DNA from: Rhizobium sp. NRK18
GTDB taxonomy: Bacteria > Pseudomonadota > Alphaproteobacteria > Rhizobiales > Rhizobiaceae
Assembly: GCF_024385575.1 (NCBI RefSeq)
Contig: NZ_JANFMV010000001.1
Coordinates: forward strand, 3,315,681-3,379,680
Length of the DNA: 64,000 bases
Reading direction: 5' to 3'
How positions within the stretch are numbered: position 1 is the stretch's first letter; each line of letters opens with the position of its first letter. The notes under the pieces are model-generated. The model was not told the DNA's origin and did not search any database. It was given only the letters and a program-made list of their open reading frames with translations. The translations under genes and the position numbers were made by a program. Shown here in pieces: positions 1 to 64,000 of this stretch.

Positions 1-370
1 GGTCAATCAGATCATAGATGGCGTTGTCATCCGCCTCTCGCGCTTCGTCCGTCCGGGCCTCGCGCATCCGGTCCTCCAGGCGGTCGGCCTTGGCGCGTTC
101 GCGCATCACGCGGCTCTCCTGCACCTTTTGCGTTGCCGAGAGTTGCTGCTCCTGGGTCATCAGCCGCGAGAAGCGTTCCGAGTAGTTGCGCGACATGTGC
201 CGATGGATCGGATCGACCGAACCGATAGCCGTCATGATGACGTCCATGGATTCGCCAAGCTCCCTGCGGGTGCGGGCCGTCTTGGCGAGATCGTTCTCCG
301 CCATGCGCTCGAGATGGCGCTGGACCGCGACGAGTCGCTGCAGTTTCTCCGACTTGTTCTTCGGTGCCAT
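1..370 (-). CDS. Coiled-coil flagellar protein, FliJ-like (partial, runs off window start)
   Basis: The frame opens with ATG at 370 and stays open to the window edge (123 codons), so the C-terminus is missing. The visible protein is highly charged and helical, rich in Glu, Arg, Gln and Met, with no membrane segment or signal peptide: MAPKNKSEKLQRLVAVQRH at the start, then long Arg/Glu heptad-like stretches. It begins 12 nt after the fliR stop and is therefore the last visible gene of the flhA-fliR operon. Size, charge and position resemble the FliJ-type export chaperone, but no diagnostic motif is visible, so FliJ-like is an inference from composition and context only. Confidence 0.6.
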   Translation of the reverse strand, partial: MAPKNKSEKLQRLVAVQRHLERMAENDLAKTARTRRELGESMDVIMTAIGSVDPIHRHMSRNYSERFSRLMTQEQQLSATQKVQESRVMRERAKADRLEDRMREARTDEAREADDNAIYDLID

Positions 371-382
371 ACCCCCCTCCCC

Positions 383-1144
383 TCAGTGCCCGAGAAAGAC
401 GGACGGGAAAGCGTCCGCGAACTGGCGCAGCAGCGCGGCGATGCAGAGGTAGAGCAGGAAGAGGCCGCCCATCAGGTGATAGGGCATGGAAATGAAGAAG
501 ATCGGCACCTGCTGGGCGAGCTTGTTGATCATGCCGATCGAGACGTTGAACATCAGCCCGTAGAGCAGGAAGGGGCTGGCGAGCCGCAACATGATGTGGA
601 ACGTCATGTCGATCGTGTCGGTGAGCGTGATCAGCATTCGCTGCGTCTCGTCGCGCCCGAAGACGCCGACGGGCATCACCTTGTAGGAGTCGATCAGCGC
701 ACGGAAGACGATCTCGTGGAAATTCAGGGCGAACAGCATCATCAGCCCGGCAAAGACCAGCATGCTGGTCATCGGGTTTTCGGGATTGCCTTCAACGATG
801 TCGGGAGCCGACGGCGGGGCGTTGAAACCCATGAACATCGCCATGATGGAGCCAGCAAACTGCAGGCCGCTGGCAAAGAAGCGGGCAATCAGTCCGTAGG
901 TCGTGCCGATCAGCGTTTCGGAAAAGATGATGCCGATATAGGTGGGGGTGGCAACCGACACCCGGGGATAGACCACATCCCAGATCAGCGGCAGCAGCGC
1001 CAGCGACACGGCAAGCGCCACGAACAGCCGGATGGTCGCCGGCAGGCGGATCGAGGAAAATCCCGGCAGGGCCATCATGCAGCCGCCGATTCGGCAGAAC
1101 ACCAGAAACAGCGCCAGCACAGTGCCCTGCGGATCAGGTATCAT
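383..1144 (-). CDS. fliR: Flagellar export gate protein FliR
   Basis: 253 aa, the usual FliR length, almost entirely hydrophobic with about six membrane segments. FliR forms the inner-membrane export gate of the flagellar type III secretion system together with FliP, FliQ, FlhA and FlhB. The N-terminus ([23 protein letters not shown]) has the typical FliR pattern of a first helix ending in Cys-Arg then a Gly-rich turn. The ATG lies inside the end of flhA (4-nt overlap), so translation is probably coupled. fliP, fliQ and flhB are all elsewhere in the window. Confidence 0.93.
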
Positions 1145-3228
1145 GAAATGGAGCCCAGGATCTTGATTTCTATGCCTTTCGCCAGTTCGACGTGAGACAG
1201 GACCGGCAACGTCGCGAACAGGCGCTCGATGATCATGCGCACATAGGAGCGCGTTTCCGGCGACGTGACAAGCACGAAGGGCAGCCCGCGGTCCATGAAT
1301 TCACGGATAACCTTGGTCGCCTGCTCGCTGAACTCCTCGAGACTGCGCGGATCGATGTCGAATTCGATGACCTCGCCCTTGGCATCGCGCTTCAAGGCCT
1401 GATGGAAGACGAGATCCCATTTCGGACCGAGGCGCAGCACCCGCAGGACGCCGTTGTCGGCCAGGTCGCCGCAAAGCTGCTGGGCCATGCGAATGCGGAC
1501 GTGTTCGACGATCTGTTCGGTCTTGCGCACATGCGGCGCGAGTTCGGCCACGGCTTCGAGAATCAGATGCAGATTGCGGATCGAGACACGCTCCGCCAGC
1601 AGCAGCTTCAACACCGCCTGCAGGCCGGAATAGGACATGTGCGACGTGCAGATCTCGTCGGCGAGCTTCTTGTATTCCGGGTCGAGGCGCTCGATCAGAA
1701 CCTTGACGTCCTTGTAGGAGAGAAGCTGCGGCAGGTTGTTGCGGATCACCTCGCTCAGATGGGTCAGCACGACGGAGACGTTGTCGATCGGGTGGAAGCC
1801 TTCGCGCTTCAAGTCTTCCGTAAACGTCTCGAGTATGGAAACGGCGGGCATGCCGAAGGCCGGCTCGCGGATCTCGTCGCCCGGGACCGACGGCTTACGG
1901 CCGGCGCCGGTGACGACCATGACTTCGCCGACGCGCAGCTGATTGGACGCGATCGTCGTGCCGTGGATACGGATCTGATAGGTCTTTTCCTGGATCGCGA
2001 TGTCGTCGGACACCTTGATTTCCGGGACCACGAAACCGTATTGCGAGGCGAACTTCTTGCGCATCTTGCCGACGCGGAAGGCGAGTTCCTGATGCTGCCC
2101 GAGCAGGCGGGTGGAAACCAGCTTGCCGAGCGCCAGCTCGATTTCGGCGGTCTTCAGGGCAGACTTGACGGAGTCCTTCTCCTGCTCCTTGGTCTGCATG
2201 ACCTTCTTTTCTTCCTGGTCGCGGACAAGCTTGTTCTCCGCCTCGATCTGGCGCGGAATATACCAGCCGCCGAAGGCCATGACGCCGCCGAGGAAGGTGA
2301 AGGGCAGGAAAGGCAGGCCCGGCATCAGCGCCAGCAGGCCCATCAGAGCTGCGGCAACCGAGAGGGCGCGCGGATAGCCGCTCAGCTGTTCGACGACGGC
2401 CTTGTCCGTCGAGCCGAGCGTGCCGCCGCGCGAGACGATGAGGCCGGCGGCGAGCGAGACGATCAGCGCCGGGATCTGGGAGACCACGCCGTCGCCGACG
2501 GAGAGCTTGACAAAGACGTCGGCCGCTTCGCCGATCTGCATGCCGTGGCGGAAATAACCAATGATGATGCCGCCGAAGATGTTGATGCCGGTGATCAGCA
2601 GGCCGGCGACGGCGTCACCGCGCACGAACTTCGAGGCACCGTCCATCGAACCGAAGAAGGAGCTTTCCTCTTCCAGCTCGCGGCGGCGGCGCTGCGCTTC
2701 CTTTTCGTCGATGATGCCCGCCGACAGGTCGGCGTCGATCGACATCTGCTTGCCGGGGATGGCATCAAGGGTGAAGCGCGCGCCGACTTCCGCGATACGC
2801 GTCGCACCCTTGGTGATGACGATGAAGTTCACCACGATGAGGATGAGGAAGACGATGAGACCGATGACGAAGTCGCCGGACATGATGAGCTTCGAAAAGC
2901 CGGCGATCACGCCGCCGGCCGCATGGTCGCCCTCATTGCCGTGCGACAGGATCACGCGCGTCGTGGCAATGTTGAGCGCCAGTCGCGTCATGGTGACGAT
3001 CAGCAGGATGGTCGGAAAGGACGAGAAATCGAGCGGCTTCTGGATCCACAGGGCCACCATGAGGATCAGAACGGAAAGCGCGATCGAGAAGGCCAGACCC
3101 ATGTCGATGAGAAAGGTCGGGATCGGCAGGAAGAGAATGCAAAGGATGAGCACGATGCCGGCAGCAAAGCCGACGTCACGTCCGCTCGGATTGACCTTGG
3201 GTAGCGGTAGAGCTGGTGGTTGCGCCAT
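1141..3228 (-). CDS. flhA: Flagellar export protein FlhA
   Basis: 695 aa, full length for FlhA. The N-terminal half has about eight membrane helices and the C-terminal half is the large cytoplasmic domain that receives substrate-chaperone complexes. The FHIPEP family signature is visible near residues 145-165 ([19 protein letters not shown]), followed by the charged cytoplasmic loop with an [11 protein letters not shown] stretch. FlhA is the core of the export gate and couples proton flow to export. It is the first gene of an flhA-fliR pair; a 152-nt gap separates it from fliQ upstream. Confidence 0.96.
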
Positions 3229-3380
3229 TTACGGTCCCGTCTCTTCATGAGAGGTTTTTTCAAGGGCAAGCCAGATGCCCCGCGATCGTGCCGACAGGGT
3301 TAGCCGCCGAAGCTTGCGCGAGGGTGAAACACCACCCGTCAGCAAGGCTCCGTCATAAGGCGAGACGCGTGCAGGAGAGG

Positions 3381-3647
3381 TCAGAAACCGGATTGAATGC
3401 GCGAGAAGACAAGGTCGGTGAACAGCGAGATCTGGCCACCGATGAAGGGGGCGGAAATCGCGACGGTGACGAAGATGGCGAGGATCTTCGGCACGAAGGT
3501 CAGCGTGATTTCCTGCACCTGCGTGAGCGCCTGAATGAAGGCGATGGTCAGACCGACGACCATGGCCGCCAGAACGGCCGGCCCGGAGGCGGCGAGCACC
3601 GTCCAGATGGCGGACTGCATGATGTCGAGAGCGTCGGCTTCGTTCAT
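3381..3647 (-). CDS. fliQ: Flagellar export gate protein FliQ
   Basis: 88 aa with two hydrophobic helices (about residues 15-40 and 52-75), the normal size and topology of FliQ. It starts MNEADALDIMQSAIWTVL and carries the conserved central QALTQVQEITLTF region found in FliQ proteins. It is part of the inner-membrane export gate. It lies between flgD (133 nt upstream) and flhA (152 nt downstream) on the same strand; both gaps are too long for tight coupling but no terminator is evident in them. Confidence 0.93.
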   Translation of the reverse strand: MNEADALDIMQSAIWTVLAASGPAVLAAMVVGLTIAFIQALTQVQEITLTFVPKILAIFVTVAISAPFIGGQISLFTDLVFSRIQSGF

Positions 3648-3780
3648 TTCATTCCCCTGCTCCAGCAGGTCAAGGCACGCCGAATCGGCTGCCCATCATC
3701 TTGGCAGATGAACGCATTCTTCTAAAGACGCAGAACTGATGTTATTGCCGTCGCCGGCGCCATCCGCCAGCGGCGAATGG

Positions 3781-4194
3781 TCACTGGGTCGCGGCCAAGG
3801 TGATGCCGGCTTCGATCGTGACCTTCGAGCCGTCTTCGGTGACCGCCGTCAAACCGTCGCTGCTGACCGCAACGGAGGCGATCACGCCGGTGGTTTCGCC
3901 ATCGGCGGATGTGATCGTCTTGCCGATATAGCTCGACGCCTGCGACAGCGCCGTCTGCGAGATCAGGCTTTCCAGGTTGGTGTTCGTCTGGATGGTCTGC
4001 TCGACCTGCGAGAACGTCGCAAGCTGCGCGATCTGCTCGCTCGCATCCATCGGATCGGTCGGGTCCTGGTTCTTGATCTGGGCGATCAGCAACTGCAGGA
4101 AGTTGTCGTAGTTCAGCGTCGCGGAAGCCGAAGCCTTCGTGGCGGCAGTCGTTGTGGAAGTCGTCGTTGACGATGTGACTGCGTCTACCGCCAT
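3781..4194 (-). CDS. flgD: Flagellar hook cap / hook assembly protein FlgD (short alpha-proteobacterial form)
   Basis: 137 aa. After a Thr/Ser/Ala-rich start it has the conserved FlgD core: [21 protein letters not shown], then a Met-Asp-Ala-Ser-Glu stretch and [16 protein letters not shown]. FlgD caps the growing hook so that FlgE subunits can polymerise. The protein ends soon after the N-terminal FlgD domain; the Ig-like/tudor half of the about 230-aa enterobacterial protein is mostly missing, as is usual in rhizobia. The ATG overlaps the end of flbT by 10 nt. Confidence 0.92.
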
Positions 4195-4634
4195 GGTGCG
4201 ATCTCCTTGCGGATCTGTTCGATGGTCGAAGGCGACATTTCCTGTTCGTTCAGGATGCGGTCCTCGATCGGGTAAAGCTGACGAATGGCCTTCAGCGCTT
4301 CAAAGGCGCGACCGGACGACACCAGGCCGTCGATGCGCTTCAGCTCTGCCAGAACCTCTTCGTTCTTGAAGCAGGCGAGCAGCATCGTGACCGACTTGCG
4401 GAACATCGCAGTCGTCTGTTCGGCGCCCTCGGGATTGATGAGGATCATCTGGGAGATGAAGTAGAGCTGGCGCAGCGGCGTCGTTGCATCTTCCGGCTGA
4501 AGCACGTGGTTTTCCAGAAGGAACGTGACATCGTTCAGGAATTCCAGGGCCACCTTTCGGTCGACGCGAAGAACCGCGCCGTTGATGAAGATGCGCTCGC
4601 CGGATTTCAGCGAAATTCTGAGTGTACTTTTCAT
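4185..4634 (-). CDS. flbT: Flagellin post-transcriptional regulator FlbT
   Basis: 149 aa, beginning [20 protein letters not shown], the normal FlbT N-terminus. A longer in-frame extension upstream is open but overlaps flaF and looks non-coding; the chosen ATG overlaps the flaF stop as ATGA. FlbT is known in Caulobacter to bind the 5' leader of flagellin mRNA and regulate its translation and stability, and in Brucella to promote flagellin production. The flagellin leaders in this window (15.3-20.2 kb) share folded elements that could be its target. The neighbour flaF is its usual partner. Confidence 0.94.
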
Positions 4635-4978
4635 TGCAGGCCATCCCTGATGATGGTGGTCACGTCGATGATACCTTGGAAATTGTCCGTCTCCCGTTTC
4701 CGGATGCGGTCGCATTCCTTGAGTATCCATATTGCGATCGAGATGAGATTGGCGCGCAGTTCCTGGTTCAGCTGGTTCTCCGGCTGCTTCAGGTCCTCGA
4801 TGAAACGGATCCACACCCGACGGGTATAGAAGAGCGCCTCAATCGCATCACGGTTATAGCCACCGGCGGCCTTCGCCGCCCGCAGTAGTTCAATAGAACG
4901 GGTCAGGACTTGCCGTTCGCGATCCTTGGCGTCGGCGACGCCGTCCTCCATGATCTCGGCATATGAAAACTGGTACAT
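4631..4978 (-). CDS. flaF: Flagellin synthesis regulator FlaF
   Basis: 115 aa, beginning [20 protein letters not shown], typical of FlaF. The family is small, helical and cytoplasmic, and works with FlbT in controlling flagellin synthesis and secretion in alpha-proteobacteria. The central segment [19 protein letters not shown] is the conserved core. It follows flgL and precedes flbT with a 4-nt ATGA overlap, the standard hook-operon arrangement in Rhizobiaceae. Confidence 0.93.
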
Positions 4979-5016
4979 TTCACACGTCCTTCATTCGTAT
5001 CGACGTCCCTTGGTCA

Positions 5017-6069
5017 TCAAAGGAAGTTCACCAGGCTCAACTGCTGAATCCTGGATGTCAGCGTGTATGATGCCTCAACTTGAGCAAGCAAATTGTTAAC
5101 GCGCGTTGAAGCTTCGTACGCATCGACCCCTTCGAGATCGCTGAGGTGCGTTTCGATGATGTTTTTCTGCTCGGCCAGGGTGTCATCCGCCTTGGAGACA
5201 CGCGACTGGGAAAGCCCGAGCTGGGTGCGCTGGTAGTCAACGCCGGAGATCGCCTGACCGGCGTAATTGATGGCGGAATTCGAAACCACCTGACGCACAT
5301 CGGATGAGATGTTCGAGCCAAGCAACTCGACAGACAGCACCGCGGAAAGCGCGAAATAGCGCATCCCGTCGGTGTTGGTGTTGGTTGAGGAATCCACGAC
5401 TTCAGACTTGGTAATGCGGCTCGTCATGTTCTGGTCGCTGGCGCTGGACCAGTTCGTCTGCCAGTCCGTGCCGGTGAACATCGGCTCCAGGGTGTTGGAA
5501 ATGAAATCCTGCATGTCTGCGGCGGTGATCGTCGACGCCGCCGGATCGTCCTGCGCGAAACCGAAACGGGTCAGGAACGCATCGTCGAACGCCGCCTTCG
5601 CCGGATTGCCGCTTGCCGTGTAGTCGGTCATCGGCTGCACATCGGTGTTGATGCCGGCGAAGAGATACTCGCCGTCAAGCGATGTGTTGGCGAGCCCCGT
5701 GAACGCCTGCAACGCATTGCTGGCCGACTGGACGGCGGTTGAGAGCGTGCTCTCGTCGTCACTGCCGGACAGGGCAACGAGGGCCGCCATGACGTCGGAT
5801 GCATTGCTGGACATCTGCTCAAGCGCCGCCTGCGAAGCGTCGAGGCGCTGCGACACGAGAGAATTCGTGTCCATCAGCGACTGGATGCGCATGACGTCGC
5901 GGTTGAGGTCGATGCTCTGGCTGGTCTTGGCGCCAAGCGCCACGCCGAGATCGGCATGCGTGCCGGTAACGACTTCTTTCTGCGCATCGACCAGCTCGTT
6001 CTGCGACTGGCGGATGGTCAGCCGCATGGCATTCTGGACGGAAAGGTTGGAAATCGATGAAGTGTCCAT
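5017..6069 (-). CDS. flgL: Hook-filament junction protein FlgL (HAP3)
   Basis: 350 aa. The N-terminus (SISNLSVQNAMRLTIRQSQNEL) and C-terminus (TLTSRIQQLSLVNFL) form the coiled-coil D0 regions shared with flagellins, as expected for an exported axial protein without a signal peptide. FlgL joins the hook, through FlgK, to the filament. It starts 3 nt after the flgK stop, so the two junction proteins are co-translated. Rhizobial FlgL is close to this length. Confidence 0.93.
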   Translation of the reverse strand: MDTSSISNLSVQNAMRLTIRQSQNELVDAQKEVVTGTHADLGVALGAKTSQSIDLNRDVMRIQSLMDTNSLVSQRLDASQAALEQMSSNASDVMAALVALSGSDDESTLSTAVQSASNALQAFTGLANTSLDGEYLFAGINTDVQPMTDYTASGNPAKAAFDDAFLTRFGFAQDDPAASTITAADMQDFISNTLEPMFTGTDWQTNWSSASDQNMTSRITKSEVVDSSTNTNTDGMRYFALSAVLSVELLGSNISSDVRQVVSNSAINYAGQAISGVDYQRTQLGLSQSRVSKADDTLAEQKNIIETHLSDLEGVDAYEASTRVNNLLAQVEASYTLTSRIQQLSLVNFL

Positions 6070-6072
6070 GGA

Positions 6073-7530
6073 TTACCCCGCCGCCGCCAGCAATGATTTC
6101 ATCATTTCGTCGACTGTGTTCAGAAGCTTTGTCGACGCCTTGTAGGACTGCTCGAGATCGAGGAGGCGTGACAGTTCCTCATCAAGGCTGACGCCCGTCT
6201 TGTTCGAGAATGCCTCCTGCGAACGCTGATAGAGTGCGGCCTTGTTCTCCGCCGCGCCGTCCGCGTTGCTGCGCAGGTTTTCCAGCCAGCCGATCGAATT
6301 GCTCGCATAAGACAGGATGTCGGTCGAAGTATCGATGCCGCCGACCGCATCGAAGCTTATGTCGCCGTCCATGGAGGTGACGTAACCGTCCAGGAGGTCG
6401 GAGAAGCCCGTCGCGCCGCTGGTGTTGACGACGAAGTCGCTTCCGTTGATGCCGCCGTCGCGCAACAGGGTCGGATCACCGCCCTGCGAGGTGACCACTG
6501 CGCTGTTGACCTTGATGCGGGCGGCCAGTCCCGGAACCAGGGTGCCATCCGGAGGCACGGTGCCATCGTCCCATGTGAACAGGCCGGGCAGATTGTCCGT
6601 CATGCCGGTCTGATCGACTTCCGAGAACATGCTGATCAGGCCGCGGGCGGTCTCATCGAGCTGGTTCTGGAACGTCGGGGCGATCTCGTCGCGGATCTGC
6701 AGCAGCGCGCTGAGCGAACCCCTGGCGGAGGTGTTGCCGCCTTCACCCGGCTGCACGGGCACGCCGTCGATATAGACGGCGCCGCCGGTGGTCGAGGCGT
6801 CATAGGCGAGCGTCTGCTGGAAGGAGATTTCCCGCGGAGAGCTTTCAAACAGCGTGGCGCCGTCGGTCGTGTAGAGGACCATGTCGCCATTGTCGCGGGT
6901 CAACGACTTGACGCCGACGATCTCTGAAATCTGTTTTACAAGTCCGTCGCGCGTGTCGAGAGCATCGACATCCGATGACCCTGCGGAGCTGGCGTTCTTG
7001 ACCGCGTCATTTGCTTCCTTGAACTGGTTGAGCAGGTCGCGAAGCTTCTCGACAGCGGTCTTGATATCCTTGTCGGCCTGGGTCCGTATGCCCTGGATCT
7101 CGTCGGTGGCCGAGTTCAGCGAGTTGGCGACATCCTGCGCGCTTGTGACGACGGTCTGCGCCAGCGCATCCTCGTTCGGCTTCGTGGCATAGGACTGCAG
7201 GCTATCTCTGAGCGTAGACATGTAGGCAGACGGCGAAAGCGAGTAATCGTCGCCGCCGAGAACGCTGCGCATGCTCTCCAGACCGTCCAGCAGCGTATCC
7301 TGACCACTCTGCTGGGAAATGCTGTCGAGCAGCTTGCCCATCATCGTCGCATCGCCGGCCCGCTGGATGGTGACCGTCTGGGACCCGTAGATCGTGCCGA
7401 CGACGGTCGCATCGCGGCGCGTGTAGTTCTCGTTGCCAGCATTGGCAATGTTCTTCGAAACAACGGCAGTCTGCGTGCCGGTGTTTGTGAAGATACTCTG
7501 TGCCGTGTTGATTGCTGCCGAGAGCGACAT
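6073..7530 (-). CDS. flgK: Hook-filament junction protein FlgK (HAP1)
   Basis: 485 aa. The N-terminal region SIFTNTGTQTAVVSKNIAN carries the rod/hook family pattern, followed by the ENYTRR turn typical of FlgK; the C-terminus ends with a coiled-coil helix (LLDLEQSYKASTKLLNTVDEMM). FlgK is the first junction protein on the hook. It is exported by the flagellar type III system. It lies 23 nt downstream of flgE and is immediately followed by flgL. Confidence 0.94.
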   Translation of the reverse strand: MSLSAAINTAQSIFTNTGTQTAVVSKNIANAGNENYTRRDATVVGTIYGSQTVTIQRAGDATMMGKLLDSISQQSGQDTLLDGLESMRSVLGGDDYSLSPSAYMSTLRDSLQSYATKPNEDALAQTVVTSAQDVANSLNSATDEIQGIRTQADKDIKTAVEKLRDLLNQFKEANDAVKNASSAGSSDVDALDTRDGLVKQISEIVGVKSLTRDNGDMVLYTTDGATLFESSPREISFQQTLAYDASTTGGAVYIDGVPVQPGEGGNTSARGSLSALLQIRDEIAPTFQNQLDETARGLISMFSEVDQTGMTDNLPGLFTWDDGTVPPDGTLVPGLAARIKVNSAVVTSQGGDPTLLRDGGINGSDFVVNTSGATGFSDLLDGYVTSMDGDISFDAVGGIDTSTDILSYASNSIGWLENLRSNADGAAENKAALYQRSQEAFSNKTGVSLDEELSRLLDLEQSYKASTKLLNTVDEMMKSLLAAAG

Positions 7531-7553
7531 TGGACGCGCCTTACCGTTCTAGC

Positions 7554-8816
7554 TTATCTCTTCAGGTTGATGAGGACGTCCATCAGGTCAGACCCTGTCT
7601 GAAAGACTTTGGAGTTCGCCGTGTAGCTTCGCTGCGATTCGATCATTTCGGTCAGTTCGCTGGCCAAGTCGACGTTGGAGCTTTCCAGCGCGCCCGAGAT
7701 GATCGTGCCGAACTGACCGGTCTCGGCGTAGCCGATGGTCACGACGCCGGAATCGGCCGTTTCCAGATACATGTTGCCGGAAACGACCTTGAGGTTGTCC
7801 GGGCTCTGCACCGTTCCAAGCGCGATGCGGTAGATTGCCGTTGTCGATCCGTCCGAATACTTCGCATAGACGACGCCGTCGCCGTCGATTTCGACCGATT
7901 TGACCGCGGAGGCCGCGCTGCCGTCGACGTTCGCCTTGTTGACGGCGAAGTCGGTGGCGAGCTGCGTCATATCGCTGAAGTCGATATCGACATCCATGTT
8001 GTTGACGCTGTCGGCAATCGCCACACCGCTGTCGCCGCTGGTCGTGTCGAGCGTGCCGTCATCGTTGAAGATCAGTGTCGCCGAGCCGATCTGACCCGTC
8101 GGCGAATAGGGGAAGCCGGTCTGGTCGGTGGCTTCCGAATTGAGGTAGACCGAGACTTCCCACTCGTTGTCGTTCGTCTTGGTGTAGTAGAAATCGTAGG
8201 TCACTTCGCGGCCCTGGCTGTCATAGGCGACCAGAGAGCTCTTGTGCGTATAGGTGGATGTCGACAGGTTGGCGCTCGGCAGGTCGCCGGTGACGACCTC
8301 CGAGTCCGCATCGAGGTTGGCGGCGAAGACGCCGGTCGTCGACTCGGACGCCGTCAGGCCGCTGCCGCTGATATTGATCGGCTCCAGCCCCGCATAGCCG
8401 TTGACGACGACCGCCGGATCGCCACCAGCGTAGGAATAGCCCATCAGGCTGTTGCCCTGCGAGTTCACCAGATTGCCGTTGTCGTCGATCGTAAACGAGC
8501 CGGCACGCGTCAGATAAGAGTTTCCGGCATCGTCCTGCACGATGAAGAAGCCGTCGCCCTGGATGGCGAGATCGGTATCGGACGTCGTGTATTCCAGAGC
8601 GCCCTGCTCGGAAATGGAATACTGGATGCTGGTGGTCACGCCGCCGGAATTGTAGGCACCGGCGGTCGAAGGCAGGACGAGGGAAGAGAAGGACGTCGAC
8701 GCACGCTTGTAACCCGTCGTGCTCGAGTTCGCGATGTTGTCACCAACGGTACTCAGGCGGTTTGCCTGTGCACTCATGCCGGAGACAGCAGTCTTCATCG
8801 TCCCAAAGAGACTCAT
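7554..8816 (-). CDS. flgE: Flagellar hook protein FlgE
   Basis: 420 aa. The N-terminus has the axial-protein signature (MSAQANRLSTVGDNIANSST near residue 14) and the C-terminus has the matching D0 helix (LTEMIESQRSYTANSKVFQT). The central region is Ser/Thr/Asp/Gly rich like other rhizobial hook proteins. FlgE polymerises into the universal joint between rod and filament. It is the first structural gene after rem; 133 nt of AT-rich sequence separates the two. Confidence 0.95.
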   Translation of the reverse strand: MSLFGTMKTAVSGMSAQANRLSTVGDNIANSSTTGYKRASTSFSSLVLPSTAGAYNSGGVTTSIQYSISEQGALEYTTSDTDLAIQGDGFFIVQDDAGNSYLTRAGSFTIDDNGNLVNSQGNSLMGYSYAGGDPAVVVNGYAGLEPINISGSGLTASESTTGVFAANLDADSEVVTGDLPSANLSTSTYTHKSSLVAYDSQGREVTYDFYYTKTNDNEWEVSVYLNSEATDQTGFPYSPTGQIGSATLIFNDDGTLDTTSGDSGVAIADSVNNMDVDIDFSDMTQLATDFAVNKANVDGSAASAVKSVEIDGDGVVYAKYSDGSTTAIYRIALGTVQSPDNLKVVSGNMYLETADSGVVTIGYAETGQFGTIISGALESSNVDLASELTEMIESQRSYTANSKVFQTGSDLMDVLINLKR

Positions 8817-8949
8817 CTTGGATCCTCATGACCATCTTGATTTTGAAGAGTAGGGAGCGGGCCTTGTGTGAAGCTGTCTGTCGAGGGGTTTTCGCGATTT
8901 TAAAACAAATCCGAAGAGGACAGACGGAAGGCCCGCGCCGATTTAAAAA

Positions 8950-9621
8950 TTAATTCCAATCAATGCAGTAGCCGAGAAAGCGCTTGGAATCGATCGGATC
9001 GAAACCCAGCTTCCGGCGCAGCTTCTTGCGAAGCTTGCTGATGTGGCTTTCGACCACATTTTCCTCGACCTCATCGTCGAAGATTCCATAGATTGCGCTG
9101 AAGATCTGCGTCTTGGAAACGCGGCGGCCACGGTTGGCGACCAAGTACTCCAGGATGCGGCGCTCGCGGCGCGGCAGCGGGAATGTGTCGCCGCTGATCT
9201 CCGGATCACGACCATCGGAGAAGACCCGGATCGGGCCGACTTCGGTGTAGTTGGAAATTGCCTTCAGGCGACGGCGGATCGCCGCAGCCCGAGCGAGAAT
9301 TTCGCGGGGATGAACCGGCTTGCGCACCACGTCGTCAACGCCGCTGTCGAACAATGCCAGAGTGACGTCCAGCGAGTGCTGGTCGCTGACGGCGATGACA
9401 GGTGCCTGAGACCGATCACGGATCGCCCTCGGCAGCTCGCAGGTCTGACCACCTTGCCCGATCAGAAACGCTTCAACTGCCGCGAGGTCGCATTCCGCCG
9501 CGGTGTTCACCCATTCGCCAAATTCTTCAGGATCAAAACCTGTCGAGGGAATTCCCTCGCGCCCAAAAAGGGATGTGTAGCCATCTTTCACGAGCTCTCG
9601 CTCATCAACCACTACGATCAT
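8950..9621 (-). CDS. rem: Motility response regulator Rem (OmpR-type)
   Basis: 223 aa: a receiver-like domain at residues 1-115 and an OmpR-type winged helix at about 125-222 ([17 protein letters not shown], then [15 protein letters not shown]). Rem is known in Sinorhizobium as the growth-phase regulator that relays VisNR to the class III flagellar genes. The receiver looks non-canonical: in the position of the phosphoacceptor Asp (…DLxxxDxxLP) the sequence reads [12 protein letters not shown], which places Glu50 there. This fits an orphan, phosphorylation-independent regulator. It lies alone between a 567-nt leader and flgE. Confidence 0.92.
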
Positions 9622-10188
9622 TCGTCCGCCTCCGAATCAGTGTGGTGCCTCGATGACTTATCGATACGAATCGGGCGAATCGGCAGCAACTAACTCTTAT
9701 CAATGGCGGAAATTAATAGTTGATTAACCATAGTGTACTGATTTGAACTACATATAGTGGCACCTCTCCAAAATTGGCACAATTTTCCTTTGGAAAAGTT
9801 AACTTATGCTTAATTACGGAATTGCCAAATTCTCCTCGCTGGAATCCGGCATAAATATGACATCCTTAGAAATCAGGATGGAATTCCATTTATGGTTGTG
9901 CACTCAGTGGCCGCTTTATGGCGAAAACTGATGAATCACAATTTCGCCTCAGCGGTAAACGGGATGCACGCCACCGCATTTCACCCGCCGAAACCGTCAA
10001 TTCCGGTCATTTGAGCAGCACAATTCCACGCCTTCCCCTCGCAGGAGAGCGTCATCATGCGTGCCGTTTTCGGGTGTTGGAATGTCATATTCCGGGATGG
10101 GAGGGACGGTCCAGCAGACTGAAAGCCGTGATCCGCCCTCGTCTTCGCTCCACTCCGGCCTCGCTCCGGGTCGTGGATGAGGTTAGCG
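9622..10188. other. Intergenic region between fliK and rem
   Basis: 567 nt without a convincing gene. Short open frames here show no coding character or recognisable product. The half next to rem (9690-9900) is AT-rich with several TTAAC and TTAATT runs and most likely holds the rem promoter and binding sites for its upstream regulators (inference from position). The half next to fliK is GC-rich. No clear hairpin plus U-tract is visible behind fliK. Confidence 0.5.
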
Positions 10189-11694
10189 TCAGAGGTAAAC
10201 CTGACCGCTGCCGCGACCTTGCTGGCTGGAAGAAGAAGGCGTTGTGACGCTCTCCTGGGCGGCGTAGCGCTGGTCTTCGCCGCTCGAGTTTCGCGAATTC
10301 CCGCCGCCCTGACCACTGCCTCCGGTGCTGCCCTGGCCGGCCTGCTGCTGCGCGAAGCCCTGCCCCTGAGCCGTGTTCTGTCCGGTGCTGGTTCCCGACT
10401 TGTCGGGCGTCGGCGCCATGCTGACGCTGATCTGGTCCACGGCATAGCCTTGCGACCGGAGCGCGTTCACCATGTTCTGCTGATCGTCCTTGAGTTGCCG
10501 GTAGGCATGGCTGTTTTCAACCTTGAGATCGACCACCAACTGCTCGCCGACGAGCTTCAGGGTTGCGGTCACCGAACCGAGGTCGATCGGATGCATCTGG
10601 ATCTTCAAGGTGTTGACCACCTTCGACGCGGCGGCGCCGGACTCCGTCTTCATGTCGGCCGACGCCGTCTGCATCGCCGATGCCCAGGACTGGTCACCGG
10701 TCACCGTCTTCAGGACGTTCGAACTGTTGGTGTTCTGGGTGAAGCCGAGAAAGCGCCGGCTGTCGAGCACCTCGACACTCATGGCGGGATCCGCGCTGCC
10801 GGTTGTCGATTTCTCACTGCCCGAACGGGCGCCCTTGGCGGTCGACAGTCCTGCCAGTCCCGGGCCATCCGAGGTCGACGCCTGCTGCTTGGCGGCGGAA
10901 TCGGAAAGGCCGGGCACGACATGGTCCGTCTCGGTCGATCCGGCCTTGTCGTTCTGACGCGTTCCAAGCGCCTTGGCATCCGATTTCAGATCGGCAACCA
11001 CGTCTTCAACGGCCGACCTGGTGTCGTCACCCTTCTGCTTGCCGACATTTGCGCCTGCCACCGCCTTGCCTGCGGGCTGTTCCTGAGCTGCAGCGGCGAT
11101 CGCCGTGCTCGATGCGGACGACGACAGGAGGGCGAGCAGGCTCTTCACGTCGGAATCTGCAGACTTCGGCGCATCGTCGGCACCGGCAAGATCGGCATCC
11201 TTGTCGCCCTTGGTCTCCTCAACCGGCTCGGCCGTTGCGTCCGTCTTTCCCGTCAGCTGCTCCTTGTCGGTCTTGCCGGCATCAGACTGGTTGGCAACCT
11301 CGGCAACGATCTTGCCATGATTGTCCTTGGGCTTTTCGTCCGAGGCCTTGGACGAAACCTTTTCGGCGTCCTTGCCTGATGCTTCCTCTGGCTGTTCGCC
11401 TTCGGTCTGTTTGGCGTCGTTGCCCTGGGCCGCGACCGCATCGTCGGCCTGACCGTTCGCTTCGCCCGGTACGGCTGCGGTCTTTTCCTGAGAGCTTGAA
11501 TGGGGAGCGGGAGCCGTTGCTTGTGGCTGGGCTTCATCCTGCTGGCTTGGAGCAGAGTCCTTCCTCGCAACCGACGACAAGGTGTCGGAAAAGCCTGTAT
11601 CGCCGGACGCGGGCGCGCTCGATCCCTTGCTCGCAGTGGCGGAACCGTATGTGTCGACGACTGGCATAAACCCGGCAAATCCGGCATTCATCAT
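10189..11694 (-). CDS. fliK: Hook-length control protein FliK (formerly MotD)
   Basis: 501 aa. Residues 1-320 are low-complexity (Ala, Ser, Asp, Lys, Gln), as in FliK rulers. The C-terminal third has the Flg_hook domain: KIQMHPIDLGSVTATLKLVGE then a QLVVDLKVENSHAYRQLKDD stretch. This gene position was called motD in Sinorhizobium before it was recognised as fliK. It measures hook length and switches export specificity. Its ATG overlaps the motC stop (ATGA), so it is the last gene of the motB-motC-fliK operon. Confidence 0.9.
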   Translation of the reverse strand: MMNAGFAGFMPVVDTYGSATASKGSSAPASGDTGFSDTLSSVARKDSAPSQQDEAQPQATAPAPHSSSQEKTAAVPGEANGQADDAVAAQGNDAKQTEGEQPEEASGKDAEKVSSKASDEKPKDNHGKIVAEVANQSDAGKTDKEQLTGKTDATAEPVEETKGDKDADLAGADDAPKSADSDVKSLLALLSSSASSTAIAAAAQEQPAGKAVAGANVGKQKGDDTRSAVEDVVADLKSDAKALGTRQNDKAGSTETDHVVPGLSDSAAKQQASTSDGPGLAGLSTAKGARSGSEKSTTGSADPAMSVEVLDSRRFLGFTQNTNSSNVLKTVTGDQSWASAMQTASADMKTESGAAASKVVNTLKIQMHPIDLGSVTATLKLVGEQLVVDLKVENSHAYRQLKDDQQNMVNALRSQGYAVDQISVSMAPTPDKSGTSTGQNTAQGQGFAQQQAGQGSTGGSGQGGGNSRNSSGEDQRYAAQESVTTPSSSSQQGRGSGQVYL

Positions 11695-13073
11695 GGCAAA
11701 ATGCTTTCCTTGTCCAACATCTTGTCGATCTCGTCGAGCTTGGATTGGCCCGACGTCAGAAAACCCTTGATGGAAGGATCAAGATTGTCATTTTCCTGCC
11801 GGTCCGGAGAAGCCTGGTCCGCTCCGCCTTCCGCCGAAGCAGTCATTGCTCCGTCCTGCGCTGGGGCTTGAGGCATATCGCTGGCAGCGGCACCCCCATC
11901 TTGAGGCTGATCAGTAGGAGGATTGCCTTGTGCGAGGCTGTCTGGCGAGCCGGGAGAGGCGCCATCGATCGGGTTGGCAAAAGGCTTCTGGGGATCGGCC
12001 TTCTGCTCCAGCAGGGCCGGGTCCGGCGGACGGGTGACCTCCTTGGCAACATAGGCGGCGGCGTCCTTCAGCGCCTTGTCGCGGCTCGTGAGAACCGCAT
12101 TCGGCGTCTCCAGAATGGTCGACAGTGCCGATTCCACCCCATCCGACGGAATGCTCGCAAACCCGCTGTAGAGATCGGCGAGATGATCCTCCGGATTGCC
12201 TGGACCGTCCGAAAGCTGCTTGACCTTTTCCGCCGCGGCCTTGGCGAGATCGTCCCGGCCGGAAATCGCGGCGCGTCTCGCGATCCGCAGGAAGACCTCA
12301 CGCTGGCGGTCCTTGTCCATCGGCTCAAGGATCATGTTGATCTCGTCCTCCGTCACCTCGCCGTTGTAGTCGACGGCGAGCGTGACAAACAGGTCGGCAA
12401 ACTGGCTGGCATAGGGCGAATGCAGGAAGCGCCTGGAATATTGCCGCGCATAGCGCATGGCCCGGTGGACGAAACCGGCATCCATGGAAATCAGGATCGA
12501 GCGTCGGAGCGCCGCCTCCTCGACGATCGTTCCCGGCGCCTTGAGCCGGGCCCAGGCATAGAATTCGAGCGCCTTGGCGGGATCCTTGGTCTGCGTGACA
12601 TTGCCCGCGACAAGGGCGAGATAGGGGCCGATGGTCGTGTCCCGATATTCGGGCATCATCCCGGCGATGTCCTTCTGGACGAGAAGGCCCTTTCCGCGCA
12701 GATACTGCCGCAAGACATTGGCGACGCGGCTGTCGAAATTGCCGTCGACGTCGCGGGCGACGAGATATTCAAGCGTATCCGGATTGCCGCCGCTCATGGC
12801 GTAGATGAGCGCCGCGTCGACGTTATGCGGGTCCTCGAACACGTCGGACGAGGCTTCGCGCAGCCGCTTGTCGACCGTCTTCAGCATGAAGCGCTGCATC
12901 TCGACGGCGGAGTGGTCACCGAGCACGACCGAATCCTGGATGAACTGCAGGGAGCGCAGCAGCTTGTAGGGCGCGAGCTCTTCCTCGGGTCCGGCGGCTG
13001 AGGCCGGACGCACGCAGAAGACGCCGGTCAGGACGACCAGCGCTAGGGTTATGCTGCGCGCAGCCATGCCCAT
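11691..13073 (-). CDS. motC: Periplasmic motor protein MotC
   Basis: 460 aa with an N-terminal signal peptide (hydrophobic stretch to about residue 26, PASA-AGPEEE cleavage region). MotC is a rhizobial periplasmic protein that associates with MotB and modulates motor speed; its dedicated chaperone MotE is encoded at 22318-22866. The body is mainly helical and the last 100 residues are Pro/Gln/Asp rich. It starts 3 nt after the motB stop and overlaps fliK, so the three genes form one translationally linked unit. Confidence 0.9.
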   Translation of the reverse strand: MGMAARSITLALVVLTGVFCVRPASAAGPEEELAPYKLLRSLQFIQDSVVLGDHSAVEMQRFMLKTVDKRLREASSDVFEDPHNVDAALIYAMSGGNPDTLEYLVARDVDGNFDSRVANVLRQYLRGKGLLVQKDIAGMMPEYRDTTIGPYLALVAGNVTQTKDPAKALEFYAWARLKAPGTIVEEAALRRSILISMDAGFVHRAMRYARQYSRRFLHSPYASQFADLFVTLAVDYNGEVTEDEINMILEPMDKDRQREVFLRIARRAAISGRDDLAKAAAEKVKQLSDGPGNPEDHLADLYSGFASIPSDGVESALSTILETPNAVLTSRDKALKDAAAYVAKEVTRPPDPALLEQKADPQKPFANPIDGASPGSPDSLAQGNPPTDQPQDGGAAASDMPQAPAQDGAMTASAEGGADQASPDRQENDNLDPSIKGFLTSGQSKLDEIDKMLDKESILP

Positions 13074-13076
13074 CGC

Positions 13077-14429
13077 CTAGCCCTGCCCTCCCTCAATGAG
13101 GATTTCGATGCGCCGGTTGGCATCGGCCAATGGATCGCTCGGCACTTCGAGACGCCGGTCGGCAAAACCGGAGACTTGTTCGACGCGCTTTTCGTCGAGC
13201 CCGCCGCGCACGAGCATGAAATAGGCGCTATGGGCGCGATCCATCGACAGTTGCCAGTTGTCGCCGGTGCCTTCGGCGAAGGGGCGGCCATCGGTATGGC
13301 CGCGAATGACGATGCGGCCCTTGCGCTCCTGCAGCACCTTGCCGATCTTTTCCATGGCAAGCACCATGTCGCGCTGCGGCACCGCGGAGCCGACGTTGAA
13401 CATCGGCGCGCCGGACTGATCCGACAGGCTGACGAGCACGCCACCTTCGGCCGGCGTAACCACCAGGCCTTCCGCCAGCTTGCCGGCCGTGCCCTGCAAC
13501 TGCGCCTGCAACTCGAAACGAATGTCCGCCGCCTCCTTTTCGAGCTTGGCCTTCTGCTCGGCCGTCATCGGATGGTCGAGGGCCGGGGTCTGCCGGTCCT
13601 GCTGCGCACCCGTCGCGGCTTTTGCGCCCTCGGCATCGCCCGCCTTGTCCGGCATCTGTCCGCCCTGCGCCTTGCCGGTCATGCCCTGTTCGGCGTCGCC
13701 CGGTTTCTTGTCGCCGTCCAGCATGCCCGTGCCGTCGGCCGCACCGCCCTTGGCCTCGGTATCGCCGGCATGGAGGGCAGCCATTTCCTGGGCCTTGTCC
13801 TCCGCGGCTTTCTTGGTTTCGTCGGTGACCTGCACAGGCGTCTGGTCGGCACGCGACACTTCCACCTGTTTCGTCCAGAAATCCGGATCGAAGGGATCGC
13901 GATAGGCCTCACCGCCATTGGCGCCGGTCGCCGGGCCGGAATCGCTTGCGCCGCCGTCACCCTTGGCGCTGACATTGGCCTGCTGACCGACTTCCTGGGC
14001 GATCTCGGCCAGGACAGCATAGGGGTTTTCGAAATAGTCGGCCTGCGAATAGGCAACCGATTCCCCTGCCGAGGCCGACTGGTCCTGACCCTTTTCGGGC
14101 GTATTGCCGGACTGGTCCTCGTTTTCCTTGCTCTTCGACTTGTCGCGCTCTTCCTCGCCCTCGGCCTGCGAGGTCGGCTTTTTCAGGCCGCGTTCGGTCG
14201 GCTTCTGCTCCGTCAGCTGGATCGGGTTGAAGTAGCTGGCGACCGTCGTGGTCGTTTCCTCATTGGCCGCGTTGACGAGCCACATGACGAGGAAGAAGGC
14301 CATCATCGCGGTCATGAAGTCGGCATAGGCGATCTTCCAGGCGCCGCCGTGATGACCGCCATGTCCGCCGCCACCGCGTTTGACGATGATGATTTCGTGC
14401 TTGTCGTGGCTGCCCGATTCCTGGCTCAT
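13077..14429 (-). CDS. motB: Flagellar stator protein MotB
   Basis: 450 aa from ATG 14429 (MSQESGSHDKHEIIIVKRGG). An 11-residue in-frame extension exists but the chosen ATG overlaps the upstream stop as ATGA. After a Gly/His-rich N-terminus comes the single membrane helix AYADFMTAMMAFFLVMWLVN with the proton-carrying Asp at residue 37. A long charged linker (about 60-290) separates it from the OmpA-like peptidoglycan-binding domain (RIVIRGHTDGRPF near 385). With MotA it forms the stator. The linker is much longer than in enterobacterial MotB, as in other rhizobia. Confidence 0.94.
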   Translation of the reverse strand: MSQESGSHDKHEIIIVKRGGGGHGGHHGGAWKIAYADFMTAMMAFFLVMWLVNAANEETTTTVASYFNPIQLTEQKPTERGLKKPTSQAEGEEERDKSKSKENEDQSGNTPEKGQDQSASAGESVAYSQADYFENPYAVLAEIAQEVGQQANVSAKGDGGASDSGPATGANGGEAYRDPFDPDFWTKQVEVSRADQTPVQVTDETKKAAEDKAQEMAALHAGDTEAKGGAADGTGMLDGDKKPGDAEQGMTGKAQGGQMPDKAGDAEGAKAATGAQQDRQTPALDHPMTAEQKAKLEKEAADIRFELQAQLQGTAGKLAEGLVVTPAEGGVLVSLSDQSGAPMFNVGSAVPQRDMVLAMEKIGKVLQERKGRIVIRGHTDGRPFAEGTGDNWQLSMDRAHSAYFMLVRGGLDEKRVEQVSGFADRRLEVPSDPLADANRRIEILIEGGQG

Positions 14430-15073
14430 GCAATCGCTCTCCGAAGCCCATCGGCCCACGCTTCGAGCTTCGTGGTCATCAGGCTTCCGTCAATGTCGAC
14501 CTTCAGGTCGAGGCTCTGGTCTTCAACCAGGTGAATTTTTTCGGCGCTGTCGCCGAGTTCGGCTTTGATCCGGTCGAGCAATGGTCCTGGTCCCTTGACC
14601 GTAATGCGCCCGAACTCGCCATCGGAGATCGCCGTTTTGATCATGCCGGACAGCTCGGCGACGCCTGCGGCCGTCACGACTTCGCTCAGCAGCGGTGCGA
14701 TCACGGATGCCAGCTGGTCGCTCAAAACGGCCGCGATCTCGCCTGCCGCCTGCTCGATCTTCGCAAGCAGAAGGGATGCCATTTCACCATGCAGGCGCTC
14801 CTGAAGGGCTGCCATTTCGGTCTGATGGGCAGCCTTAAGCGCCTCACGTTCCTCGGCAAATTCCGTCAGAAGTTGCTCGCGGGCGGCAGCCTGGCCGTCT
14901 TCGAAGGCCTCGCGCCGCTCCGCCTCGACATCGACGGGAGGCGGCAAGTCGATCTCCGGGAATTGCAGCTCGTCCGCCTCGCCCATGAGGTCCAGGCCGA
15001 ATGCCATCTCATCGGGTGCAGGCGGGACCGGCTCGCTGAAATCCTTCAGCAGACGCGCGAGGGACGCATTCAT
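14426..15073 (-). CDS. FliH-like flagellar protein
   Basis: 215 aa, no signal peptide or membrane segment. The N-terminus is acidic and Pro-rich (residues 1-50), followed by a long Glu/Ala/Gln coiled coil (50-110) and a compact C-terminal region (LIKTAI-type helices, then DQSLDLKVDIDGSLMTTKLE). This architecture matches FliH, the regulator of the export ATPase FliI, and no other fliH candidate is seen in the window although fliI is present. It is the first gene before motB, with an ATGA overlap. FliH identity is inferred from architecture and context; an unrelated coiled-coil motility protein is possible. Confidence 0.65.
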   Translation of the reverse strand: MNASLARLLKDFSEPVPPAPDEMAFGLDLMGEADELQFPEIDLPPPVDVEAERREAFEDGQAAAREQLLTEFAEEREALKAAHQTEMAALQERLHGEMASLLLAKIEQAAGEIAAVLSDQLASVIAPLLSEVVTAAGVAELSGMIKTAISDGEFGRITVKGPGPLLDRIKAELGDSAEKIHLVEDQSLDLKVDIDGSLMTTKLEAWADGLRRAIA

Positions 15074-15380
15074 CGGCAGACCTCCTCTACGGAGGAAACA
15101 CCGGGCAGCCTCACGGATACAAAACCAATTGCTGGACTGACTGAATCGTTCGTTAACATCGCCTCACCCGGATTGCCGGCGCGTTCGATTCGGCGAATCG
15201 ACGGCCATGCCGCGGCCCGGCCGGGAAACGCGGCATGGCCGAAGCTAGGGTGTCAAACTTGTGCGAGGATGAAGGTATCGGGTCGCGCCAGGGCAATTGG
15301 CGCGACCCGCCGTTTCCGCCAATCGCCAATGACCAGAGGCGCGGCAGAATGGAATGGCGTCAGACTTTCAGCGCGCCGGC
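15074..15380. other. Intergenic region between flaC and the fliH-like/motB operon
   Basis: 307 nt without a supported gene. It should contain the promoter of the fliH-like/motB/motC/fliK operon (nearest 15074) and the 3' end of the flaC transcript. A perfect 11-bp inverted repeat at 15280-15308 is annotated separately. Confidence 0.5.
15280..15308 (-). terminator. Hairpin downstream of flaC
   Basis: Perfect 11-bp inverted repeat, GGGTCGCGCCA (15280-15290) and TGGCGCGACCC (15298-15308), with a 7-nt loop. It lies 73 nt after the flaC stop. There is no U-tract on the minus strand, so it may be an RNA-stabilising 3' end or a weak terminator. Confidence 0.5.
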
Positions 15381-16346
15381 TTACTGCCTGAAGAGGCTGA
15401 GGATGTTTTCCGCGTTGGTGTTGGCGATCGACAGCGACTGGATGCCGAGCTGCTGCTGCGTCTGCAGCGCCTTCAGCTTGGTGGATTCCTCGTTCATATC
15501 CGCATCGACGAGACGTCCGACGCCCTGGTCGATCACGTCCATGAGCGTGGCGACGAATTCCGTCTGCATGTCGATGCGGCTGGTGATGGCGCCGAGCGCA
15601 GAGGCCGAATCCGTGAGGTTCTGCAGCATGTCGTCGACGGCGCTGATCATGCCGTCGAGATCGGTGTCGCTGGAGGTGGTGTAGATCGTGACTTCGCTGC
15701 CGGACGCGGTGGTGGCAGATGACGCATCGATCAGGAAGTACTGAACCGTCGTGGTGCCGGTACCGCTCGGGATCGTCACCGTGACATCCTTCGTCAGCAA
15801 GCCGTAGGACGCGTCATTGGTATCGATCAGCACCGATTCCGCGGTATTGAAGGGCAGCGTCGTCACGGAGACGGATCCATCCGTCCCGCGGTTGAACGAG
15901 GCGACGATCTCCTTGGTACCCGGCGGCGTGCTCGATTCGTTGAAGAGCCAGTTCTCGCCGGAGAAGGAGGCAGATTCGGCGATCGAGGAGAGCTGCAGCT
16001 TGAGCTCGTGGAGTTCCTTGTTGATCTTGTCCTTGTCGACGCCGGGCTCGCGCGCGGCGACCAGCTTGGACTTGATCTCGGTCATCACGTTGATGGCGGA
16101 TTCAAGACCGGTATAGGCGGTATCAGCCTTGGCGGCGCCCAGGCCGAGTGCGTCCTGAACGGTGGACAGCGCCGCGTTGTCCGAGCGCATGGTGGTCGCG
16201 ATCGACCAGTAGGCGGCGTTGTCCGCCGCGGTCTCGACACGGTAGCCGGAGGAAACCCGATTCTGGGTCATCTCCATGTTCTTGTCGATGGATCTGAGTG
16301 TCTGAAGCGCCGCCATTGCGGCGGTGTTGGTCATGATGCTGGTCAT
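15381..16346 (-). CDS. flaC: Flagellin (fourth copy in the cluster)
   Basis: 321 aa, full length for rhizobial flagellins. D0/D1 regions are conserved at both ends: MTSIMTNTAAMAALQTLRSI at the N-terminus and KALQTQQQLGIQSLSIA, ending NILSLFRQ, at the C-terminus. The central D2/D3 part (residues 140-230) is the variable surface. It is the most divergent of the four paralogues here (for example NVMTEIKSKL, KELHELKLQL and a one-residue longer C-terminus). Named flaC by its place in the flaA-flaB-flaD-flaC order of Sinorhizobium. Translation may be regulated by the leader at 16347-16417. Confidence 0.93.
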   Translation of the reverse strand: MTSIMTNTAAMAALQTLRSIDKNMEMTQNRVSSGYRVETAADNAAYWSIATTMRSDNAALSTVQDALGLGAAKADTAYTGLESAINVMTEIKSKLVAAREPGVDKDKINKELHELKLQLSSIAESASFSGENWLFNESSTPPGTKEIVASFNRGTDGSVSVTTLPFNTAESVLIDTNDASYGLLTKDVTVTIPSGTGTTTVQYFLIDASSATTASGSEVTIYTTSSDTDLDGMISAVDDMLQNLTDSASALGAITSRIDMQTEFVATLMDVIDQGVGRLVDADMNEESTKLKALQTQQQLGIQSLSIANTNAENILSLFRQ

Positions 16347-16417
16347 TGGTCATTGCCCCGTTTCTGCAAGGGACATCCCGGAGTCTGATACCGGGAACGA
16401 CGGACAGCTTCATGCCA
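16347..16417 (-). promoter_or_regulatory. flaC leader: CCGG hairpin plus anti-Shine-Dalgarno element
   Basis: On the minus strand: box TGGCATGAAGC starting at 16417; hairpin CCCGG (16395-16391), 9-nt loop, CCGGG (16381-16377); then directly ATGTCCC, in which TGTCCC (16375-16370) can pair with the Shine-Dalgarno GGGGCA (16359-16354) across a 10-nt loop. The SD ends 7 nt before the ATG. The same ordered elements occur before the other three flagellin genes. Confidence 0.7.
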
Positions 16418-16575
16418 ATTGACCTGTTTGCCCTATGGTCAACCCGACGTTCATTAATAATTTGTTAAGGTTGATATAGTTAACAAATAGTTAACGCAAC
16501 GGGGAAACGGCCGGCAGATATGAAGAAAGCGTTAACGCGCATGCCTCACGCAAGTTTCGGGCCTTCATGACGCGG
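16418..16575. other. AT-rich region upstream of flaC
   Basis: Non-coding. The part at 16445-16500 is very AT-rich with repeated GTTAAC/TTAAT motifs (two GTTAAC sites about 10 nt apart), likely the flaC promoter/upstream activation region. No gene is visible. Confidence 0.45.
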
Positions 16576-16607
16576 AAAAGGCCGCATTCCGGAGAATGCG
16601 GCCTTTT
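16576..16607 (-). terminator. Intrinsic terminator of the third flagellin gene
   Basis: Perfect 14-bp inverted repeat AAAAGGCCGCATTC (16576-16589) and GAATGCGGCCTTTT (16594-16607) with a 4-nt loop; the minus-strand transcript ends in a U-run. It lies 46 nt after the stop of the flagellin gene at 16653-17615. The arms are A/T at the base, so it could also work from the opposite strand. Confidence 0.9.
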
Positions 16608-16652
16608 GCCTGATCACTGGTCGGGCGCCAGGAGCGCCATGCTCCGCTCCGA

Positions 16653-17615
16653 TTAACGGAAGAGCGAGAGGATGTTGTCGGAGTTGCTGTTGGCGATCGA
16701 CAGCGACTGGATACCCAGCTGCTGCTGCGTCTGCAGCGCCTTCAGCTTGGTCGACTCTTCGTTCATGTCGGCGTCGACGAGGCGGCCGACGCCGGTGTCG
16801 ATCACGTCCATGAGGTCGGCGACGAACTCGTTCTGCATGTCGATACGGGACTTGGTCGCGCCGAGCGAAGAAGCCGCATCCGTCATGTCGGAAAGCATCG
16901 CGTCAACGGCGCTGATCATGCCTTCGACTTCGTCGTCGGAGGTGGTCGTGTAGAGCGTGACTTCCGAACCCGCTGCCGACGTTGTCGAGGAGGCGTCGAT
17001 CAGGAAGTACTGAACCGTCGTCGTGCCGGTGCCGCTCGGGATCGTCGCGGTATAGTCCTTCGTGAGCAGGCCGTCGCCTGCGTCGTTGGTGTCGACCAGG
17101 GTCGATTCCGCCGTATCGAAGCTGATGAGCTTGACGGAGACGGAGTTGTCAGACGCGCGGACGAAAGAGCCGACCATTTCCTTGGTGGCCGGAGCGGTCG
17201 TCGTATCGTTATAGAGCCAGTTTTCACCGGAGAACGAAGCGGACTCGGCGATCGAGGACAGCTGCGACTTCAGCTCGGTCAGTTCCGAGTTGATCTTTTC
17301 CTTGTCAACGCCCGGCTCGCGGGCTGCAACAAGCTTGGCCTTGATTTCGGATACGACGTCGATCGACGAATCCATTGCGGTGTAGGCGGTGTCGACCTTC
17401 GCGGCACCGAGACCCAGAGCGTCCTGAACGGTGGAGAGAGCCTTGTTGTCCGAACGCATGGTGGTCGCGATCGACCAGTAGGCGGCGTTGTCGGAAGCCG
17501 TGTCGACCCGGTAGCCGGAAGAGATACGGTTCTGTGTTTCTTCCATGCTCGAATTGATCGAACGCATGGTGTTCAGCGCCGCAATTGCTGCGCCGTTGGT
17601 CATGATACTCGTCAT
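16653..17615 (-). CDS. flaD: Flagellin (third copy in the cluster)
   Basis: 320 aa. Terminal domains match the other flagellins (MTSIMTNGAAIAALNTMRSI; ending NSDNILSLFR). The middle differs from its neighbours at KEMVGSFVRASDNSVSVKLISF and YTTTSDDEVEGMIS. Named flaD by position in the Sinorhizobium order; the assignment of B versus D cannot be proved from sequence alone. Own leader and own terminator indicate a monocistronic unit. Confidence 0.92.
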   Translation of the reverse strand: MTSIMTNGAAIAALNTMRSINSSMEETQNRISSGYRVDTASDNAAYWSIATTMRSDNKALSTVQDALGLGAAKVDTAYTAMDSSIDVVSEIKAKLVAAREPGVDKEKINSELTELKSQLSSIAESASFSGENWLYNDTTTAPATKEMVGSFVRASDNSVSVKLISFDTAESTLVDTNDAGDGLLTKDYTATIPSGTGTTTVQYFLIDASSTTSAAGSEVTLYTTTSDDEVEGMISAVDAMLSDMTDAASSLGATKSRIDMQNEFVADLMDVIDTGVGRLVDADMNEESTKLKALQTQQQLGIQSLSIANSNSDNILSLFR

Positions 17616-17693
17616 TGGTACTGCCCCTTTTGGACGTAAACAAATGGAAGGGACATTCCGGAATTACCGGCAACGGCGGCTAGCATCATGCAA
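17616..17693 (-). promoter_or_regulatory. flaD leader: CCGG hairpin plus anti-Shine-Dalgarno element
   Basis: Minus strand: box TTGCATGATGC starting at 17693; hairpin CCGG (17670-17667), TAATT loop, CCGG (17661-17658), with a G/A mismatch at the closing position; then ATGTCCCTT. TGTCCCTT (17655-17648) pairs over 8 bp with AAGGGGCA (17629-17622), which contains the Shine-Dalgarno; 6 nt then lead to the ATG. This is the longest of the four SD/anti-SD pairings. Confidence 0.7.
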
Positions 17694-17790
17694 GCCGACT
17701 TTTCAGGTCAACCCGCCGTTTGATGACCTGATCAGACACGATTATAGTTAAGATAGGATAAATGGCAGATTTTTATGCTTAACCAGCCAT

Positions 17791-17826
17791 AAAAAGAAAA
17801 TCCGCACCCAGGGGAAGGTGCGGATT
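17791..17826 (-). terminator. Intrinsic terminator of the second flagellin gene
   Basis: Inverted repeat AATCCGCACC (17799-17808) and GGTGCGGATT (17817-17826), 8-nt loop, followed on the minus strand by TTTTCTTTTT. It lies about 48 nt after the stop of the flagellin gene at 17874-18836. Confidence 0.88.
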
Positions 17827-17873
17827 ATACTGCCAACGGATAGGCTTTATTAATTTTATATTAACCGCCGCCC

Positions 17874-18836
17874 TTACCGGAAGAGCGAGAGGATGTTTTC
17901 GGAGTTGCTGTTGGCAATCGACAGCGACTGGACGCCGAGCTGCTGCTGCGTCTGCAGCGCCTTCAGCTTGGTCGACTCTTCGTTCATGTCGGCATCGACG
18001 AGGCGACCGACACCGGTGTCGATCACGTCCATCAGATCCTTGACGAATTCCGACTGCATGTCGATGCGGGACTTGGTGGCGCCGAGCGACGCGGCAGAGT
18101 CCGTCATGTCGGACAGCATCGCGTCGACCGCGCTGATCATGCCCTCGACATCCGTGTCGCTGCTGGTCGTGTAGAGAACGACTTCGCTACCAGCCGCCGA
18201 TGTGGACGATGAGGCGTCAATCAGGAAGTATTGGACCGTGGTCGTGCCGGTGCCCGACGGAATGGTCGCCGTATAATCCTTCGTCAGCAGGCCATCGCCG
18301 GCATCGTTGGTGTCGACGAGGGTTGAGGTCGACGTGTCGAAGCTGATGGTCTGGATCGAGACCGAACCGTCCGTCGAGCGGATGAAGGAACCAACCATCT
18401 CCTTGGTGCCGGGCGCAGTCGTGGTATCGTTGTAGAGCCAGTTTTCACCGGAGAAGGAGGCGGACTGGGAAATGGAGGACAGCTGGGCCTTCAGCTCGGT
18501 CAGTTCCGAGTTGATCTTTTCCTTGTCGACGCCTGGTTCGCGGGCGGCAACCAGCTTGGCCTTGATCTCGGAGACCACGTTGATCGCCGAGTCCATCGCG
18601 GTGTAGGCGGTGTCGGCCTTGGCGGCACCGAGGCCGAGAGCATCTTCGACCGTCGAGAGCGCCTTGTTGTCGGAGCGCATCGTCGTGGCGATCGACCAAT
18701 AGGCCGCGTTGTCGGAAGCCGATTCGACCCGGTAGCCGGACGAAATGCGGTTTTCTGTTTGCTCCAAGGACTTGTCGATGGAGCGCATCGTGTTGAGCGC
18801 GGCCATTGCCGCTGCGTTCGTCATGATACTAGTCAT
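17874..18836 (-). CDS. flaB: Flagellin (second copy in the cluster)
   Basis: 320 aa from ATG 18836 (MTSIMTNAAAMAALNTMRSI); an upstream in-frame extension of 18 codons is leader sequence. Very similar to the flagellins on either side through residues 1-130 and 235-320, differing in the central exposed region (GSFIRSTDGSVSIQTISFDT). Named flaB by order. Flagellins are exported without signal peptide and assemble the filament; rhizobial filaments are complex and need several flagellins. Confidence 0.92.
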   Translation of the reverse strand: MTSIMTNAAAMAALNTMRSIDKSLEQTENRISSGYRVESASDNAAYWSIATTMRSDNKALSTVEDALGLGAAKADTAYTAMDSAINVVSEIKAKLVAAREPGVDKEKINSELTELKAQLSSISQSASFSGENWLYNDTTTAPGTKEMVGSFIRSTDGSVSIQTISFDTSTSTLVDTNDAGDGLLTKDYTATIPSGTGTTTVQYFLIDASSSTSAAGSEVVLYTTSSDTDVEGMISAVDAMLSDMTDSAASLGATKSRIDMQSEFVKDLMDVIDTGVGRLVDADMNEESTKLKALQTQQQLGVQSLSIANSNSENILSLFR

Positions 18837-18920
18837 TTTGGCATTGCCCCTGTTTATTCCGTTTGGCAGCGGGACATGCCGGATTTGCAATTACCGGCGA
18901 GGGTGATCTGCGTCATGCCA
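18837..18920 (-). promoter_or_regulatory. flaB leader: CCGG hairpin plus anti-Shine-Dalgarno element
   Basis: Minus strand: box TGGCATGACGC starting at 18920; hairpin GCCGG (18898-18894), 11-nt loop, CCGGC (18882-18878); then ATGTCCC. TGTCCC (18876-18871) can pair with the Shine-Dalgarno GGGGCA (18850-18845) across a 20-nt loop; 8 nt separate SD and ATG. Confidence 0.7.
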
Positions 18921-19051
18921 ATTAATTTGCGCCATACAAGAAATTAATTCACCGCTCTGATTTGTTAACAAATGCACCGTCATGGTTAACAAAGCATAAA
19001 TAGCGACGGATTTTTCTTAATTGCCTGGTAATTTTAATTAATCCTAACGCG

Positions 19052-19081
19052 AAAAAGGCCGCACCGCGGGGGTGCGACCTT
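19052..19081 (-). terminator. Intrinsic terminator of the first flagellin gene
   Basis: Inverted repeat AAGGCCGCACC (19055-19065) and GGTGCGACCTT (19071-19081) with one internal mismatch and a 5-nt loop; the minus strand continues with a T-run. It lies about 49 nt after the flaA stop. Confidence 0.85.
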
Positions 19082-19129
19082 AATTTTTGGCCTTTCGGAG
19101 GGCTTTTCAGCGCTCTTTCAGGTGATTCG

Positions 19130-20092
19130 TTAACGGAAGAGCGACAGCACGTTTCCGCTATCGCTGTTGGCGATCGAGAGCGCCTGGATACCGAGCTGCT
19201 GCTGCGTCTGCAGCGCCTTCAGCTTGGTCGACTCTTCGTTCATGTCGGCATCGACGAGACGGCCGACACCGGTGTCGATCACGTCCATCAGGTCGGAAAC
19301 GAATTCCGTCTGCATGTCGATGCGCGACTTGGTGGCGCCGAGGGTCGAGGCTGCATCCGTCATGTCGGAGAGCATCGAGTCGACGGCGCTGATCATGCCT
19401 TCGACCTGATCGTCGGTTGTCGTGGTGTAGAGTTCGACTTCCGAACCTGCCGCCGACGTTGTCGAGGAGGCATCGATGAGGAAGTACTGGACCGTCGTCG
19501 TGCCGGTACCCGACGGAATGGTCGCGGTGTAGTCCTTCGTCAGAAGGCCCTGGTCAGCATCGTCAGTGTCGACGAGAACCGACTTGGACGTGTCGAACGA
19601 GATCGTCTGCAGCGAAACGGAACCATCCGAGCCACGCGTGAACGAGGCAACCATTTCCTTGGTGCCCGGTGCGGTCGTGGTGTCGTTGTACAGCCAGTTT
19701 TCGCCGGAGAAGGAAGCGGACTCGGCAATCGAGGACAGCTGCGACTTCAGTTCGGTCAGTTCCGAGTTGATCTTGTCCTTGTCGACACCCGGTTCGCGGG
19801 CGGCAACTAGCTTGGACTTGATCTCGGTCACGACGTTGATCGCGGAGTCCATACCGGTGTAGGCGGTATCTGCCTTGGCAGCGCCGAGACCCAGTGCGTC
19901 CTGCACGGTGGAGAGCGCGGCGTTGTCCGAACGCATGGTGGTCGCGATCGACCAGTAAGCGGCGTTGTCGGACGCGTTATCGACACGGTAGCCGGAGGAA
20001 ATGTGGTTCTGCGTCTCTTCCATCTTGGAATTGATGCCACGCAGAGTGTTCAGAGCCGCAATAGCGGAGTTGTTCGTCATAAGACTGGTCAT
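19130..20092 (-). CDS. flaA: Flagellin (first copy in the cluster)
   Basis: 320 aa (MTSLMTNNSAIAALNTLRGI at the start; ending SGNVLSLFR). Conserved D0/D1 ends and variable centre (VASFTRGSDGSVSLQTISFD). It is the first flagellin after fliP; in Sinorhizobium the gene in this place, flaA, encodes the principal subunit. It has its own leader with folding elements and its own terminator, so it is read as a single-gene transcript. Confidence 0.94.
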   Translation of the reverse strand: MTSLMTNNSAIAALNTLRGINSKMEETQNHISSGYRVDNASDNAAYWSIATTMRSDNAALSTVQDALGLGAAKADTAYTGMDSAINVVTEIKSKLVAAREPGVDKDKINSELTELKSQLSSIAESASFSGENWLYNDTTTAPGTKEMVASFTRGSDGSVSLQTISFDTSKSVLVDTDDADQGLLTKDYTATIPSGTGTTTVQYFLIDASSTTSAAGSEVELYTTTTDDQVEGMISAVDSMLSDMTDAASTLGATKSRIDMQTEFVSDLMDVIDTGVGRLVDADMNEESTKLKALQTQQQLGIQALSIANSDSGNVLSLFR

Positions 20093-20173
20093 GGGATCGT
20101 CCCTTGGTTACGAAATACAAAGAGGGACATACCGGACTGATTTTCCGGTCATGACGGTCCGGCATCATGCCAC
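20093..20173 (-). promoter_or_regulatory. flaA leader: CCGG hairpin plus anti-Shine-Dalgarno element
   Basis: Minus strand: box TGGCATGATGC starting at 20172; hairpin ACCGG (20149-20145), 9-nt loop, CCGGT (20135-20131); then ATGTCCC. GTCCCT (20128-20123) pairs with AGGGAC (20104-20099), extended by one U-G pair, across an 18-nt loop. AGGGAC is the Shine-Dalgarno, 6 nt before the ATG. Here the SD differs from the other three (GGGAC instead of GGGGCA) yet pairing is kept. Confidence 0.72.
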
Positions 20174-20304
20174 TTGGTTATTCAAAACCGTGCCCGTCAA
20201 GTGATCTGACATTAGGGATTCACTCCTTGCCAAGACCTTAATTTCGGGCCTCGCATTGGAGTAAGATAGTATATGGTTACCAGCGGTTTAAGGGAATGTG
20301 CGGC

Positions 20305-21045
20305 TTACGAGAAGGAGCGCACGAGGCTGCCGACAAGCAGGTTCCAGCCGTCGATCAGCACGAAGAAGAGCACCTTGAACGGAAGCGAGATCGAGGTCGG
20401 CGGCAGCATCATCATGCCCATGGCCATGGTGATGGTGGCGACGATCAGGTCGATGACCAGGAACGGCAGGACGACGAGAAAGCCGATTTCGAAACCGCGC
20501 CGGATTTCCGAAATCATGAATGCCGGGATCAGCACATGATAGTCGACCTTGCCGTCGGTCTCGACGACGGTCTGGCCGCGTTCGCGGGCAAGGTCGACGA
20601 AGAGGTTGAGATCCTTGTCTCGCGTGTTGGCGGACATGAAGGTCCGGAACGGTTCGGCGATCCGCCCTATCGCCTCGGCTTCGGTGATCTGGTTGGCAAG
20701 AAGCGGCTGCAGCCCGTCATCCCATGATTTCTGCATGGTCGGCGCCATGACATAGAAGGTCATGAACAGGGCAAGGCTCAGCATGACCATATTCGACGGC
20801 GCCGATGCCAGCCCCATGCCGGAACGCAGGATCGAAAAGGCAATTACGAAGCGCGGGAAGCTGGTGACCATCACCAGGATGCCCGGCGCGATCGACAGGA
20901 CCGTCAACAGGCCGAAGGTGCGGATGATCCATGCGGCAACGGATCCATCAATCTGTGTGTTCAACAGATCGGAGGGCAGCTGCTGCGCGAGCGCGACCGC
21001 CGGCAGAAGCAGCAGTCCGCTCAAGATGGAGATGAGCCGAATCAT
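20305..21045 (-). CDS. fliP: Flagellar export gate protein FliP
   Basis: 246 aa with a cleavable-type N-terminal hydrophobic segment (MIRLISILSGLLLLPAVALA) and four further membrane helices. Family motifs are present: VMVTSFPRFVIAFSILRSGM and, near the C-terminus, GFLVVLPFLVIDLIVATI and MMMLPPTSISLPFKVLFFVL. FliP is the central pore subunit of the export gate. Last gene of the flgF-to-fliP operon; ATG overlaps the fliL stop (ATGA). Confidence 0.96.
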   Translation of the reverse strand: MIRLISILSGLLLLPAVALAQQLPSDLLNTQIDGSVAAWIIRTFGLLTVLSIAPGILVMVTSFPRFVIAFSILRSGMGLASAPSNMVMLSLALFMTFYVMAPTMQKSWDDGLQPLLANQITEAEAIGRIAEPFRTFMSANTRDKDLNLFVDLARERGQTVVETDGKVDYHVLIPAFMISEIRRGFEIGFLVVLPFLVIDLIVATITMAMGMMMLPPTSISLPFKVLFFVLIDGWNLLVGSLVRSFS

Positions 21046-21587
21046 TCGAGCACGAAGGTCCTAAACAGAACCTTGGATACCCGTCCCTCCGAACGCAGGT
21101 CAACCCGCTCCTGAATATCCTCCTTGAGATATTCGAAGCCGCGTGGACCTTCGATCTGTTGCAGTGAAACCGTCCTCAGATAGGCAAGAATATCCTGGTG
21201 AATATCCTCCGCCAGGGCGACATCCGGCTTGTCCTTGAAGAGCAGCGCCACTTCCATCCGCACCCAGTTTTCAGAAGGGTATGCGAGGTTGGTGGTGATC
21301 GGCTCCAGCTGGACGACACCGTTGGCTTCCGTCGAGATTTTCTCGAGCGTGTTGGCACCGGCCTCGCCCTCGGCTGGCGCCTGGTCACCCTCCCCCGCCT
21401 TTGGCGCTTCGGCCTTCTTCTGCTCGTTCGCCGCTTTCTCCGCGCTCAATATCTTCTGGGCGGACATGTTGCCGATCACCCAGCCCGCTCCACCGCCGAC
21501 AATCGTCAGGACGGCAAAGCCGATGATCATCTGCATCATTGCAGACTTTTTCTTCTTTCCGCCGTCTTCCTCTTCCTGGTCAGCCAT
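21042..21587 (-). CDS. fliL: Flagellar basal-body-associated protein FliL
   Basis: 181 aa. A charged Lys/Glu N-terminus is followed by one membrane helix (about residues 17-40, MMQMIIGFAVLTIVGGGAGWV), then a periplasmic domain ending in the typical FliL segment VDLRSEGRVSKVLFRTFVLE. FliL surrounds the stator and affects torque. It begins 14 nt after flgH and overlaps fliP. Confidence 0.93.
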   Translation of the reverse strand: MADQEEEDGGKKKKSAMMQMIIGFAVLTIVGGGAGWVIGNMSAQKILSAEKAANEQKKAEAPKAGEGDQAPAEGEAGANTLEKISTEANGVVQLEPITTNLAYPSENWVRMEVALLFKDKPDVALAEDIHQDILAYLRTVSLQQIEGPRGFEYLKEDIQERVDLRSEGRVSKVLFRTFVLE

Positions 21588-21601
21588 GCGCTATCCTCAG
21601 G

Positions 21602-22321
21602 TCAAAGCGGTGAATAGACATCGACGAGCTGCTGGCCCATCGGCGGCTGCTGGACCTCCATCAGACGACCGCGTCCGCCGTAGGAGATACGGGCCTCGGC
21701 GATCCGCTCGTAGGAGATCGTGTTGTCGGCATCGACATCCTGCGGCCGGACGATACCGGCGACGTTCAGGATGCGCATTTCCTGGTTCACGCGGACTTCC
21801 TGCGAACCGCTGATGATCAGGTTGCCGTTCGGCAGCGTGCCGGTGACGACGGCAGCAACCTTCAGGTCGAGCACTTCCTTGCGGCTGATGGTGCCCTTGC
21901 CGTCGGTGCTGGTGTCGGAGCCATACTTCACGTCACCATTGGAGTCGGCCGGCTGGAACTTGCCGAACAGATCGATTGCGGAGGACAGGTTCATGCCACT
22001 GGAATTGGTGCGGCTGCGGCTCGTCGAATTGTCGAAGCTCGCCTTGTCGTTGATGGTGATCGAAACAGTGAGGATGTCGCCGATCTTCAGGGCTCGGGCA
22101 TCCTTGAAGAGCGCCGCCTGGGAATCGTTCCAGAGCGAGAAGCCCTGTGCGACCGGTGCGGTCTGCTGCGGGTACATGACCATCTGCTGCGGCGCCTGGC
22201 CGTAGGCGAGACCGCTGCCGACCGGGCTCATCGCCGGCGCACGGTTGACCTCCTGGAACGCCTTGGTTCCGCAGCTTGCGAGAGACAGGCAGGCCATCAG
22301 GGCCACAATAGGCTTTATCAT
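21602..22321 (-). CDS. flgH: Flagellar L-ring lipoprotein FlgH
   Basis: 239 aa from ATG 22321. The first 17 residues form a lipoprotein signal (MIKPIVALMACLSLASC) with lipobox LASC and Cys17 as the acylation site. The body has FlgH motifs SLWNDSQAALFKDARALKIGD and LTVSITINDKASFDNSTSRS. FlgH forms the outer-membrane L ring. A long in-frame extension upstream is only a shadow of motE; the chosen ATG overlaps the motE stop as ATGA. Confidence 0.95.
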   Translation of the reverse strand: MIKPIVALMACLSLASCGTKAFQEVNRAPAMSPVGSGLAYGQAPQQMVMYPQQTAPVAQGFSLWNDSQAALFKDARALKIGDILTVSITINDKASFDNSTSRSRTNSSGMNLSSAIDLFGKFQPADSNGDVKYGSDTSTDGKGTISRKEVLDLKVAAVVTGTLPNGNLIISGSQEVRVNQEMRILNVAGIVRPQDVDADNTISYERIAEARISYGGRGRLMEVQQPPMGQQLVDVYSPL

Positions 22322-22866
22322 GTCGGATTCTTCTTCTTGCCTGTGTTCGTGTCGGCCGCGCTGGAGATGATCGCCGCGACCATCGCAGCCTTCTGCGCGT
22401 CCATCTCGCTGAGTATGAGGCTGGACTGCCGTGCCGGCAGCTGCATGATGATGGCGGCTGCGATCTGCACATTGAGTTCCGCCAGCTGCGGCGCCGCCGC
22501 ATCCGGTTTCATGTTCTTGTAGATGTCGATCAGACCGACTTCCGCTCTCTTCAGGAAGTCGTTGCGCTTCTTCAGCCACTCTTCGTATTCGGTCTTCTTC
22601 TGTTCGAGAACCGTGATGCGGTCATTGACGTCCGACTGCAGTTTCTCGAGCTCCTGCTTCTGGATGAGATAGCGCCGGTCGCGTGCGGCGTCGGCGATGT
22701 TGGAGCAGAATTGCCGGATTTCGTTGTCGGATCCGGGAAGCGGCGGCATTGCCGGCTCTTCGGCCGCGACGGCGTAGGGAATGGCGGCAAGCACGGTGAA
22801 GAGCAGCGGCAGGCCGATCTGCCGCAGTTTTTTCCGAACCGTTCCGCTGGTGACGACCATCATCAT
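22318..22866 (-). CDS. motE: MotC chaperone MotE
   Basis: 182 aa with a signal peptide (hydrophobic residues 15-35, YAVA-AEEPAMP). The mature part has a coiled coil (about 60-115, KQELEKLQSDVNDRITVLEQ) and an MgtE-intracellular-type helical region (LNVQIAAAIIMQLPARQSSL). In Sinorhizobium MotE is the periplasmic chaperone of MotC. It sits between flgI and flgH with overlaps on both sides. Three consecutive Met codons make the exact start uncertain by two residues. Confidence 0.88.
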   Translation of the reverse strand: MMMVVTSGTVRKKLRQIGLPLLFTVLAAIPYAVAAEEPAMPPLPGSDNEIRQFCSNIADAARDRRYLIQKQELEKLQSDVNDRITVLEQKKTEYEEWLKKRNDFLKRAEVGLIDIYKNMKPDAAAPQLAELNVQIAAAIIMQLPARQSSLILSEMDAQKAAMVAAIISSAADTNTGKKKNPT

Positions 22867-23984
22867 TGCAGCACCAGCTCAGCCTGCAAGGCGCCGGCAG
22901 ATTTGATCCCCTGGAGGATGGCAATGATACCGTCCGGCTTGACGCCGATGCTGTTCAGGCCGGCGACCAGGGTTCGCAGGTTGGGTCCATCAAGGATGGC
23001 GACCGGTCCGCCGGACTTCGAGGCGAGGATGTCGGTCTGCTGCTGCGTCTCGGTCGTCCCGTCCGAGAACGGCAGGGGCTGGATGACCTGCGGCGACTCC
23101 GTCACCTGAACCGTGAGCGTCCCGTAGCTGACGGCGACCTTGGAGACACGGACATCGGCGCCGATGACGATCGTGCCCGTGCGCTCGTTGACGACCACCT
23201 TGGCCGGCGTATCGGTTTCGACGATCAGGTTTTCGATGTCCGCCATCAGCCGAGCCAGCTCGACCGTCTTCGGCTTTTCGACGACGATTTCCTGCGAATC
23301 CTGCGCCTGCGCGATCGGGCCTCCGAAGCGCTTGCCGGCATAGGCGTTGATCACGTCGGAAACGCGGACCGCGGTGGAAAAGTCGGGGTTTCTGAGCTGG
23401 AAGACGAGATTGACGGCATCCATGAAGCGCGAGGGCAGCTGGCGCTCGATGATCGCACCGTTCGGGATGCGGCCGGCCGTCGTCACGCCTTCGGTCACCG
23501 AAGCCGCATTGCCTTGGGCGGTGAAGCCGGAGACGACGACGGCGCCCTGGGCGACCGAATAGATCTGCCCGTCAGCGCCGGTCAGCGATGTCATGACGAG
23601 CGTACCGCCACGGAGCGACGTGGCATCGCCGAGCGAGCTCACCGAAACGTCGATCCGGCTTCCCGGGCTGGCGAATGGCGGCAGCGTCGCCGTAACCATG
23701 ACGGCGGCGACGTTGCGCGCAGACGATTGACCGCCCTGGGTGGAGATGCCGAGATTCTGCAGCATGGCGCGCAGCGACTGGTCGGTGAAGGGAGACGAAC
23801 GCAAGCCGTCGCCGGTCCCCTGCAGGCCAACGACCAGACCGTAGCCGATCAGCTGGTTGTCGCGGCCGGACTGCAGCGAGGCGATGTCCTTGATGCGCGA
23901 AGCGACAGCCGCGGCCGGCGCTGCCTCACCGAGGCAGACCAGAAGCGCCAGTCCGAACAGGGATGCGATGCGGCCAAGTCTCAT
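22863..23984 (-). CDS. flgI: Flagellar P-ring protein FlgI
   Basis: 373 aa with a Sec signal peptide (residues 1-28, ending PAAAVA). The mature start SRIKDIASLQSGRDNQLIGY and the following GLVVGLQGTGDG are hallmark FlgI motifs. FlgI assembles the periplasmic P ring around the rod. Its ATG overlaps the flgA stop, and its stop overlaps the motE start. Confidence 0.97.
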   Translation of the reverse strand: MRLGRIASLFGLALLVCLGEAAPAAAVASRIKDIASLQSGRDNQLIGYGLVVGLQGTGDGLRSSPFTDQSLRAMLQNLGISTQGGQSSARNVAAVMVTATLPPFASPGSRIDVSVSSLGDATSLRGGTLVMTSLTGADGQIYSVAQGAVVVSGFTAQGNAASVTEGVTTAGRIPNGAIIERQLPSRFMDAVNLVFQLRNPDFSTAVRVSDVINAYAGKRFGGPIAQAQDSQEIVVEKPKTVELARLMADIENLIVETDTPAKVVVNERTGTIVIGADVRVSKVAVSYGTLTVQVTESPQVIQPLPFSDGTTETQQQTDILASKSGGPVAILDGPNLRTLVAGLNSIGVKPDGIIAILQGIKSAGALQAELVLQ

Positions 23985-24466
23985 TTCGCAGCCACCTCGA
24001 CGGCTCCGTCCTGCATCACCGTACCGGAGACGATGATACCGGAATCGAGATTGCGGACACGGATGAAATCTCCGATCGCCGCATCTTCGAGCGGCGATCC
24101 CTTGGCCGTGATGACGAGATTGCCGATCCTGACCCGCAACTGCACCTGCGAACCGCGCTGAACCGCGAAAGGCTCGCGCAGGTCCGAAACGTAGATCACG
24201 TGGCCCGGGAGAACGGTCTTCTTGGCGATCATGCCGACGACCTGACCTTCCTCGTGGGCGTAGTCACCCTTGAGATTGGGATTGGTCACCTCGACGATAT
24301 CGAGCTTGCTCGCGACGATGGTCTCGCCAGGATAGATGATGGAAATCGGGATGACGGCGCGGCCCATCGCTTCCTCGGCCATGCCAGCCGAAGCGAACGT
24401 CAAGAGGCAGGCGCCGGCTGCGAACGCCCGCGCTGCTGTCATTCCAGTCTTCCGGCGAAACATCAT
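23981..24466 (-). CDS. flgA: P-ring assembly chaperone FlgA
   Basis: 161 aa from ATG 24466, preceded by GAGGG at a 5-6 nt spacing; a GTG four codons upstream is possible but lies within the ribosome-binding sequence. Signal peptide to about residue 32 (SAGMAEEAMG region), then a C-terminal SAF-type domain (AVQRGSQVQLRVRIGNLVIT, then GDFIRVRNLDSGIIVSGTV). FlgA is the periplasmic chaperone for FlgI, which follows immediately. Confidence 0.93.
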   Translation of the reverse strand: MMFRRKTGMTAARAFAAGACLLTFASAGMAEEAMGRAVIPISIIYPGETIVASKLDIVEVTNPNLKGDYAHEEGQVVGMIAKKTVLPGHVIYVSDLREPFAVQRGSQVQLRVRIGNLVITAKGSPLEDAAIGDFIRVRNLDSGIIVSGTVMQDGAVEVAAK

Positions 24467-24493
24467 GTTTGCCCTCACCCGTTTAGTTTAGGT

Positions 24494-25282
24494 CTATTTC
24501 AAGTTCTTGCTGACGATCGAGGCCATTTCGTCTGCCGTCTGAATGACCTTGGAGTTCATTTCATAGGCGCGCTGCGCGGTGATCAGATCGGTGATTTCGC
24601 GAACCGGGTCGACGTTCGACGTTTCCAGATAGCCCTGCTTCACGTAGGCAAAGCCCGGATCGTCCGGAGCTGCAACAATCGGATCGCCGGAGGCCGCGGT
24701 CGCTGCGAACAGGTTGTCGCCGAGCGGCGCCAGACCGGCTTCGTTGACGAAGTTTGCAAGCGTCAGCTGGCCGAGTTCGGTATAAGTGGTGGCACCACCA
24801 AGCTGCGCGGAAACGACGCCCGTCCGGCTGATCGTCACGTTGACGGCATCGTCGGGGATGGTGATCCCCGGCACGACTTCGTAACCGTCGATCGTCACGA
24901 GCTGGCCATCGGCATTGGTGTTGAAGGACCCTGCGCGTGTGTAGACGGTGGAGCCGTCAGGATTGGCGACCTGGAACCAGCCGCGTCCGATCAGGGCGAG
25001 GTCGAGCGAGTTTTCGGTCTGCGCCAGTTCGCCCTGGATATGGATGTTGCGAACAGCGGCGGCTTGAACGCCGAGACCGATGTTCGTACCCACCGGAACG
25101 ATTGCCGAATTGCCGCTGTTGGCGACGCCCTGGCTCTTCTCCGTCTGGTAGAGAAGGTCGGAGAATTCGGCGCGGGCGCGCTTGTAGCCCGTCGTGTTGA
25201 TGTTGGCGATATTGTTCGCGATGACTTCGAGGTTCGTCTGCTGGGCATCCATACCGGTTGCTGCAATGGCAAGCGCTCTCAT
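24494..25282 (-). CDS. flgG: Distal rod protein FlgG
   Basis: 262 aa, exact family length. N-terminal axial motif ([20 protein letters not shown]) and C-terminal helix ([20 protein letters not shown]) are clear, with the FlgG-typical [10 protein letters not shown] just before. FlgG forms the distal rod. Lies between fliE and flgA in the rod gene order flgB-flgC-fliE-flgG. Confidence 0.97.
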
Positions 25283-25303
25283 GTTTCAACGTCCTCGTAT
25301 GGA

Positions 25304-25627
25304 TCAGATTTGCATCTTGGTGATTTCGAGATAGGCCGAGACGATCTTGTCGCGCACTGCCATGGCGGTCTGCAGGGATTGTTCGGCCTGAAGCATCGCG
25401 TCCACCACTTCGCGGGTGTTCGCCTTGCCGGTGATGCCGTCAAACGACATCTTTTCCGCATGCTTGAGATTGTCGGTCATGTCCGTCGCCGCGTCCTGCA
25501 ACGCGTCGAGAAAGCCCGTGCCCGTCTGGGTGCCGGGCGTGACGCCCTGGCTGGCAGAGGTGGTGTTGTCCGTGTCGAGGCCGCGGCCGAACGACAGGAA
25601 ATTGATCTTCTGGATACCGTCTATCAT
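25304..25627 (-). CDS. fliE: Hook-basal body protein FliE
   Basis: 107 aa, typical. C-terminal half carries the FliE core: [20 protein letters not shown] then [17 protein letters not shown]. FliE connects the MS ring and the rod and is the first exported protein. Overlaps the flgC stop (ATGA). Confidence 0.94.
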
Positions 25628-26043
25628 TGCGAGGCCTTCAGGAGGTCGATGGTCGCGGCGATCAGGTCGCGCGACTGCTTGATGGTCTGGAGGTTCGCCT
25701 CATAGGTTCGGTTGGCTTCGCGCATGTCAGCCATTTCGATCAGCACGTTGACGTTCGGCATCTTGACGATGCCGCGCGAATCCGCGGCCGGGCTGCCCGG
25801 ATCGTATTCCTGGCCGAAGTTCGAACGGTCCACACCGACCTTGCTGACCTTGACGAGGTCGATGCCGGACGACTTGTCCAGCTCGCTTCCGAAGGTGACC
25901 GTCTTGCGGCGATAGGGATCGGCACCCGGCGTGTCGCCGGTCGAGCGGGAGTTGGCAATGTTTTCCGAGACGACGCGCAATCTGGCGGACTGCACGTCCA
26001 GCCCGCTTCCGGCGATCTTTTGGGCCGCGACCAAAGGATCCAT
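25624..26043 (-). CDS. flgC: Proximal rod protein FlgC
   Basis: 139 aa. N-terminal [20 protein letters not shown] and the C-terminal [20 protein letters not shown] match FlgC. Proximal rod component. Separated from flgB by 6 nt and overlapping fliE, in the standard rod cluster. Confidence 0.95.
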
Positions 26044-26049
26044 GTCTTA

Positions 26050-26436
26050 CTACCTCTTAACTGCCATCAGCATCATGCGGTGGAAGGATTTGACCAGTGC
26101 GGCGTTCAGCTCGAATTCGCGGCGGATTTCACCGCTCTTCGTCAGTTCGCCCGCGAGGCTGACGGTGTTGCCGGATTCCTTGACGCCATCCTCATCCGAC
26201 AGAGCCGCATCGATGACCGAAAAGTCCTCGCTGACGGTGTTGTCGGAGATGTGTTTGGAATTGGTACGCGCCATGCCACTGCTTGCCTGCGACAGTACAG
26301 CGGCGAACGGCGTCACATCCTTGGCGACGTATTTCGGCGTGTTGGCGTTGGCGATGTTGTTGGCGACGAGTTCCTGGCGGACAGACAGCCATTCAGCCTG
26401 TTTTGACGCCAGTTCAAACAGTTGGATTGGTTGCAT
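26050..26436 (-). CDS. flgB: Proximal rod protein FlgB
   Basis: 128 aa. Motif SVRQELVANNIANANTPKY near residue 18 and the C-terminal NAALVKSFHRMMLMAVKR fit FlgB. It is the first rod gene, 83 nt downstream of the membrane-anchored unknown that follows fliI. Confidence 0.94.
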   Translation of the reverse strand: MQPIQLFELASKQAEWLSVRQELVANNIANANTPKYVAKDVTPFAAVLSQASSGMARTNSKHISDNTVSEDFSVIDAALSDEDGVKESGNTVSLAGELTKSGEIRREFELNAALVKSFHRMMLMAVKR

Positions 26437-26519
26437 AGGCCTAACTCCGATCTTCGGAGAAAAACTACGCAGCTAATCTTGCGTGGGACTTACGGAGACC
26501 GGGATCCGATCTTTAGCGC

Positions 26520-27122
26520 CTATTCGTCGCCGATCACGTCGCCGTTCGAGGTGATGAGGACCCACTTGCCCTCGCGCTGCTCCAGGCTCGCCAACCGGCT
26601 GTTGTCCGGCAGGACCGAGCCGACACGGACCATGTAGACGCCGTGGAGATCCTCGATCAGTGCCTGACCATTGGCGACATGGAGGAGCTGAAAGCTGCTC
26701 CTGACCGGAAAAGGCTGATCGAGGCCCGCCGAATTGTCCGGTGGCGCCACCTTCGGCACCGATGCCGTCTGCAGCGGATCGGCATCCGGCAGCTTGCTGG
26801 AAGGCGGCGCGATGTTGTCATTGTCGGTCATGGCGAGGGGCGAGACGCTCAAGACCCGGCGCGGCGGCGTTTCCGGCAGGTCGCGCGTTCTCGGTCCCTC
26901 TGCAACCTCGACCTTGAATTTGTCTTCGTTGAAGAAGACGTACCAGGGGAAGGACGCGGCCGCGAGCGCCATGAGGAAGCCGGTGATCGCCAGCGCCCTG
27001 TCGACCTTCGAGATGCTGCGGCGGGACACGCGCTTTTCGCCAAACGCCTCGCCAATGTCGTCGAAGCGGACGTCGTCGATGCGGATTTCTTCAGCCTTGC
27101 CTTCGCCCTCGCGTTCCGTCAT
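26520..27122 (-). CDS. Membrane-anchored protein of the flagellar operon, function unknown
   Basis: 200 aa from ATG 27122, which overlaps the fliI stop as ATGA. It has an acidic N-terminal 40 residues, one membrane helix at about 43-64 (ALAITGFLMALAAASFPWYV) and a Pro/Asp-rich periplasmic linker. The C-terminal folded segment (QLLHVANGQALIEDLHGVYM) resembles a pilus/secretion assembly beta module, but this is only an impression. It is placed between fliI and flgB in Rhizobiaceae flagellar clusters and has no assigned function that I can support. The tight coupling to fliI argues for a flagellar role. Confidence 0.82.
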   Translation of the reverse strand: MTEREGEGKAEEIRIDDVRFDDIGEAFGEKRVSRRSISKVDRALAITGFLMALAAASFPWYVFFNEDKFKVEVAEGPRTRDLPETPPRRVLSVSPLAMTDNDNIAPPSSKLPDADPLQTASVPKVAPPDNSAGLDQPFPVRSSFQLLHVANGQALIEDLHGVYMVRVGSVLPDNSRLASLEQREGKWVLITSNGDVIGDE

Positions 27123-28525
27123 CCGTTCCCCCTCTGGCGCATTCCGCCCTGTCCCTGCTGATTGGCGTTCCCTGCCTTCAACGCTGCCGCCAGCGCCGAG
27201 AAGGCGTCGGGGCAAGGCGGCTCACCCGGCGTCTGCTTCAAGACGTCGTAGATGATCGGCACCTGTTTGAGCGCCATGTCGAGTTCCGGATCGGTACCGG
27301 GCCGGTAGCCGCCAATCAGGCGCAGGTCCGTGGTTTCCTCGTAGCGGTGGATCAGCGACTTGAGGCGGGAAACCAGCGTTTCCTGGTCCGGCGTCCAGGC
27401 CTTGCGGGCCAGTCGCGAAATCGAGGCGAGCGGATCGACGGGGGGATAGCGCCCCTCCTCCGCCAGCGTGCGATCGAGGACGATATGGCCGTCGAGAATA
27501 CCGCGGGTGGAGTCGGCGATCGGGTCGTTGTGGTTGTCGCCGTCAACGAGAATGGAGATGATCGCGGTGATCGTTCCCGTTCCTTCGGCGCCGGGTCCGG
27601 CGCGTTCGAGAAGGCGCGGCAGTTCGGTGAATACCGAGGCAGGATAGCCACGGGCGACCGGCGGCTCACCGGAGGCGGTGGCGACTTCGCGAATGGCGTG
27701 CGCAAAGCGCGTGACGCTGTCGACGATCATCAGGACGTTGTCGCCCTTGTCGCGGAAATGCTCGGCGATAGTAATCGCGCTCAACGGCGCCATCTTGCGC
27801 AGCATCGGGCTTTCGTCACTGGTGGCGACGACGGCGACGGCCTTCGCCATGTTGGCTCCAAGTGTGTCCTCGATGAATTCGCGCACTTCGCGGCCACGCT
27901 CGCCGACAAGCGCGATCACCACCTTGTCGAAGGCATCGGCCCTCGCCAGCATGGAAAGCAGCGTCGACTTGCCGACGCCCGAGCCCGCGAAAATGCCGAG
28001 ACGCTGACCGAGGCAGAGCGGCGAAAAGATATCGACCGCCTTCACGCCGGTCTTGAAGCCGGTTTCGACACGCCGACGGGTCATCGACGGCGGCGCATTG
28101 TTGGAAATCGAGCGCTGCGCCGCACCGACCTCAAGCGGCCCCTTGCCGTCTATCGGATCGCCCAGCGCATTGATCGCCCGGCCGCACCAGCTGTCGGTTG
28201 GCGCCAAGCGGAAGGCGCCCTTGCGGATGACGATATCGTGGATGGCGATCGGCTCGCCCGGCTCGATCGGGCAGACATAGACGAGTTCAGGCTCGACACG
28301 CACCACCTCGCCGAGATGTGTGCCGGTGGCCGAGCGATGGGCGACGAAGTCGCCAAGCCGGACCTGACGCGACAGGCCGGATACCGTGTAGTGGCCGGCC
28401 GCGATCGTCTTGACGCGCCCGCCATGGGCAATCGCAAACTCCGGATCGGCAAAGCGATTGGCAAGCTCGGCCAGCCGCCCGAGCTTCGGTGAAATCGCGT
28501 CCTTGTTCAGGAGTTCGCTCGCCAT
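27119..28525 (-). CDS. fliI: Flagellum-specific ATPase FliI
   Basis: 468 aa. Walker A at about residues 180-188 (AGSGVGKST), the ALVGERGREVREFI motif at 205-218 and Walker B in the DNVLMIVDSVTRFAHAIREV segment are all present, as in F1-beta-like type III ATPases. FliI energises loading of substrates on the export gate and works with FliH. It lies 14 nt after flgF. A FliH candidate is not next to it but at 14426-15073. Confidence 0.97.
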   Translation of the reverse strand: MASELLNKDAISPKLGRLAELANRFADPEFAIAHGGRVKTIAAGHYTVSGLSRQVRLGDFVAHRSATGTHLGEVVRVEPELVYVCPIEPGEPIAIHDIVIRKGAFRLAPTDSWCGRAINALGDPIDGKGPLEVGAAQRSISNNAPPSMTRRRVETGFKTGVKAVDIFSPLCLGQRLGIFAGSGVGKSTLLSMLARADAFDKVVIALVGERGREVREFIEDTLGANMAKAVAVVATSDESPMLRKMAPLSAITIAEHFRDKGDNVLMIVDSVTRFAHAIREVATASGEPPVARGYPASVFTELPRLLERAGPGAEGTGTITAIISILVDGDNHNDPIADSTRGILDGHIVLDRTLAEEGRYPPVDPLASISRLARKAWTPDQETLVSRLKSLIHRYEETTDLRLIGGYRPGTDPELDMALKQVPIIYDVLKQTPGEPPCPDAFSALAAALKAGNANQQGQGGMRQRGNG

Positions 28526-28539
28526 CGGGCTCTATCCGT

Positions 28540-29274
28540 TCATCGTGTTCCGGCGAGGGTCTTGATGGCTTCGTCCATCGACGATTCACTGTCGGTGGTC
28601 AGCGCCGCAATGTTCTCGAAGGCGCGATTGACCTCGATCAGCTGGGTCATTTCGCGAATGCCGTTGACGTTCGAGTTTTCCAGATAGCCCTGCAGAATAT
28701 TGCCGGACTCGCCTTCGATCGTCGGCCTCGGCCTGTCGGCCGGTATGATGCCGCTGTTCTCATAGCGGCTGAAACCCTTGGTGATATCGATCGTGAAAGT
28801 GCCGATCTTGTTAACCAGCTTGCCGTCCTGGAAGACGGAACCATCGGCGCCGACCTGCGGCGGTCCGCCTTCGCGGTTCAGCTGGATGGCGCCGCCGCCC
28901 GGATCGAGCACGGCATAGCCACGGGACGAAACCAGGCTGCCGTCTTCGCGGATGGTGAAGCGACCGTCGCGGGTGAGAACCTGACCGGCCGGCGTGTCGA
29001 TGGCAAACCAGCCGTCGCCGCGGATGGCGAAGTCGAAGGTATCGCCGGTCTGCGCCAGTTCGCCGGGGCGGGTCGCCAGATAGTCGGTCCCTTGCGAGAC
29101 GAAGGCGATCTTGCCGCCATTGGCCTCCGCCGTCTGGCTCATGACGTCATCGAACTTGATTTCCGTTGCGCGGAAGCCCGTCGTGTTCACATTGGCGAGG
29201 TTGTCCGCGATCGTCGTCAGACGACGGTCCAGGGCAACCTGCGAAGACAGCGCAACGTAAAGTCCGGTCTGCAT
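28540..29274 (-). CDS. flgF: Proximal rod protein FlgF
   Basis: 244 aa. N-terminal ALDRRLTTIADNLANVNTTG and C-terminal REMTQLIEVNRAFENIAAL are the paired axial-protein motifs; YLENSNVNGI precedes the latter. Rod component. It lies 6 nt after the DUF1217 gene and before fliI. Confidence 0.94.
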   Translation of the reverse strand: MQTGLYVALSSQVALDRRLTTIADNLANVNTTGFRATEIKFDDVMSQTAEANGGKIAFVSQGTDYLATRPGELAQTGDTFDFAIRGDGWFAIDTPAGQVLTRDGRFTIREDGSLVSSRGYAVLDPGGGAIQLNREGGPPQVGADGSVFQDGKLVNKIGTFTIDITKGFSRYENSGIIPADRPRPTIEGESGNILQGYLENSNVNGIREMTQLIEVNRAFENIAALTTDSESSMDEAIKTLAGTR

Positions 29275-29280
29275 TCGGTA

Positions 29281-30060
29281 CTAACTCCCTCCGAGCTTCA
29301 GCGAATTGATGGATATGAGCAGGTCGGCGGAAATGCCGGTGCGGGACGAGGAGCCGAACACGGCGAGCGGATCGTAGCTTTCCGACGGGTTGTCGAGTTC
29401 CCACATCGCCGCGAAGCGCTCCAGGAATTTCCCGGTCTTCTCGGGATCCTGGAAATCCTTGATGTCGAGCACGCGTTCGAGATAGGCCGCCTGCTGGTCG
29501 ACATCGCCTGCCGCCATCGCGTCCGGCAGACCAAGCGCGGTGCGCACGACCTGCGACAGCGCCTCGTCGGCGAGGATGTCCATCCCGCTGTTGATGCCGG
29601 ATGCGCTGCGTTCGAAATAGAGCGCCAGCCGCACGCCGGTGTTGTCGTCTCCGGCCTCCTGCTCGAGGGTCTGGCGCATGTACTTGTCGACGACGCCCTG
29701 CTGGGCGCGGTCGAAAGCGGTGGCCGCCGTGTTGTACTGGGCGAAGTTCAGCGAGTCGACGAGTTCGGAATAGCGGTTGTCGCTCAATTGCTTGGCGAAG
29801 GCCGTGTCGGACGTGTTGCCTTCGGTCAGGACCTTGCGGATGAAGGCCTTGGCGTAGCCCATGTCTTCGAGGCCGTGGGCCTTGAGCGCATAATTGTACA
29901 GGCGGTCGTCGGCCATGAAATCGTCGATCGATTTCACGTTGCCGATGTTCTCGAGATAGTATTGGGTATCGCGCGCAACATTGGGCTCGGCGGCAACGCG
30001 TTTCAGCGACGCCGTCATGTCCTGCGTGATCAGCTTGTAGCTCGTGTAAGTCGTTGTCAT
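29281..30060 (-). CDS. DUF1217 flagellar-locus protein
   Basis: 259 aa, soluble, helical, no signal peptide. The repeated pattern of short helical blocks (DTQYYLENIGNVKSIDDFMA, then KQLSDNRYSELVDSLNFAQY) is that of the DUF1217 family, which in rhizobia is encoded at the head of the flgF operon. Its function is not established. It is the first gene of the 29-20 kb operon and shares the 181-nt divergent promoter region with motA. Confidence 0.85.
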   Translation of the reverse strand: MTTTYTSYKLITQDMTASLKRVAAEPNVARDTQYYLENIGNVKSIDDFMADDRLYNYALKAHGLEDMGYAKAFIRKVLTEGNTSDTAFAKQLSDNRYSELVDSLNFAQYNTAATAFDRAQQGVVDKYMRQTLEQEAGDDNTGVRLALYFERSASGINSGMDILADEALSQVVRTALGLPDAMAAGDVDQQAAYLERVLDIKDFQDPEKTGKFLERFAAMWELDNPSESYDPLAVFGSSSRTGISADLLISINSLKLGGS

Positions 30061-30241
30061 CGCTTCGTCCGCCTTCCCAAATCCGGTTCGGTCCCAAAGG
30101 AGGGCAGGCTTTCAGGTTTCCGCGAAGGTGCCGCGATAGGCTTGTGCGAAACTGTATCCCGCCCGTGCGCAAGGTACAGCCTCACGCAAGGCAGGAATCC
30201 TAGGGTTCAAAGATGTATAAATCGGTATCCGAGAGCTTAAA
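30061..30241. promoter_or_regulatory. Divergent promoter region between motA and the flgF operon
   Basis: 181 nt between two divergently read operons, so at least two promoters should be here. No consensus sigma-70 boxes stand out to the eye. It is the natural place for control by the VisNR/Rem cascade (inference). Confidence 0.5.
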
Positions 30242-31117
30242 ATGAACATCATTATCGGACTGGTCGTGACCTTCGGCTGCATCTTTGGCGGCTATATGGC
30301 GGCCGGTGGCCATGTCGATGTGCTGATTCAGCCGTTCGAACTGTTGCAGATCGGCGGTGCCGCGCTCGGCGGCTTCATCGTCTCCAATCCGATGAAGGTC
30401 ATCAAGGACAGCGGCAAGGCGATCGGCGAAGCGTTCAAATATTCGGTTCCAAAGGAACGCCATTATCTCGATACGCTCGGTGTGCTCTATTCGCTGATGC
30501 GCGACCTCAGGACGAAGTCGCGCAACGAGATCGAGGCCCATATCGACAATCCGATGGAATCCTCGATTTTCCAGTCGGCTCCCACGGTTTTGAAGAACCA
30601 GGAACTGACTTCGTTCATCTGCGACTACGTTCGCCTGATCATCATCGGCAACGCCCGCTCGCACGAGATCGAGGCGCTGATGGACGAGGAAATCGAAACG
30701 ATCGCGCATGACAAGATGAAGTCCTACGACGCGCTGAGCGGCATGGGCGACGCGATGCCCGCCATCGGTATCGTCGCCGCCGTTCTCGGCGTTATTCACG
30801 CCATGGGCGCCATCAACGAGTCGCCGGAAGTGCTCGGCCACCTGATCGGCGCAGCCCTCGTCGGCACCTTCCTCGGCATTCTGATGTCCTACTCGATCAT
30901 CCAGCCGATTGCGGCGGCGATCAAGGGCGTGCGCTCCAAGCAGAACCGCCTCTATATCATCGTCAAGCAGACCCTGCTCGCCTACATGAACGGCTCCGTG
31001 CCGCAGGTGGCGCTGGAATACGGACGCAAGACCATTTCTTCCTACGAACGCCCGTCCATCGATGCGGTCGAGCAGGAAATGATGAACCCCGGCGGCGGTG
31101 GCGAAAAGGCGGCCTGA
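30242..31117 (+). CDS. motA: Flagellar stator protein MotA
   Basis: 291 aa with four membrane segments: two near the N-terminus ([34 protein letters not shown]) and two around 175-215 ([40 protein letters not shown]). The conserved proline-containing [12 protein letters not shown] motif of proton-driven MotA is present. It pairs with MotB (13077-14429), which lies far away on the other strand. First gene of the motA-fliM-fliN-fliG-flhB operon. Confidence 0.96.
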
Positions 31118-31120
31118 TAG

Positions 31121-32071
31121 ATGTCGGAGACCATCGAACAGAAGCAAGAGGCATTCGATCCGGCGCTGCTCGCCCGCATGGTCGGCGACCTTGGCGACAC
31201 CGAAACCGTCGCGAAGACCGCAGCACAGATCGGCGCGCTGTTTGCCGAATTCCTGCCCGACGTCTTCCAGAGCGAGACGGGCCGCGACATCGTCGTCGAA
31301 TATGTCGGCTGCCAGACCGGCCGGCGGAACGCACTGATTGCCAATCTCGGCGAGACGGTAACGCTCGCCGACGCCGCGCTGCGCAACTGGTGCCCGCATT
31401 TCGTGCTCGTGGTTGGCAACCGGCTTTCGATCGTGCTCATGGAAATGATGCTCGGCGCCGTCACGGAAAGCATCAGCGAGCCCGCGGAGCGGGCGCTGTC
31501 GAAGATGGAACTGGACCTCTCCGTCACCCTGTTCGAGAAGATGGCGGGCGTGCTGAAATCCGGAGCCTGCGCGGACAACCGTTACGAGCCGACGCTGGAA
31601 AAGCCGCACAATGCTTCAAGCCGTCCGAAGCCGCTCGACGAGGATGACGATCCGCATTCGGCTCTCATCCGGATGAGCATGGAGCTCGGCCCCGTCAAGG
31701 CAGAAATCGGCGTCATCCTTCCGCAACGCGTGATGCTGAAGACCACGTTTGCCCTGCCGAAGGCCGCGGGCCAGGTTTCACCCGCCCACCAGGACTGGGT
31801 CGACCGCATCAACGAGCAGGTGAAGCGCTCGCAGGTGACGCTGGAAGCCCGCATCAAGCTCCAGGCCCTGTCCCTGCAGACGATCTCGAAGCTCGCTGCC
31901 GGCGACGTGATCCCGTTTCTCGACAAGAAGGACGTTCATGTCGAGGTCAATGCCAACGGCAAGGACCTCTATGTGTGCGAATTCGGGAGAGCCGGCGAGA
32001 AATACATGCTGCGGGTTAAGGACAACATCAACTCCGACGACGAACTGCTCCGGCATCTGATGAACTCCTAG
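31121..32071 (+). CDS. fliM: Flagellar motor switch protein FliM
   Basis: 316 aa. The C-terminal region (RINEQVKRSQVTLEARIKLQ, then AGDVIPFLDKKDVHVEVNAN) is the SpoA-type domain of FliM/FliN. The first ten residues do not show the canonical LSQxEIDAL CheY-binding motif; the rhizobial N-terminus is divergent. It begins 3 nt after motA. It forms the C ring with FliG and FliN and receives CheY2-P. Confidence 0.9.
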   Translation: MSETIEQKQEAFDPALLARMVGDLGDTETVAKTAAQIGALFAEFLPDVFQSETGRDIVVEYVGCQTGRRNALIANLGETVTLADAALRNWCPHFVLVVGNRLSIVLMEMMLGAVTESISEPAERALSKMELDLSVTLFEKMAGVLKSGACADNRYEPTLEKPHNASSRPKPLDEDDDPHSALIRMSMELGPVKAEIGVILPQRVMLKTTFALPKAAGQVSPAHQDWVDRINEQVKRSQVTLEARIKLQALSLQTISKLAAGDVIPFLDKKDVHVEVNANGKDLYVCEFGRAGEKYMLRVKDNINSDDELLRHLMNS

Positions 32072-32144
32072 CGCGCTGCGAATATGATGTTCGTGGACGG
32101 GCGACGCAGGCTCAGGGCAAGCTTGGAATGGAATAAGTAGCTTC

Positions 32145-32714
32145 ATGGCACCGAAGAAAACACCGCTTGATGAAATGAACGAAGCCGGCAACGAAGCCGA
32201 GCTGGACGAAGCTATCGGCAACCTGCGCGGCGTGCTGCAGAGCGACGAGGCAGGCGGCCTGCCGGATATCGGCGAGTTTTCCTCCGATATCGGCAGTGAT
32301 CTCGGCTCCGACTTCGGCGCGGAATTTCCCGCAGCCGGCATGGGCAATGACCTTTCCGACATCGGTTCGGACTTCGGCAACGAGTTTGGCGGGGACATGG
32401 GCGGCAGCGATTTCGGGATGATGGAAGGCGGCATCGACCAGGCGCCCGGCAGCGCGCTGTCCTCCAACCTCGACCTCATCATGGACATCCCGATCGACCT
32501 GCAGATCGTGCTCGGTTCGAGCCGCATGCAGGTCTCCGGCCTCATGAACCTTGCCGAAGGCGCAACGATCGCGCTCGACAAGAAGATTGGCGATCCCGTC
32601 GACATCACCGTCAACGGACGGGTGATCGCCCGCGGCGAGATCACCGTCCTTGAAAGCGACAGTACGCGCTTCGGCGTCAAGATCATCGACGTGATCTCTA
32701 CCAAGAAGAGCTAG
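32145..32714 (+). CDS. fliN: Flagellar motor switch protein FliN
   Basis: 189 aa. Residues 1-105 are an acidic, Gly/Asp/Ser/Phe-rich extension (repeated DIGSD-G-DFG-like units); the C-terminal 80 residues are the FliN SpoA domain ([20 protein letters not shown], then [20 protein letters not shown]). Enterobacterial FliN is about 137 aa, so the N-terminal extension is family-specific. C-ring component between fliM and fliG. Confidence 0.95.
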
Positions 32715-32758
32715 CAGCCAACCGGGAAGGCATGACGCCGGACTGAAGGATAAAGACC

Positions 32759-33802
32759 ATGATGGACTTTGACGATTTCAGCAGCAGCGCGATCTCGACG
32801 CAGCCGCTGTCACAGACGGAAAAGGCCGCGGCCGTCCTGCTTGCCATGGGCAAGGGTGTTGCCGGCAAGCTCCTGAAGTATTTCACCCAGGGCGAACTGC
32901 AGCAGATCATCAGCGCCGCCCAGTCGCTGCGCAGCATTCCGCCGGACGAGCTGATCTCCATCGTCAACGAGTTCGAGGACCTGTTCACCGAGGGCGCGGG
33001 CCTGATGGACAACGCCAAGGCGATCGAGGACATCCTCGAGGAAGGCCTGACGCCCGAGGAAGTCGACGGGCTTCTCGGCCGCCGCGCAACCTTCCAGAGC
33101 CTGGAAACATCCATCTGGGACAATCTCCAGGACGCGGATCCGGCCGTCGTGTCGCGCTTCCTCTCCGAAGAACATCCGCAGACCATCGCCTATATCCTGT
33201 CGATGATGCCGTCCTCCTTCGGCGCGAAGGTGCTGATGCGCATTCCGGAAGAGCAGCGCGCCGACATCATGAACCGTACGGTCAACCTCAAATCCGTCAG
33301 CCCGAAGGCGGCGCAGATCATCGAGAACCGCGTCATGGAGCTGATGCAGGAGATGGAGAGCGACCGCAACTCGACCGGTTCGGTCAAGGCCGCCGAACTC
33401 ATCAACGAAATGGAAAAGCCGCAGGTCGAAAGCCTGCTGCAGAACCTCGAGACGATCTCGGCCGACACCGTCCGCAAGGTTCGTCCGAAGATCTTCCTCT
33501 TCGAAGACATCCTCACCATGCCGGCCCGCGGCCGCGCCATGCTGCTCAACGAGATCGCCGGCGACGTGCTAACGCTCGCACTGCGGGGCGCCTCTCCGGA
33601 AATCGCCGAGTGCGCGCTTTCCGCCATCAGCCCGCGGCAGCGCCGCATGATCGAATCCGATCTTTCCACAGGCACGGCCGGCGTAAACCCGCGCGAAATC
33701 GCCATGGCGCGCCGTGCGGTCGCCCGCGAAGCTTTGCGGCTTGCGGATGCGAACCAGATACAGTTGAAAGAAGAGGGTGAAGGCGGCGCTGCCGCCGCCT
33801 GA
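32759..33802 (+). CDS. fliG: Flagellar motor switch protein FliG
   Basis: 347 aa, preceded by GAAGGA at good spacing. Middle-domain EHPQT motif (SEEHPQTIAYILSMMP near residue 140) and the C-terminal torque helix (IFLFEDILTMPARGRAMLLN) are clear. FliG couples the C ring to the MS ring (FliF) and contacts MotA. Gene order fliM-fliN-fliG-flhB is the rhizobial one. Confidence 0.97.
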   Translation: MMDFDDFSSSAISTQPLSQTEKAAAVLLAMGKGVAGKLLKYFTQGELQQIISAAQSLRSIPPDELISIVNEFEDLFTEGAGLMDNAKAIEDILEEGLTPEEVDGLLGRRATFQSLETSIWDNLQDADPAVVSRFLSEEHPQTIAYILSMMPSSFGAKVLMRIPEEQRADIMNRTVNLKSVSPKAAQIIENRVMELMQEMESDRNSTGSVKAAELINEMEKPQVESLLQNLETISADTVRKVRPKIFLFEDILTMPARGRAMLLNEIAGDVLTLALRGASPEIAECALSAISPRQRRMIESDLSTGTAGVNPREIAMARRAVAREALRLADANQIQLKEEGEGGAAAA

Positions 33803-33877
33803 TTCGGCTGACAGGCAGGACGACGGCATGGCCGGGGTGTCCGGTGCTTGTCTCCGGCTCCCTGAAAGGACCGAGCC

Positions 33878-34957
33878 CTGTCTGACGATCAGGACAAAGA
33901 CAGTAAAACAGAAGACCCGACGGAGAAGAAAATCCGTGATGCCATGGAGAAGGGCAACACCCCCTTCTCGCGGGAGGCGACCCTGTTTGCCGCGGCGCTC
34001 GCCGTCTATGTCTACCTGATCTTCTTCCTGCCCACCGGACTGCTTCGGCTCGGAGAATCGCTGAAGGACTTCTTCGGCCAGGCAGACCAGTGGCGCATCG
34101 AGACCGGACCGGACGTCACGTCGATCTTCGCCTTCATCGCCCGCGCTGCGGCCGGCGTGATCGTGCCGGCCTTCCTTCTCTTGATGATCTTCGGGCTGGG
34201 CTCCTCCATCCTGCAGAACCTGCCCTCTCCTGTGCTGGAGCGCATCCGCCCGCAATGGTCACGCATCTCGCCCGCCGCAGGACTGTCGCGCATCTTCAGC
34301 GTGCCCGGCTTCGTCGAGTTCGGAAAGTCGATCTTCAAGATCGTGGTCGTCGCGATCATCATGTTCTTCGTGCTGAAGAGCGAGTATTTTTCAGCCGTCG
34401 ATGCCATGTTCTCCGATCCGCAGGTCATCTTCGTGAAGATGGCCAACATCATGCGCCGGATCATGGTGGTCATCCTGCTGGCGACCGCGGTTCTCGCGGC
34501 CATCGACATCTTCTGGACGCGCCATCACTGGTACGAAAAGCTGAAGATGACCAAGCAGGAGGTCAAGGAAGAGCACAAGCAGTCCCAGGGCGACCCGATC
34601 GTCAAGTCACGCCAGCGCTCGATTGCCCGCGACCGCGCCCGCCGGCGGATGATGGAGAACGTCTCACGCGCCACCCTGGTCATCACCAACCCGACGCACT
34701 ATGCGGTGGCGCTTCGCTATGTGCGGGCCGAAAACGACGCACCCGTGGTCGTCGCCAAGGGCAAGGACCTGATTGCGCTGCGCATTCGCGAAATCGCGAC
34801 GCAAAACGAAATTCCGATTTTTGAAGACCCGCCGCTCGCCCGTTCCATGTTTGCGCAAGTCTCGGTCGATAGTGTCATCCCATCAGTCTTCTACAAGGCT
34901 GTCGCGGAACTCATTCACCGGGTCAACGCCGCCAAGATGCGGAACAGGCGCCGGTAG
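33878..34957 (+). CDS. flhB: Flagellar export switch protein FlhB (predicted CTG start)
   Basis: Four membrane helices, then a cytoplasmic domain with the autocleavage motif NPTH. The first in-frame ATG is at 33944, but the 22 codons before it read [17 protein letters not shown] and IRDA, the usual hydrophilic FlhB N-terminus with its TEDPTEKK motif. The only upstream initiator-like codon before the in-frame stop (33863) is CTG at 33878, with AGGA 7 nt upstream. That start gives 359 aa and puts the cleavage Asn at residue 271, close to Asn269 of Salmonella FlhB. FlhB switches export from rod/hook to filament substrates. 75 nt after fliG. Confidence 0.93.
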
Positions 34958-35165
34958 AAACCAGCGGTTCGGTGGCAGCCTCCCGGGCGGAGCGCAGCAT
35001 GAACGAGCAATGGCAGCAGGCGAATTTTTGCGGTCTTCCGGCCAACCGGGACCGCTGCGGCGACCAATCGCCCTGCCCCGTGCCTTGCGTTCTGACCTGA
35101 CACCGCTTCAGCGCATCAGTTCCCCAAAACCATATTTCTCCACTTTACGAAACGGTCGGTTCTCC

Positions 35166-35615
35166 ATGAGAAAATGCCCTTACTCCGCCGAAAGAGAAAA
35201 GATCATCGCCGAAGCGATCAGCCCGATTGCGACGGAACTGAGAATGATCGAAGTGGCCAATCTCGTCGCCTATCTGCACCTCGAGTGCTACGGCAACCTT
35301 TCCGACCTCGTTTCGTCAGCGGCCGAGCTCTATTTTCATCCCGGCACCGTCAATCTCGGCGTGGGCGGCGATTACAAGATGGACTGGAACAGCGTTCCGG
35401 AGGTTACGCTCGACCTGGAGATCAAGGCCGCAGGCGTCACCGCCTATACGCGCCTTTGCCTGACGGACAAGCTCGCCGGCGTGGAACTTACCCACATCGC
35501 CTTCCAGAGCCCGGCTGCCGATCCGCATCTCAACACGATGTTCCTGAAAAAGGCGCTGAACGACTGCAAGTTCGTCAAGTCGGCCGAACCGCCGCCGCAG
35601 GCGATCGCCTGCTGA
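35166..35615 (+). CDS. Conserved hypothetical protein of the flagellar cluster (orf38-like)
   Basis: 149 aa, soluble, mildly acidic, no signal peptide or membrane helix; starts MRKCPYSAEREKIIAEAISP. A gene in this place, between flhB and visR, is present in the Sinorhizobium flagellar region (called orf38 there) with no assigned function. The central region (YFHPGTVNLGVGGDYKMDWN) looks like a beta-sandwich. It follows flhB by 208 nt and converges on visR (31 nt between stops). Confidence 0.78.
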   Translation: MRKCPYSAEREKIIAEAISPIATELRMIEVANLVAYLHLECYGNLSDLVSSAAELYFHPGTVNLGVGGDYKMDWNSVPEVTLDLEIKAAGVTAYTRLCLTDKLAGVELTHIAFQSPAADPHLNTMFLKKALNDCKFVKSAEPPPQAIAC

Positions 35616-35646
35616 GGGCAATGTCCCTTCGATCAATTTCCGATGA

Positions 35647-36396
35647 TCAGCTGATGTAGCCGAGGCGGATCGCCTTGGCGATTGCCTGGATGCGGTTGAC
35701 CGAGTCGAGTTTCACGGTCGCCGAGCCGAGATAGGCATTGACCGTGTGCACCGACAATCCCAGCCTGTCGGCGATCTCTTCACTGATGCGGCCGTCTCCT
35801 GCCAGCTGCAGGCAGGCCACTTCGCGTTCGGACAGCACCTCGGAGGGCGCAGCGCGGCGCTCGTCCTGGCCCAGCAGTTCCATCATGATCATGCAGCACT
35901 TCTCGTGCAGATCGATCAGCACGTCGCTGCTGATGTCGATGTAGTTGGCCGCGAAGATGACGAATCCATTGCCGATTGCGCCGAGACGCACGGGAAAGGC
36001 GACGCCTGAAAACGGCAGGAGCCGTGCCTTGAGCCGGACGACGAAGGGACCGGCGTCCGGCGCTTCCGCCGAACTGCTCTCGTCAGCGCCATTCCACAGG
36101 AGCGGCAGAAGCGAATTCTCGATATGCGCCAGCAGGATGTCGCCATAGGCGGCGACGAACTGGGCGGAGTAGTTCTGGTCGACCGAACCCCAGTTCTCCA
36201 TCTCGCAGAAGAGGCTGCGCTTGCCTGGCTGGCTGCCGCCGATGATGCGGAACACGGCGCTGTGGCGAGCCTTGACCATGCGCTGCATGGACACCAGGTC
36301 GGGAAAAAGGTCGGAGCGGCTGGCCGCCGAGCGTGTCGGACGGTTCGGTCGCAGGTCGCCGTAGAGCATGCGTTTTTTTTCGGGCAGATATTCCAT
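35647..36396 (-). CDS. visR: Motility master regulator VisR (LuxR type)
   Basis: 249 aa. An N-terminal autoinducer-binding-like region (1-175) precedes a C-terminal LuxR helix-turn-helix (LSEREVACLQLAGDGRISEE, then IADRLGLSVHTVNAYLGSAT). VisN and VisR form the heteromeric activator at the top of the rhizobial motility cascade, acting on rem. It is 15 nt downstream of visN. The ligand, if any, is unknown. Confidence 0.94.
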   Translation of the reverse strand: MEYLPEKKRMLYGDLRPNRPTRSAASRSDLFPDLVSMQRMVKARHSAVFRIIGGSQPGKRSLFCEMENWGSVDQNYSAQFVAAYGDILLAHIENSLLPLLWNGADESSSAEAPDAGPFVVRLKARLLPFSGVAFPVRLGAIGNGFVIFAANYIDISSDVLIDLHEKCCMIMMELLGQDERRAAPSEVLSEREVACLQLAGDGRISEEIADRLGLSVHTVNAYLGSATVKLDSVNRIQAIAKAIRLGYIS

Positions 36397-36411
36397 GACG
36401 CCCTCTCCGCT

Positions 36412-37152
36412 TCACACCAGATTGTTGCGGACCGCATAGGCGATCGCTTCGGACCGCGTCTTCGTCGCAGTCTTGCGCATGACGCTGGTGATGTAGTTGT
36501 TGATGGTGTTGCGCGAGATGCCGAGGATGACGGCAATCTCGTCGCTCGTCTTGCCCTCGGATATCCAGAACAGGCATTCGATCTCCCGCTCGGTCAGCTC
36601 GAAATCGCGCTCCTGCCGGATGTTGACGTTGTCGGTCACGCTGAAGAAGTAGCCTGTCAGCAGGCCGATATTGCGCAGGCGCTCGGGCGACAGGATCATG
36701 CCGTCCCTGTAGAGCAGCATCAGCGACAGCCTGGTCCGCCCGACGTTCAACGTCATGCTGCAGAATTCCCGGCTAAGACCGGTTCCGATGACCGCGTCTT
36801 CGGGCAGAAGTGCGAAGGCAGGCTGGAACAGGGAGAGACACTTGTCGAGTTCGGTCGAGCGGGCATAGACGCCGGCGAGCTCCGTCGCCAGGCGACGGAC
36901 GAGATCGAAGGGCCAGTCCGAGGACACGATGAAGTCGAGTCCCTGCTCCTGGACGAGATCGTAGCGGGCCAGGAGAAAACAGGAGGCGCCGACATGCTGG
37001 GTGAGATAGCGCAGGCCGGTCGCGATGTCGGATGAAACGGAGAGCTGGGCAAGCTTGTTGACGAGTTCTTCCTTCGTGTCGACCCGGCCGACACCCGCAT
37101 CCGCACCAACGGGATCAGTATCGTTCACAGTTCTGTCCCACTGCCCCATCAT
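36412..37152 (-). CDS. visN: Motility master regulator VisN (LuxR type)
   Basis: 246 aa. LuxR-type DNA-binding domain at about 180-245 (LTEREIECLFWISEGKTSDE, then IAVILGISRNTINNYITSVM); N-terminal sensor-like region (IATGLRYLTQHVGASCFLLA). First gene of visN-visR. Two Met codons at the start (37152, 37149) leave a one-residue ambiguity. Known role in Sinorhizobium: required for expression of all lower flagellar genes. Confidence 0.94.
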   Translation of the reverse strand: MMGQWDRTVNDTDPVGADAGVGRVDTKEELVNKLAQLSVSSDIATGLRYLTQHVGASCFLLARYDLVQEQGLDFIVSSDWPFDLVRRLATELAGVYARSTELDKCLSLFQPAFALLPEDAVIGTGLSREFCSMTLNVGRTRLSLMLLYRDGMILSPERLRNIGLLTGYFFSVTDNVNIRQERDFELTEREIECLFWISEGKTSDEIAVILGISRNTINNYITSVMRKTATKTRSEAIAYAVRNNLV

Positions 37153-37474
37153 TCCGCCTCAGCTGAAAATTGAACTCCACCCGCAAGCCACGCTCAGCCT
37201 CTTCATCCTGTCGCCGCCCTTTATTCCCCCACGACAAAAGTCCGAATCCATAATCGAATCACCGTATTGTAGGACGATCTCGATCACAGGCCAGATTCGA
37301 TTTTGAGGCTTCCTCCACATTCACCGGACAGCCAGGCGGCCACCGGAACCCAAAATTCCATCAATGACAAATAATAGGCCACTTGCGCCGCCATCACAAA
37401 TGAAATCCCGAGCAATCCACCGCTGACGGCTCGCCGGCGATGTGCCGCCACCCTGCTTCCTGGAGCGTGCCGTG
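37153..37474. other. Intergenic region between fliF and visN
   Basis: 322 nt without a supported gene. It should contain the visNR promoter on the minus strand. Composition is more AT-rich than the flanking genes at 37260-37400. No terminator-like hairpin behind fliF is evident. Confidence 0.5.
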
Positions 37475-39172
37475 TCAGGCTGCCTCATCGATCGCCCACT
37501 TGCGCAGGATCTTTGCGGCGCGCTCTTCGCTGATTTCGACCATGCGCGACAGGCGCCGTTCCGGACCTTCCTTGACCTTGCGGTTGAAGCCGCCGCCTTC
37601 CGTGTCCATGGTGAGCAGGTCTTCGGTGCTGTCGAAGCCGAAGTCCGAACCGAAGCCTTCCATGAGCGCGCCGGGACCGGCTGCGGTATCGCCGAGAGCC
37701 GGCGAGAAATCGGGCAGTTCGAGACCGAGATCCTCTTCCAGGCCCGCCTGGTTGATGCCGGCCTGACCGCCGACGCCGATCGACTTCATCAGCGGGCGGA
37801 AGCCCATCCAGACGACCAGGAATGCGACCAGCACGAAGGCGGCGGAGTTGATGATGCCGGCCAGGTTGCGGCTCAGCATGTCCATGACGCCGGGTGCGGC
37901 CGACTCGTCGTTGAGCAGTTCGTTCTCCATGAAGTCCATGGCGGTGACCGTCACGATGTCACCGCGACTGGTATCGAGGCCGGCGGCGGAGGTGACAATC
38001 TTCTGCATCTCGGCAAGATAGGCGTCGATCTTGGCCTGATCGGCAGGCTGGCCGACCATCGCAGCAATCCGGCTCTTGTTGACGACAACCGCCACCGACA
38101 TCTTCTCGACCCGGTAACCGTTGCGCACGGTCGCGACCGTCTTGCTGTTGATTTCGTAGTTGGTCTGCTCTTCCTTCTTGTCCTGCTGATCGGACGATTC
38201 CGGACCGGAGCCGCCGCTGGCATTGGCCGCCTGCGGAACGTTCTGCTCGACGGTGGCGGCGGTGTCTGCCTGCTTCTGCGAGGATTTTTGCGTATCCTTA
38301 GTGACGCGGACCGACCGTTCGACCTTCGATTCGGGATCGTAGGTGGTTTCCTGGATCTGCTGGGTGTCGGTGTTGACCGCGACGGTCACGCTGGAACGGA
38401 AGTTGTCGAGGCCAAGGAAGGGTGCCAGCGCCTTGTCGATGTTGGATTCGACTTCGCTCTGGACGTTCTCGGCAACGCCGAGATTGCGGCCGAGGCCATT
38501 GTCCCCGCCTTCCGCCCCGGACGCCAGCAACTGGCCGGCCGAATCCAGCACGGTCACGTCATCGACTTCGAGGCCGGGCACGGAGGCTGCGACCAGATGA
38601 CGGATCGAAGGTGCTACCTTGCGGCCGGTCGACGAGCTGGCGCGGATCATGACGGAAGCCGTCGGCTTCTGCTCGCCGCGGCGAAAATTGCCGATATCGG
38701 CCATGACGATGTGGACGCGGGCGGCGGTGATGCCGTTGATGGCCTGGATCGTGCGGGCGATTTCGCCTTCAAGGGCGCGGACGCGCGTCACCTCCTGCAT
38801 GAAGGAGGTCAGGCCAAGTGAACCGACATTGTCGAAGAGTTCGTAGCCGGCATTCGAACTATTGGGCAGGCCGCGTTCGGCCAGAAGCAGACGGGCCTTG
38901 CCCGTCATGCCCGCCCGCACCGAAATGCTGGAGCCATCCGAGCCGATCTCGAAGTCGACGCCAGATTCGGCGAGCACGAGGCTGATCTGGTTGAGGTCCT
39001 GCGCATCCAGGCCGATGTAGAGGTTTTCATAAGCCGGCTTGTTGACGAAAAAGGCGGCAGCAAGCACGAGCGCCAGCGAGACGATACCTACACCGGCCAG
39101 CGCGAGGAGCCGCGTCTTGCCAAGGGAGGCTAGGTTACGAAGTACCTGGGGTAACTGGTTCAACAGATTCAT
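37475..39172 (-). CDS. fliF: Flagellar MS-ring protein FliF
   Basis: 565 aa. Two membrane helices, at about residues 22-42 (LLALAGVGIVSLALVLAAAF) and 445-465 (LAGIINSAAFVLVAFLVVWM), flank the periplasmic ring domains, which include the YscJ-type SGVDFEIGSDGSSISVRAG region. The C-terminus (AAKILRKWAIDEAA) matches the FliG-binding tail of FliF. FliF is the platform on which basal body and export gate are built. It stands between the che operon and visNR. Confidence 0.95.
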   Translation of the reverse strand: MNLLNQLPQVLRNLASLGKTRLLALAGVGIVSLALVLAAAFFVNKPAYENLYIGLDAQDLNQISLVLAESGVDFEIGSDGSSISVRAGMTGKARLLLAERGLPNSSNAGYELFDNVGSLGLTSFMQEVTRVRALEGEIARTIQAINGITAARVHIVMADIGNFRRGEQKPTASVMIRASSSTGRKVAPSIRHLVAASVPGLEVDDVTVLDSAGQLLASGAEGGDNGLGRNLGVAENVQSEVESNIDKALAPFLGLDNFRSSVTVAVNTDTQQIQETTYDPESKVERSVRVTKDTQKSSQKQADTAATVEQNVPQAANASGGSGPESSDQQDKKEEQTNYEINSKTVATVRNGYRVEKMSVAVVVNKSRIAAMVGQPADQAKIDAYLAEMQKIVTSAAGLDTSRGDIVTVTAMDFMENELLNDESAAPGVMDMLSRNLAGIINSAAFVLVAFLVVWMGFRPLMKSIGVGGQAGINQAGLEEDLGLELPDFSPALGDTAAGPGALMEGFGSDFGFDSTEDLLTMDTEGGGFNRKVKEGPERRLSRMVEISEERAAKILRKWAIDEAA

Positions 39173-39292
39173 TCTGTTCTCACGCTAGGAAACTGCAAGC
39201 GGCGCTATTGGCTCAAATAGGACACTAGGCAGTGAAACTTGCGCGAACGTTTCGGGTGGCCGACCTGCGATCAAGGCACGGAGCCGGAAACG

Positions 39293-39320
39293 GAAAACGG
39301 CGCCCGAAGACGCCGTTTTC
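39293..39320 (-). terminator. Terminator behind the che operon
   Basis: Inverted repeat GAAAACGGCG (39293-39302) and CGCCGTTTTC (39311-39320) with an 8-nt loop, continuing CGTTTCC on the minus strand. It is 59 nt after the cheT stop, between cheT and fliF, and suggests that fliF has its own promoter in the remaining 120 nt. Confidence 0.75.
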
Positions 39321-39378
39321 AAAGGAAAGTTCACATAAGCTCCGGTTGGGTCAAACCGGTGGCTTGAAAGACTTCGAA

Positions 39379-39765
39379 TTAGAAGAGGTCGCAGTCACCG
39401 ACCGCCTTGGTCAGCGGCTGGGAATGCCCGTGGCGGATGGCGCCGCCAAGCGCTCTCTGCATGTCGGCAAGCTTGACGAGGTTCAGCGCCGTCGCAAGAT
39501 CAACCAGCAGGCCCTCGGGTATTGAAGCCGTCACCGTGTCGATGAATTCGGCGAGCCCGCGCGTCTTCTGCACGGCCAGATCGATACCCTGCAGCACCTT
39601 CATGCAATCGGGATGCTGCATGAAGTCGACGCCGGCAAGCTCGTGGAGCTGCGGTTCGATCCGCTCGATGAGATAGGCAACGTCATGCAGCTCAGAAACC
39701 ACACGCATGAGAACGTCCGGCAGTGCATCCTCATAGGCTTTTTCGTCGGTGTTGCTGACCTGCAT
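39379..39765 (-). CDS. cheT: Chemotaxis protein CheT
   Basis: 128 aa from ATG 39765 (MQVSNTDEKAYEDALPDVLM). Small, helical, cytoplasmic. It is the last gene of the che operon, the position of cheT (orf10) in Sinorhizobium and Agrobacterium. An in-frame upstream extension overlaps cheD and looks non-coding. CheT has been linked to CheR in Sinorhizobium; nothing in this sequence tests that. Confidence 0.85.
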   Translation of the reverse strand: MQVSNTDEKAYEDALPDVLMRVVSELHDVAYLIERIEPQLHELAGVDFMQHPDCMKVLQGIDLAVQKTRGLAEFIDTVTASIPEGLLVDLATALNLVKLADMQRALGGAIRHGHSQPLTKAVGDCDLF

Positions 39766-39778
39766 TGGAACCTCGTTC

Positions 39779-40336
39779 TCAGAAAAATTCGATGGAGTTG
39801 TCGACCGGCTTCGGCGCGACAACCGGGCGACGCTGCTCCAGCGCAACCGTCTTTTGAGTTTCGGCGCCGGTCAGCGGATGCTGGCGCGCACGGCCGCTGA
39901 TCGGCCAGTATTCAAGTTTCCGGCCGTGGTCACCGCCTGTCGACGAGCCAACGATCGGAATGCCTTCATCCTTCAGGAACTGCGTGGCAAACGCCGCGTT
40001 CTGATCCCCCACATTGGAGAAGGAGGCAATGGTCTTTGCGCCGCCGAAGATTTTCGCCTCCAGCCGGTCGCGTCGGGCGCCCGCCTTCAGCAGGCCGTTG
40101 ATCAGCAATTCCATCAGATGAACGCCATAGCGGGTGGCGTCGCCACCGGCGGCCAGGGACGCGGCATTTCCCGGAAGGAGGAAATGGTTCATGCCCCCGA
40201 CGCCGGCGACCGGATCACGCATGCACGCAGCCACGCACGAGCCCAGGATGGTCGTCAGGACGACATCCGGATCATTCGAGATCTTGTACTCGCCTTGAAT
40301 TATGTGGACTCGTTTGACTGGTGCGTCGACTGTCAT
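39779..40336 (-). CDS. cheD: Chemoreceptor glutamine deamidase CheD
   Basis: 185 aa. The catalytic Cys and His are seen at Cys34 ([14 protein letters not shown]) and His51 ([11 protein letters not shown]), with Thr29 nearby, and the [20 protein letters not shown] stretch is conserved in the family. CheD deamidates receptor glutamines. It lies between cheY2 (4-nt overlap) and cheT. Confidence 0.95.
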
Positions 40337-40722
40337 TTAAGCGCTCCGAATACCGCTTCGATCGAGGCTTTCATCTTTTCGATGGTGAACGGCTTCGCCA
40401 GGACGTTGTTGGCACCCAGCTGGGCGGCCTTCTGAACCAGCGCACGGTCGCCCTGCGCGGTCAGGATGATGAACGCGGCCTTCTTCGTCGCCGGATTGCT
40501 GCGCACGGCCTGGAGCAGCCCGAGGCCGTCCATCTTCGGCATGTTGAAGTCCGAAATCACCAGGTGATGCGGCTGCTGCTGCATGATCTTCATGCCCTGC
40601 TCGCCGTCGCCTGCGGCCGTGATCTGCTTGAAACCAAGCTGGGTCAAGGCATCACTCAGCAACAGGCGGCTCGTGACCTGATCGTCGACGATCAGCACTT
40701 TTATCTTTTCCGCTAGCGACAT
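40333..40722 (-). CDS. cheY2: Chemotaxis response regulator CheY2
   Basis: 129 aa, single receiver domain: acidic pair Asp13/Asp14, phosphoacceptor Asp58 ([12 protein letters not shown]), Thr88 and Lys110. In Sinorhizobium CheY2-P is the form that binds the motor and slows it, while CheY1 drains phosphate. The start is fixed by the TAATG junction with cheB; a long open frame further upstream is a shadow of cheB. Confidence 0.93.
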
Positions 40723-41768
40723 TATTCTATCCCTTCCTTCCGGGCGGCTGTCATTTTCAATATCTCTTCCCCTATGGAGCCAAGGGGGAGCTGCTGCTCT
40801 ACGGCTCCAATCTCGTAGGCAACTCTCGGCATTCCATAAACCACGCACGTCTTCTCGTTCTGGCCGATGGTGCTGGCACCCGCACGGCGCATCGCCAGAA
40901 GTCCGTTTGCTCCGTCGCGGCCCATACCGGTCAGGATGACGCCGACGGACTTGCGTCCGGCGATCTCTGCGACCGAGTTGAACAGGACGTCCACCGATGG
41001 CCGGTGACCGTTGACCGGACCGCTGTCGATCAGGCGGCAGCACGGCGCCGACGGATTGACGATCTGCAGATGGCGTTCGCCGCCCGGCGCCAGGTAGATC
41101 TTGCCGATCTCGAGGCGCGCGCCGTCCGTCGCTTCTGTGACGACCGGTGCACAGAGACGGTTCAGGCGTTCGGCGAAACTGGTGGTGAAGGTTCCCGGCA
41201 TGTGCTGGGTGATCACCGTCGGCGGGCAGTTGGCCGGGAAATTCTGCAGCACCGTGATCAGCGCCTCGACGCCACCAGTCGAGGAGCCGATCGCGACGAT
41301 CTTTCGGCCGACATGATATTCCGACACGGCGCGCGGCGGCTGCGGCTGCGCGGCGGGGGTGCGTATGTAGCGATGCTGCGAACGGGCGGCGGCCTTCACC
41401 TTCTCGGCGAGATCGTAGAACGGCACAGGCTCGCCGGGTGCGGGCTTGCCGACGCAATCGAAAGCACCGATTTCCAGGGCGGCCAGCGTGGCGCCGGCAC
41501 CGCGATGGGTCATCGAGGAGACCATGATGACCGGCATCGGCCGGAGCTTCATGATCTTCTCCAGAAAGTCGAGGCCATTCATGTTCGGCATCTCGATGTC
41601 GAGCGTGACGACATCGGGATTGAGTTGCTTGATGGCCTGACGGGCCTCCATTGCGTCACCGGCCTGACCGATGACGGAGACTTCCGGATCGGCATTCAGG
41701 ACGGCAGTGATCAGACCGCGCATGGTGGGCGAGTCATCGACGACGAGGACGCGAGCGGGCATGCTCAT
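40722..41768 (-). CDS. cheB: Chemoreceptor methylesterase CheB
   Basis: 348 aa. Receiver domain 1-125 (Asp11/Asp12, Asp57) and a C-terminal methylesterase domain with catalytic Ser163 ([12 protein letters not shown]), His189 ([10 protein letters not shown]) and Asp285 ([10 protein letters not shown]). CheB demethylates receptors in opposition to CheR. Its ATG overlaps the cheR stop by 4 nt and its stop overlaps cheY2 by 1 nt. Confidence 0.96.
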
Positions 41769-42673
41769 GCAGTTTTCCTCCCGCTCTTGCCGATATAGCG
41801 ATACGTGGTGATGCCGATATTGTCGAACTCGTCCTTGGCGGGACCCGACACGCGTTCGGAATGACCGATATAGAGATGGCCGCCCAGCGGCATGAGGCCG
41901 GCAAACCGGTTCCAGATCTTCACCTGTGTCGGCTCATCGAAATAGATGACGACGTTGCGGCAGAAGATGACGTCGAACTGGCCCTTGAACGGCCACTGCG
42001 CCATGAGGTTCAGCTCGTTGAAGGTGATCAGCTTCTTGACGCGGTCGTCGATCTGCAGCTTGCGGCGGCCGTTGACGTCGACGTCCTTGAACCACTGGCG
42101 GCGCATTTCCGGCGAAATGGTGTCGGCGGACGAATGATCGTAGGCACCGGCGCGGGCGATCGCCAGAATTTTCGGGTCGATATCCGTCGCGAGGATGCGG
42201 AAGTCGTAATCTGCGATATTCGGCGCCATCGCCAGAACGGTGAGCGCGATCGAATAGGGCTCCTGCCCGTCAGAACAGGCAGCCGACCAGATGCGTACCC
42301 GACCGCCGGACTTGGCGCGCTGGATGAGATCCGGCAGGACATCGGCCTTCAGGTGCTCGAAATGATGGTTTTCGCGGAAGAACTTCGTGAAGTTCGTCGT
42401 CAGGTGCGACAGCATTTCGCGACGTTCGGGTGCGCCCTGTTCGGACGACACCAGTTCGCAATATTCGCGGAAGCCGCTGAGGCCCAGATTGCGGATGTGC
42501 TTGGATAGCCGCGAATAGACGAGCGACGCCTTCGTCTCATTGAGGAAGATACCGGCATCTGCGTAGATCATTGCGGCGATTTCGGTCAGGTCGCGCCGGG
42601 TCAGCGGATATTCGCCACTGGCCAGAACATCGTCCGCCGACTGCCTTGAATCAGGAGCACGCATTAAACTCAT
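41765..42673 (-). CDS. cheR: Chemoreceptor methyltransferase CheR
   Basis: 302 aa. N-terminal helical domain, then the methyltransferase domain with [12 protein letters not shown], the SAM-binding [15 protein letters not shown] segment, and [19 protein letters not shown] near residue 235. CheR methylates glutamates of the chemoreceptors. It is separated from cheA by 162 nt that do not encode CheW. Confidence 0.95.
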
Positions 42674-42834
42674 ACGATCACACTTCCCATGCCGTCTTTG
42701 CCGATGCGGCAGCTTGCAGGTCTGTTTCTGGTCGCGACAGCCAGCTCCCCTGCTCCGGACGTTGTCCGGGACACCCTGGAGCGATGCCCTGAGGCACTGC
42801 TGCTTCTCATTGCCGACGTCGAGACCATCCGCAT
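42670..42834 (-). CDS. Possible 54-codon gene between cheA and cheR
   Basis: An open frame of 54 codons begins with ATG one nucleotide after the cheA stop (TAA-T-ATG) and ends with a TGA that overlaps the cheR ATG (ATGA). The predicted peptide is basic and Ser/Arg rich (MRMVSTSAMRSSSASGHRSR…). Codon use (three AGA, AGG, several GGA/GCA) is unlike neighbours, which argues against a conserved gene; it may only serve translational coupling or be the scar where other rhizobia have cheW. No resemblance to CheW is visible in any frame. Confidence 0.3.
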   Translation of the reverse strand: MRMVSTSAMRSSSASGHRSRVSRTTSGAGELAVATRNRPASCRIGKDGMGSVIV

Positions 42835-42835
42835 A

Positions 42836-45139
42836 TTAACCTGCCGCTGCCAATGCCGCGTTCGGGCTGAGCGGCTGCCCCCGCGATGCGGCGCATACCG
42901 CGTCAACATCGAGAATGAGAGCCACCCGGCCGTCTCCCAGGATCGTGGCTGCCGCGATCCCCGGAACGTGGGAGTAATTTGCCTCAAGACTCTTAATAAC
43001 CACCTGACGCTGTCCCTGGATCGCATCGACCATGAGGGCGCGCTGGCCGCCGCTCTCGGATTCGACGAGAAGCGCGACGCCCTCGACCGGATCCGCGCTG
43101 GTGGCGCGGTAGTTGAGGATGCGGCCGACATCGACCAGCGGGCAGAAGCCATCGCGGATCGAAAGCAGGCGATGGTTGGAGCCGTAGGAGTGGATGGACT
43201 TCGCTTCCGGCTGCAGCGTCTCGACGATCGCCGTCAGCGGCACGACGAGCGTCTGGCCGGCGACCGTGACGACCATGCCGTCGAGGACGGCGAGCGTCAG
43301 CGGCAGGCTCATGGTGAAGACGGAACCCTTGCCCGGCGTCGACGAGATCGAGATACGGCCGCCGAGCGCCTGAATGGAGCGCTTGACCACGTCCATGCCG
43401 ACACCACGACCGGAAATGTCGGAGATCTTGTCGGCAGTCGAGAAGCCCGGAAGGAAGATCAGGTTGTCGATCTCTTCATCGGAAAGCGGCGTTTCGGAGG
43501 TGATCAGATCGTTGTCGATCGCCTTCTGGCGGACGCGCTCGCGGTTGATGCCGGCGCCGTCGTCGGCCAGCTCGATCAGGATGCGGCCGGAACGATGCTT
43601 GGCAGTGAGGCGAACGGTGCCTTCCGGATTCTTGCCGGCGGCTTCGCGCTTTTCCGGCGTCTCCACGCCGTGATCGACGGCGTTGCGGATCATGTGCGTC
43701 AGCGGCTCGGCCAGCTTGTCGATGACCGTCTTGTCCACTTCGGTGTTTTCACCTTCGGTGATCAGACGGATCTGCTTGCCGGTCATGTCGGCCACTTCGC
43801 GAACGATACGCGACATGCGCTGGAAGACCGGCTTGACCGGCTGCGCGCGGATGGCCATCACGCTGTCCTGGATTTCGCGGGTGAGCTGCTGCAGCTCTTC
43901 GAGACCCATGTTCATGGAGTTGGTGCCGGAGGCATCGTTCTCGATGACGCTCTGCGACAGCATGGCCTGGTTGATGACGAGCTCGCCGACAAGGTTGATC
44001 AGGCGGTCGACGCGGTCGAGGTCGACGCGGATCGTCTGAGCGACACCGCCGCCGGCAGAATTCTGTGCCTGGGCCGCAGCCGCAAGGGCGGCGGCCTTTT
44101 CGGCCTCGGAGGTCGAGGATGCGGTTTGGCGTACGACGTCGCGGGCCGTCTGGGCGGCTGCGATGGCGTCGGCAATCGGGGCTGCGATGACCGGAGCGGG
44201 GGCCGGGCGCACCGGCTCGACAACGGTTTCCATGACCGGCTCTTCATCCGCCTCGTCAACGCCGTCGAGGGCAGACAGGTCGAAGGGAACCGGTATCATC
44301 GGCAATTCGGATGCGTCGCCTTCGGCGTCGGTTGCGTGCGCCGTTATCTCGAGGTCGCAATCCCACTCGGCGAATTCGAAGACCGAACGAATGCCTTCTT
44401 CGCCCTTTTCCGTTTCGATGGAGATATCCCAATGGAAGTAGGCGCCTTCCGGATCCATCTGGTCGAGGACCGGGAGGGATTCCATGTCGCAACGGATGCT
44501 CATCGTTCCGATGCGCGACAGGTCGCGCAGCAGAAGCGCTGCTTCGTTGCCCTTGTTGTACAGTTCGGCACGCGGCTTGAACTTCACATCGAAGGAGGGA
44601 AGCGGTCCCTGAGCTTCTTCTTCGCCACCGAAATCGTCGAAGGAGAACGGGATCGGCGCAAAACCTTCCTCACCAGCAGCCGGCTGTGGAGCAGCGGCCG
44701 GAGCTGGGGCGGGTGTCGGTACAGGCGTCGGCGCGGCGGCGGAGGGTGCTGGCATTTCCCCCTTTGCGAGCGCCTCGAGCTCCTTGACGAGCCCGGCGCT
44801 GCGGCTCGGATCGACACTGCCGCCGTCACGGGCGGCGGCGGTCAGATCGGCGAGCACGTCGGCCGACTTGAGCATCACCTTCATGACGTCCAGGTTTGGC
44901 TCAAGCTTGTTGGATCGAACGCAATCAAGAGTGGTCTCGAAAACATGCGCGAACGCCACCAGATCGTCGAGGCCGAACGCACCGGCGCCGCCCTTGATCG
45001 AATGGACGGCCCGGAACACGGCATTCACCGTTTCGGGATCACGATCGCCATCATTCATCTTCAGGAGACCGGATTCCAGTTCGGCGAGCTGCTCCTCGCA
45101 CTCCTGGAAAAAGATCTCTTTGATTTCGTTCATATCCAT
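42836..45139 (-). CDS. cheA: Chemotaxis histidine kinase CheA
   Basis: 767 aa. P1 Hpt domain with phosphorylated His46 (RAVHSIKGGAGAF), an Ala/Pro-rich linker around 120-150, a P2-like region, dimerisation domain near 375-440, kinase domain with N box (LTHMIRNAVDHGVE), G1 (LADDGAGINRERV) and G2 (SGRGVGMDVVK), and a C-terminal CheW-like P5 domain (about 620-750). It phosphorylates CheY1, CheY2 and CheB. cheY1 lies 13 nt upstream. The coupling protein CheW must be encoded elsewhere. Confidence 0.97.
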   Translation of the reverse strand: MDMNEIKEIFFQECEEQLAELESGLLKMNDGDRDPETVNAVFRAVHSIKGGAGAFGLDDLVAFAHVFETTLDCVRSNKLEPNLDVMKVMLKSADVLADLTAAARDGGSVDPSRSAGLVKELEALAKGEMPAPSAAAPTPVPTPAPAPAAAPQPAAGEEGFAPIPFSFDDFGGEEEAQGPLPSFDVKFKPRAELYNKGNEAALLLRDLSRIGTMSIRCDMESLPVLDQMDPEGAYFHWDISIETEKGEEGIRSVFEFAEWDCDLEITAHATDAEGDASELPMIPVPFDLSALDGVDEADEEPVMETVVEPVRPAPAPVIAAPIADAIAAAQTARDVVRQTASSTSEAEKAAALAAAAQAQNSAGGGVAQTIRVDLDRVDRLINLVGELVINQAMLSQSVIENDASGTNSMNMGLEELQQLTREIQDSVMAIRAQPVKPVFQRMSRIVREVADMTGKQIRLITEGENTEVDKTVIDKLAEPLTHMIRNAVDHGVETPEKREAAGKNPEGTVRLTAKHRSGRILIELADDGAGINRERVRQKAIDNDLITSETPLSDEEIDNLIFLPGFSTADKISDISGRGVGMDVVKRSIQALGGRISISSTPGKGSVFTMSLPLTLAVLDGMVVTVAGQTLVVPLTAIVETLQPEAKSIHSYGSNHRLLSIRDGFCPLVDVGRILNYRATSADPVEGVALLVESESGGQRALMVDAIQGQRQVVIKSLEANYSHVPGIAAATILGDGRVALILDVDAVCAASRGQPLSPNAALAAAG

Positions 45140-45152
45140 AGGAAGTATCCCG

Positions 45153-45518
45153 TTAGGCGGTTACACGCTCAATCGCATCGATCAGTTTGGTCGGATCGAA
45201 AGGCTTCACGATCCAGCCGGTCGCACCAGCCTGGCGGGCGCGGTTCTTCTTCTCGGCGTCGCTTTCGGTGGTCAGGACCAGGATCGGAATGGCGCGGTAC
45301 TTGTCGTTCTTGCGAACGCCCTCGATGAAGCCGAAGCCATCGAGACGCGGCATGTTGATGTCGGTGACGATGACATCGGGGCATGCATTTTCGAGGACTT
45401 CCAGTCCCTCGACGCCGTCTTCGGCCTGGATCGTTTCGAATCCGGCGTTGTTCAACGTCACGAGGAGCATATTACGAATGGTCCGTGAATCATCCACGGT
45501 AAGCACTCTCTTCTTCAT
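45153..45518 (-). CDS. cheY1: Chemotaxis response regulator CheY1
   Basis: 121 aa receiver: Asp9/Asp10, phosphoacceptor Asp53 (VIVTDINMPRLDG), Thr83/Thr84 and Lys105. In Sinorhizobium CheY1 acts as phosphate sink for CheY2-P. Its ATG overlaps the upstream STAS gene stop as ATGA. Confidence 0.94.
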   Translation of the reverse strand: MKKRVLTVDDSRTIRNMLLVTLNNAGFETIQAEDGVEGLEVLENACPDVIVTDINMPRLDGFGFIEGVRKNDKYRAIPILVLTTESDAEKKNRARQAGATGWIVKPFDPTKLIDAIERVTA

Positions 45519-45814
45519 TGCTGAATCTCCTTAGCCAGCAGGTGATCAATGTTGACGCCGATGAGCTGCAGCGTCTTTGAAAATACGTCCGAGACCTTGT
45601 TGAACACGAAGGCCTTCTTGTCTTCTTCCCAGGCCCTGGAACCGGCGATCAGCACCTGGACGCACTGGGCACCGACCCGCTCGACGCCAGATGCGTCGAG
45701 AGCGAGGTCCTTGCCACGCAGTTCCATGAGCTTCCCGTGCAGGGTGGAAGCTTCGTTGAGGTCGAGCACGGCAGACAGCTTCAGCTCCGCAGTCTCACTC
45801 TTTTTCTTCGTCAT
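45515..45814 (-). CDS. STAS-domain chemotaxis protein (CheS/orf2 position)
   Basis: 99 aa from ATG 45814 (MTKKKSETAELKLSAVLDLN). It has STAS/anti-anti-sigma fold features: LDLNEASTLHGKLMELRGKD, then LALDASGVERVGAQCVQVLI with the Ser near residue 45. The second gene of rhizobial che operons (cheS in Sinorhizobium, orf2 in Agrobacterium), where it promotes CheY1 dephosphorylation via CheA. An in-frame extension of nine codons upstream is less likely. Confidence 0.9.
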   Translation of the reverse strand: MTKKKSETAELKLSAVLDLNEASTLHGKLMELRGKDLALDASGVERVGAQCVQVLIAGSRAWEEDKKAFVFNKVSDVFSKTLQLIGVNIDHLLAKEIQQ

Positions 45815-45875
45815 CAGAACCTTCCTTGTTCCAGACCGCATTCATGTTCCCGACGCTCGCCGGCGACGGCGTGCT

Positions 45876-47507
45876 TCAACCTCCGGCAGCGCCGGCAATG
45901 GCGATCGCCGGCATCGCGGCGACCTCCCAATCCAGTTCCCTGTCCAGCGTGTCCTGCGCTTCCTCGGTGACGCGGGCGGGCGCGATGTCCACGCGTGCGG
46001 TCGGCCGGGGCGCAGCGAACTGCCGCTGGTAGCGGAATTCCCTGACCGTCGCGCCGAGCTCGACGATGACGGTGTGCAGATCTTCGGCGCCCTGCCCGGA
46101 GCGGGCCGCAGCTTCGGTATTGCGGGCGATGGCGGAACGCGCGGAACTCAGCTCGTCCGACAGGCGCTTCAATTCGCTTGCATGGCTGCCGGTGTCGCGG
46201 GCGATGCCGGCGATGGAATCGCTGATGCCGTTGACCTGGGTGACGATCTCGCCGATGGCGGTCTGCGTGCGGGCGACCATTTCGACGCCTTCGTCGACCT
46301 GGGCCTTGGTATTGGTGACGAGCGCCTTGATCTCGCGCGCGGCCTCGGCCGAGCGCTGTGCGAGGCCGCGAACCTCCTGGGCGACGACCGCAAAGCCACG
46401 GCCCGTTTCGCCGGCGCGGGCTGCCTCGATGCCGGCATTGAGCGCCAGAAGATTGGTCTGGAAGGCGATGTCGTCGATGACGCCGATGATCTTGCCGATC
46501 TCGTCTGCTGAACTTTCGATGCCCGACATGGCCGAAATCGCCTGGCCGACGATCTGACCACTGGTTTCCGCCGATTGCCGCGTCTTCGCAACGGCCTCTT
46601 CCGCGCCGCGGGTCATCTCGGCGTTGCGGCGGACATCGGCCGTCAGGTCGCCAAGCGCCTGCACCGACCCTTCGAGAGACTGACACTGGTCGAGCGCCCT
46701 TGCGGCGAAGACACGGGCATCGGTGGCGATCGAACCGGTCTGCTGCTCGGTCTTCTCAAGCGCGCCGGAAAAGCGGAGGAAATTGTCCTGCAGGGCTTCC
46801 ATCGCCGTGTTCAGCTGCGAGGCGAGGTGCGCATAGTTGCCGGCGTCTTCGACATCGGCGCGGGCGGTCAGGTCATTTTGGGACAGTGCCGCCAGAACGG
46901 AGCCGAAAACCTCTTCGACCTGCGCCTGCTCTGACTTGCGCTGTGCGGCGAGCTGCTGCTTGTGTTCGACACGCAGGGCGTTGAACCGCAGGGAGACAGC
47001 GATCTCGACATCGACCAGAACGAGACGAATGATTGCGGCGGCCAGCTCTGACATTTCCTGCGCGCGCTTCTTGCCCGAGGAGAGCAGCGAGCGGCCGGAG
47101 GCTTCGCCAATGATTGCAGACAGCAGGTGTTCGAGGACGACCGCGTGGCCGGCGACGTGCCAGCGCGGATCCAGCCCCATCTTCGATTCCGCATCCGAAA
47201 GCACCTTCACGCGCTCGGCGTAGAGGCTGTCGAAGCGGGCGTCCGTCAGAACGTCCCAATGAGACGCCTGCAGGTCGTGCAGCCGTTCGACCTGACGCTC
47301 GCTCGAAAAATTCGCGGAGGCTTCAGGAATCGACTGGAAACGGTGGAAAAGATCGCGCAGGCCGGCGTTGACGCTCGCCTGCATCTGGGGACGGTGACGG
47401 CGCAGGAGATCACATTCATCGGCGCCCAAGCCGGCAAAACGCAGGCGCTCGCGCAGGCTTCCAGCCCTCGCTCCGCTCGCCTGTTCTGTCGTCGGCTTGT
47501 TGTTCAA
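45876..47507 (-). CDS. Soluble methyl-accepting chemoreceptor with protoglobin-like sensor (IcpA-like)
   Basis: 543 aa from TTG 47507, which has GGGGA 7 nt upstream; the open frame extends 35 codons further but that part lacks an SD and reads like leader. No membrane segments. Residues 15-165 resemble the sensor domain of globin-coupled transducers ([20 protein letters not shown] region), followed by a HAMP-less linker and an MCP signalling domain with tip [20 protein letters not shown]. In the position of the haem-binding proximal His the sequence has Glu107 by my alignment. First gene of the che operon, the place of icpA in Sinorhizobium. Confidence 0.88.
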
Positions 47508-47903
47508 GTCCAGTCCCCGCAATCGCCCATGGCCGGTCGGCCGAATAAACCAAATCCCGGAATCCGGCGGTCGAGGGGACGCTCCAGAGGGGAACGGTCT
47601 CCGACCACGCAAAATGCTCGCAAAATATTGGCTTGATTTACATACCGGCCCAGATCCGGTTCCGACGGTGCGGCGTCATGCCTTATGGGAATTTCGGCAG
47701 CAGATATCCCATCCCGACGTACAAGCTAATCATTATGGTTAATTCCTTGCTTGAAGGTTAATTTTTGGTGCCCTCTGCCGAACTAGTCAGATTTAACCAC
47801 TTCGTCACTTTCCAGCAGGGAGGCACCGACAGCCAGAAGCAAGCTTATCGCTGTATCCAGACAAGAAGGGCATGTCAGTTAGACAGTATCGGGGGTTGTA
47901 ACG
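47508..47903. other. Intergenic region upstream of the che operon
   Basis: 396 nt between the chemoreceptor gene and a small plus-strand gene. It should hold the che operon promoter (minus) near 47520-47700; 47720-47790 is AT-rich with TTAATT motifs. No other gene is supported. Confidence 0.5.
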
Positions 47904-48017
47904 GTGGTTGTTCTTGGTATCGCAGCATTCATTCTCTCGGCGGCTACGCTTGGCGCGATGACGCTTCTGATCAGCATCGAGCGCAAGCGCGAGCTGCCCG
48001 GCTTTCACATTTTCTGA
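47904..48017 (+). CDS. Putative small membrane peptide (37 aa)
   Basis: GTG start at 47904 preceded by GGGGG 8 nt upstream; 37 codons then TGA. The peptide has one hydrophobic helix (VVLGIAAFILSAATLGAMTL, residues 2-22) followed by a charged tail (ISIERKRELPGFHIF). This is the classic form of a bacterial single-span micropeptide. No homologue comes to mind. It reads away from the che operon and is followed by an inverted repeat at 48033-48065. Confidence 0.5.
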   Translation: MVVLGIAAFILSAATLGAMTLLISIERKRELPGFHIF

Positions 48018-48032
48018 TCCGCCTGCACGTCT

Positions 48033-48065
48033 GCCGCCGGATGTCGGGCAATTGACATCGGCGGC
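48033..48065 (+). repeat. Imperfect inverted repeat after the small membrane peptide
   Basis: GCCGCCGGATGTC (48033-48045) and GACATCGGCGGC (48054-48065), one bulged base, 8-nt loop. No U-tract follows, so a terminator role is uncertain; it may act at the 3' end of the micropeptide transcript or in the leader of the next gene. Confidence 0.45.
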
Positions 48066-48113
48066 CCTGCTTGGGAATGTCCGCGCGACATTTCACATGG
48101 CAGGTATTTCAAG

Positions 48114-48572
48114 ATGAGCCTTACTTCCGTCAAAGCATTCTTTGCCGAAAACGCCCCCGATATTTCCGTCATCGAACTGGAGCAAAGCACGGCGACCGTC
48201 GAACTTGCCGCTCAGGGACACAGCGTCGAGCCCGGGCAGATCGCCAAGACGCTGGCGCTGAAGCTGGACGGCGGAACGATCCTTCTCGTCGCCAAGGGCG
48301 ACGCCCGTCTCGACAACCAGAAATTCAAGGCGATGTTCGGCACCAAACCGCGCATGCTGGATCTTTCGGACGTCGAGGCGGAAACCGGTCATCCGGTCGG
48401 CGGCGTCTGCCCGTTCGGTCTGCCGCACCAGATGAAGGTCTATTGCGACCTGTCGCTCAAGGCCTACGACATTGTCGTGCCGGCCGCCGGGGCGATCAAT
48501 GCCGCCGTCAAGATCGAGCCGAACCGCATGGCGGATCTGACAGGGGCGGAATGGATCGACGTCTGCAAATAG
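48114..48572 (+). CDS. YbaK/ProX-type aminoacyl-tRNA deacylase
   Basis: 152 aa, a single YbaK/EbsC domain. Motifs: TLALKLDGGTILLVAKGDAR near residue 45 with the conserved Lys in VAKGD, and ETGHPVGGVCPFGLP near 90, which lines the editing pocket. Proteins of this group hydrolyse mischarged tRNAs (Ala-tRNAPro, Cys-tRNAPro and others); specificity cannot be read from sequence here. It is a stand-alone gene converging on the GH13 gene (24 nt between stops). Confidence 0.88.
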   Translation: MSLTSVKAFFAENAPDISVIELEQSTATVELAAQGHSVEPGQIAKTLALKLDGGTILLVAKGDARLDNQKFKAMFGTKPRMLDLSDVEAETGHPVGGVCPFGLPHQMKVYCDLSLKAYDIVVPAAGAINAAVKIEPNRMADLTGAEWIDVCK

Positions 48573-48596
48573 GCTAGCAGCAGGCCCCGGCCTCCC

Positions 48597-50393
48597 CTAC
48601 CCGCTGCGATTGGTGATCCATCGGCATTGATAGGGCGCGAAGACAATATCGCCGCCCTGCGCGCGGATCGTTTCGCCGGACAGCAGATCCTGCCAATTGG
48701 CGCCGCCGATCAGGTTCAGCGACATGGCCGGTATTATGACCTCTTCGTCGGTCATGTTGTTGACGGCAAAAATGCTCTGCGACCGGTCCATGCTCTGACG
48801 CCAAAAGCCGAACAGCTTTTCGCCGAGATGCAGGGTGAACTGCGTCGCATTCGGGTGAAAGGCCGGCTGGCGGATGCGGATCGAAAGCATGCGCTTCATC
48901 TCCGCAAACACCTGCGCATGCCGGCTCCCCTCGTCCGCGAGCGCGTCACGCAGATCCGGATAATGCCAGCGATGGCGGTTGATCGCCCGGTTGTGGTCGG
49001 ATTTCTCGACGCCCTCGTAGTCGTTCGGCGTTGCCAAGAGCGAGTGGATGTAGAAGGCGGGAATGCCTTCGAGCGCCATGGTGATCGCCTGGCTGCAGAG
49101 GAAGCGCTCCCTGTTCCACTCGTCCTCGCCCTTCACCGTGCCCTTCAGCGCATCATAGAGCGAGACGTTCAGCTCGTAGGCCTTGACGCCGCCATCCGGC
49201 AACTTGCGCATGCTGACGAGACCGCCGAAACCCTTGACGGTCTCGATCATCCCCGCGATCTCCTCGTCCGGGACCAGACCTTCGGCCGGGCGCAGGCCGA
49301 TGCCGTCATGCGAGGCGGTGAAATTGAAATAGGCGCAGCCGAGCTGCGCCGGCGGCATCGCCATCTGCCAGGCGTTCAGCGACCGTGACGTGCCGTTGAG
49401 CAATCCATGCAGGATCAGCGGCGGCAGCGAGAAATTGTAGATCGCATGCGCCTCGTTGCGATTGCCGAAATAGCTCAGGTTCTCGACATTGGGGACATTG
49501 GTCTCGGTGATCAGGACCAGCTGTTCCTCGGCAAAATCGGCAAGCAGCCGCATCAAGCGGACGATTTCGTGGGTCTGGCGTAGATGGATGCAGCTCGTGC
49601 CGACTTCCTTCCACACGAAGGCCACCGCATCGAGACGGATCGTGCGTACGCCCTTGTCGATGTGCATGCGCATGATGCGCAGGAATTCGAGCAGAACCTC
49701 CGGATTGGAAAAGTCGAAATCCACCTGGTCGTGGCTGAAGGTGCACCAGACATGGCGGATGCCGTTCGCCGTCTCGACCTCGCGCAGCAAGGGATGGGCG
49801 CGCGGGCGCACGACCTCGGAAAGATCATCCTCCGGAGAGGCCTCGAAGAAGAAGCGGTCGTAGGGCGCATGTCCCTGCCGGTACTCGTTGAACCAGTGCG
49901 ACTGGCTGGAGCAATGGTTCAGCACCAGGTCCGACATCAGCCGGAACTCGCCGGCAATGCGCTCGATATCCTCCCAGTCGCCGAGAATGCTGTTGACCGC
50001 GCTGTAATCGGTGATCGCGAAGCCGTCGTCCGAGGTATAGGGAAAGAACGGCAGGATATGCACCGCATTCACCGTGCCCTTCAGATAGCGGCGCAGAAAG
50101 TCGTAGAGCAGGTCGAGCGGCTTGTGCTCGCCATCGACGAGGCTGTTGCCGTAGGTGATGACATAGGCGTCACGCTCGTTCCAGACCGTATTGTTCTGGA
50201 GCATACGCCCCCGCTTGCGCGGACTGTGTTCCGTGCCCCAGAAGGCCGAGACGATCTGGTCGGTCAGCAGGTCGGCATCGAGATCGGGATAGATGGAGCT
50301 GGCAAGAACCCGAATTCCCTCCCGGAGGCGCCGGGGAGCCGTCCTTTCGGAAGCGGGCATGGCGGCATCTGGCGGAGGCGTTTCTTGCTGCAT
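48597..50393 (-). CDS. GH13 subfamily 18 glycoside phosphorylase (sucrose phosphorylase-like)
   Basis: 598 aa with a 25-residue extra N-terminus. GH13 catalytic residues are in place: nucleophile Asp255 (RTIRLDAVAFVWKE), acid/base Glu297 (LVLITETNVPN) and Asp363 (TASHDGIGLRP). The overall pattern (VHILPFFPYTSDDGFAITDY; MSDLVLNHCSSQSHWFNEY) is that of sucrose phosphorylase and its relatives such as glucosylglycerate phosphorylase. Proteobacterial members with this architecture are often glucosylglycerate or sucrose-6-phosphate phosphorylases, so substrate remains open. No sugar transporter or kinase is adjacent. Cytoplasmic. Confidence 0.88.
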   Translation of the reverse strand: MQQETPPPDAAMPASERTAPRRLREGIRVLASSIYPDLDADLLTDQIVSAFWGTEHSPRKRGRMLQNNTVWNERDAYVITYGNSLVDGEHKPLDLLYDFLRRYLKGTVNAVHILPFFPYTSDDGFAITDYSAVNSILGDWEDIERIAGEFRLMSDLVLNHCSSQSHWFNEYRQGHAPYDRFFFEASPEDDLSEVVRPRAHPLLREVETANGIRHVWCTFSHDQVDFDFSNPEVLLEFLRIMRMHIDKGVRTIRLDAVAFVWKEVGTSCIHLRQTHEIVRLMRLLADFAEEQLVLITETNVPNVENLSYFGNRNEAHAIYNFSLPPLILHGLLNGTSRSLNAWQMAMPPAQLGCAYFNFTASHDGIGLRPAEGLVPDEEIAGMIETVKGFGGLVSMRKLPDGGVKAYELNVSLYDALKGTVKGEDEWNRERFLCSQAITMALEGIPAFYIHSLLATPNDYEGVEKSDHNRAINRHRWHYPDLRDALADEGSRHAQVFAEMKRMLSIRIRQPAFHPNATQFTLHLGEKLFGFWRQSMDRSQSIFAVNNMTDEEVIIPAMSLNLIGGANWQDLLSGETIRAQGGDIVFAPYQCRWITNRSG

Positions 50394-50464
50394 CGCAAAA
50401 AGTTAACATGATGACCGCGTTTGGCAACCGCAAACCGACGATCGCGGCCCAAATGGCAGCATGC

Positions 50465-50495
50465 TTGACCTTGCCACGATGGGAAGGTCTATGAT
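50465..50495 (+). promoter_or_regulatory. MerR-type autoregulated promoter of hmrR
   Basis: TTGACC (50465-50470) and TATGAT (50490-50495) are separated by 19 nt, the over-long spacer typical of MerR-family promoters. In the spacer lies the dyad ACCTTGCC (50468-50475) and GGGAAGGT (50481-50488), close to the CueR/HmrR operator. The gene starts 44 nt downstream. Confidence 0.85.
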
Positions 50496-50539
50496 GCACA
50501 GCATCAGATGATACCGACGCGACAATCCGGGAGAAGAGG

Positions 50540-50965
50540 ATGAATATCGGCGACGCCGCCGGCGCTTCAGGCGTATCGGCAAAGATGATCCGCTACTACG
50601 AGACCGTCGGCCTGATCCGCCCGGCACACCGGACGGAGAACAACTATCGGGTCTATGGTGACGATGACGTGCACACGCTGCGCTTCATCAAGCGTGCCCG
50701 CAACCTCGGCTTCTCGCTTGAGGAGACGGCGACGCTCCTCGGCCTATGGCGCGACAAGACGCGTGAAAGCCGCGAAGTCAAACGCGTGGCCCAGACCCAC
50801 ATCGACGCGCTGGAAAGCCGGATCGCCGAACTGCAGGACATGGTCGGAACGCTGAAGCACCTCGCCCATTGCTGCTCCGGCGACAACCGTCCCGACTGCC
50901 CCATCCTGAACGACCTGGCGGAGATCAAGCCGGTATCGAAGGGATCACATCCATCGGCTCACTGA
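50540..50965 (+). CDS. hmrR: Copper-responsive MerR-family regulator HmrR/CueR
   Basis: 141 aa. N-terminal winged HTH (MNIGDAAGASGVSAKMIRYY; ETVGLIRPAHRTENNYRVYG), dimerisation helix around 75-110, and a metal loop with Cys111, Cys112 and Cys120 (HCCSGDNRPDCPIL); Cys112/Cys120 match the Cu(I) ligands of CueR. It should activate copper efflux genes in response to Cu(I). No copper ATPase or chaperone is beside it, so its targets other than itself lie elsewhere. ATG preceded by GAGAAGAGG. Confidence 0.92.
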   Translation: MNIGDAAGASGVSAKMIRYYETVGLIRPAHRTENNYRVYGDDDVHTLRFIKRARNLGFSLEETATLLGLWRDKTRESREVKRVAQTHIDALESRIAELQDMVGTLKHLAHCCSGDNRPDCPILNDLAEIKPVSKGSHPSAH

Positions 50966-51074
50966 CGGCATAAGCGGGGCGGATGGATGCATAACTTTTT
51001 TGCGTTGGCGCGGGACGCTCTTTTCGTAGTCATTGGATCATCAGTTCCACATCCAAGAACAACGAGGGGAAACC

Positions 51075-52046
51075 ATGAAATCAAGATTGAACTATCTCTC
51101 CGTCACCATCGCCGCACTGCTGCTTTCGACCGCAGCCCATGCGGAAACCCTGCGTCTCGCGCATGAATCCTCGTCCAACAGCCTGATCCAGGAAGCGAGC
51201 CTTCTCTTCGCCAAAACTGTCGCGGAGAAGTCCGGCGGCGACATCGAAGTCCAGGTCTTCCCCGACGGCCAGCTCGGCGATGAGGCCGCGATTGCCGACG
51301 GCGTCGGCAACGGCTCGATCGATATCGGTCTCGGCGGCGTCGTCGATCCCATCGACCCGAAGCTCAATGTCATCACCCTGCCGTTCCTCTTCAAGGATCT
51401 CGATGCCGTACACGCCTTCCTCGACGGACCGGTCGGCAAGGAAGTCTTCAGCACCGGCGCGGACAACGGCTTCCACATGCTCGGCGCACTCGACTCCGGT
51501 TTTCGCCAGTTCGCGCTGACCAAGGGTCCGGTCAACACGCCTGCGGACTTGAAGGGCGTCAAGATCCGCGTGCCCGGCAACCCCGTGCTGCTGGCCACGA
51601 TGAACGCGCTCGGCGCCCTGCCGCAGTCCATCCCGTTCGGCGAAGTCTACACCGCCCTGCAGTCGGGCGTCGTCGACGGCACCGAGCCGGAAATGCGCGA
51701 TTTCGCCGACCAGAAATGGTATGAGACGACGAAGTACATGTCGCTGTCGAACTATGTCTGGACGCCCAATTACTGGTTCATGAACAACGACCGTTACGAA
51801 GGCCTGTCCGACAAGGACAAGGCTGCCGTCGATGAAGCCGTTGTCGAGACGACCGCCTGGTATCGCGGCAAGCTGGCGGACACCTACACAGAGGTCCAGA
51901 AGACCCTCGAAGGAAACGGCGTGACCTTCAACACCGTCGACCAGGCGCCGTTCCGCGACATGGTCGGTCCCGTCTATGCCCAGTTCGGTAAGGAATGGGG
52001 CGACGATCTGGTTGCCAAGGTTCGCAGCGCGGCTGCCGGCAACTAA
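51075..52046 (+). CDS. TRAP transporter substrate-binding protein (DctP family)
   Basis: 323 aa from ATG 51075, with GAGGGGA upstream. Signal peptide of about 23 residues (IAALLLSTAAHA-ETLRLA). DctP family features: QVFPDGQLGDEAAIADGVGN, then LKGVKIRVPGNPVLLATMNA with the conserved Arg that binds a carboxylate, and ALQSGVVDGTEPEM. It delivers a small organic acid to the DctQM permease that follows. The substrate is unknown. Confidence 0.94.
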   Translation: MKSRLNYLSVTIAALLLSTAAHAETLRLAHESSSNSLIQEASLLFAKTVAEKSGGDIEVQVFPDGQLGDEAAIADGVGNGSIDIGLGGVVDPIDPKLNVITLPFLFKDLDAVHAFLDGPVGKEVFSTGADNGFHMLGALDSGFRQFALTKGPVNTPADLKGVKIRVPGNPVLLATMNALGALPQSIPFGEVYTALQSGVVDGTEPEMRDFADQKWYETTKYMSLSNYVWTPNYWFMNNDRYEGLSDKDKAAVDEAVVETTAWYRGKLADTYTEVQKTLEGNGVTFNTVDQAPFRDMVGPVYAQFGKEWGDDLVAKVRSAAAGN

Positions 52047-52120
52047 GCCTTCAAAGCCTCCCAAGGCGCATGCGTTCGCGGGGCAGCCGCCCTGCGAACG
52101 CTCTTCGATCCGAGCGGTTC

Positions 52121-52624
52121 ATGAACGACACATCCCTCCCCCATCCTCACGACCCGACGCTGCTGCGCTGGTTCGGCTGGCTGACCACCGGCATCGCCGT
52201 TTCCGCCTTCGTCGGCATGACGATCACGACGCTCCTGGGTGTTGCCGCCCGCTATCTGGGGCTGCGCGGTGTCGAGTGGACGTTCGAAGTCACCGGCATC
52301 CTGTTCCTCTGGACCAGTTTCTTCGGCGTCATCGTCGCCGAACTGCGGCGTGAGAATGTCGCCTTCACCTTTCTCGTCGACAAGCTCGACAGCCGATGGG
52401 GTCGCATCCCCGCCTTCATCTGCTCGCTGTTGACACTCTGGCTCGCCATCGAGCTGACGCGAAGCGGCATCGGCTTTGCGGCCCGATCCGGGATGGCGCC
52501 GACGCCTCTTCTGCGATTGCCGCGCCTCGTGCAGATCCTGCCCTTCATCGCCTTTGCCGGCGGCATCGCACTGATCACCTTCCTCCGCATCCTCCAGGGC
52601 CTGGGAGGCAAGGCGGCGCAATGA
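52121..52624 (+). CDS. TRAP transporter small permease (DctQ)
   Basis: 167 aa from ATG 52121. Four membrane segments and the DctQ pattern EVTGILFLWTSFFGVIVAEL with charged residues after helix 2 (RRENVAFTFLVDKL). Overlaps the large subunit gene by 4 nt (ATGA). A longer upstream frame overlaps the end of dctP and is non-coding. Confidence 0.93.
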   Translation: MNDTSLPHPHDPTLLRWFGWLTTGIAVSAFVGMTITTLLGVAARYLGLRGVEWTFEVTGILFLWTSFFGVIVAELRRENVAFTFLVDKLDSRWGRIPAFICSLLTLWLAIELTRSGIGFAARSGMAPTPLLRLPRLVQILPFIAFAGGIALITFLRILQGLGGKAAQ

Positions 52625-53910
52625 CCATTCTCATCCTGTTTGCTACCTTCCTCTTCTGCCTCCTGGGTGGCTTGCCGATCCTCTGGGCGATGGGTGTCTC
52701 GACGATCGCAGCCCTGACCTTTGGCGACGTTTCGATGCCGCCTGCATGGTTGGCGCAGCAGATCGTACGCGGCGCGGACTCGATCTATCTGGCGGCGATC
52801 CCGCTATTCCTGTTTTCCGGCGAACTGATGAACCGCGGCGGCCTGACCCGACGGCTGATCAATCTCGCTGACTTCGTCTTCGGACGTTTCACCGGCGGGC
52901 TCGGCTTCGTCAACGTCGTCACGGCCTTCGTCTATGGCGGCATCAGCGGCTCGGCGACCGCCGATACCAGCGCGGTGGCCAAGCTGATGATCCCGGCGAT
53001 GGAAAGCCAGGGCTATCCCCGCAGCTATGCGGCGGCCATCACCGCAGCGTCGGGAACGCTCGGCATCATCGTCCCGCCGAGCGTGATCTTCATTCTCTAC
53101 GGCGTGCTGACCAACACCTCGATCGGAGGACTTTTCCTCGCCGGCGTGGTGCCGGGAACGCTGATCGCAGTCGCTTTCATGGTAACCTCCTGGATCGTCG
53201 CCAAGCGCGCCGGCTATGGCGGCCACAAGTCGCAACTGTCGATGCGGGCCTTCCTCACTGACCTCGTCAAAGCTCTGCCGGCGCTGGCCATGCCGATCTT
53301 CATCCTCGGCACCATCCTGTCCGGACTGGCGACGGCTACGGAAGCGGCGGCTCTCTCGGTCGTCTATGCTCTGGTCGTCGGCGGGTTCATCTATCGCGAA
53401 CTGACATGGAAGGAGATCGGATCGGCGCTGGTCGAGACGGTGTCCGGTACCGGCTCGGTGATGCTGATCGTGGCCGTCGCCACACCTTTCGCCTGGATCC
53501 TGACCGTCGAGCAGATCCCGCAGATGGCCACCGACTTCATCCAGCATACCGGCGCCGGACCGGTCGGCACGATTGCGCTTGTCCTCGCCGTGCTGCTGTT
53601 CGTCGGCACATGGCTGGATCTCGGGCCGGCCATCGTGATCCTCGCGCCCATCCTCGCGCCGCTGCTTGCCAAGGCCGGCCTGCAGCCGCTGCAGATCGGC
53701 GTGCTGTTTACCGTCGCACTCGGCGTCGGCCTTTACACCCCGCCGGTCGGCACCAACCTTTTCGTCGTGTGCAATGTCGGCCGCGTGAGCATCGGCGCCG
53801 TTACCCGGCAGCTCGTGCCGTTCTGGATCGCGAGCCTCGTTGTCATCGTTCTTCTGGTCGCATTCCCCGGTCTCAGCGAATGGCTGCCGGGCATTTTTGG
53901 GAATTCCTGA
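52621..53910 (+). CDS. TRAP transporter large permease (DctM)
   Basis: 429 aa, about 11-12 membrane helices, the full size of DctM. Family motifs: YGGISGSATADTSAVAKLMI near residue 105 and GTLGIIVPPSVIFILYGVLT near 145. It forms the sodium-coupled transport subunit. The stop overlaps the next ATG (TGATG), which ties the aminotransferase to the transporter. Confidence 0.95.
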   Translation: MTILILFATFLFCLLGGLPILWAMGVSTIAALTFGDVSMPPAWLAQQIVRGADSIYLAAIPLFLFSGELMNRGGLTRRLINLADFVFGRFTGGLGFVNVVTAFVYGGISGSATADTSAVAKLMIPAMESQGYPRSYAAAITAASGTLGIIVPPSVIFILYGVLTNTSIGGLFLAGVVPGTLIAVAFMVTSWIVAKRAGYGGHKSQLSMRAFLTDLVKALPALAMPIFILGTILSGLATATEAAALSVVYALVVGGFIYRELTWKEIGSALVETVSGTGSVMLIVAVATPFAWILTVEQIPQMATDFIQHTGAGPVGTIALVLAVLLFVGTWLDLGPAIVILAPILAPLLAKAGLQPLQIGVLFTVALGVGLYTPPVGTNLFVVCNVGRVSIGAVTRQLVPFWIASLVVIVLLVAFPGLSEWLPGIFGNS

Positions 53911-55145
53911 TGCAGCATCTTGTTGGTGGCATTTCAAGCGCCGGGCGGGCTCTTCCGGCGCTGAACGACCGGGCGTTCCGGGTCGATCACGCCTTCGGCC
54001 CCTACCTCGTCGGCGATGACGGCAGGCGCTATATCGATACCGCGCTGGGCTTCGGCGCGATCCTGCTCGGCCATGCCGATCCCGTGGTCAATGCCGCGGT
54101 CTGCGCCGCCATCGAGCGCGGATCGATGCCGGCATTCGCCCATCGCGCCGAGGAAGAGGCAGCCGACGCATTGACGGCAGCCTGCGGTCCTCTCACCTCC
54201 GCCATGTTCACCAATTCCGGCAGCGAAGCGGTGCACATGGCCTGCCGCATCGCGCGTGCCGTGACCGGCCGCGGGACGATTGCCAAGATCGCCGCCGGTT
54301 TCGACGGTTGGTTCGACCCGGTCGCGCTCGGCAATGCCGGCTCTGCCGAAGCCCTGCTTGGCAACGGACCGAGGCCGGTGCGCAACGGCGTCACGCTGCT
54401 GCGTTACAACGATATGGCGGATGTGGAGAGACTGTTTCAGGAAAACGACGACATCGCCGCCGTCATCTTTGAGCCCCTCCTCGCCAATGCCGGCTGCGTG
54501 GTGGCGGAACCCGGCTATCTGGAAATGCTGCAGGCGACCGCACGCCGGCATGGCGCACTCTTGATCGCCGACGAGGTGCTGATGGGGTTCCGGTCGCGCT
54601 TCGGACTCGCCAGTCACGGCATGAAACTGAACCCGGACATGGCGACCGTGGGCAAGGCGATCGGCAACGGCTTTGCCGTCGCCGCCGTCCTCGGCCAGCC
54701 CGAAGTCATGGCGGCCGCAGCCGACGGCCGGGCGGTGCGCGCCGGCACCTATAGCGGCAACCCGGTGGCAACCGCCGCCGTGGTGGCGACGCTGGAGCAG
54801 CTGGCAAAGGCAGACTACGAGGCACTCGCGGCCCGGGGCGAACGGTTGCGCGCCAGACTCGCCAGCACCTTTGCGGCCCAATCGCAGCAGATCTCGACCT
54901 CAGGTCTCGGCATGGTCTTCACGCCCTGGTTCGCAGGAGAAGCCCCCCGCTCCTACGAGGCGGCTGCGGCCACCATCCGCCCGGACAAGTCGCTTGCGCT
55001 GCATTATGCCTTGAGGGAACAAGGGGTGATGACCATGCCGCAAGGGTATGGTCGGCTCTATCTGAGCTTCGCCCATGACGACGCCGTCATCGAGCAGATG
55101 GAAGGCGCAATCCGGCTGGCGGCGACAGCGCTTCAAGAGGGCTGA
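53910..55145 (+). CDS. Class III PLP-dependent aminotransferase (glutamate-1-semialdehyde aminomutase-like)
   Basis: 411 aa from ATG 53910. Fold-type I class III motifs: TNSGSEAVHMACRIARAV (102-119), the pyridine-N-binding Asp221 in LLIADEVLMGFRSRFG and the PLP Lys249 in MATVGKAIGNGFAVAA. It resembles HemL-like aminotransferases of unknown substrate rather than HemL itself, because its context is catabolic/transport. Translation is coupled to dctM, which suggests that it acts on the imported compound, for example an amino acid or amine. Its last 59 nt overlap the convergent LysR gene. Confidence 0.88.
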   Translation: MQHLVGGISSAGRALPALNDRAFRVDHAFGPYLVGDDGRRYIDTALGFGAILLGHADPVVNAAVCAAIERGSMPAFAHRAEEEAADALTAACGPLTSAMFTNSGSEAVHMACRIARAVTGRGTIAKIAAGFDGWFDPVALGNAGSAEALLGNGPRPVRNGVTLLRYNDMADVERLFQENDDIAAVIFEPLLANAGCVVAEPGYLEMLQATARRHGALLIADEVLMGFRSRFGLASHGMKLNPDMATVGKAIGNGFAVAAVLGQPEVMAAAADGRAVRAGTYSGNPVATAAVVATLEQLAKADYEALAARGERLRARLASTFAAQSQQISTSGLGMVFTPWFAGEAPRSYEAAAATIRPDKSLALHYALREQGVMTMPQGYGRLYLSFAHDDAVIEQMEGAIRLAATALQEG

Positions 55146-55983
55146 ATTCCGATCGCAGGAAGGATGCCAGCTTGCGCCCGGCGAGGCTGACCCCGGGCGC
55201 CATGATCAGCGCCAGCTCGAGTTCCGGCAGCGGCGGCAGGCCATCAGCTTCCGACAGGACGCGATGTTCGAAGGTCAATGCCGACTGGGGCAGCGCCGTG
55301 ACGCCGAACCCCATCATGACGGCAGACTGGATCGACTGCATGTGCGACGACACCCAGACGATGCGCCACGGCCTGTTGACCTCCTGCAGCACCCGCAGGA
55401 TGTGCGGGCGTGCCCGGCAGTTTTCCGGAAACAGGGCCAGCGGAAGCTCGTCCGCCTTTTCCGGCTGCGCATTGACGGAGGCACACCAGATCTGCTTTTC
55501 GCGTTTCAGCAGTTCGCCGTGGGTATCGCCGTCGCGGCGCGTGACGATCGCCAGATCGATGTCGCCCCTTGCAACCAGTGGCTCCAGGTCATGGGAAAAC
55601 TCGCAGACGACTTCCACGGAGATGTCGCGGAACCGCGTTGAGAACTTCTCCATGACGCAGGCGCCGAAAAGGCCGATATAGTCATCCGGCATGCCGAGCC
55701 GCACATGCTTGCGGTCGCCGAGGCTGCCGAGTTCCTCCAGCACCTGCTGCTCCAGCGCCAGCAGCTCCCTCGCCCGGCTGCAGAGCCGATCGCCCTCGGG
55801 CGTCAAAGAGACGGTTCTCGCGGTGCGGTTCAACAGGCGCACGCCCAGCCGCTCCTCGAGCCTGGCAATGGAGGTCGAAACCGCCGCCTGGCTCTTGCCG
55901 ACACGCTCGCCGGCCATGGTGAAGCTGCCCGTGTCGACGATCGCCAGGAAGGTTGCAAGTGTGTCGAGATCGAAGTGATGCAC
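55087..55983 (-). CDS. LysR-family transcriptional regulator
   Basis: 298 aa from GTG 55983, the usual LysR length; the frame stays open 25 codons further to a TTG but without ribosome-binding sequence. N-terminal HTH (LATFLAIVDTGSFTMAGERV; GKSQAAVSTSIARLEERLGV), then the substrate-binding domain (VRLGMPDDYIGLFGACVMEK). It is convergent with and overlaps the aminotransferase gene by 59 nt, so it probably regulates the TRAP/aminotransferase unit, although it does not share its promoter. Confidence 0.87.
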   Translation of the reverse strand: MHHFDLDTLATFLAIVDTGSFTMAGERVGKSQAAVSTSIARLEERLGVRLLNRTARTVSLTPEGDRLCSRARELLALEQQVLEELGSLGDRKHVRLGMPDDYIGLFGACVMEKFSTRFRDISVEVVCEFSHDLEPLVARGDIDLAIVTRRDGDTHGELLKREKQIWCASVNAQPEKADELPLALFPENCRARPHILRVLQEVNRPWRIVWVSSHMQSIQSAVMMGFGVTALPQSALTFEHRVLSEADGLPPLPELELALIMAPGVSLAGRKLASFLRSEFSPLEALSPPAGLRLPSAR

Positions 55984-56316
55984 GCGGTACTCGTCAGGCT
56001 TTGGATTGAAGGCGGCACTATGCGATTTGCCGGAAACCAACGCAATCCCCCGGCGCAATCCTCCCGCAGCACTTGGCGGGCGAATATGTATGCGATCGGG
56101 AGGTTATCTGCATCCAGACCTGCCATGGCTTTGTTTATCTGGCAAACGGCGTCCATGGCAGCAGCGGGGATCATATGTTTGAGGTAACAATCGTTTGTTG
56201 CAATTCCAAACGCTGGCGTCCAAAAGGGGCCGAATTGTTATCGCTAGAAATTTCTTCAAATCGCCGCCCCGGCACGCGATCGCAGAACCCAAACATGTGA
56301 CGAGAGACTGGTTTGA
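55984..56316. other. Intergenic region between the LysR gene and the ABC transporter
   Basis: 333 nt with no convincing gene. It holds divergent promoters for the LysR gene (minus) and the polysaccharide locus (plus). From about 56100 onward the base composition drops in G+C compared with the upstream part of the window, marking the entry to the surface-polysaccharide region. Confidence 0.5.
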
Positions 56317-58080
56317 ATGTTAGAAAAATTCCTGTCTAGAGCCAATAAAGGCCTTCTAGTAAGGTTGATTTCTGAGAACTTCCGCGCCCAGGCGCCTTGG
56401 TACGCAATATCGATGTCCGCGATGGTTGTGGTCGCGGCTATGACGTCGGCCAGCGCTTGGATTATGAAGGACATTGTCAATGAGACCGTCGTCTCCAAGG
56501 ATCTTCAGCGCGTCTTTGAAATCTCCGCCGTCGTCGCCATAATTTTCATTGTTAAGGGCGTCGCGTCTTATGTCCAGTCGATATTCTTGAGCAAGGCTGG
56601 AAACAATATCATCGCAGAAACGCAGAAGAATCTGTATGAGCACATACTGAAGCAGGGCGCAGCCTTTTATTCCAAGTTCCCTTCTTCCGAGCTGCTGATG
56701 CGTATAACCAACAACGCACAGTCAGCCCGAGCCGTAATTGAATTGATCGCCACCTCCCTTGTGAGAGATCTATTTTCTCTTATTGGCCTGATCTGCGTTA
56801 TGGTAATTCAACAGCCAATCCTATCCCTCGCCTCATTGATTATCGGCCCGGGAGCGATATTTGGCGTCAGAATACTGACGAAGAAAGTTCGGAAGATCAT
56901 GGAGCAGGAGCTTGCATCCATCGCCATGATCATTCGCAGCGTTCAAGAAACATCGACCGGCATAAAGGTGATAAAGGCCTTCGGGCTTGAGGAACACATG
57001 CGGCGACGCATGGAAAAATACGTCGGCGATGTCGAAATGAGGGCAAACAGCATTGCTCGCCTCGAGGCTGCATCAAGTCCAATCATGGAGACATTGTCAG
57101 GGCTGGCGATCGCCGCCATTTTTGCCCTCAGCGGGATTTGGGTTCTCCAGGAAGGCAACACGCCCGGCGAGTTGATGTCATTCGTCACCGCTTTGTTGCT
57201 CGCATACGAGCCGGCGAAGCGGCTCGCGCGCATGCGGATATCGCTGGAGGCCGGATTGATCGGTGTCCGAATGATGTTTGAACTGGCGGATCACCCAATT
57301 GACATCAAGGACGATCCACAGGCCGTAGATTTGCCAGTCGGCCCGGGCGAGATCAGCTTTAATGCCTTGACCTTCGGCTACAAGGGTGCGCCCCCACTCT
57401 TCAAGAATTTCAATTTGACATTCCCTGCCGGCAAGGCGACAGCCTTGGTCGGGCCATCCGGAGGTGGAAAGTCCACGATCATCAACCTGATCATGCGAAT
57501 GTATGACGCTGACGCAGGTAGCGTGACCATTGATGGACACGACATAAAGACTGTCACCTTGGCATCACTTCGACGGCGGATGGCCTATGTGGGACAGGAC
57601 ACATTTCTTTTCAGCGGCACCATAAGGCATAACATTGCCCTTGGGGACGAAGATGTGACTGATGACGACATTGTGGCCGCCGCAAAGGCAGCCAATGCTC
57701 ACGAATTCATCGTCAATCTGCCGAATGGCTACGAAAGCGATGTGGACGAAAATGGCGGGAATCTTTCCGGAGGCCAAAGGCAGCGAATTGCCATTGCAAG
57801 AGCCATTCTCAGAAATGCCGAGATTCTGATCCTCGATGAGGCGACCAGTTCCCTGGATTCCAAGTCAGAGGTTCAAATTCGTGAGGCATTGCTGAAACTC
57901 ACCAAAGATCGAACCACAATCATGATCGCACATCGGCTTTCTTCGATTACAGCCGCGGATTACATTGTCTTCATTGAGAAAGGCTCGATAGCAGAGCAGG
58001 GACCTCCAGATACGCTCCTCAGGAATGACGGCCCCTATCGGCAATTATATGAGCTTCAATTGCTCCGAGGCACGGAATAG
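56317..58080 (+). CDS. ABC exporter, fused permease-ATPase (MsbA-like)
   Basis: 587 aa half-transporter: six membrane helices in residues 25-310, then the nucleotide-binding domain with Walker A 379-387 (GPSGGGKST), Q-loop GQDTFLFSGTI, signature 483-487 (LSGGQ), Walker B 503-508 (ILILDE) and D-loop SSLD. It works as a homodimer exporting a lipid-linked or hydrophobic substrate. Its place just before rmlCBDA and polysaccharide genes suggests a role in surface glycan or lipid export, but the cargo is unknown. The gene uses more A/T-ending codons than the flagellar genes. Confidence 0.9.
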   Translation: MLEKFLSRANKGLLVRLISENFRAQAPWYAISMSAMVVVAAMTSASAWIMKDIVNETVVSKDLQRVFEISAVVAIIFIVKGVASYVQSIFLSKAGNNIIAETQKNLYEHILKQGAAFYSKFPSSELLMRITNNAQSARAVIELIATSLVRDLFSLIGLICVMVIQQPILSLASLIIGPGAIFGVRILTKKVRKIMEQELASIAMIIRSVQETSTGIKVIKAFGLEEHMRRRMEKYVGDVEMRANSIARLEAASSPIMETLSGLAIAAIFALSGIWVLQEGNTPGELMSFVTALLLAYEPAKRLARMRISLEAGLIGVRMMFELADHPIDIKDDPQAVDLPVGPGEISFNALTFGYKGAPPLFKNFNLTFPAGKATALVGPSGGGKSTIINLIMRMYDADAGSVTIDGHDIKTVTLASLRRRMAYVGQDTFLFSGTIRHNIALGDEDVTDDDIVAAAKAANAHEFIVNLPNGYESDVDENGGNLSGGQRQRIAIARAILRNAEILILDEATSSLDSKSEVQIREALLKLTKDRTTIMIAHRLSSITAADYIVFIEKGSIAEQGPPDTLLRNDGPYRQLYELQLLRGTE

Positions 58081-58164
58081 CAAAATTCGGCAAATTTCGA
58101 AAAAGCAGGATGAATCGAACCATTACAGTATCAACGAAATATCGGGAGCCTTCGGAGAGAAATC

Positions 58165-58719
58165 GTGGAATGTGAACCTCTTGCCATACAGGACGTGAAG
58201 CGGATCATACCGGACATCCTGTCCGACGAACGCGGCTACTTTAGCGAGATGTTCAAGCTTGATTGGTTCCAACGCACCGTCGCAAACGTGAATTTCGTTC
58301 AAGACAATGAATCGCTTTCCATCCGCGCAGGGACAGTCCGTGGGCTTCATTTTCAGGTCGCCCCTTACTCGCAGGGCAAATTGATCCGCTGCTCGCGTGG
58401 CTCGATCTACGATGTGGCCGTGGATCTGAGAACGGATTCCGACACCTTTGGACAATGGGTATCCACCGAGCTTTCGTCGGAAACCGGGGAGCAAATCTGG
58501 ATACCGCCTGGCTTCGCCCACGGGTTCATGACATTGCAGCCGGACACAATCATCAATTACAAGGTCACAGCTCCCTACAGTTCGGCTCACGATAGGGGTG
58601 TGAAGTGGGACGACCCAGCAATTGGCATAACGTGGCCGACGCTGGAGCGTTATTTTCTATCTGACAAGGACAGAAAGCAGCCACCGCTAAGAGAGCTTCC
58701 ATCACCCTTTGCAGATTGA
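58165..58719 (+). CDS. rmlC: dTDP-4-dehydrorhamnose 3,5-epimerase
   Basis: 184 aa from GTG 58165 with GGAG 7 nt upstream. RmlC cupin motifs: RAGTVRGLHFQ with His62, Lys72 (SQGKLIRCSRG), and WIPPGFAHGFMTL with His119. It converts dTDP-4-keto-6-deoxyglucose to the L-lyxo form in dTDP-rhamnose synthesis. First of rmlC-rmlB-rmlD-rmlA. Confidence 0.95.
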   Translation: MECEPLAIQDVKRIIPDILSDERGYFSEMFKLDWFQRTVANVNFVQDNESLSIRAGTVRGLHFQVAPYSQGKLIRCSRGSIYDVAVDLRTDSDTFGQWVSTELSSETGEQIWIPPGFAHGFMTLQPDTIINYKVTAPYSSAHDRGVKWDDPAIGITWPTLERYFLSDKDRKQPPLRELPSPFAD

Positions 58720-58734
58720 TTTCGAGGTAACCGA

Positions 58735-59769
58735 ATGCGAGTTTTGGTAACGGGCGGCGCGGGCTTTATTGGCTCCGCTCTGGTACGCTATTTGGTCGGC
58801 AGTGTCGGCGTGGAAGTGCTCACGGTGGACAAGTTGACCTATGCCGGCAACCTCGCATCGTTGAAGCCAATAGAGGACAGGCCGAACCATCGCTTTTTGA
58901 AGGCGGACATCTGCGACCGCGCCTCCATGAAGCAGGCTTTTGAGAGTTTCTCACCAGATCTGGTGATGCACCTGGCAGCAGAAAGTCACGTCGACCGCTC
59001 GATCTATGGCGCGGCTGACTTCATAAACACCAACATTCTGGGGACCTTTACCCTCCTCGAAGTCGTCAAGGAGTACTGGGAAAAATTGAGCGGCGACAAG
59101 CGGAAAGCATTTAGAATGCTGCACGTTTCGACGGACGAGGTGTATGGCTCTCTTGGAGCGGAAGGACAGTTTGTCGAAACGACGGCGTATGACCCCTCCT
59201 CCCCCTACTCCGCCTCGAAAGCCGCCAGCGATCATCTGGTCACGGCATGGAATCGGACTTATGGTTTGCCCTTGATTGTGTCGAATTGTTCCAACAATTA
59301 CGGACCATTCCATTTTCCGGAAAAATTGATCCCCCTTGTCATCCTCAACGCGCTCGAGAGAAAGCCGCTGCCTGTCTACGGCACCGGTGAGAATGTTCGT
59401 GACTGGCTCTATGTCGACGATCATGTTCGAGCACTCTGGCTGATCATCAATCGCGGGACAATCGGCGAAAAGTACAACATCGGCGGGAACAACGAAGTTC
59501 GCAACATCGATGTGGTGCAGCGAATATGTGAACTTTTGGACCAAATGCGTCCATCCACCTCGTCTTTCTCCGAGTTAATAACATTCATCGAAGACCGCCC
59601 TGGCCATGATGCGCGCTACGCGATCGATGCGACCAAGATTCGGAACGAGCTTGGTTGGACAGCGTTGGAGACCTTTGACACAGGTATCCAAAAGACTGTT
59701 AACTGGTATCTGGAGAATGCGTGGTGGTGGCGTCCACTTCGTGACAACATGCAGCAGCTCAGCCGTTAG
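58735..59769 (+). CDS. rmlB: dTDP-glucose 4,6-dehydratase
   Basis: 344 aa short-chain dehydrogenase fold: NAD motif [10 protein letters not shown] (5-14), catalytic Thr133-Asp134-Glu135 ([12 protein letters not shown]) and Tyr158/Lys162 ([11 protein letters not shown]). RmlB catalyses the second step of dTDP-L-rhamnose synthesis. It starts 15 nt after rmlC, with GAGG upstream. Confidence 0.97.
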
Positions 59770-59790
59770 CCTTCAGCGATTGTTGATGTG

Positions 59791-60681
59791 ATGCGAATTG
59801 TCATAACCGGCAAAGAAGGGCAGGTCGCCACTGCCCTCAAGACAGCGGCTTCATGGACGAGCACTGAAGTCTTAGCGCTTGGGCGGCCGGAAATAGACCT
59901 GGAGAAGGCTACGAATTTGACGGAGCAGTTGGCGGCGCTGTCCCCCGACATCGTCATTTCCCTAGCTGCTTATACCAATGTCGATAAAGCCGAGACAGAT
60001 AGCGACCGAGCGTTTGCCGTAAACAGAGATGCTGCCCACGCACTTGGAGAGGCAACGGCAAATTTGAACATACCCATCATACACATGTCGACCGACTATG
60101 TTTTTGATGGACTAAAGCCACAACCTTATGACGAAAGCGATCCCACTGGCCCGATCTCGGTCTATGGGCGCTCGAAGCTTGCAGGCGAGTTGGCTGTCGC
60201 CAATACAAATCCCAACCATGCCATACTCAGAACAGCGTGGATCTATTCGCCTTACGGCAAGAACTTCTTGAAAACGATCCTGCGCGTTAGTCGGGAAAAG
60301 GACGAACTGAGGGTCGTTTCCGACCAGGTTGGCTGCCCGACTTCAGCTGACGACATCGCAGGTGCGATCCTTCAGATCGCAGAGCGTCTCAGGTCCGATC
60401 CGTCGCCCAGACTGCGCGGAATATTCCACGTCGCCGGCGCAGGAGAGTGCAGTTGGGCGGGGTTGGCGACGCACATAGTCTCCACCGCCGAGGAAATCAC
60501 CGGCAGGACGACAAAGGTTAACGAGATCACATCTCGGGAACTGAATTTACCAGCAAATCGCCCCTCAAATTCTCGCCTTGATTGCAGCAAACTTCTGAAC
60601 CTATATGGATTTCGCCTGCCGGATTGGAAGCGTTCATCTCGCAAGGTGGTGTTGAAGTTGTTGACGGGGAACGATCGATGA
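59791..60681 (+). CDS. rmlD: dTDP-4-dehydrorhamnose reductase
   Basis: 296 aa from ATG 59791 (a GTG one codon upstream is possible). Nucleotide-binding motif [10 protein letters not shown] (7-16), MSTDYVFDG near 100 and Tyr125/Lys129 in [11 protein letters not shown]. Last reductive step to dTDP-L-rhamnose. 21 nt after rmlB; its stop overlaps the rmlA start (ATGA). Confidence 0.95.
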
Positions 60682-61553
60682 AGGGAATCATCCTTGCAGG
60701 AGGAAGCGGCTCGCGCCTGCATCCGATGACTGCAGGTGTATCGAAGCAGATGCTTCCGATTTACGATAAACCGATGGTATATTACCCTCTCACCACACTT
60801 ATGCTGGCCGGCATAAGGGAAATATTGATCATTTCCACACCCCATGACTTGCCTTTGTTTCAAAGACTCCTGGGAGACGGCTCGCAATGGGGCATCTCTC
60901 TGGCCTATGAAACTCAGGCGAGACCCGAAGGCCTGGCACAGGCCTATATCATCGGAGCCGATTTCGTGGCCGGCTCATCGTCGTGTCTCATTCTGGGTGA
61001 CAACATCTATTATGGGCACGGTTTGCCGGAGCTGTTGAAGGAGGGTACGGAAAGGCAGAGTGGTGCCACCGTCTTCGCCTATCATGTGAACGATCCCGAA
61101 CGGTACGGTGTGGTCGAGTTCGACAGGCACATGAATGTGCGCAGCATCGAGGAAAAGCCGATAAGGCCGAAATCGAGCTGGGCGGTAACAGGGCTCTATT
61201 TCTACGATGCGGGCGTCGTGGATATCGCGGCCAATCTGAAGCCCTCCACCAGAGGGGAATATGAAATCACCGACGTCAATCGCGTCTATCTTGAGCGTGG
61301 CGAGCTGAAAGTGTCCGTGCTGGGGCGAGGATATGCCTGGCTTGACACAGGAACCCCCGAAAGCCTGCTTGAAGCTTCGGAATTCGTTCGGACCTTGGAA
61401 AAGCGCCAGGGATTCAAAATCGCCTGCCCCGAGGAAGTTGCACTCTCGAAAGGCTTCATATCCAAAACAGAGTTTGCTCAGATGGCAGACCGAGCGGGCA
61501 AAGGCGATTACGGAAATTACTTGCGCAAGCTCACGACAGAACTCTACGTCTGA
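60678..61553 (+). CDS. rmlA: Glucose-1-phosphate thymidylyltransferase
   Basis: 291 aa, exact family length. Nucleotide-binding motif [13 protein letters not shown] (6-18) and [20 protein letters not shown] follow. It makes dTDP-glucose, the first step of dTDP-rhamnose synthesis. The start is set by the ATGA overlap with rmlD; a longer frame upstream is a shadow. Confidence 0.96.
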
Positions 61554-61563
61554 GGCTGCGAGT

Positions 61564-62664
61564 ATGAACTCCCGCCCCAAAATTCTTCGTGAAATAAAGC
61601 GAATTGGATGGCAGCTACTTAATATTGGAGGCCCTGTCCTCGGCTTACTGAGACGTATGCATTACGATGCGACATCGCATTCATCCATGCATGTAACCGA
61701 TGGCTTCGGCGAGAAGCACGAAGATATGGCTGTGGTTTTAATTTATCAGCCAAATCATATTCTTAAATCGCTTTTATTCCAATTGGATTTTTTGAATTCG
61801 AAGAAAATCGGCATTCTTCTCGTGTGCAATCACGAACTCAAAGCCGAATACCGTGAAGAGTTAAGGGGTCGTTGTTGGAAGATTATTGAGAGACCAAATA
61901 TCGGGTACGATTTTGGCGGATATCGAGACGGCATTCTATTCCTCCTGAGCGAACCTCAGCCGCCCAGAAATCTCTTTGTGCTGAACGATAGCATTTGGTT
62001 CCCCCTGTCTCGAGACTGCGATGTGCTCGAAAGAGCCCGCGCCTCCGACGCAGACGTGTATGGAATCTTCTACAATGACAAGAGCAAGCGGAATTCCCAC
62101 CACCATCTGCAATCGTACTTCTACCGCTTTAATCACACCGTAGTCTCGAGCAAAAAGTTCCGCGCCTTGTGGAAAAATATGCCGCTCCTGAACAAAAAGC
62201 AGGACGTCATAATAAAACTCGAGAAAAAAATAACCGGCAAGCTTAAAGCAAGAGGATTCACGATAGATTACACTCACAGCTCAAAGAGCATCGAGGAAGC
62301 AATTACCCGCCTAAACGATTGGGAATTGAGTGAAATTTGCGAATTTTATAAGTCATACTTAACATATCTTAATATAAACTATAATTCAATTTTTAAAAAT
62401 ACCGATTCTTTCAAACAATCCGACTTAAGAAAAAATATACTGGGCAGTAGATTTATATATTACTTCATAGATTCCCATCCATTAATATTCATAAGAGAAC
62501 TTTCGTCACCCTTCATAAAGAAGAGCAGAGATCTGAACTACGTCATCCAGCGAAAAGAAATCATAGATGGCGGCTATCTTGATAGAGTTGAACCGGTCAT
62601 ACGCCGGGAGATATTGCAATGGGATGATGATGACACCAGGATTCGTCGCAAGGCGCCTGCGTGA
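61564..62664 (+). CDS. RgpF-like rhamnan/polysaccharide synthesis protein
   Basis: 366 aa. Its core resembles the RgpF family of rhamnan synthesis proteins: VVLIYQPNHILKSLLFQLDF, then ERPNIGYDFGGYRDGILFLL and FVLNDSIWFPL. Location right after rmlA supports a role in transferring or processing rhamnose in a surface glycan. The last third (62330-62520) is strikingly AT-rich with many AAA, AAT, ATA and TTA codons, unlike the rest of the window, indicating acquisition from another source. It begins 10 nt after rmlA. Confidence 0.78.
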   Translation: MNSRPKILREIKRIGWQLLNIGGPVLGLLRRMHYDATSHSSMHVTDGFGEKHEDMAVVLIYQPNHILKSLLFQLDFLNSKKIGILLVCNHELKAEYREELRGRCWKIIERPNIGYDFGGYRDGILFLLSEPQPPRNLFVLNDSIWFPLSRDCDVLERARASDADVYGIFYNDKSKRNSHHHLQSYFYRFNHTVVSSKKFRALWKNMPLLNKKQDVIIKLEKKITGKLKARGFTIDYTHSSKSIEEAITRLNDWELSEICEFYKSYLTYLNINYNSIFKNTDSFKQSDLRKNILGSRFIYYFIDSHPLIFIRELSSPFIKKSRDLNYVIQRKEIIDGGYLDRVEPVIRREILQWDDDDTRIRRKAPA

Positions 62665-62684
62665 AATCATCGAAGGACAGTTTC

Positions 62685-63878
62685 ATGCACAGCGAGAACA
62701 TCCGCTTCATTAAACTTGATACGCGTGTGATCGAACGGTTCGACGAGGCGCTATGCGGACGCTGCGAAACGGTGCATACGTCGATCGTCGCCATCCTAAG
62801 CGCGCTTGTGAAGCGTCATGGTCCGATCTACGCAGCCCGAGCTCTATATTCTGCCGTTGTGCGCAGGAATGACGAAATCGTCTCGCTGGTCGCCGGCAAC
62901 GTTTTGCGGAAAAAGATACGGTTGCCCGCGCTTTTCGGTAATCCGTTGATTTCGCGCTTCTATGCCGCAATCAAAGGCGTGCAGGCCACTTTGCTTCTGG
63001 ATGTTCTGACCGACAGGCTTGCTCATCAGGACAAGGATCAATTGGTTGCGATCATCTTCAATGGATCACTGTTTCCGGAGAGCATTCTCGGGCGGGCTAC
63101 CCACGGATTCCGTCGCGTTTTCGTTGAGAGCGGATTCTTTCCCAATACGCTTCAGATTGATGCAAAGGGGGTAAATGCGGCAAACTCCGTACCGAGAACG
63201 AAGGAATTCTACCTGTCCGGTCCGGACTTTGCATCCGCCGGCTTGCCGCCAAACACTGTGGCGGTCCGCAGGCCCAAGCGCGAATACCCCGCCAGAGACA
63301 TGCGACCCGGCTATGTTTTTGTACCCTTTCAAGTCCCCTCCGACATGCAGGTTACAGTTCACTCCCCTTGGATCCGGGACATGTATCAGTTCTATGATCT
63401 GGTTATAGAGCAGGCTGAGACGTTTCCGGACGACACGTTTGTCATCAAGGAGCATCCAAGCTTCAAATTGTCGGTCGTGGGATCGCGCCCATCGCACCCT
63501 CGAATCATTTTTGCAAATGGCAATCCGACTGGCCAATTGATCATGAATTCGAGGTCGGTGATGACCTTGAATTCGACCGTGGGAATTGAAGCACTGCTAT
63601 CGGGAAAACAGGTCATTACCTTAGGCGATGCCTGTTACAATATTCAGGATCTCGTGCTCCATACCCCCGATCGCAAGCAATTGAACAAGGCACTGGAGAT
63701 GAGGGATTGGCTGCCGGACGAACGGTTGCGCCGGCAGTTTCTCGGATTTCTATGGAATAGATATCTCGTGAAGGGCGGCTATTTGAGCTTCCCACCGAAT
63801 CTCGCCGATGAAATCCTGGCGAGATGCGGGCCGACCGGCGCTGGCGGATTGCAGGATGTTGCGATGCCACACCCTTGA
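62685..63878 (+). CDS. Capsular polysaccharide synthesis/export-like protein
   Basis: 397 aa from ATG 62685, which has GAAGGA 7 nt upstream; a GTG at 62661 overlapping the previous stop (GTGA) would add eight residues. No signal peptide or clear membrane helix. The C-terminal half resembles capsule-synthesis proteins of the KpsS/KpsC type: FVPFQVPSDMQVTVHSPWIR, then TFVIKEHPSF and TLNSTVGIEALLSGKQVITL, the usual nucleotide-sugar/Kdo-transferase-like signature. Probably a glycan-modifying enzyme of this locus; acceptor unknown. Confidence 0.75.
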   Translation: MHSENIRFIKLDTRVIERFDEALCGRCETVHTSIVAILSALVKRHGPIYAARALYSAVVRRNDEIVSLVAGNVLRKKIRLPALFGNPLISRFYAAIKGVQATLLLDVLTDRLAHQDKDQLVAIIFNGSLFPESILGRATHGFRRVFVESGFFPNTLQIDAKGVNAANSVPRTKEFYLSGPDFASAGLPPNTVAVRRPKREYPARDMRPGYVFVPFQVPSDMQVTVHSPWIRDMYQFYDLVIEQAETFPDDTFVIKEHPSFKLSVVGSRPSHPRIIFANGNPTGQLIMNSRSVMTLNSTVGIEALLSGKQVITLGDACYNIQDLVLHTPDRKQLNKALEMRDWLPDERLRRQFLGFLWNRYLVKGGYLSFPPNLADEILARCGPTGAGGLQDVAMPHP

Positions 63879-63928
63879 GCCCGAGCACTGGTTAGAAAGC
63901 ATATGCAGGAAAGGCTTGCGGAACAGGC

Positions 63929-64000
63929 ATGAGCAACCACAAGCGGTCCGACCATCAAAACAAGGTCACAGCAATCGTACTGACTTATAATCACGAGCAT
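63929..64000 (+). CDS. Family 2 glycosyltransferase (partial, start only)
   Basis: Only 24 codons are in the window. The protein begins MSNHKRSDHQNKVTAIVLTY and continues NHEH, the typical opening strand and loop of a GT-A family 2 glycosyltransferase (VTAIVLTYNHE). It continues beyond the window edge, 50 nt after the capsule-synthesis-like gene. Confidence 0.7.
   Translation, partial: MSNHKRSDHQNKVTAIVLTYNHEH

Follow-up and report, generated by a model that had tools for sequence, protein, structure and literature searches.

A two-part leader structure ending in a predicted Shine-Dalgarno hairpin precedes the flagellin genes of Rhizobiales

Each of the four flagellin genes in the window, the 64,000-nucleotide stretch of Rhizobium sp. 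NRK18 DNA analysed here, is preceded by a word that can pair with its own Shine-Dalgarno (SD) sequence. Is this pairing a chance property of short leaders, or is it part of an RNA that could regulate flagellin translation?

15381-16346, minus strand: flagellin flaC (PF00669, PF00700)
16653-17615, minus strand: flagellin flaD
17874-18836, minus strand: flagellin flaB
19130-20092, minus strand: flagellin flaA

The first-pass annotation had described GTCCCT pairing with AGGGAC before flaA (ATG at 20092, loop of 18 nt), TGTCCC with GGGGCA before flaB (ATG at 18836, 20 nt) and flaC (ATG at 16346, 10 nt), and TGTCCCTT with AAGGGGCA before flaD (ATG at 17615, 18 nt), and all four are present as described. 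When the sequence upstream of -18 was shuffled, the best helix was equalled in 109 of 1000 shuffles for flaA, 158 of 1000 for flaB, 132 of 1000 for flaD and 494 of 1000 for flaC, and among 257 other gene starts of these loci, 111 have a helix longer than 6 bp or a 6-bp helix with four or more Watson-Crick pairs; the SD/anti-SD helix of any one leader is therefore unremarkable. On sequence grounds, the evidence that counts is the recurrence of one word at one place across leaders. Gap-free rows with the six core pairs all formed number 110 of 121 and 70 of 83, and 29 of 36 distinct elements from other families have them too; the hairpin does recur across families of one order.

In the predicted folds of the window leaders the SD is mostly buried, with unpaired probabilities of 0.016 (flaA), 0.003 (flaD), 0.003 (flaC) and, at its weakest, 0.177 (flaB); values as low were reached by 0, 0, 2 and 21 of 100 shuffles, respectively. 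Over 216 leaders the median is 0.005 against 0.17 after shuffling, and the native value is the lower one in 170. By prediction, these are SD-sequestering leaders, with the SD paired in the fold and the pairing conserved.

The hairpin seen by the earlier reader, which we call P4, is the last part of a larger structure. Upstream of it lie P1, P2, the mini-hairpin P2b with the motif CAUGANG, and the hairpin P3 with CCGG, and the structure stops at the start codon. Bit scores below are those of matches to model R1; in flaA, where the model puts P1 in the wrong place, P1 was set by eye with the predicted fold.

20090-20222, minus strand: flaA leader element (64.4 bits)
20194-20199 with 20152-20157, minus strand: flaA P1, 5' arm TGACGG and partner CCGTCA
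20161-20171, minus strand: flaA P2b, GGCATGATGCC, with AUGAN loop and invariant core
20131-20149, minus strand: flaA P3, ACCGG..CCGGT
20098-20129, minus strand: flaA P4, anti-SD TGTCCC and SD AGGGAC, from sequence and predicted fold
18834-18965, minus strand: flaB leader element (73.5 bits)
18949-18956 with 18899-18906, minus strand: flaB P1
18943-18948 with 18921-18926, minus strand: flaB P2
18910-18918, 18878-18898 and 18845-18876, minus strand: flaB P2b, P3 and P4
17613-17729, minus strand: flaD leader element (88.6 bits)
17713-17720 with 17672-17679, minus strand: flaD P1
17707-17712 with 17694-17699, minus strand: flaD P2
17683-17691, 17657-17671 and 17622-17655, minus strand: flaD P2b, P3 and P4
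16344-16460, minus strand: flaC leader element (88.9 bits)
16444-16451 with 16396-16403, minus strand: flaC P1
16438-16443 with 16418-16423, minus strand: flaC P2, with SD-like GGGCA in its loop
16407-16415, 16377-16395 and 16354-16375, minus strand: flaC P2b, P3 and P4

A copy of the SD, GGGCA, sits in the P2 loop of 48 of 217 flagellin leaders, compared with 7.5 in shuffles. The word ATGTCCC might be supposed to open an upstream reading frame coupled to the flagellin by an ATGA overlap, and by eye the flaA and flaD frames do end as ATGA over the flagellin start, an overlap present in 38 of the 186 leaders with the ATG. Against this, the frame relative to the flagellin is evenly spread (67, 61 and 55), 16 of 202 leaders have no ATG and 64 of the 186 frames stop before the flagellin start, which largely refutes the idea and leaves it next to no chance.

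The place of the element is conserved along with its architecture. A match is found at 217 of 220 flagellin starts with at least 160 nt of upstream sequence (the window and 77 named loci, L006-L082), and the matches in turn, 217 of 220, end no more than 6 nt from a flagellin start codon, directly before the flagellin as expected of a FlbT-regulated leader; R1 had been trained on 47 of the counted leaders and two from other loci.

Judged from the alignments, the structure's covariation is in P1 and P2 rather than in the SD helix. In A2, made with plain MAFFT and no structure fitting, pairing holds in 85.9% of cells, and 169 cells are changed on both sides compared with 64 +/- 10 in shuffles; a selection pattern had kept 197 of 249 leaders, of which 54 diverse ones were chosen and 49 used, five odd-looking leaders being dropped by eye. 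Of 50 rows chosen for A6, 43 were used, the seven dropped by eye including a che-type copy. Alignments A3, A4, A5, A7 and A8 were built by fitting to the model and so lean towards the structure; in a tree-aware test of 29 pairs, 9 were significant in A3 and 5 in A4, each of them in P1/P2. In a merged set of 252 rows, which leaves aside the che row and one antisense fragment, P1 and P2 pairing was matched by 0 of 300 simulations, and P3 pairing was not above the null (41 of 300 reach the observed value).

For P4, where the first-pass annotation had asked for a covariation test, none of eight pairs is significant in A3 or A4, a test with little power there because the strands hardly vary; in the merged set the lowest of the eight was reached by 10 of 300 simulations on paired count and by 16 of 300 on G. 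Anti-SDs exchanged between leaders pair as well as the native ones. What does stand is retention of the pairing: 1660 paired cells in the merged set against a null of 1536 +/- 60, with 1 of 300 simulations as high.

G-U cells outnumber A-C cells in P1 and P2 of A3 (65 vs 28 and 87 vs 17) and of A4 (52 vs 26 and 56 vs 12), an excess that favours pairing on the transcribed strand; there is none in P1 and P2 of the che-type copies (19 vs 22) or of the out-of-family elements (21 vs 21). Further upstream, three of the window leaders have boxes resembling CtrA sites.

18985-18999, minus strand: CtrA-like box TTATGCTTTGTTAAC, upstream of flaB P1 (pattern match only)
17747-17761, minus strand: CtrA-like box TTATCCTATCTTAAC, upstream of flaD P1 (pattern match only)
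16479-16494, minus strand: CtrA-like box, upstream of flaC P1 (pattern match only)

Across 214 leaders, such a box occurs at most 90 nt upstream of P1 in 119 (2.3 in shuffles) and TTAAC begins 29-33 nt ahead of P1 in 116, an arrangement that suggests a transcript starting near P1. S. meliloti flaA, flaB and flaC are listed as direct CtrA targets and the flaA promoter has a CtrA site (PMC4433202); a start-site study has been published for the laboratory strain Sinorhizobium meliloti Rm1021 (PMC3616915). P1-P3 could still be read as a DNA element, an operator or promoter with inverted repeats, since the che-type and out-of-family copies have G-U and A-C cells in about equal numbers and both fla and che are counted among the late (class III) genes (PMC8429497). 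We consider that reading quite improbable given the compensatory changes in P1/P2 while the sequence varies, the G-U excess in A3 and A4 (217 distinct rows, the che copy being one) and the position of the CtrA-like boxes upstream of P1.

A fifth copy of the structure in the window stands before the che operon.

47606-47730, minus strand: fifth copy (R1 39.2 bits, R2 56.3 bits)
47714-47721 with 47661-47668, minus strand: its P1
47708-47713 with 47684-47689, minus strand: its P2
47673-47681 and 47644-47660, minus strand: its P2b and P3, with no anti-SD word
45876-47507, minus strand: protoglobin-MCP, first gene behind it (start codon chosen by eye)
45515-45841, 45153-45518 and 42836-45139: STAS protein, response regulator and CheA-type kinase, the genes that follow

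The P1-P3 module precedes the protoglobin-MCP gene in 25 of 25 genomes examined, and 24 of the 25 copies have no anti-SD word; the exception (L174) has a TGCCC word, but nothing SD-like to pair with it in the 60 nt read. As far as sequence tells, the protoglobin-MCP copies are the platform without the SD hairpin, and the che copy offers a natural P4-less comparison for the fla leaders. The protoglobin-MCP copies also lend something to the view that P1-P3 stabilises the mRNAs of late motility genes as a 5'-terminal element, with P4 a passive setting for low translation, as does the possibility that P1 starts near the transcript's 5' end. We think this unlikely, because in several families most flagellin leaders retain P4 close behind P3, more than stability alone would need.

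How far does the structure extend? Trained on the window's family and its relatives, a model detects the module in 28 genomes from the order's other families, mostly directly before flagellins and with P4. In one second-family genome it stands before a tandem pair of flagellins (301 aa where the full length was read), about 11 kb from homologues of flgL, flaF, flbT and flgD. Outside the order, R1 and R3 searches of the sampled genomes gave chance-like matches only; we set aside R1 matches L149 and L150 and R3 matches L240 and L241, which have no flagellin behind them. Because several of the large-scale searches ran with tighter filters, the numbers of genomes lacking a match are maxima. Two matches in the genome itself were likewise dismissed as chance, one with R1 before a response regulator (C1:3503582, E 9e-5, with E 1.0 for R2) and one with R2 (C1:1426719, E 0.3), and the genome's fifth flagellin-like gene (L005, 46% identity) is matched by neither R1 nor R2.

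Behind the element, the genes seen were flagellins, two MCP-like ORFs and the protoglobin-MCP gene. This tells against a temperature or metabolite sensor, in which heat would melt P4 or P1-P3 would bind a small molecule: a conserved junction joined to an SD hairpin is riboswitch-like, and P4 taken alone has little stability (-8.0 to -9.1 kcal/mol across the window's four leaders), yet no metabolic or heat-shock gene was seen behind the element, and we would be surprised to see a sensor confirmed.

We favour, at a probability of about 0.6, a two-module cis-regulatory RNA in the flagellin mRNAs of the order, in which a platform is joined to an SD-hiding output switched by a factor, with the platform alone before che. 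The first module would be a junction closed by P1, with the variable hairpin P2 and the fixed P2b (CAUGANG), followed by P3 (CCGG); the second would be P4, in which the anti-SD UGUCCC adjoining P3 pairs with the SD GGGGCA or GGGACA. We infer that the element is carried in the mRNA and hides the SD in the cell, so that the ribosome site would be closed by default. A trans-acting factor, with FlbT the leading candidate, would recognise the platform and shift P4 between closed and open, FlaF or flagellin export perhaps relaying the signal; with this direction of control, flagellin would be made when the hook-basal body can export it. At the che operon the same factor could act without SD hiding, for instance on mRNA stability. 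We would go further only tentatively, and well short of even odds: P1-P3 may be a common address of the order's late motility mRNAs, to which flagellins add the SD-hiding output and che does not, so that flagellin translation and che output could be set separately by one assembly signal. In the one group of flagellin leaders with an SD copy in the P2 loop, that GGGCA could compete for the anti-SD, and the true switch could be an exchange between loop and anti-SD.

The candidate partner is close at hand, the window encoding both FlbT and FlaF as the first-pass annotation had said.

4185-4640, minus strand: FlbT, candidate RNA-binding partner (PF07378, 145 bits)
4631-4978, minus strand: FlaF (PF07309, 118 bits)

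Among 107 sampled genomes, FlbT is present in all 81 with an R1 match, the 17 without FlbT have no R1 match and 9 have FlbT without an R1 match, a co-occurrence in which both depend on having flagella at all. As a FlbT-regulated leader would need, FlbT is encoded in the genome; it also occurs outside the order (the Caulobacter control), where the sampled genomes give chance-like matches only. FlbT is plausible as the factor acting on the flagellin leader.

Among known RNA families, none of the 4227 in Rfam 15 reaches its cut-off in window positions 15000-21000 or in seven loci. One sR42 match below the gathering score lies on the plus strand inside the flaC coding region. The flg-Rhizobiales RNA (RF01736) was rejected as the element, matching 0 of 61 genomes of the family, this one included; in the order it matches 27 of 199 genomes at E <= 0.001, six of them over the cut-off. 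Its fold differs from that of the window element, and its 3' end enters a frame reading MENALLIGLSRQ, not a flagellin. We take that frame to be FlgF. Like the proposed leader RNA, it is a cis-regulatory RNA of the same order (Weinberg 2010, PMC2864571). The open-licence literature, in the parts covered, yielded no account of the element.

Flagellin leaders themselves have precedents. A FlbT-controlled leader in Caulobacter crescentus was reportedly described by Anderson and Gober in 2000, as cited in PMC3930126, PMC4347634 and PMC7591256. The likeness to the proposed system is post-transcriptional control at a flagellin 5' UTR, here with FlbT and FlaF in the same genome; R1 and R3 matches outside the order are chance-like in the genomes sampled there. 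In Bradyrhizobium diazoefficiens, FlbT translationally induces LafA1 and LafA2 (PMC8429497); tandem flagellins with flaF-flbT nearby recall the second-family genome with the element before such a pair, although the passage seen of that account describes no RNA element. The sign of the FlbT effect differs between bacteria, and its mode of action is called unresolved in a review (PMC4347634), a question for which an alignable RNA with separable parts provides a substrate. The covariance models of the leader can also detect flagellin starts across the order.

The first-pass annotation proposed that the leaders of flaA, flaB, flaD and flaC can each fold to bury their own Shine-Dalgarno (SD) sequence, and all four SD/anti-SD pairings are found in the sequence as described. 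Leader by leader, such pairing is not unusual by itself: the best helix of single leaders is matched or beaten by 109 to 494 of 1,000 shuffles, and a comparable helix occurs at 111 of 257 other gene starts, so the claim needed a comparative test. We assembled flagellin leaders from the window, from 77 named loci (by title mostly Rhizobium and its kin, a few titled by order or class only) and from loci found in genome searches, giving 289 leaders, 249 of them distinct over the last 110 nt. We are highly confident of the leader architecture taken alone, which comprises the following parts.

P1, first element 5' to 3': ~8 bp of variable sequence, AACGnCGG/CCGnCGUU
P2, within P1: variable hairpin
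P2b, within P1: mini-hairpin GCAUGANGC; C, A, U, A and G invariant in A2, a plain MAFFT alignment
P3, 3' of P1: CCGG, loop of 5–16 nt, CCGG
P4, 3' of P3: UGUCCC ... GGGGC or GGGAC, with AUG 3–10 nt further on

The third P4 pair is U-G, U-A or C-G and is paired in 247 of 248 rows. R1, a covariance model of the element trained on 49 diverse leaders, gives 220 matches across the window plus the 77 loci, 217 of which finish ≤6 nt from a flagellin start, and it covers 217 of the 220 flagellin starts preceded by ≥160 nt of sequence. The remaining three matches are a copy before the protoglobin-MCP gene heading the che operon (window 47606-47730, minus strand), one truncated by the edge of a contig, and one lying 83 nt off a flagellin start. 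An SD-like GGGCA (often CAGGGCAAA) also lies in the P2 region of 48/217 leaders versus 7.5 in shuffles, including window 16418-16443, and could compete with the true SD for pairing to the anti-SD.

In A2, 85.9% of cells are paired, with two-sided changes in 169 cells versus 64 in shuffles; in the model-fitted alignments A3 and A4, the figures are 89.6% and 87.8%, with 528 and 375 such cells versus 157 and 121, and sliding the structure along these alignments drops the paired fraction to 32–50%. A tree-aware test finds 9/29 (A3) and 5/29 (A4) pairs significant, every one in P1 or P2 and none in P2b, P3 or P4. Against nulls from 300 simulations on a merged set of 252 rows, paired cells number 1794 versus 1225 ± 86 in P1 and 1232 versus 732 ± 60 in P2 (each reached by 0/300), 504 versus 489 in P2b and 1660 versus 1536 ± 60 in P4 (each reached by 1/300), and 1147 versus 1098 in P3 (41/300; not significant). 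P1 and P2 therefore rest on covariation, P4 on retention and P3 on near-invariance.

Pairing on the transcribed strand should give more G-U than A-C, as is found in A3 and A4; at small numbers, G-U does not exceed A-C in che-type copies (19 versus 22) or in P1 plus P2 of out-of-family elements (21 versus 21). Promoter-like sequence lies upstream of P1, with CtrA-like boxes in 119/214 leaders versus a mean of 2.3 in shuffles; in the window, the pattern matches at flaB, flaD and flaC and not at flaA or the che copy. In the flaA promoter region (window 20200-20260), AATTAAGGTCTTGGCAAGGA stands in place of the TTAAC box seen at flaB, flaD and flaC, and the same region in some leaders of other loci carries a different GCAA..GCGA pattern. 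Sinorhizobium meliloti flaA, flaB and flaC are given as direct CtrA targets (PMC4433202).

R1 matches 81/107 genomes of the Rhizobiaceae. R2, a model of the P1–P3 platform only, built from 43 flagellin and che-type leaders (alignment A6), matches 36/199 genomes of the Rhizobiales, 28 of them outside the family, and 26 of these 28 were inspected. Among the first 16 out-of-family loci, 15 elements precede a flagellin-like start and one an MCP-like ORF; 20 further loci (two also inside locus L203) comprise 17 flagellin-like starts, one MCP-like start, one unresolved and one missed by the script. In one of the 17 (L226), the start lies 156 nt downstream of the element, which is without P4. R1 matches 36/36 of these loci (39 sense matches, E 1.6e-21 to 4.8e-7); of the distinct elements, 35/36 finish on ATG and 29/36 have all six P4 core pairs. 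At class level, R1 matches 3/289 genomes and R3, another model of the element, 5/387; outside the order, these searches yielded two R1 and two R3 genome matches, all chance-like. At L212 and L222, in another family, an MCP-like ORF follows the element, and both an anti-SD-like word and GGGGC come after P3; the element is therefore not confined to flagellins and che. The window's own genome has a fifth flagellin-like gene (L005, C1:1484746-1485684; 46% identical) with no R1 or R2 match. Matches to RF01736 (flg-Rhizobiales; L112–L117 and weaker ones) extend into the opening codons of a flgF-like frame, and additional families of the order have matches that fall below the cut-off.

In the window's genome, R2 has five matches at E ≤ 8.8e-8, one at each of the four flagellins and one at the che operon, and the next match has E 0.3. 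The protoglobin region of the gene heading the che operon, used as a query, gave matches in 41/107 genomes. We took 25 upstream stretches, from the 24 best protoglobin genomes (23 fetched plus L151) and from L152, added since R1 had found it; 22 were selected by protein alone and three were known beforehand from R1. R1 matches 25/25 (E 7e-12 to 5e-3 in 21,960 bases), 24 of them at 6e-5 or better. In 24/25, no word resembling the anti-SD lies ≤12 nt from P3. The remaining copy (L174) carries TGCCC, and the 60 nt read there offer it no SD-like partner. For seven of the model's eight P4 pairs, at most ten rows have letters. The che genes behind the protoglobin-MCP gene were confirmed in the window, the one locus checked. 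The che copy points to a role for the platform that does not need P4.

In our overall reading, to which we give a probability of roughly 0.6, P4 would hide the SD and a factor acting on P1–P3 would control that hiding. The strongest doubts include those from P4, which is without pair-level covariation, and from the che copy, a platform without P4. FlbT occurs in 90/107 family genomes, including 81/81 with an R1 match, and none of the 17 genomes without FlbT has one, a co-occurrence confounded by having flagella. In one genome from a second family, a pair of tandem flagellins follows the element (301 aa wherever the full sequence was read), and homologues of flgL, flaF, flbT and flgD lie ~11 kb away. 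Given this co-occurrence, this neighbourhood and reported effects of FlbT, it is the first candidate and no more, and its action on the element is a tentative proposal, somewhat short of even odds. Among known systems, lateral-flagellum genes are described as including flgD, flbT, flaF and flgL (PMC6406911), and FlbT reportedly induces translation of LafA1 and LafA2 (PMC8429497); FlbT is reported to promote degradation in Caulobacter and has been proposed as an activator in Brucella (PMC4347634).
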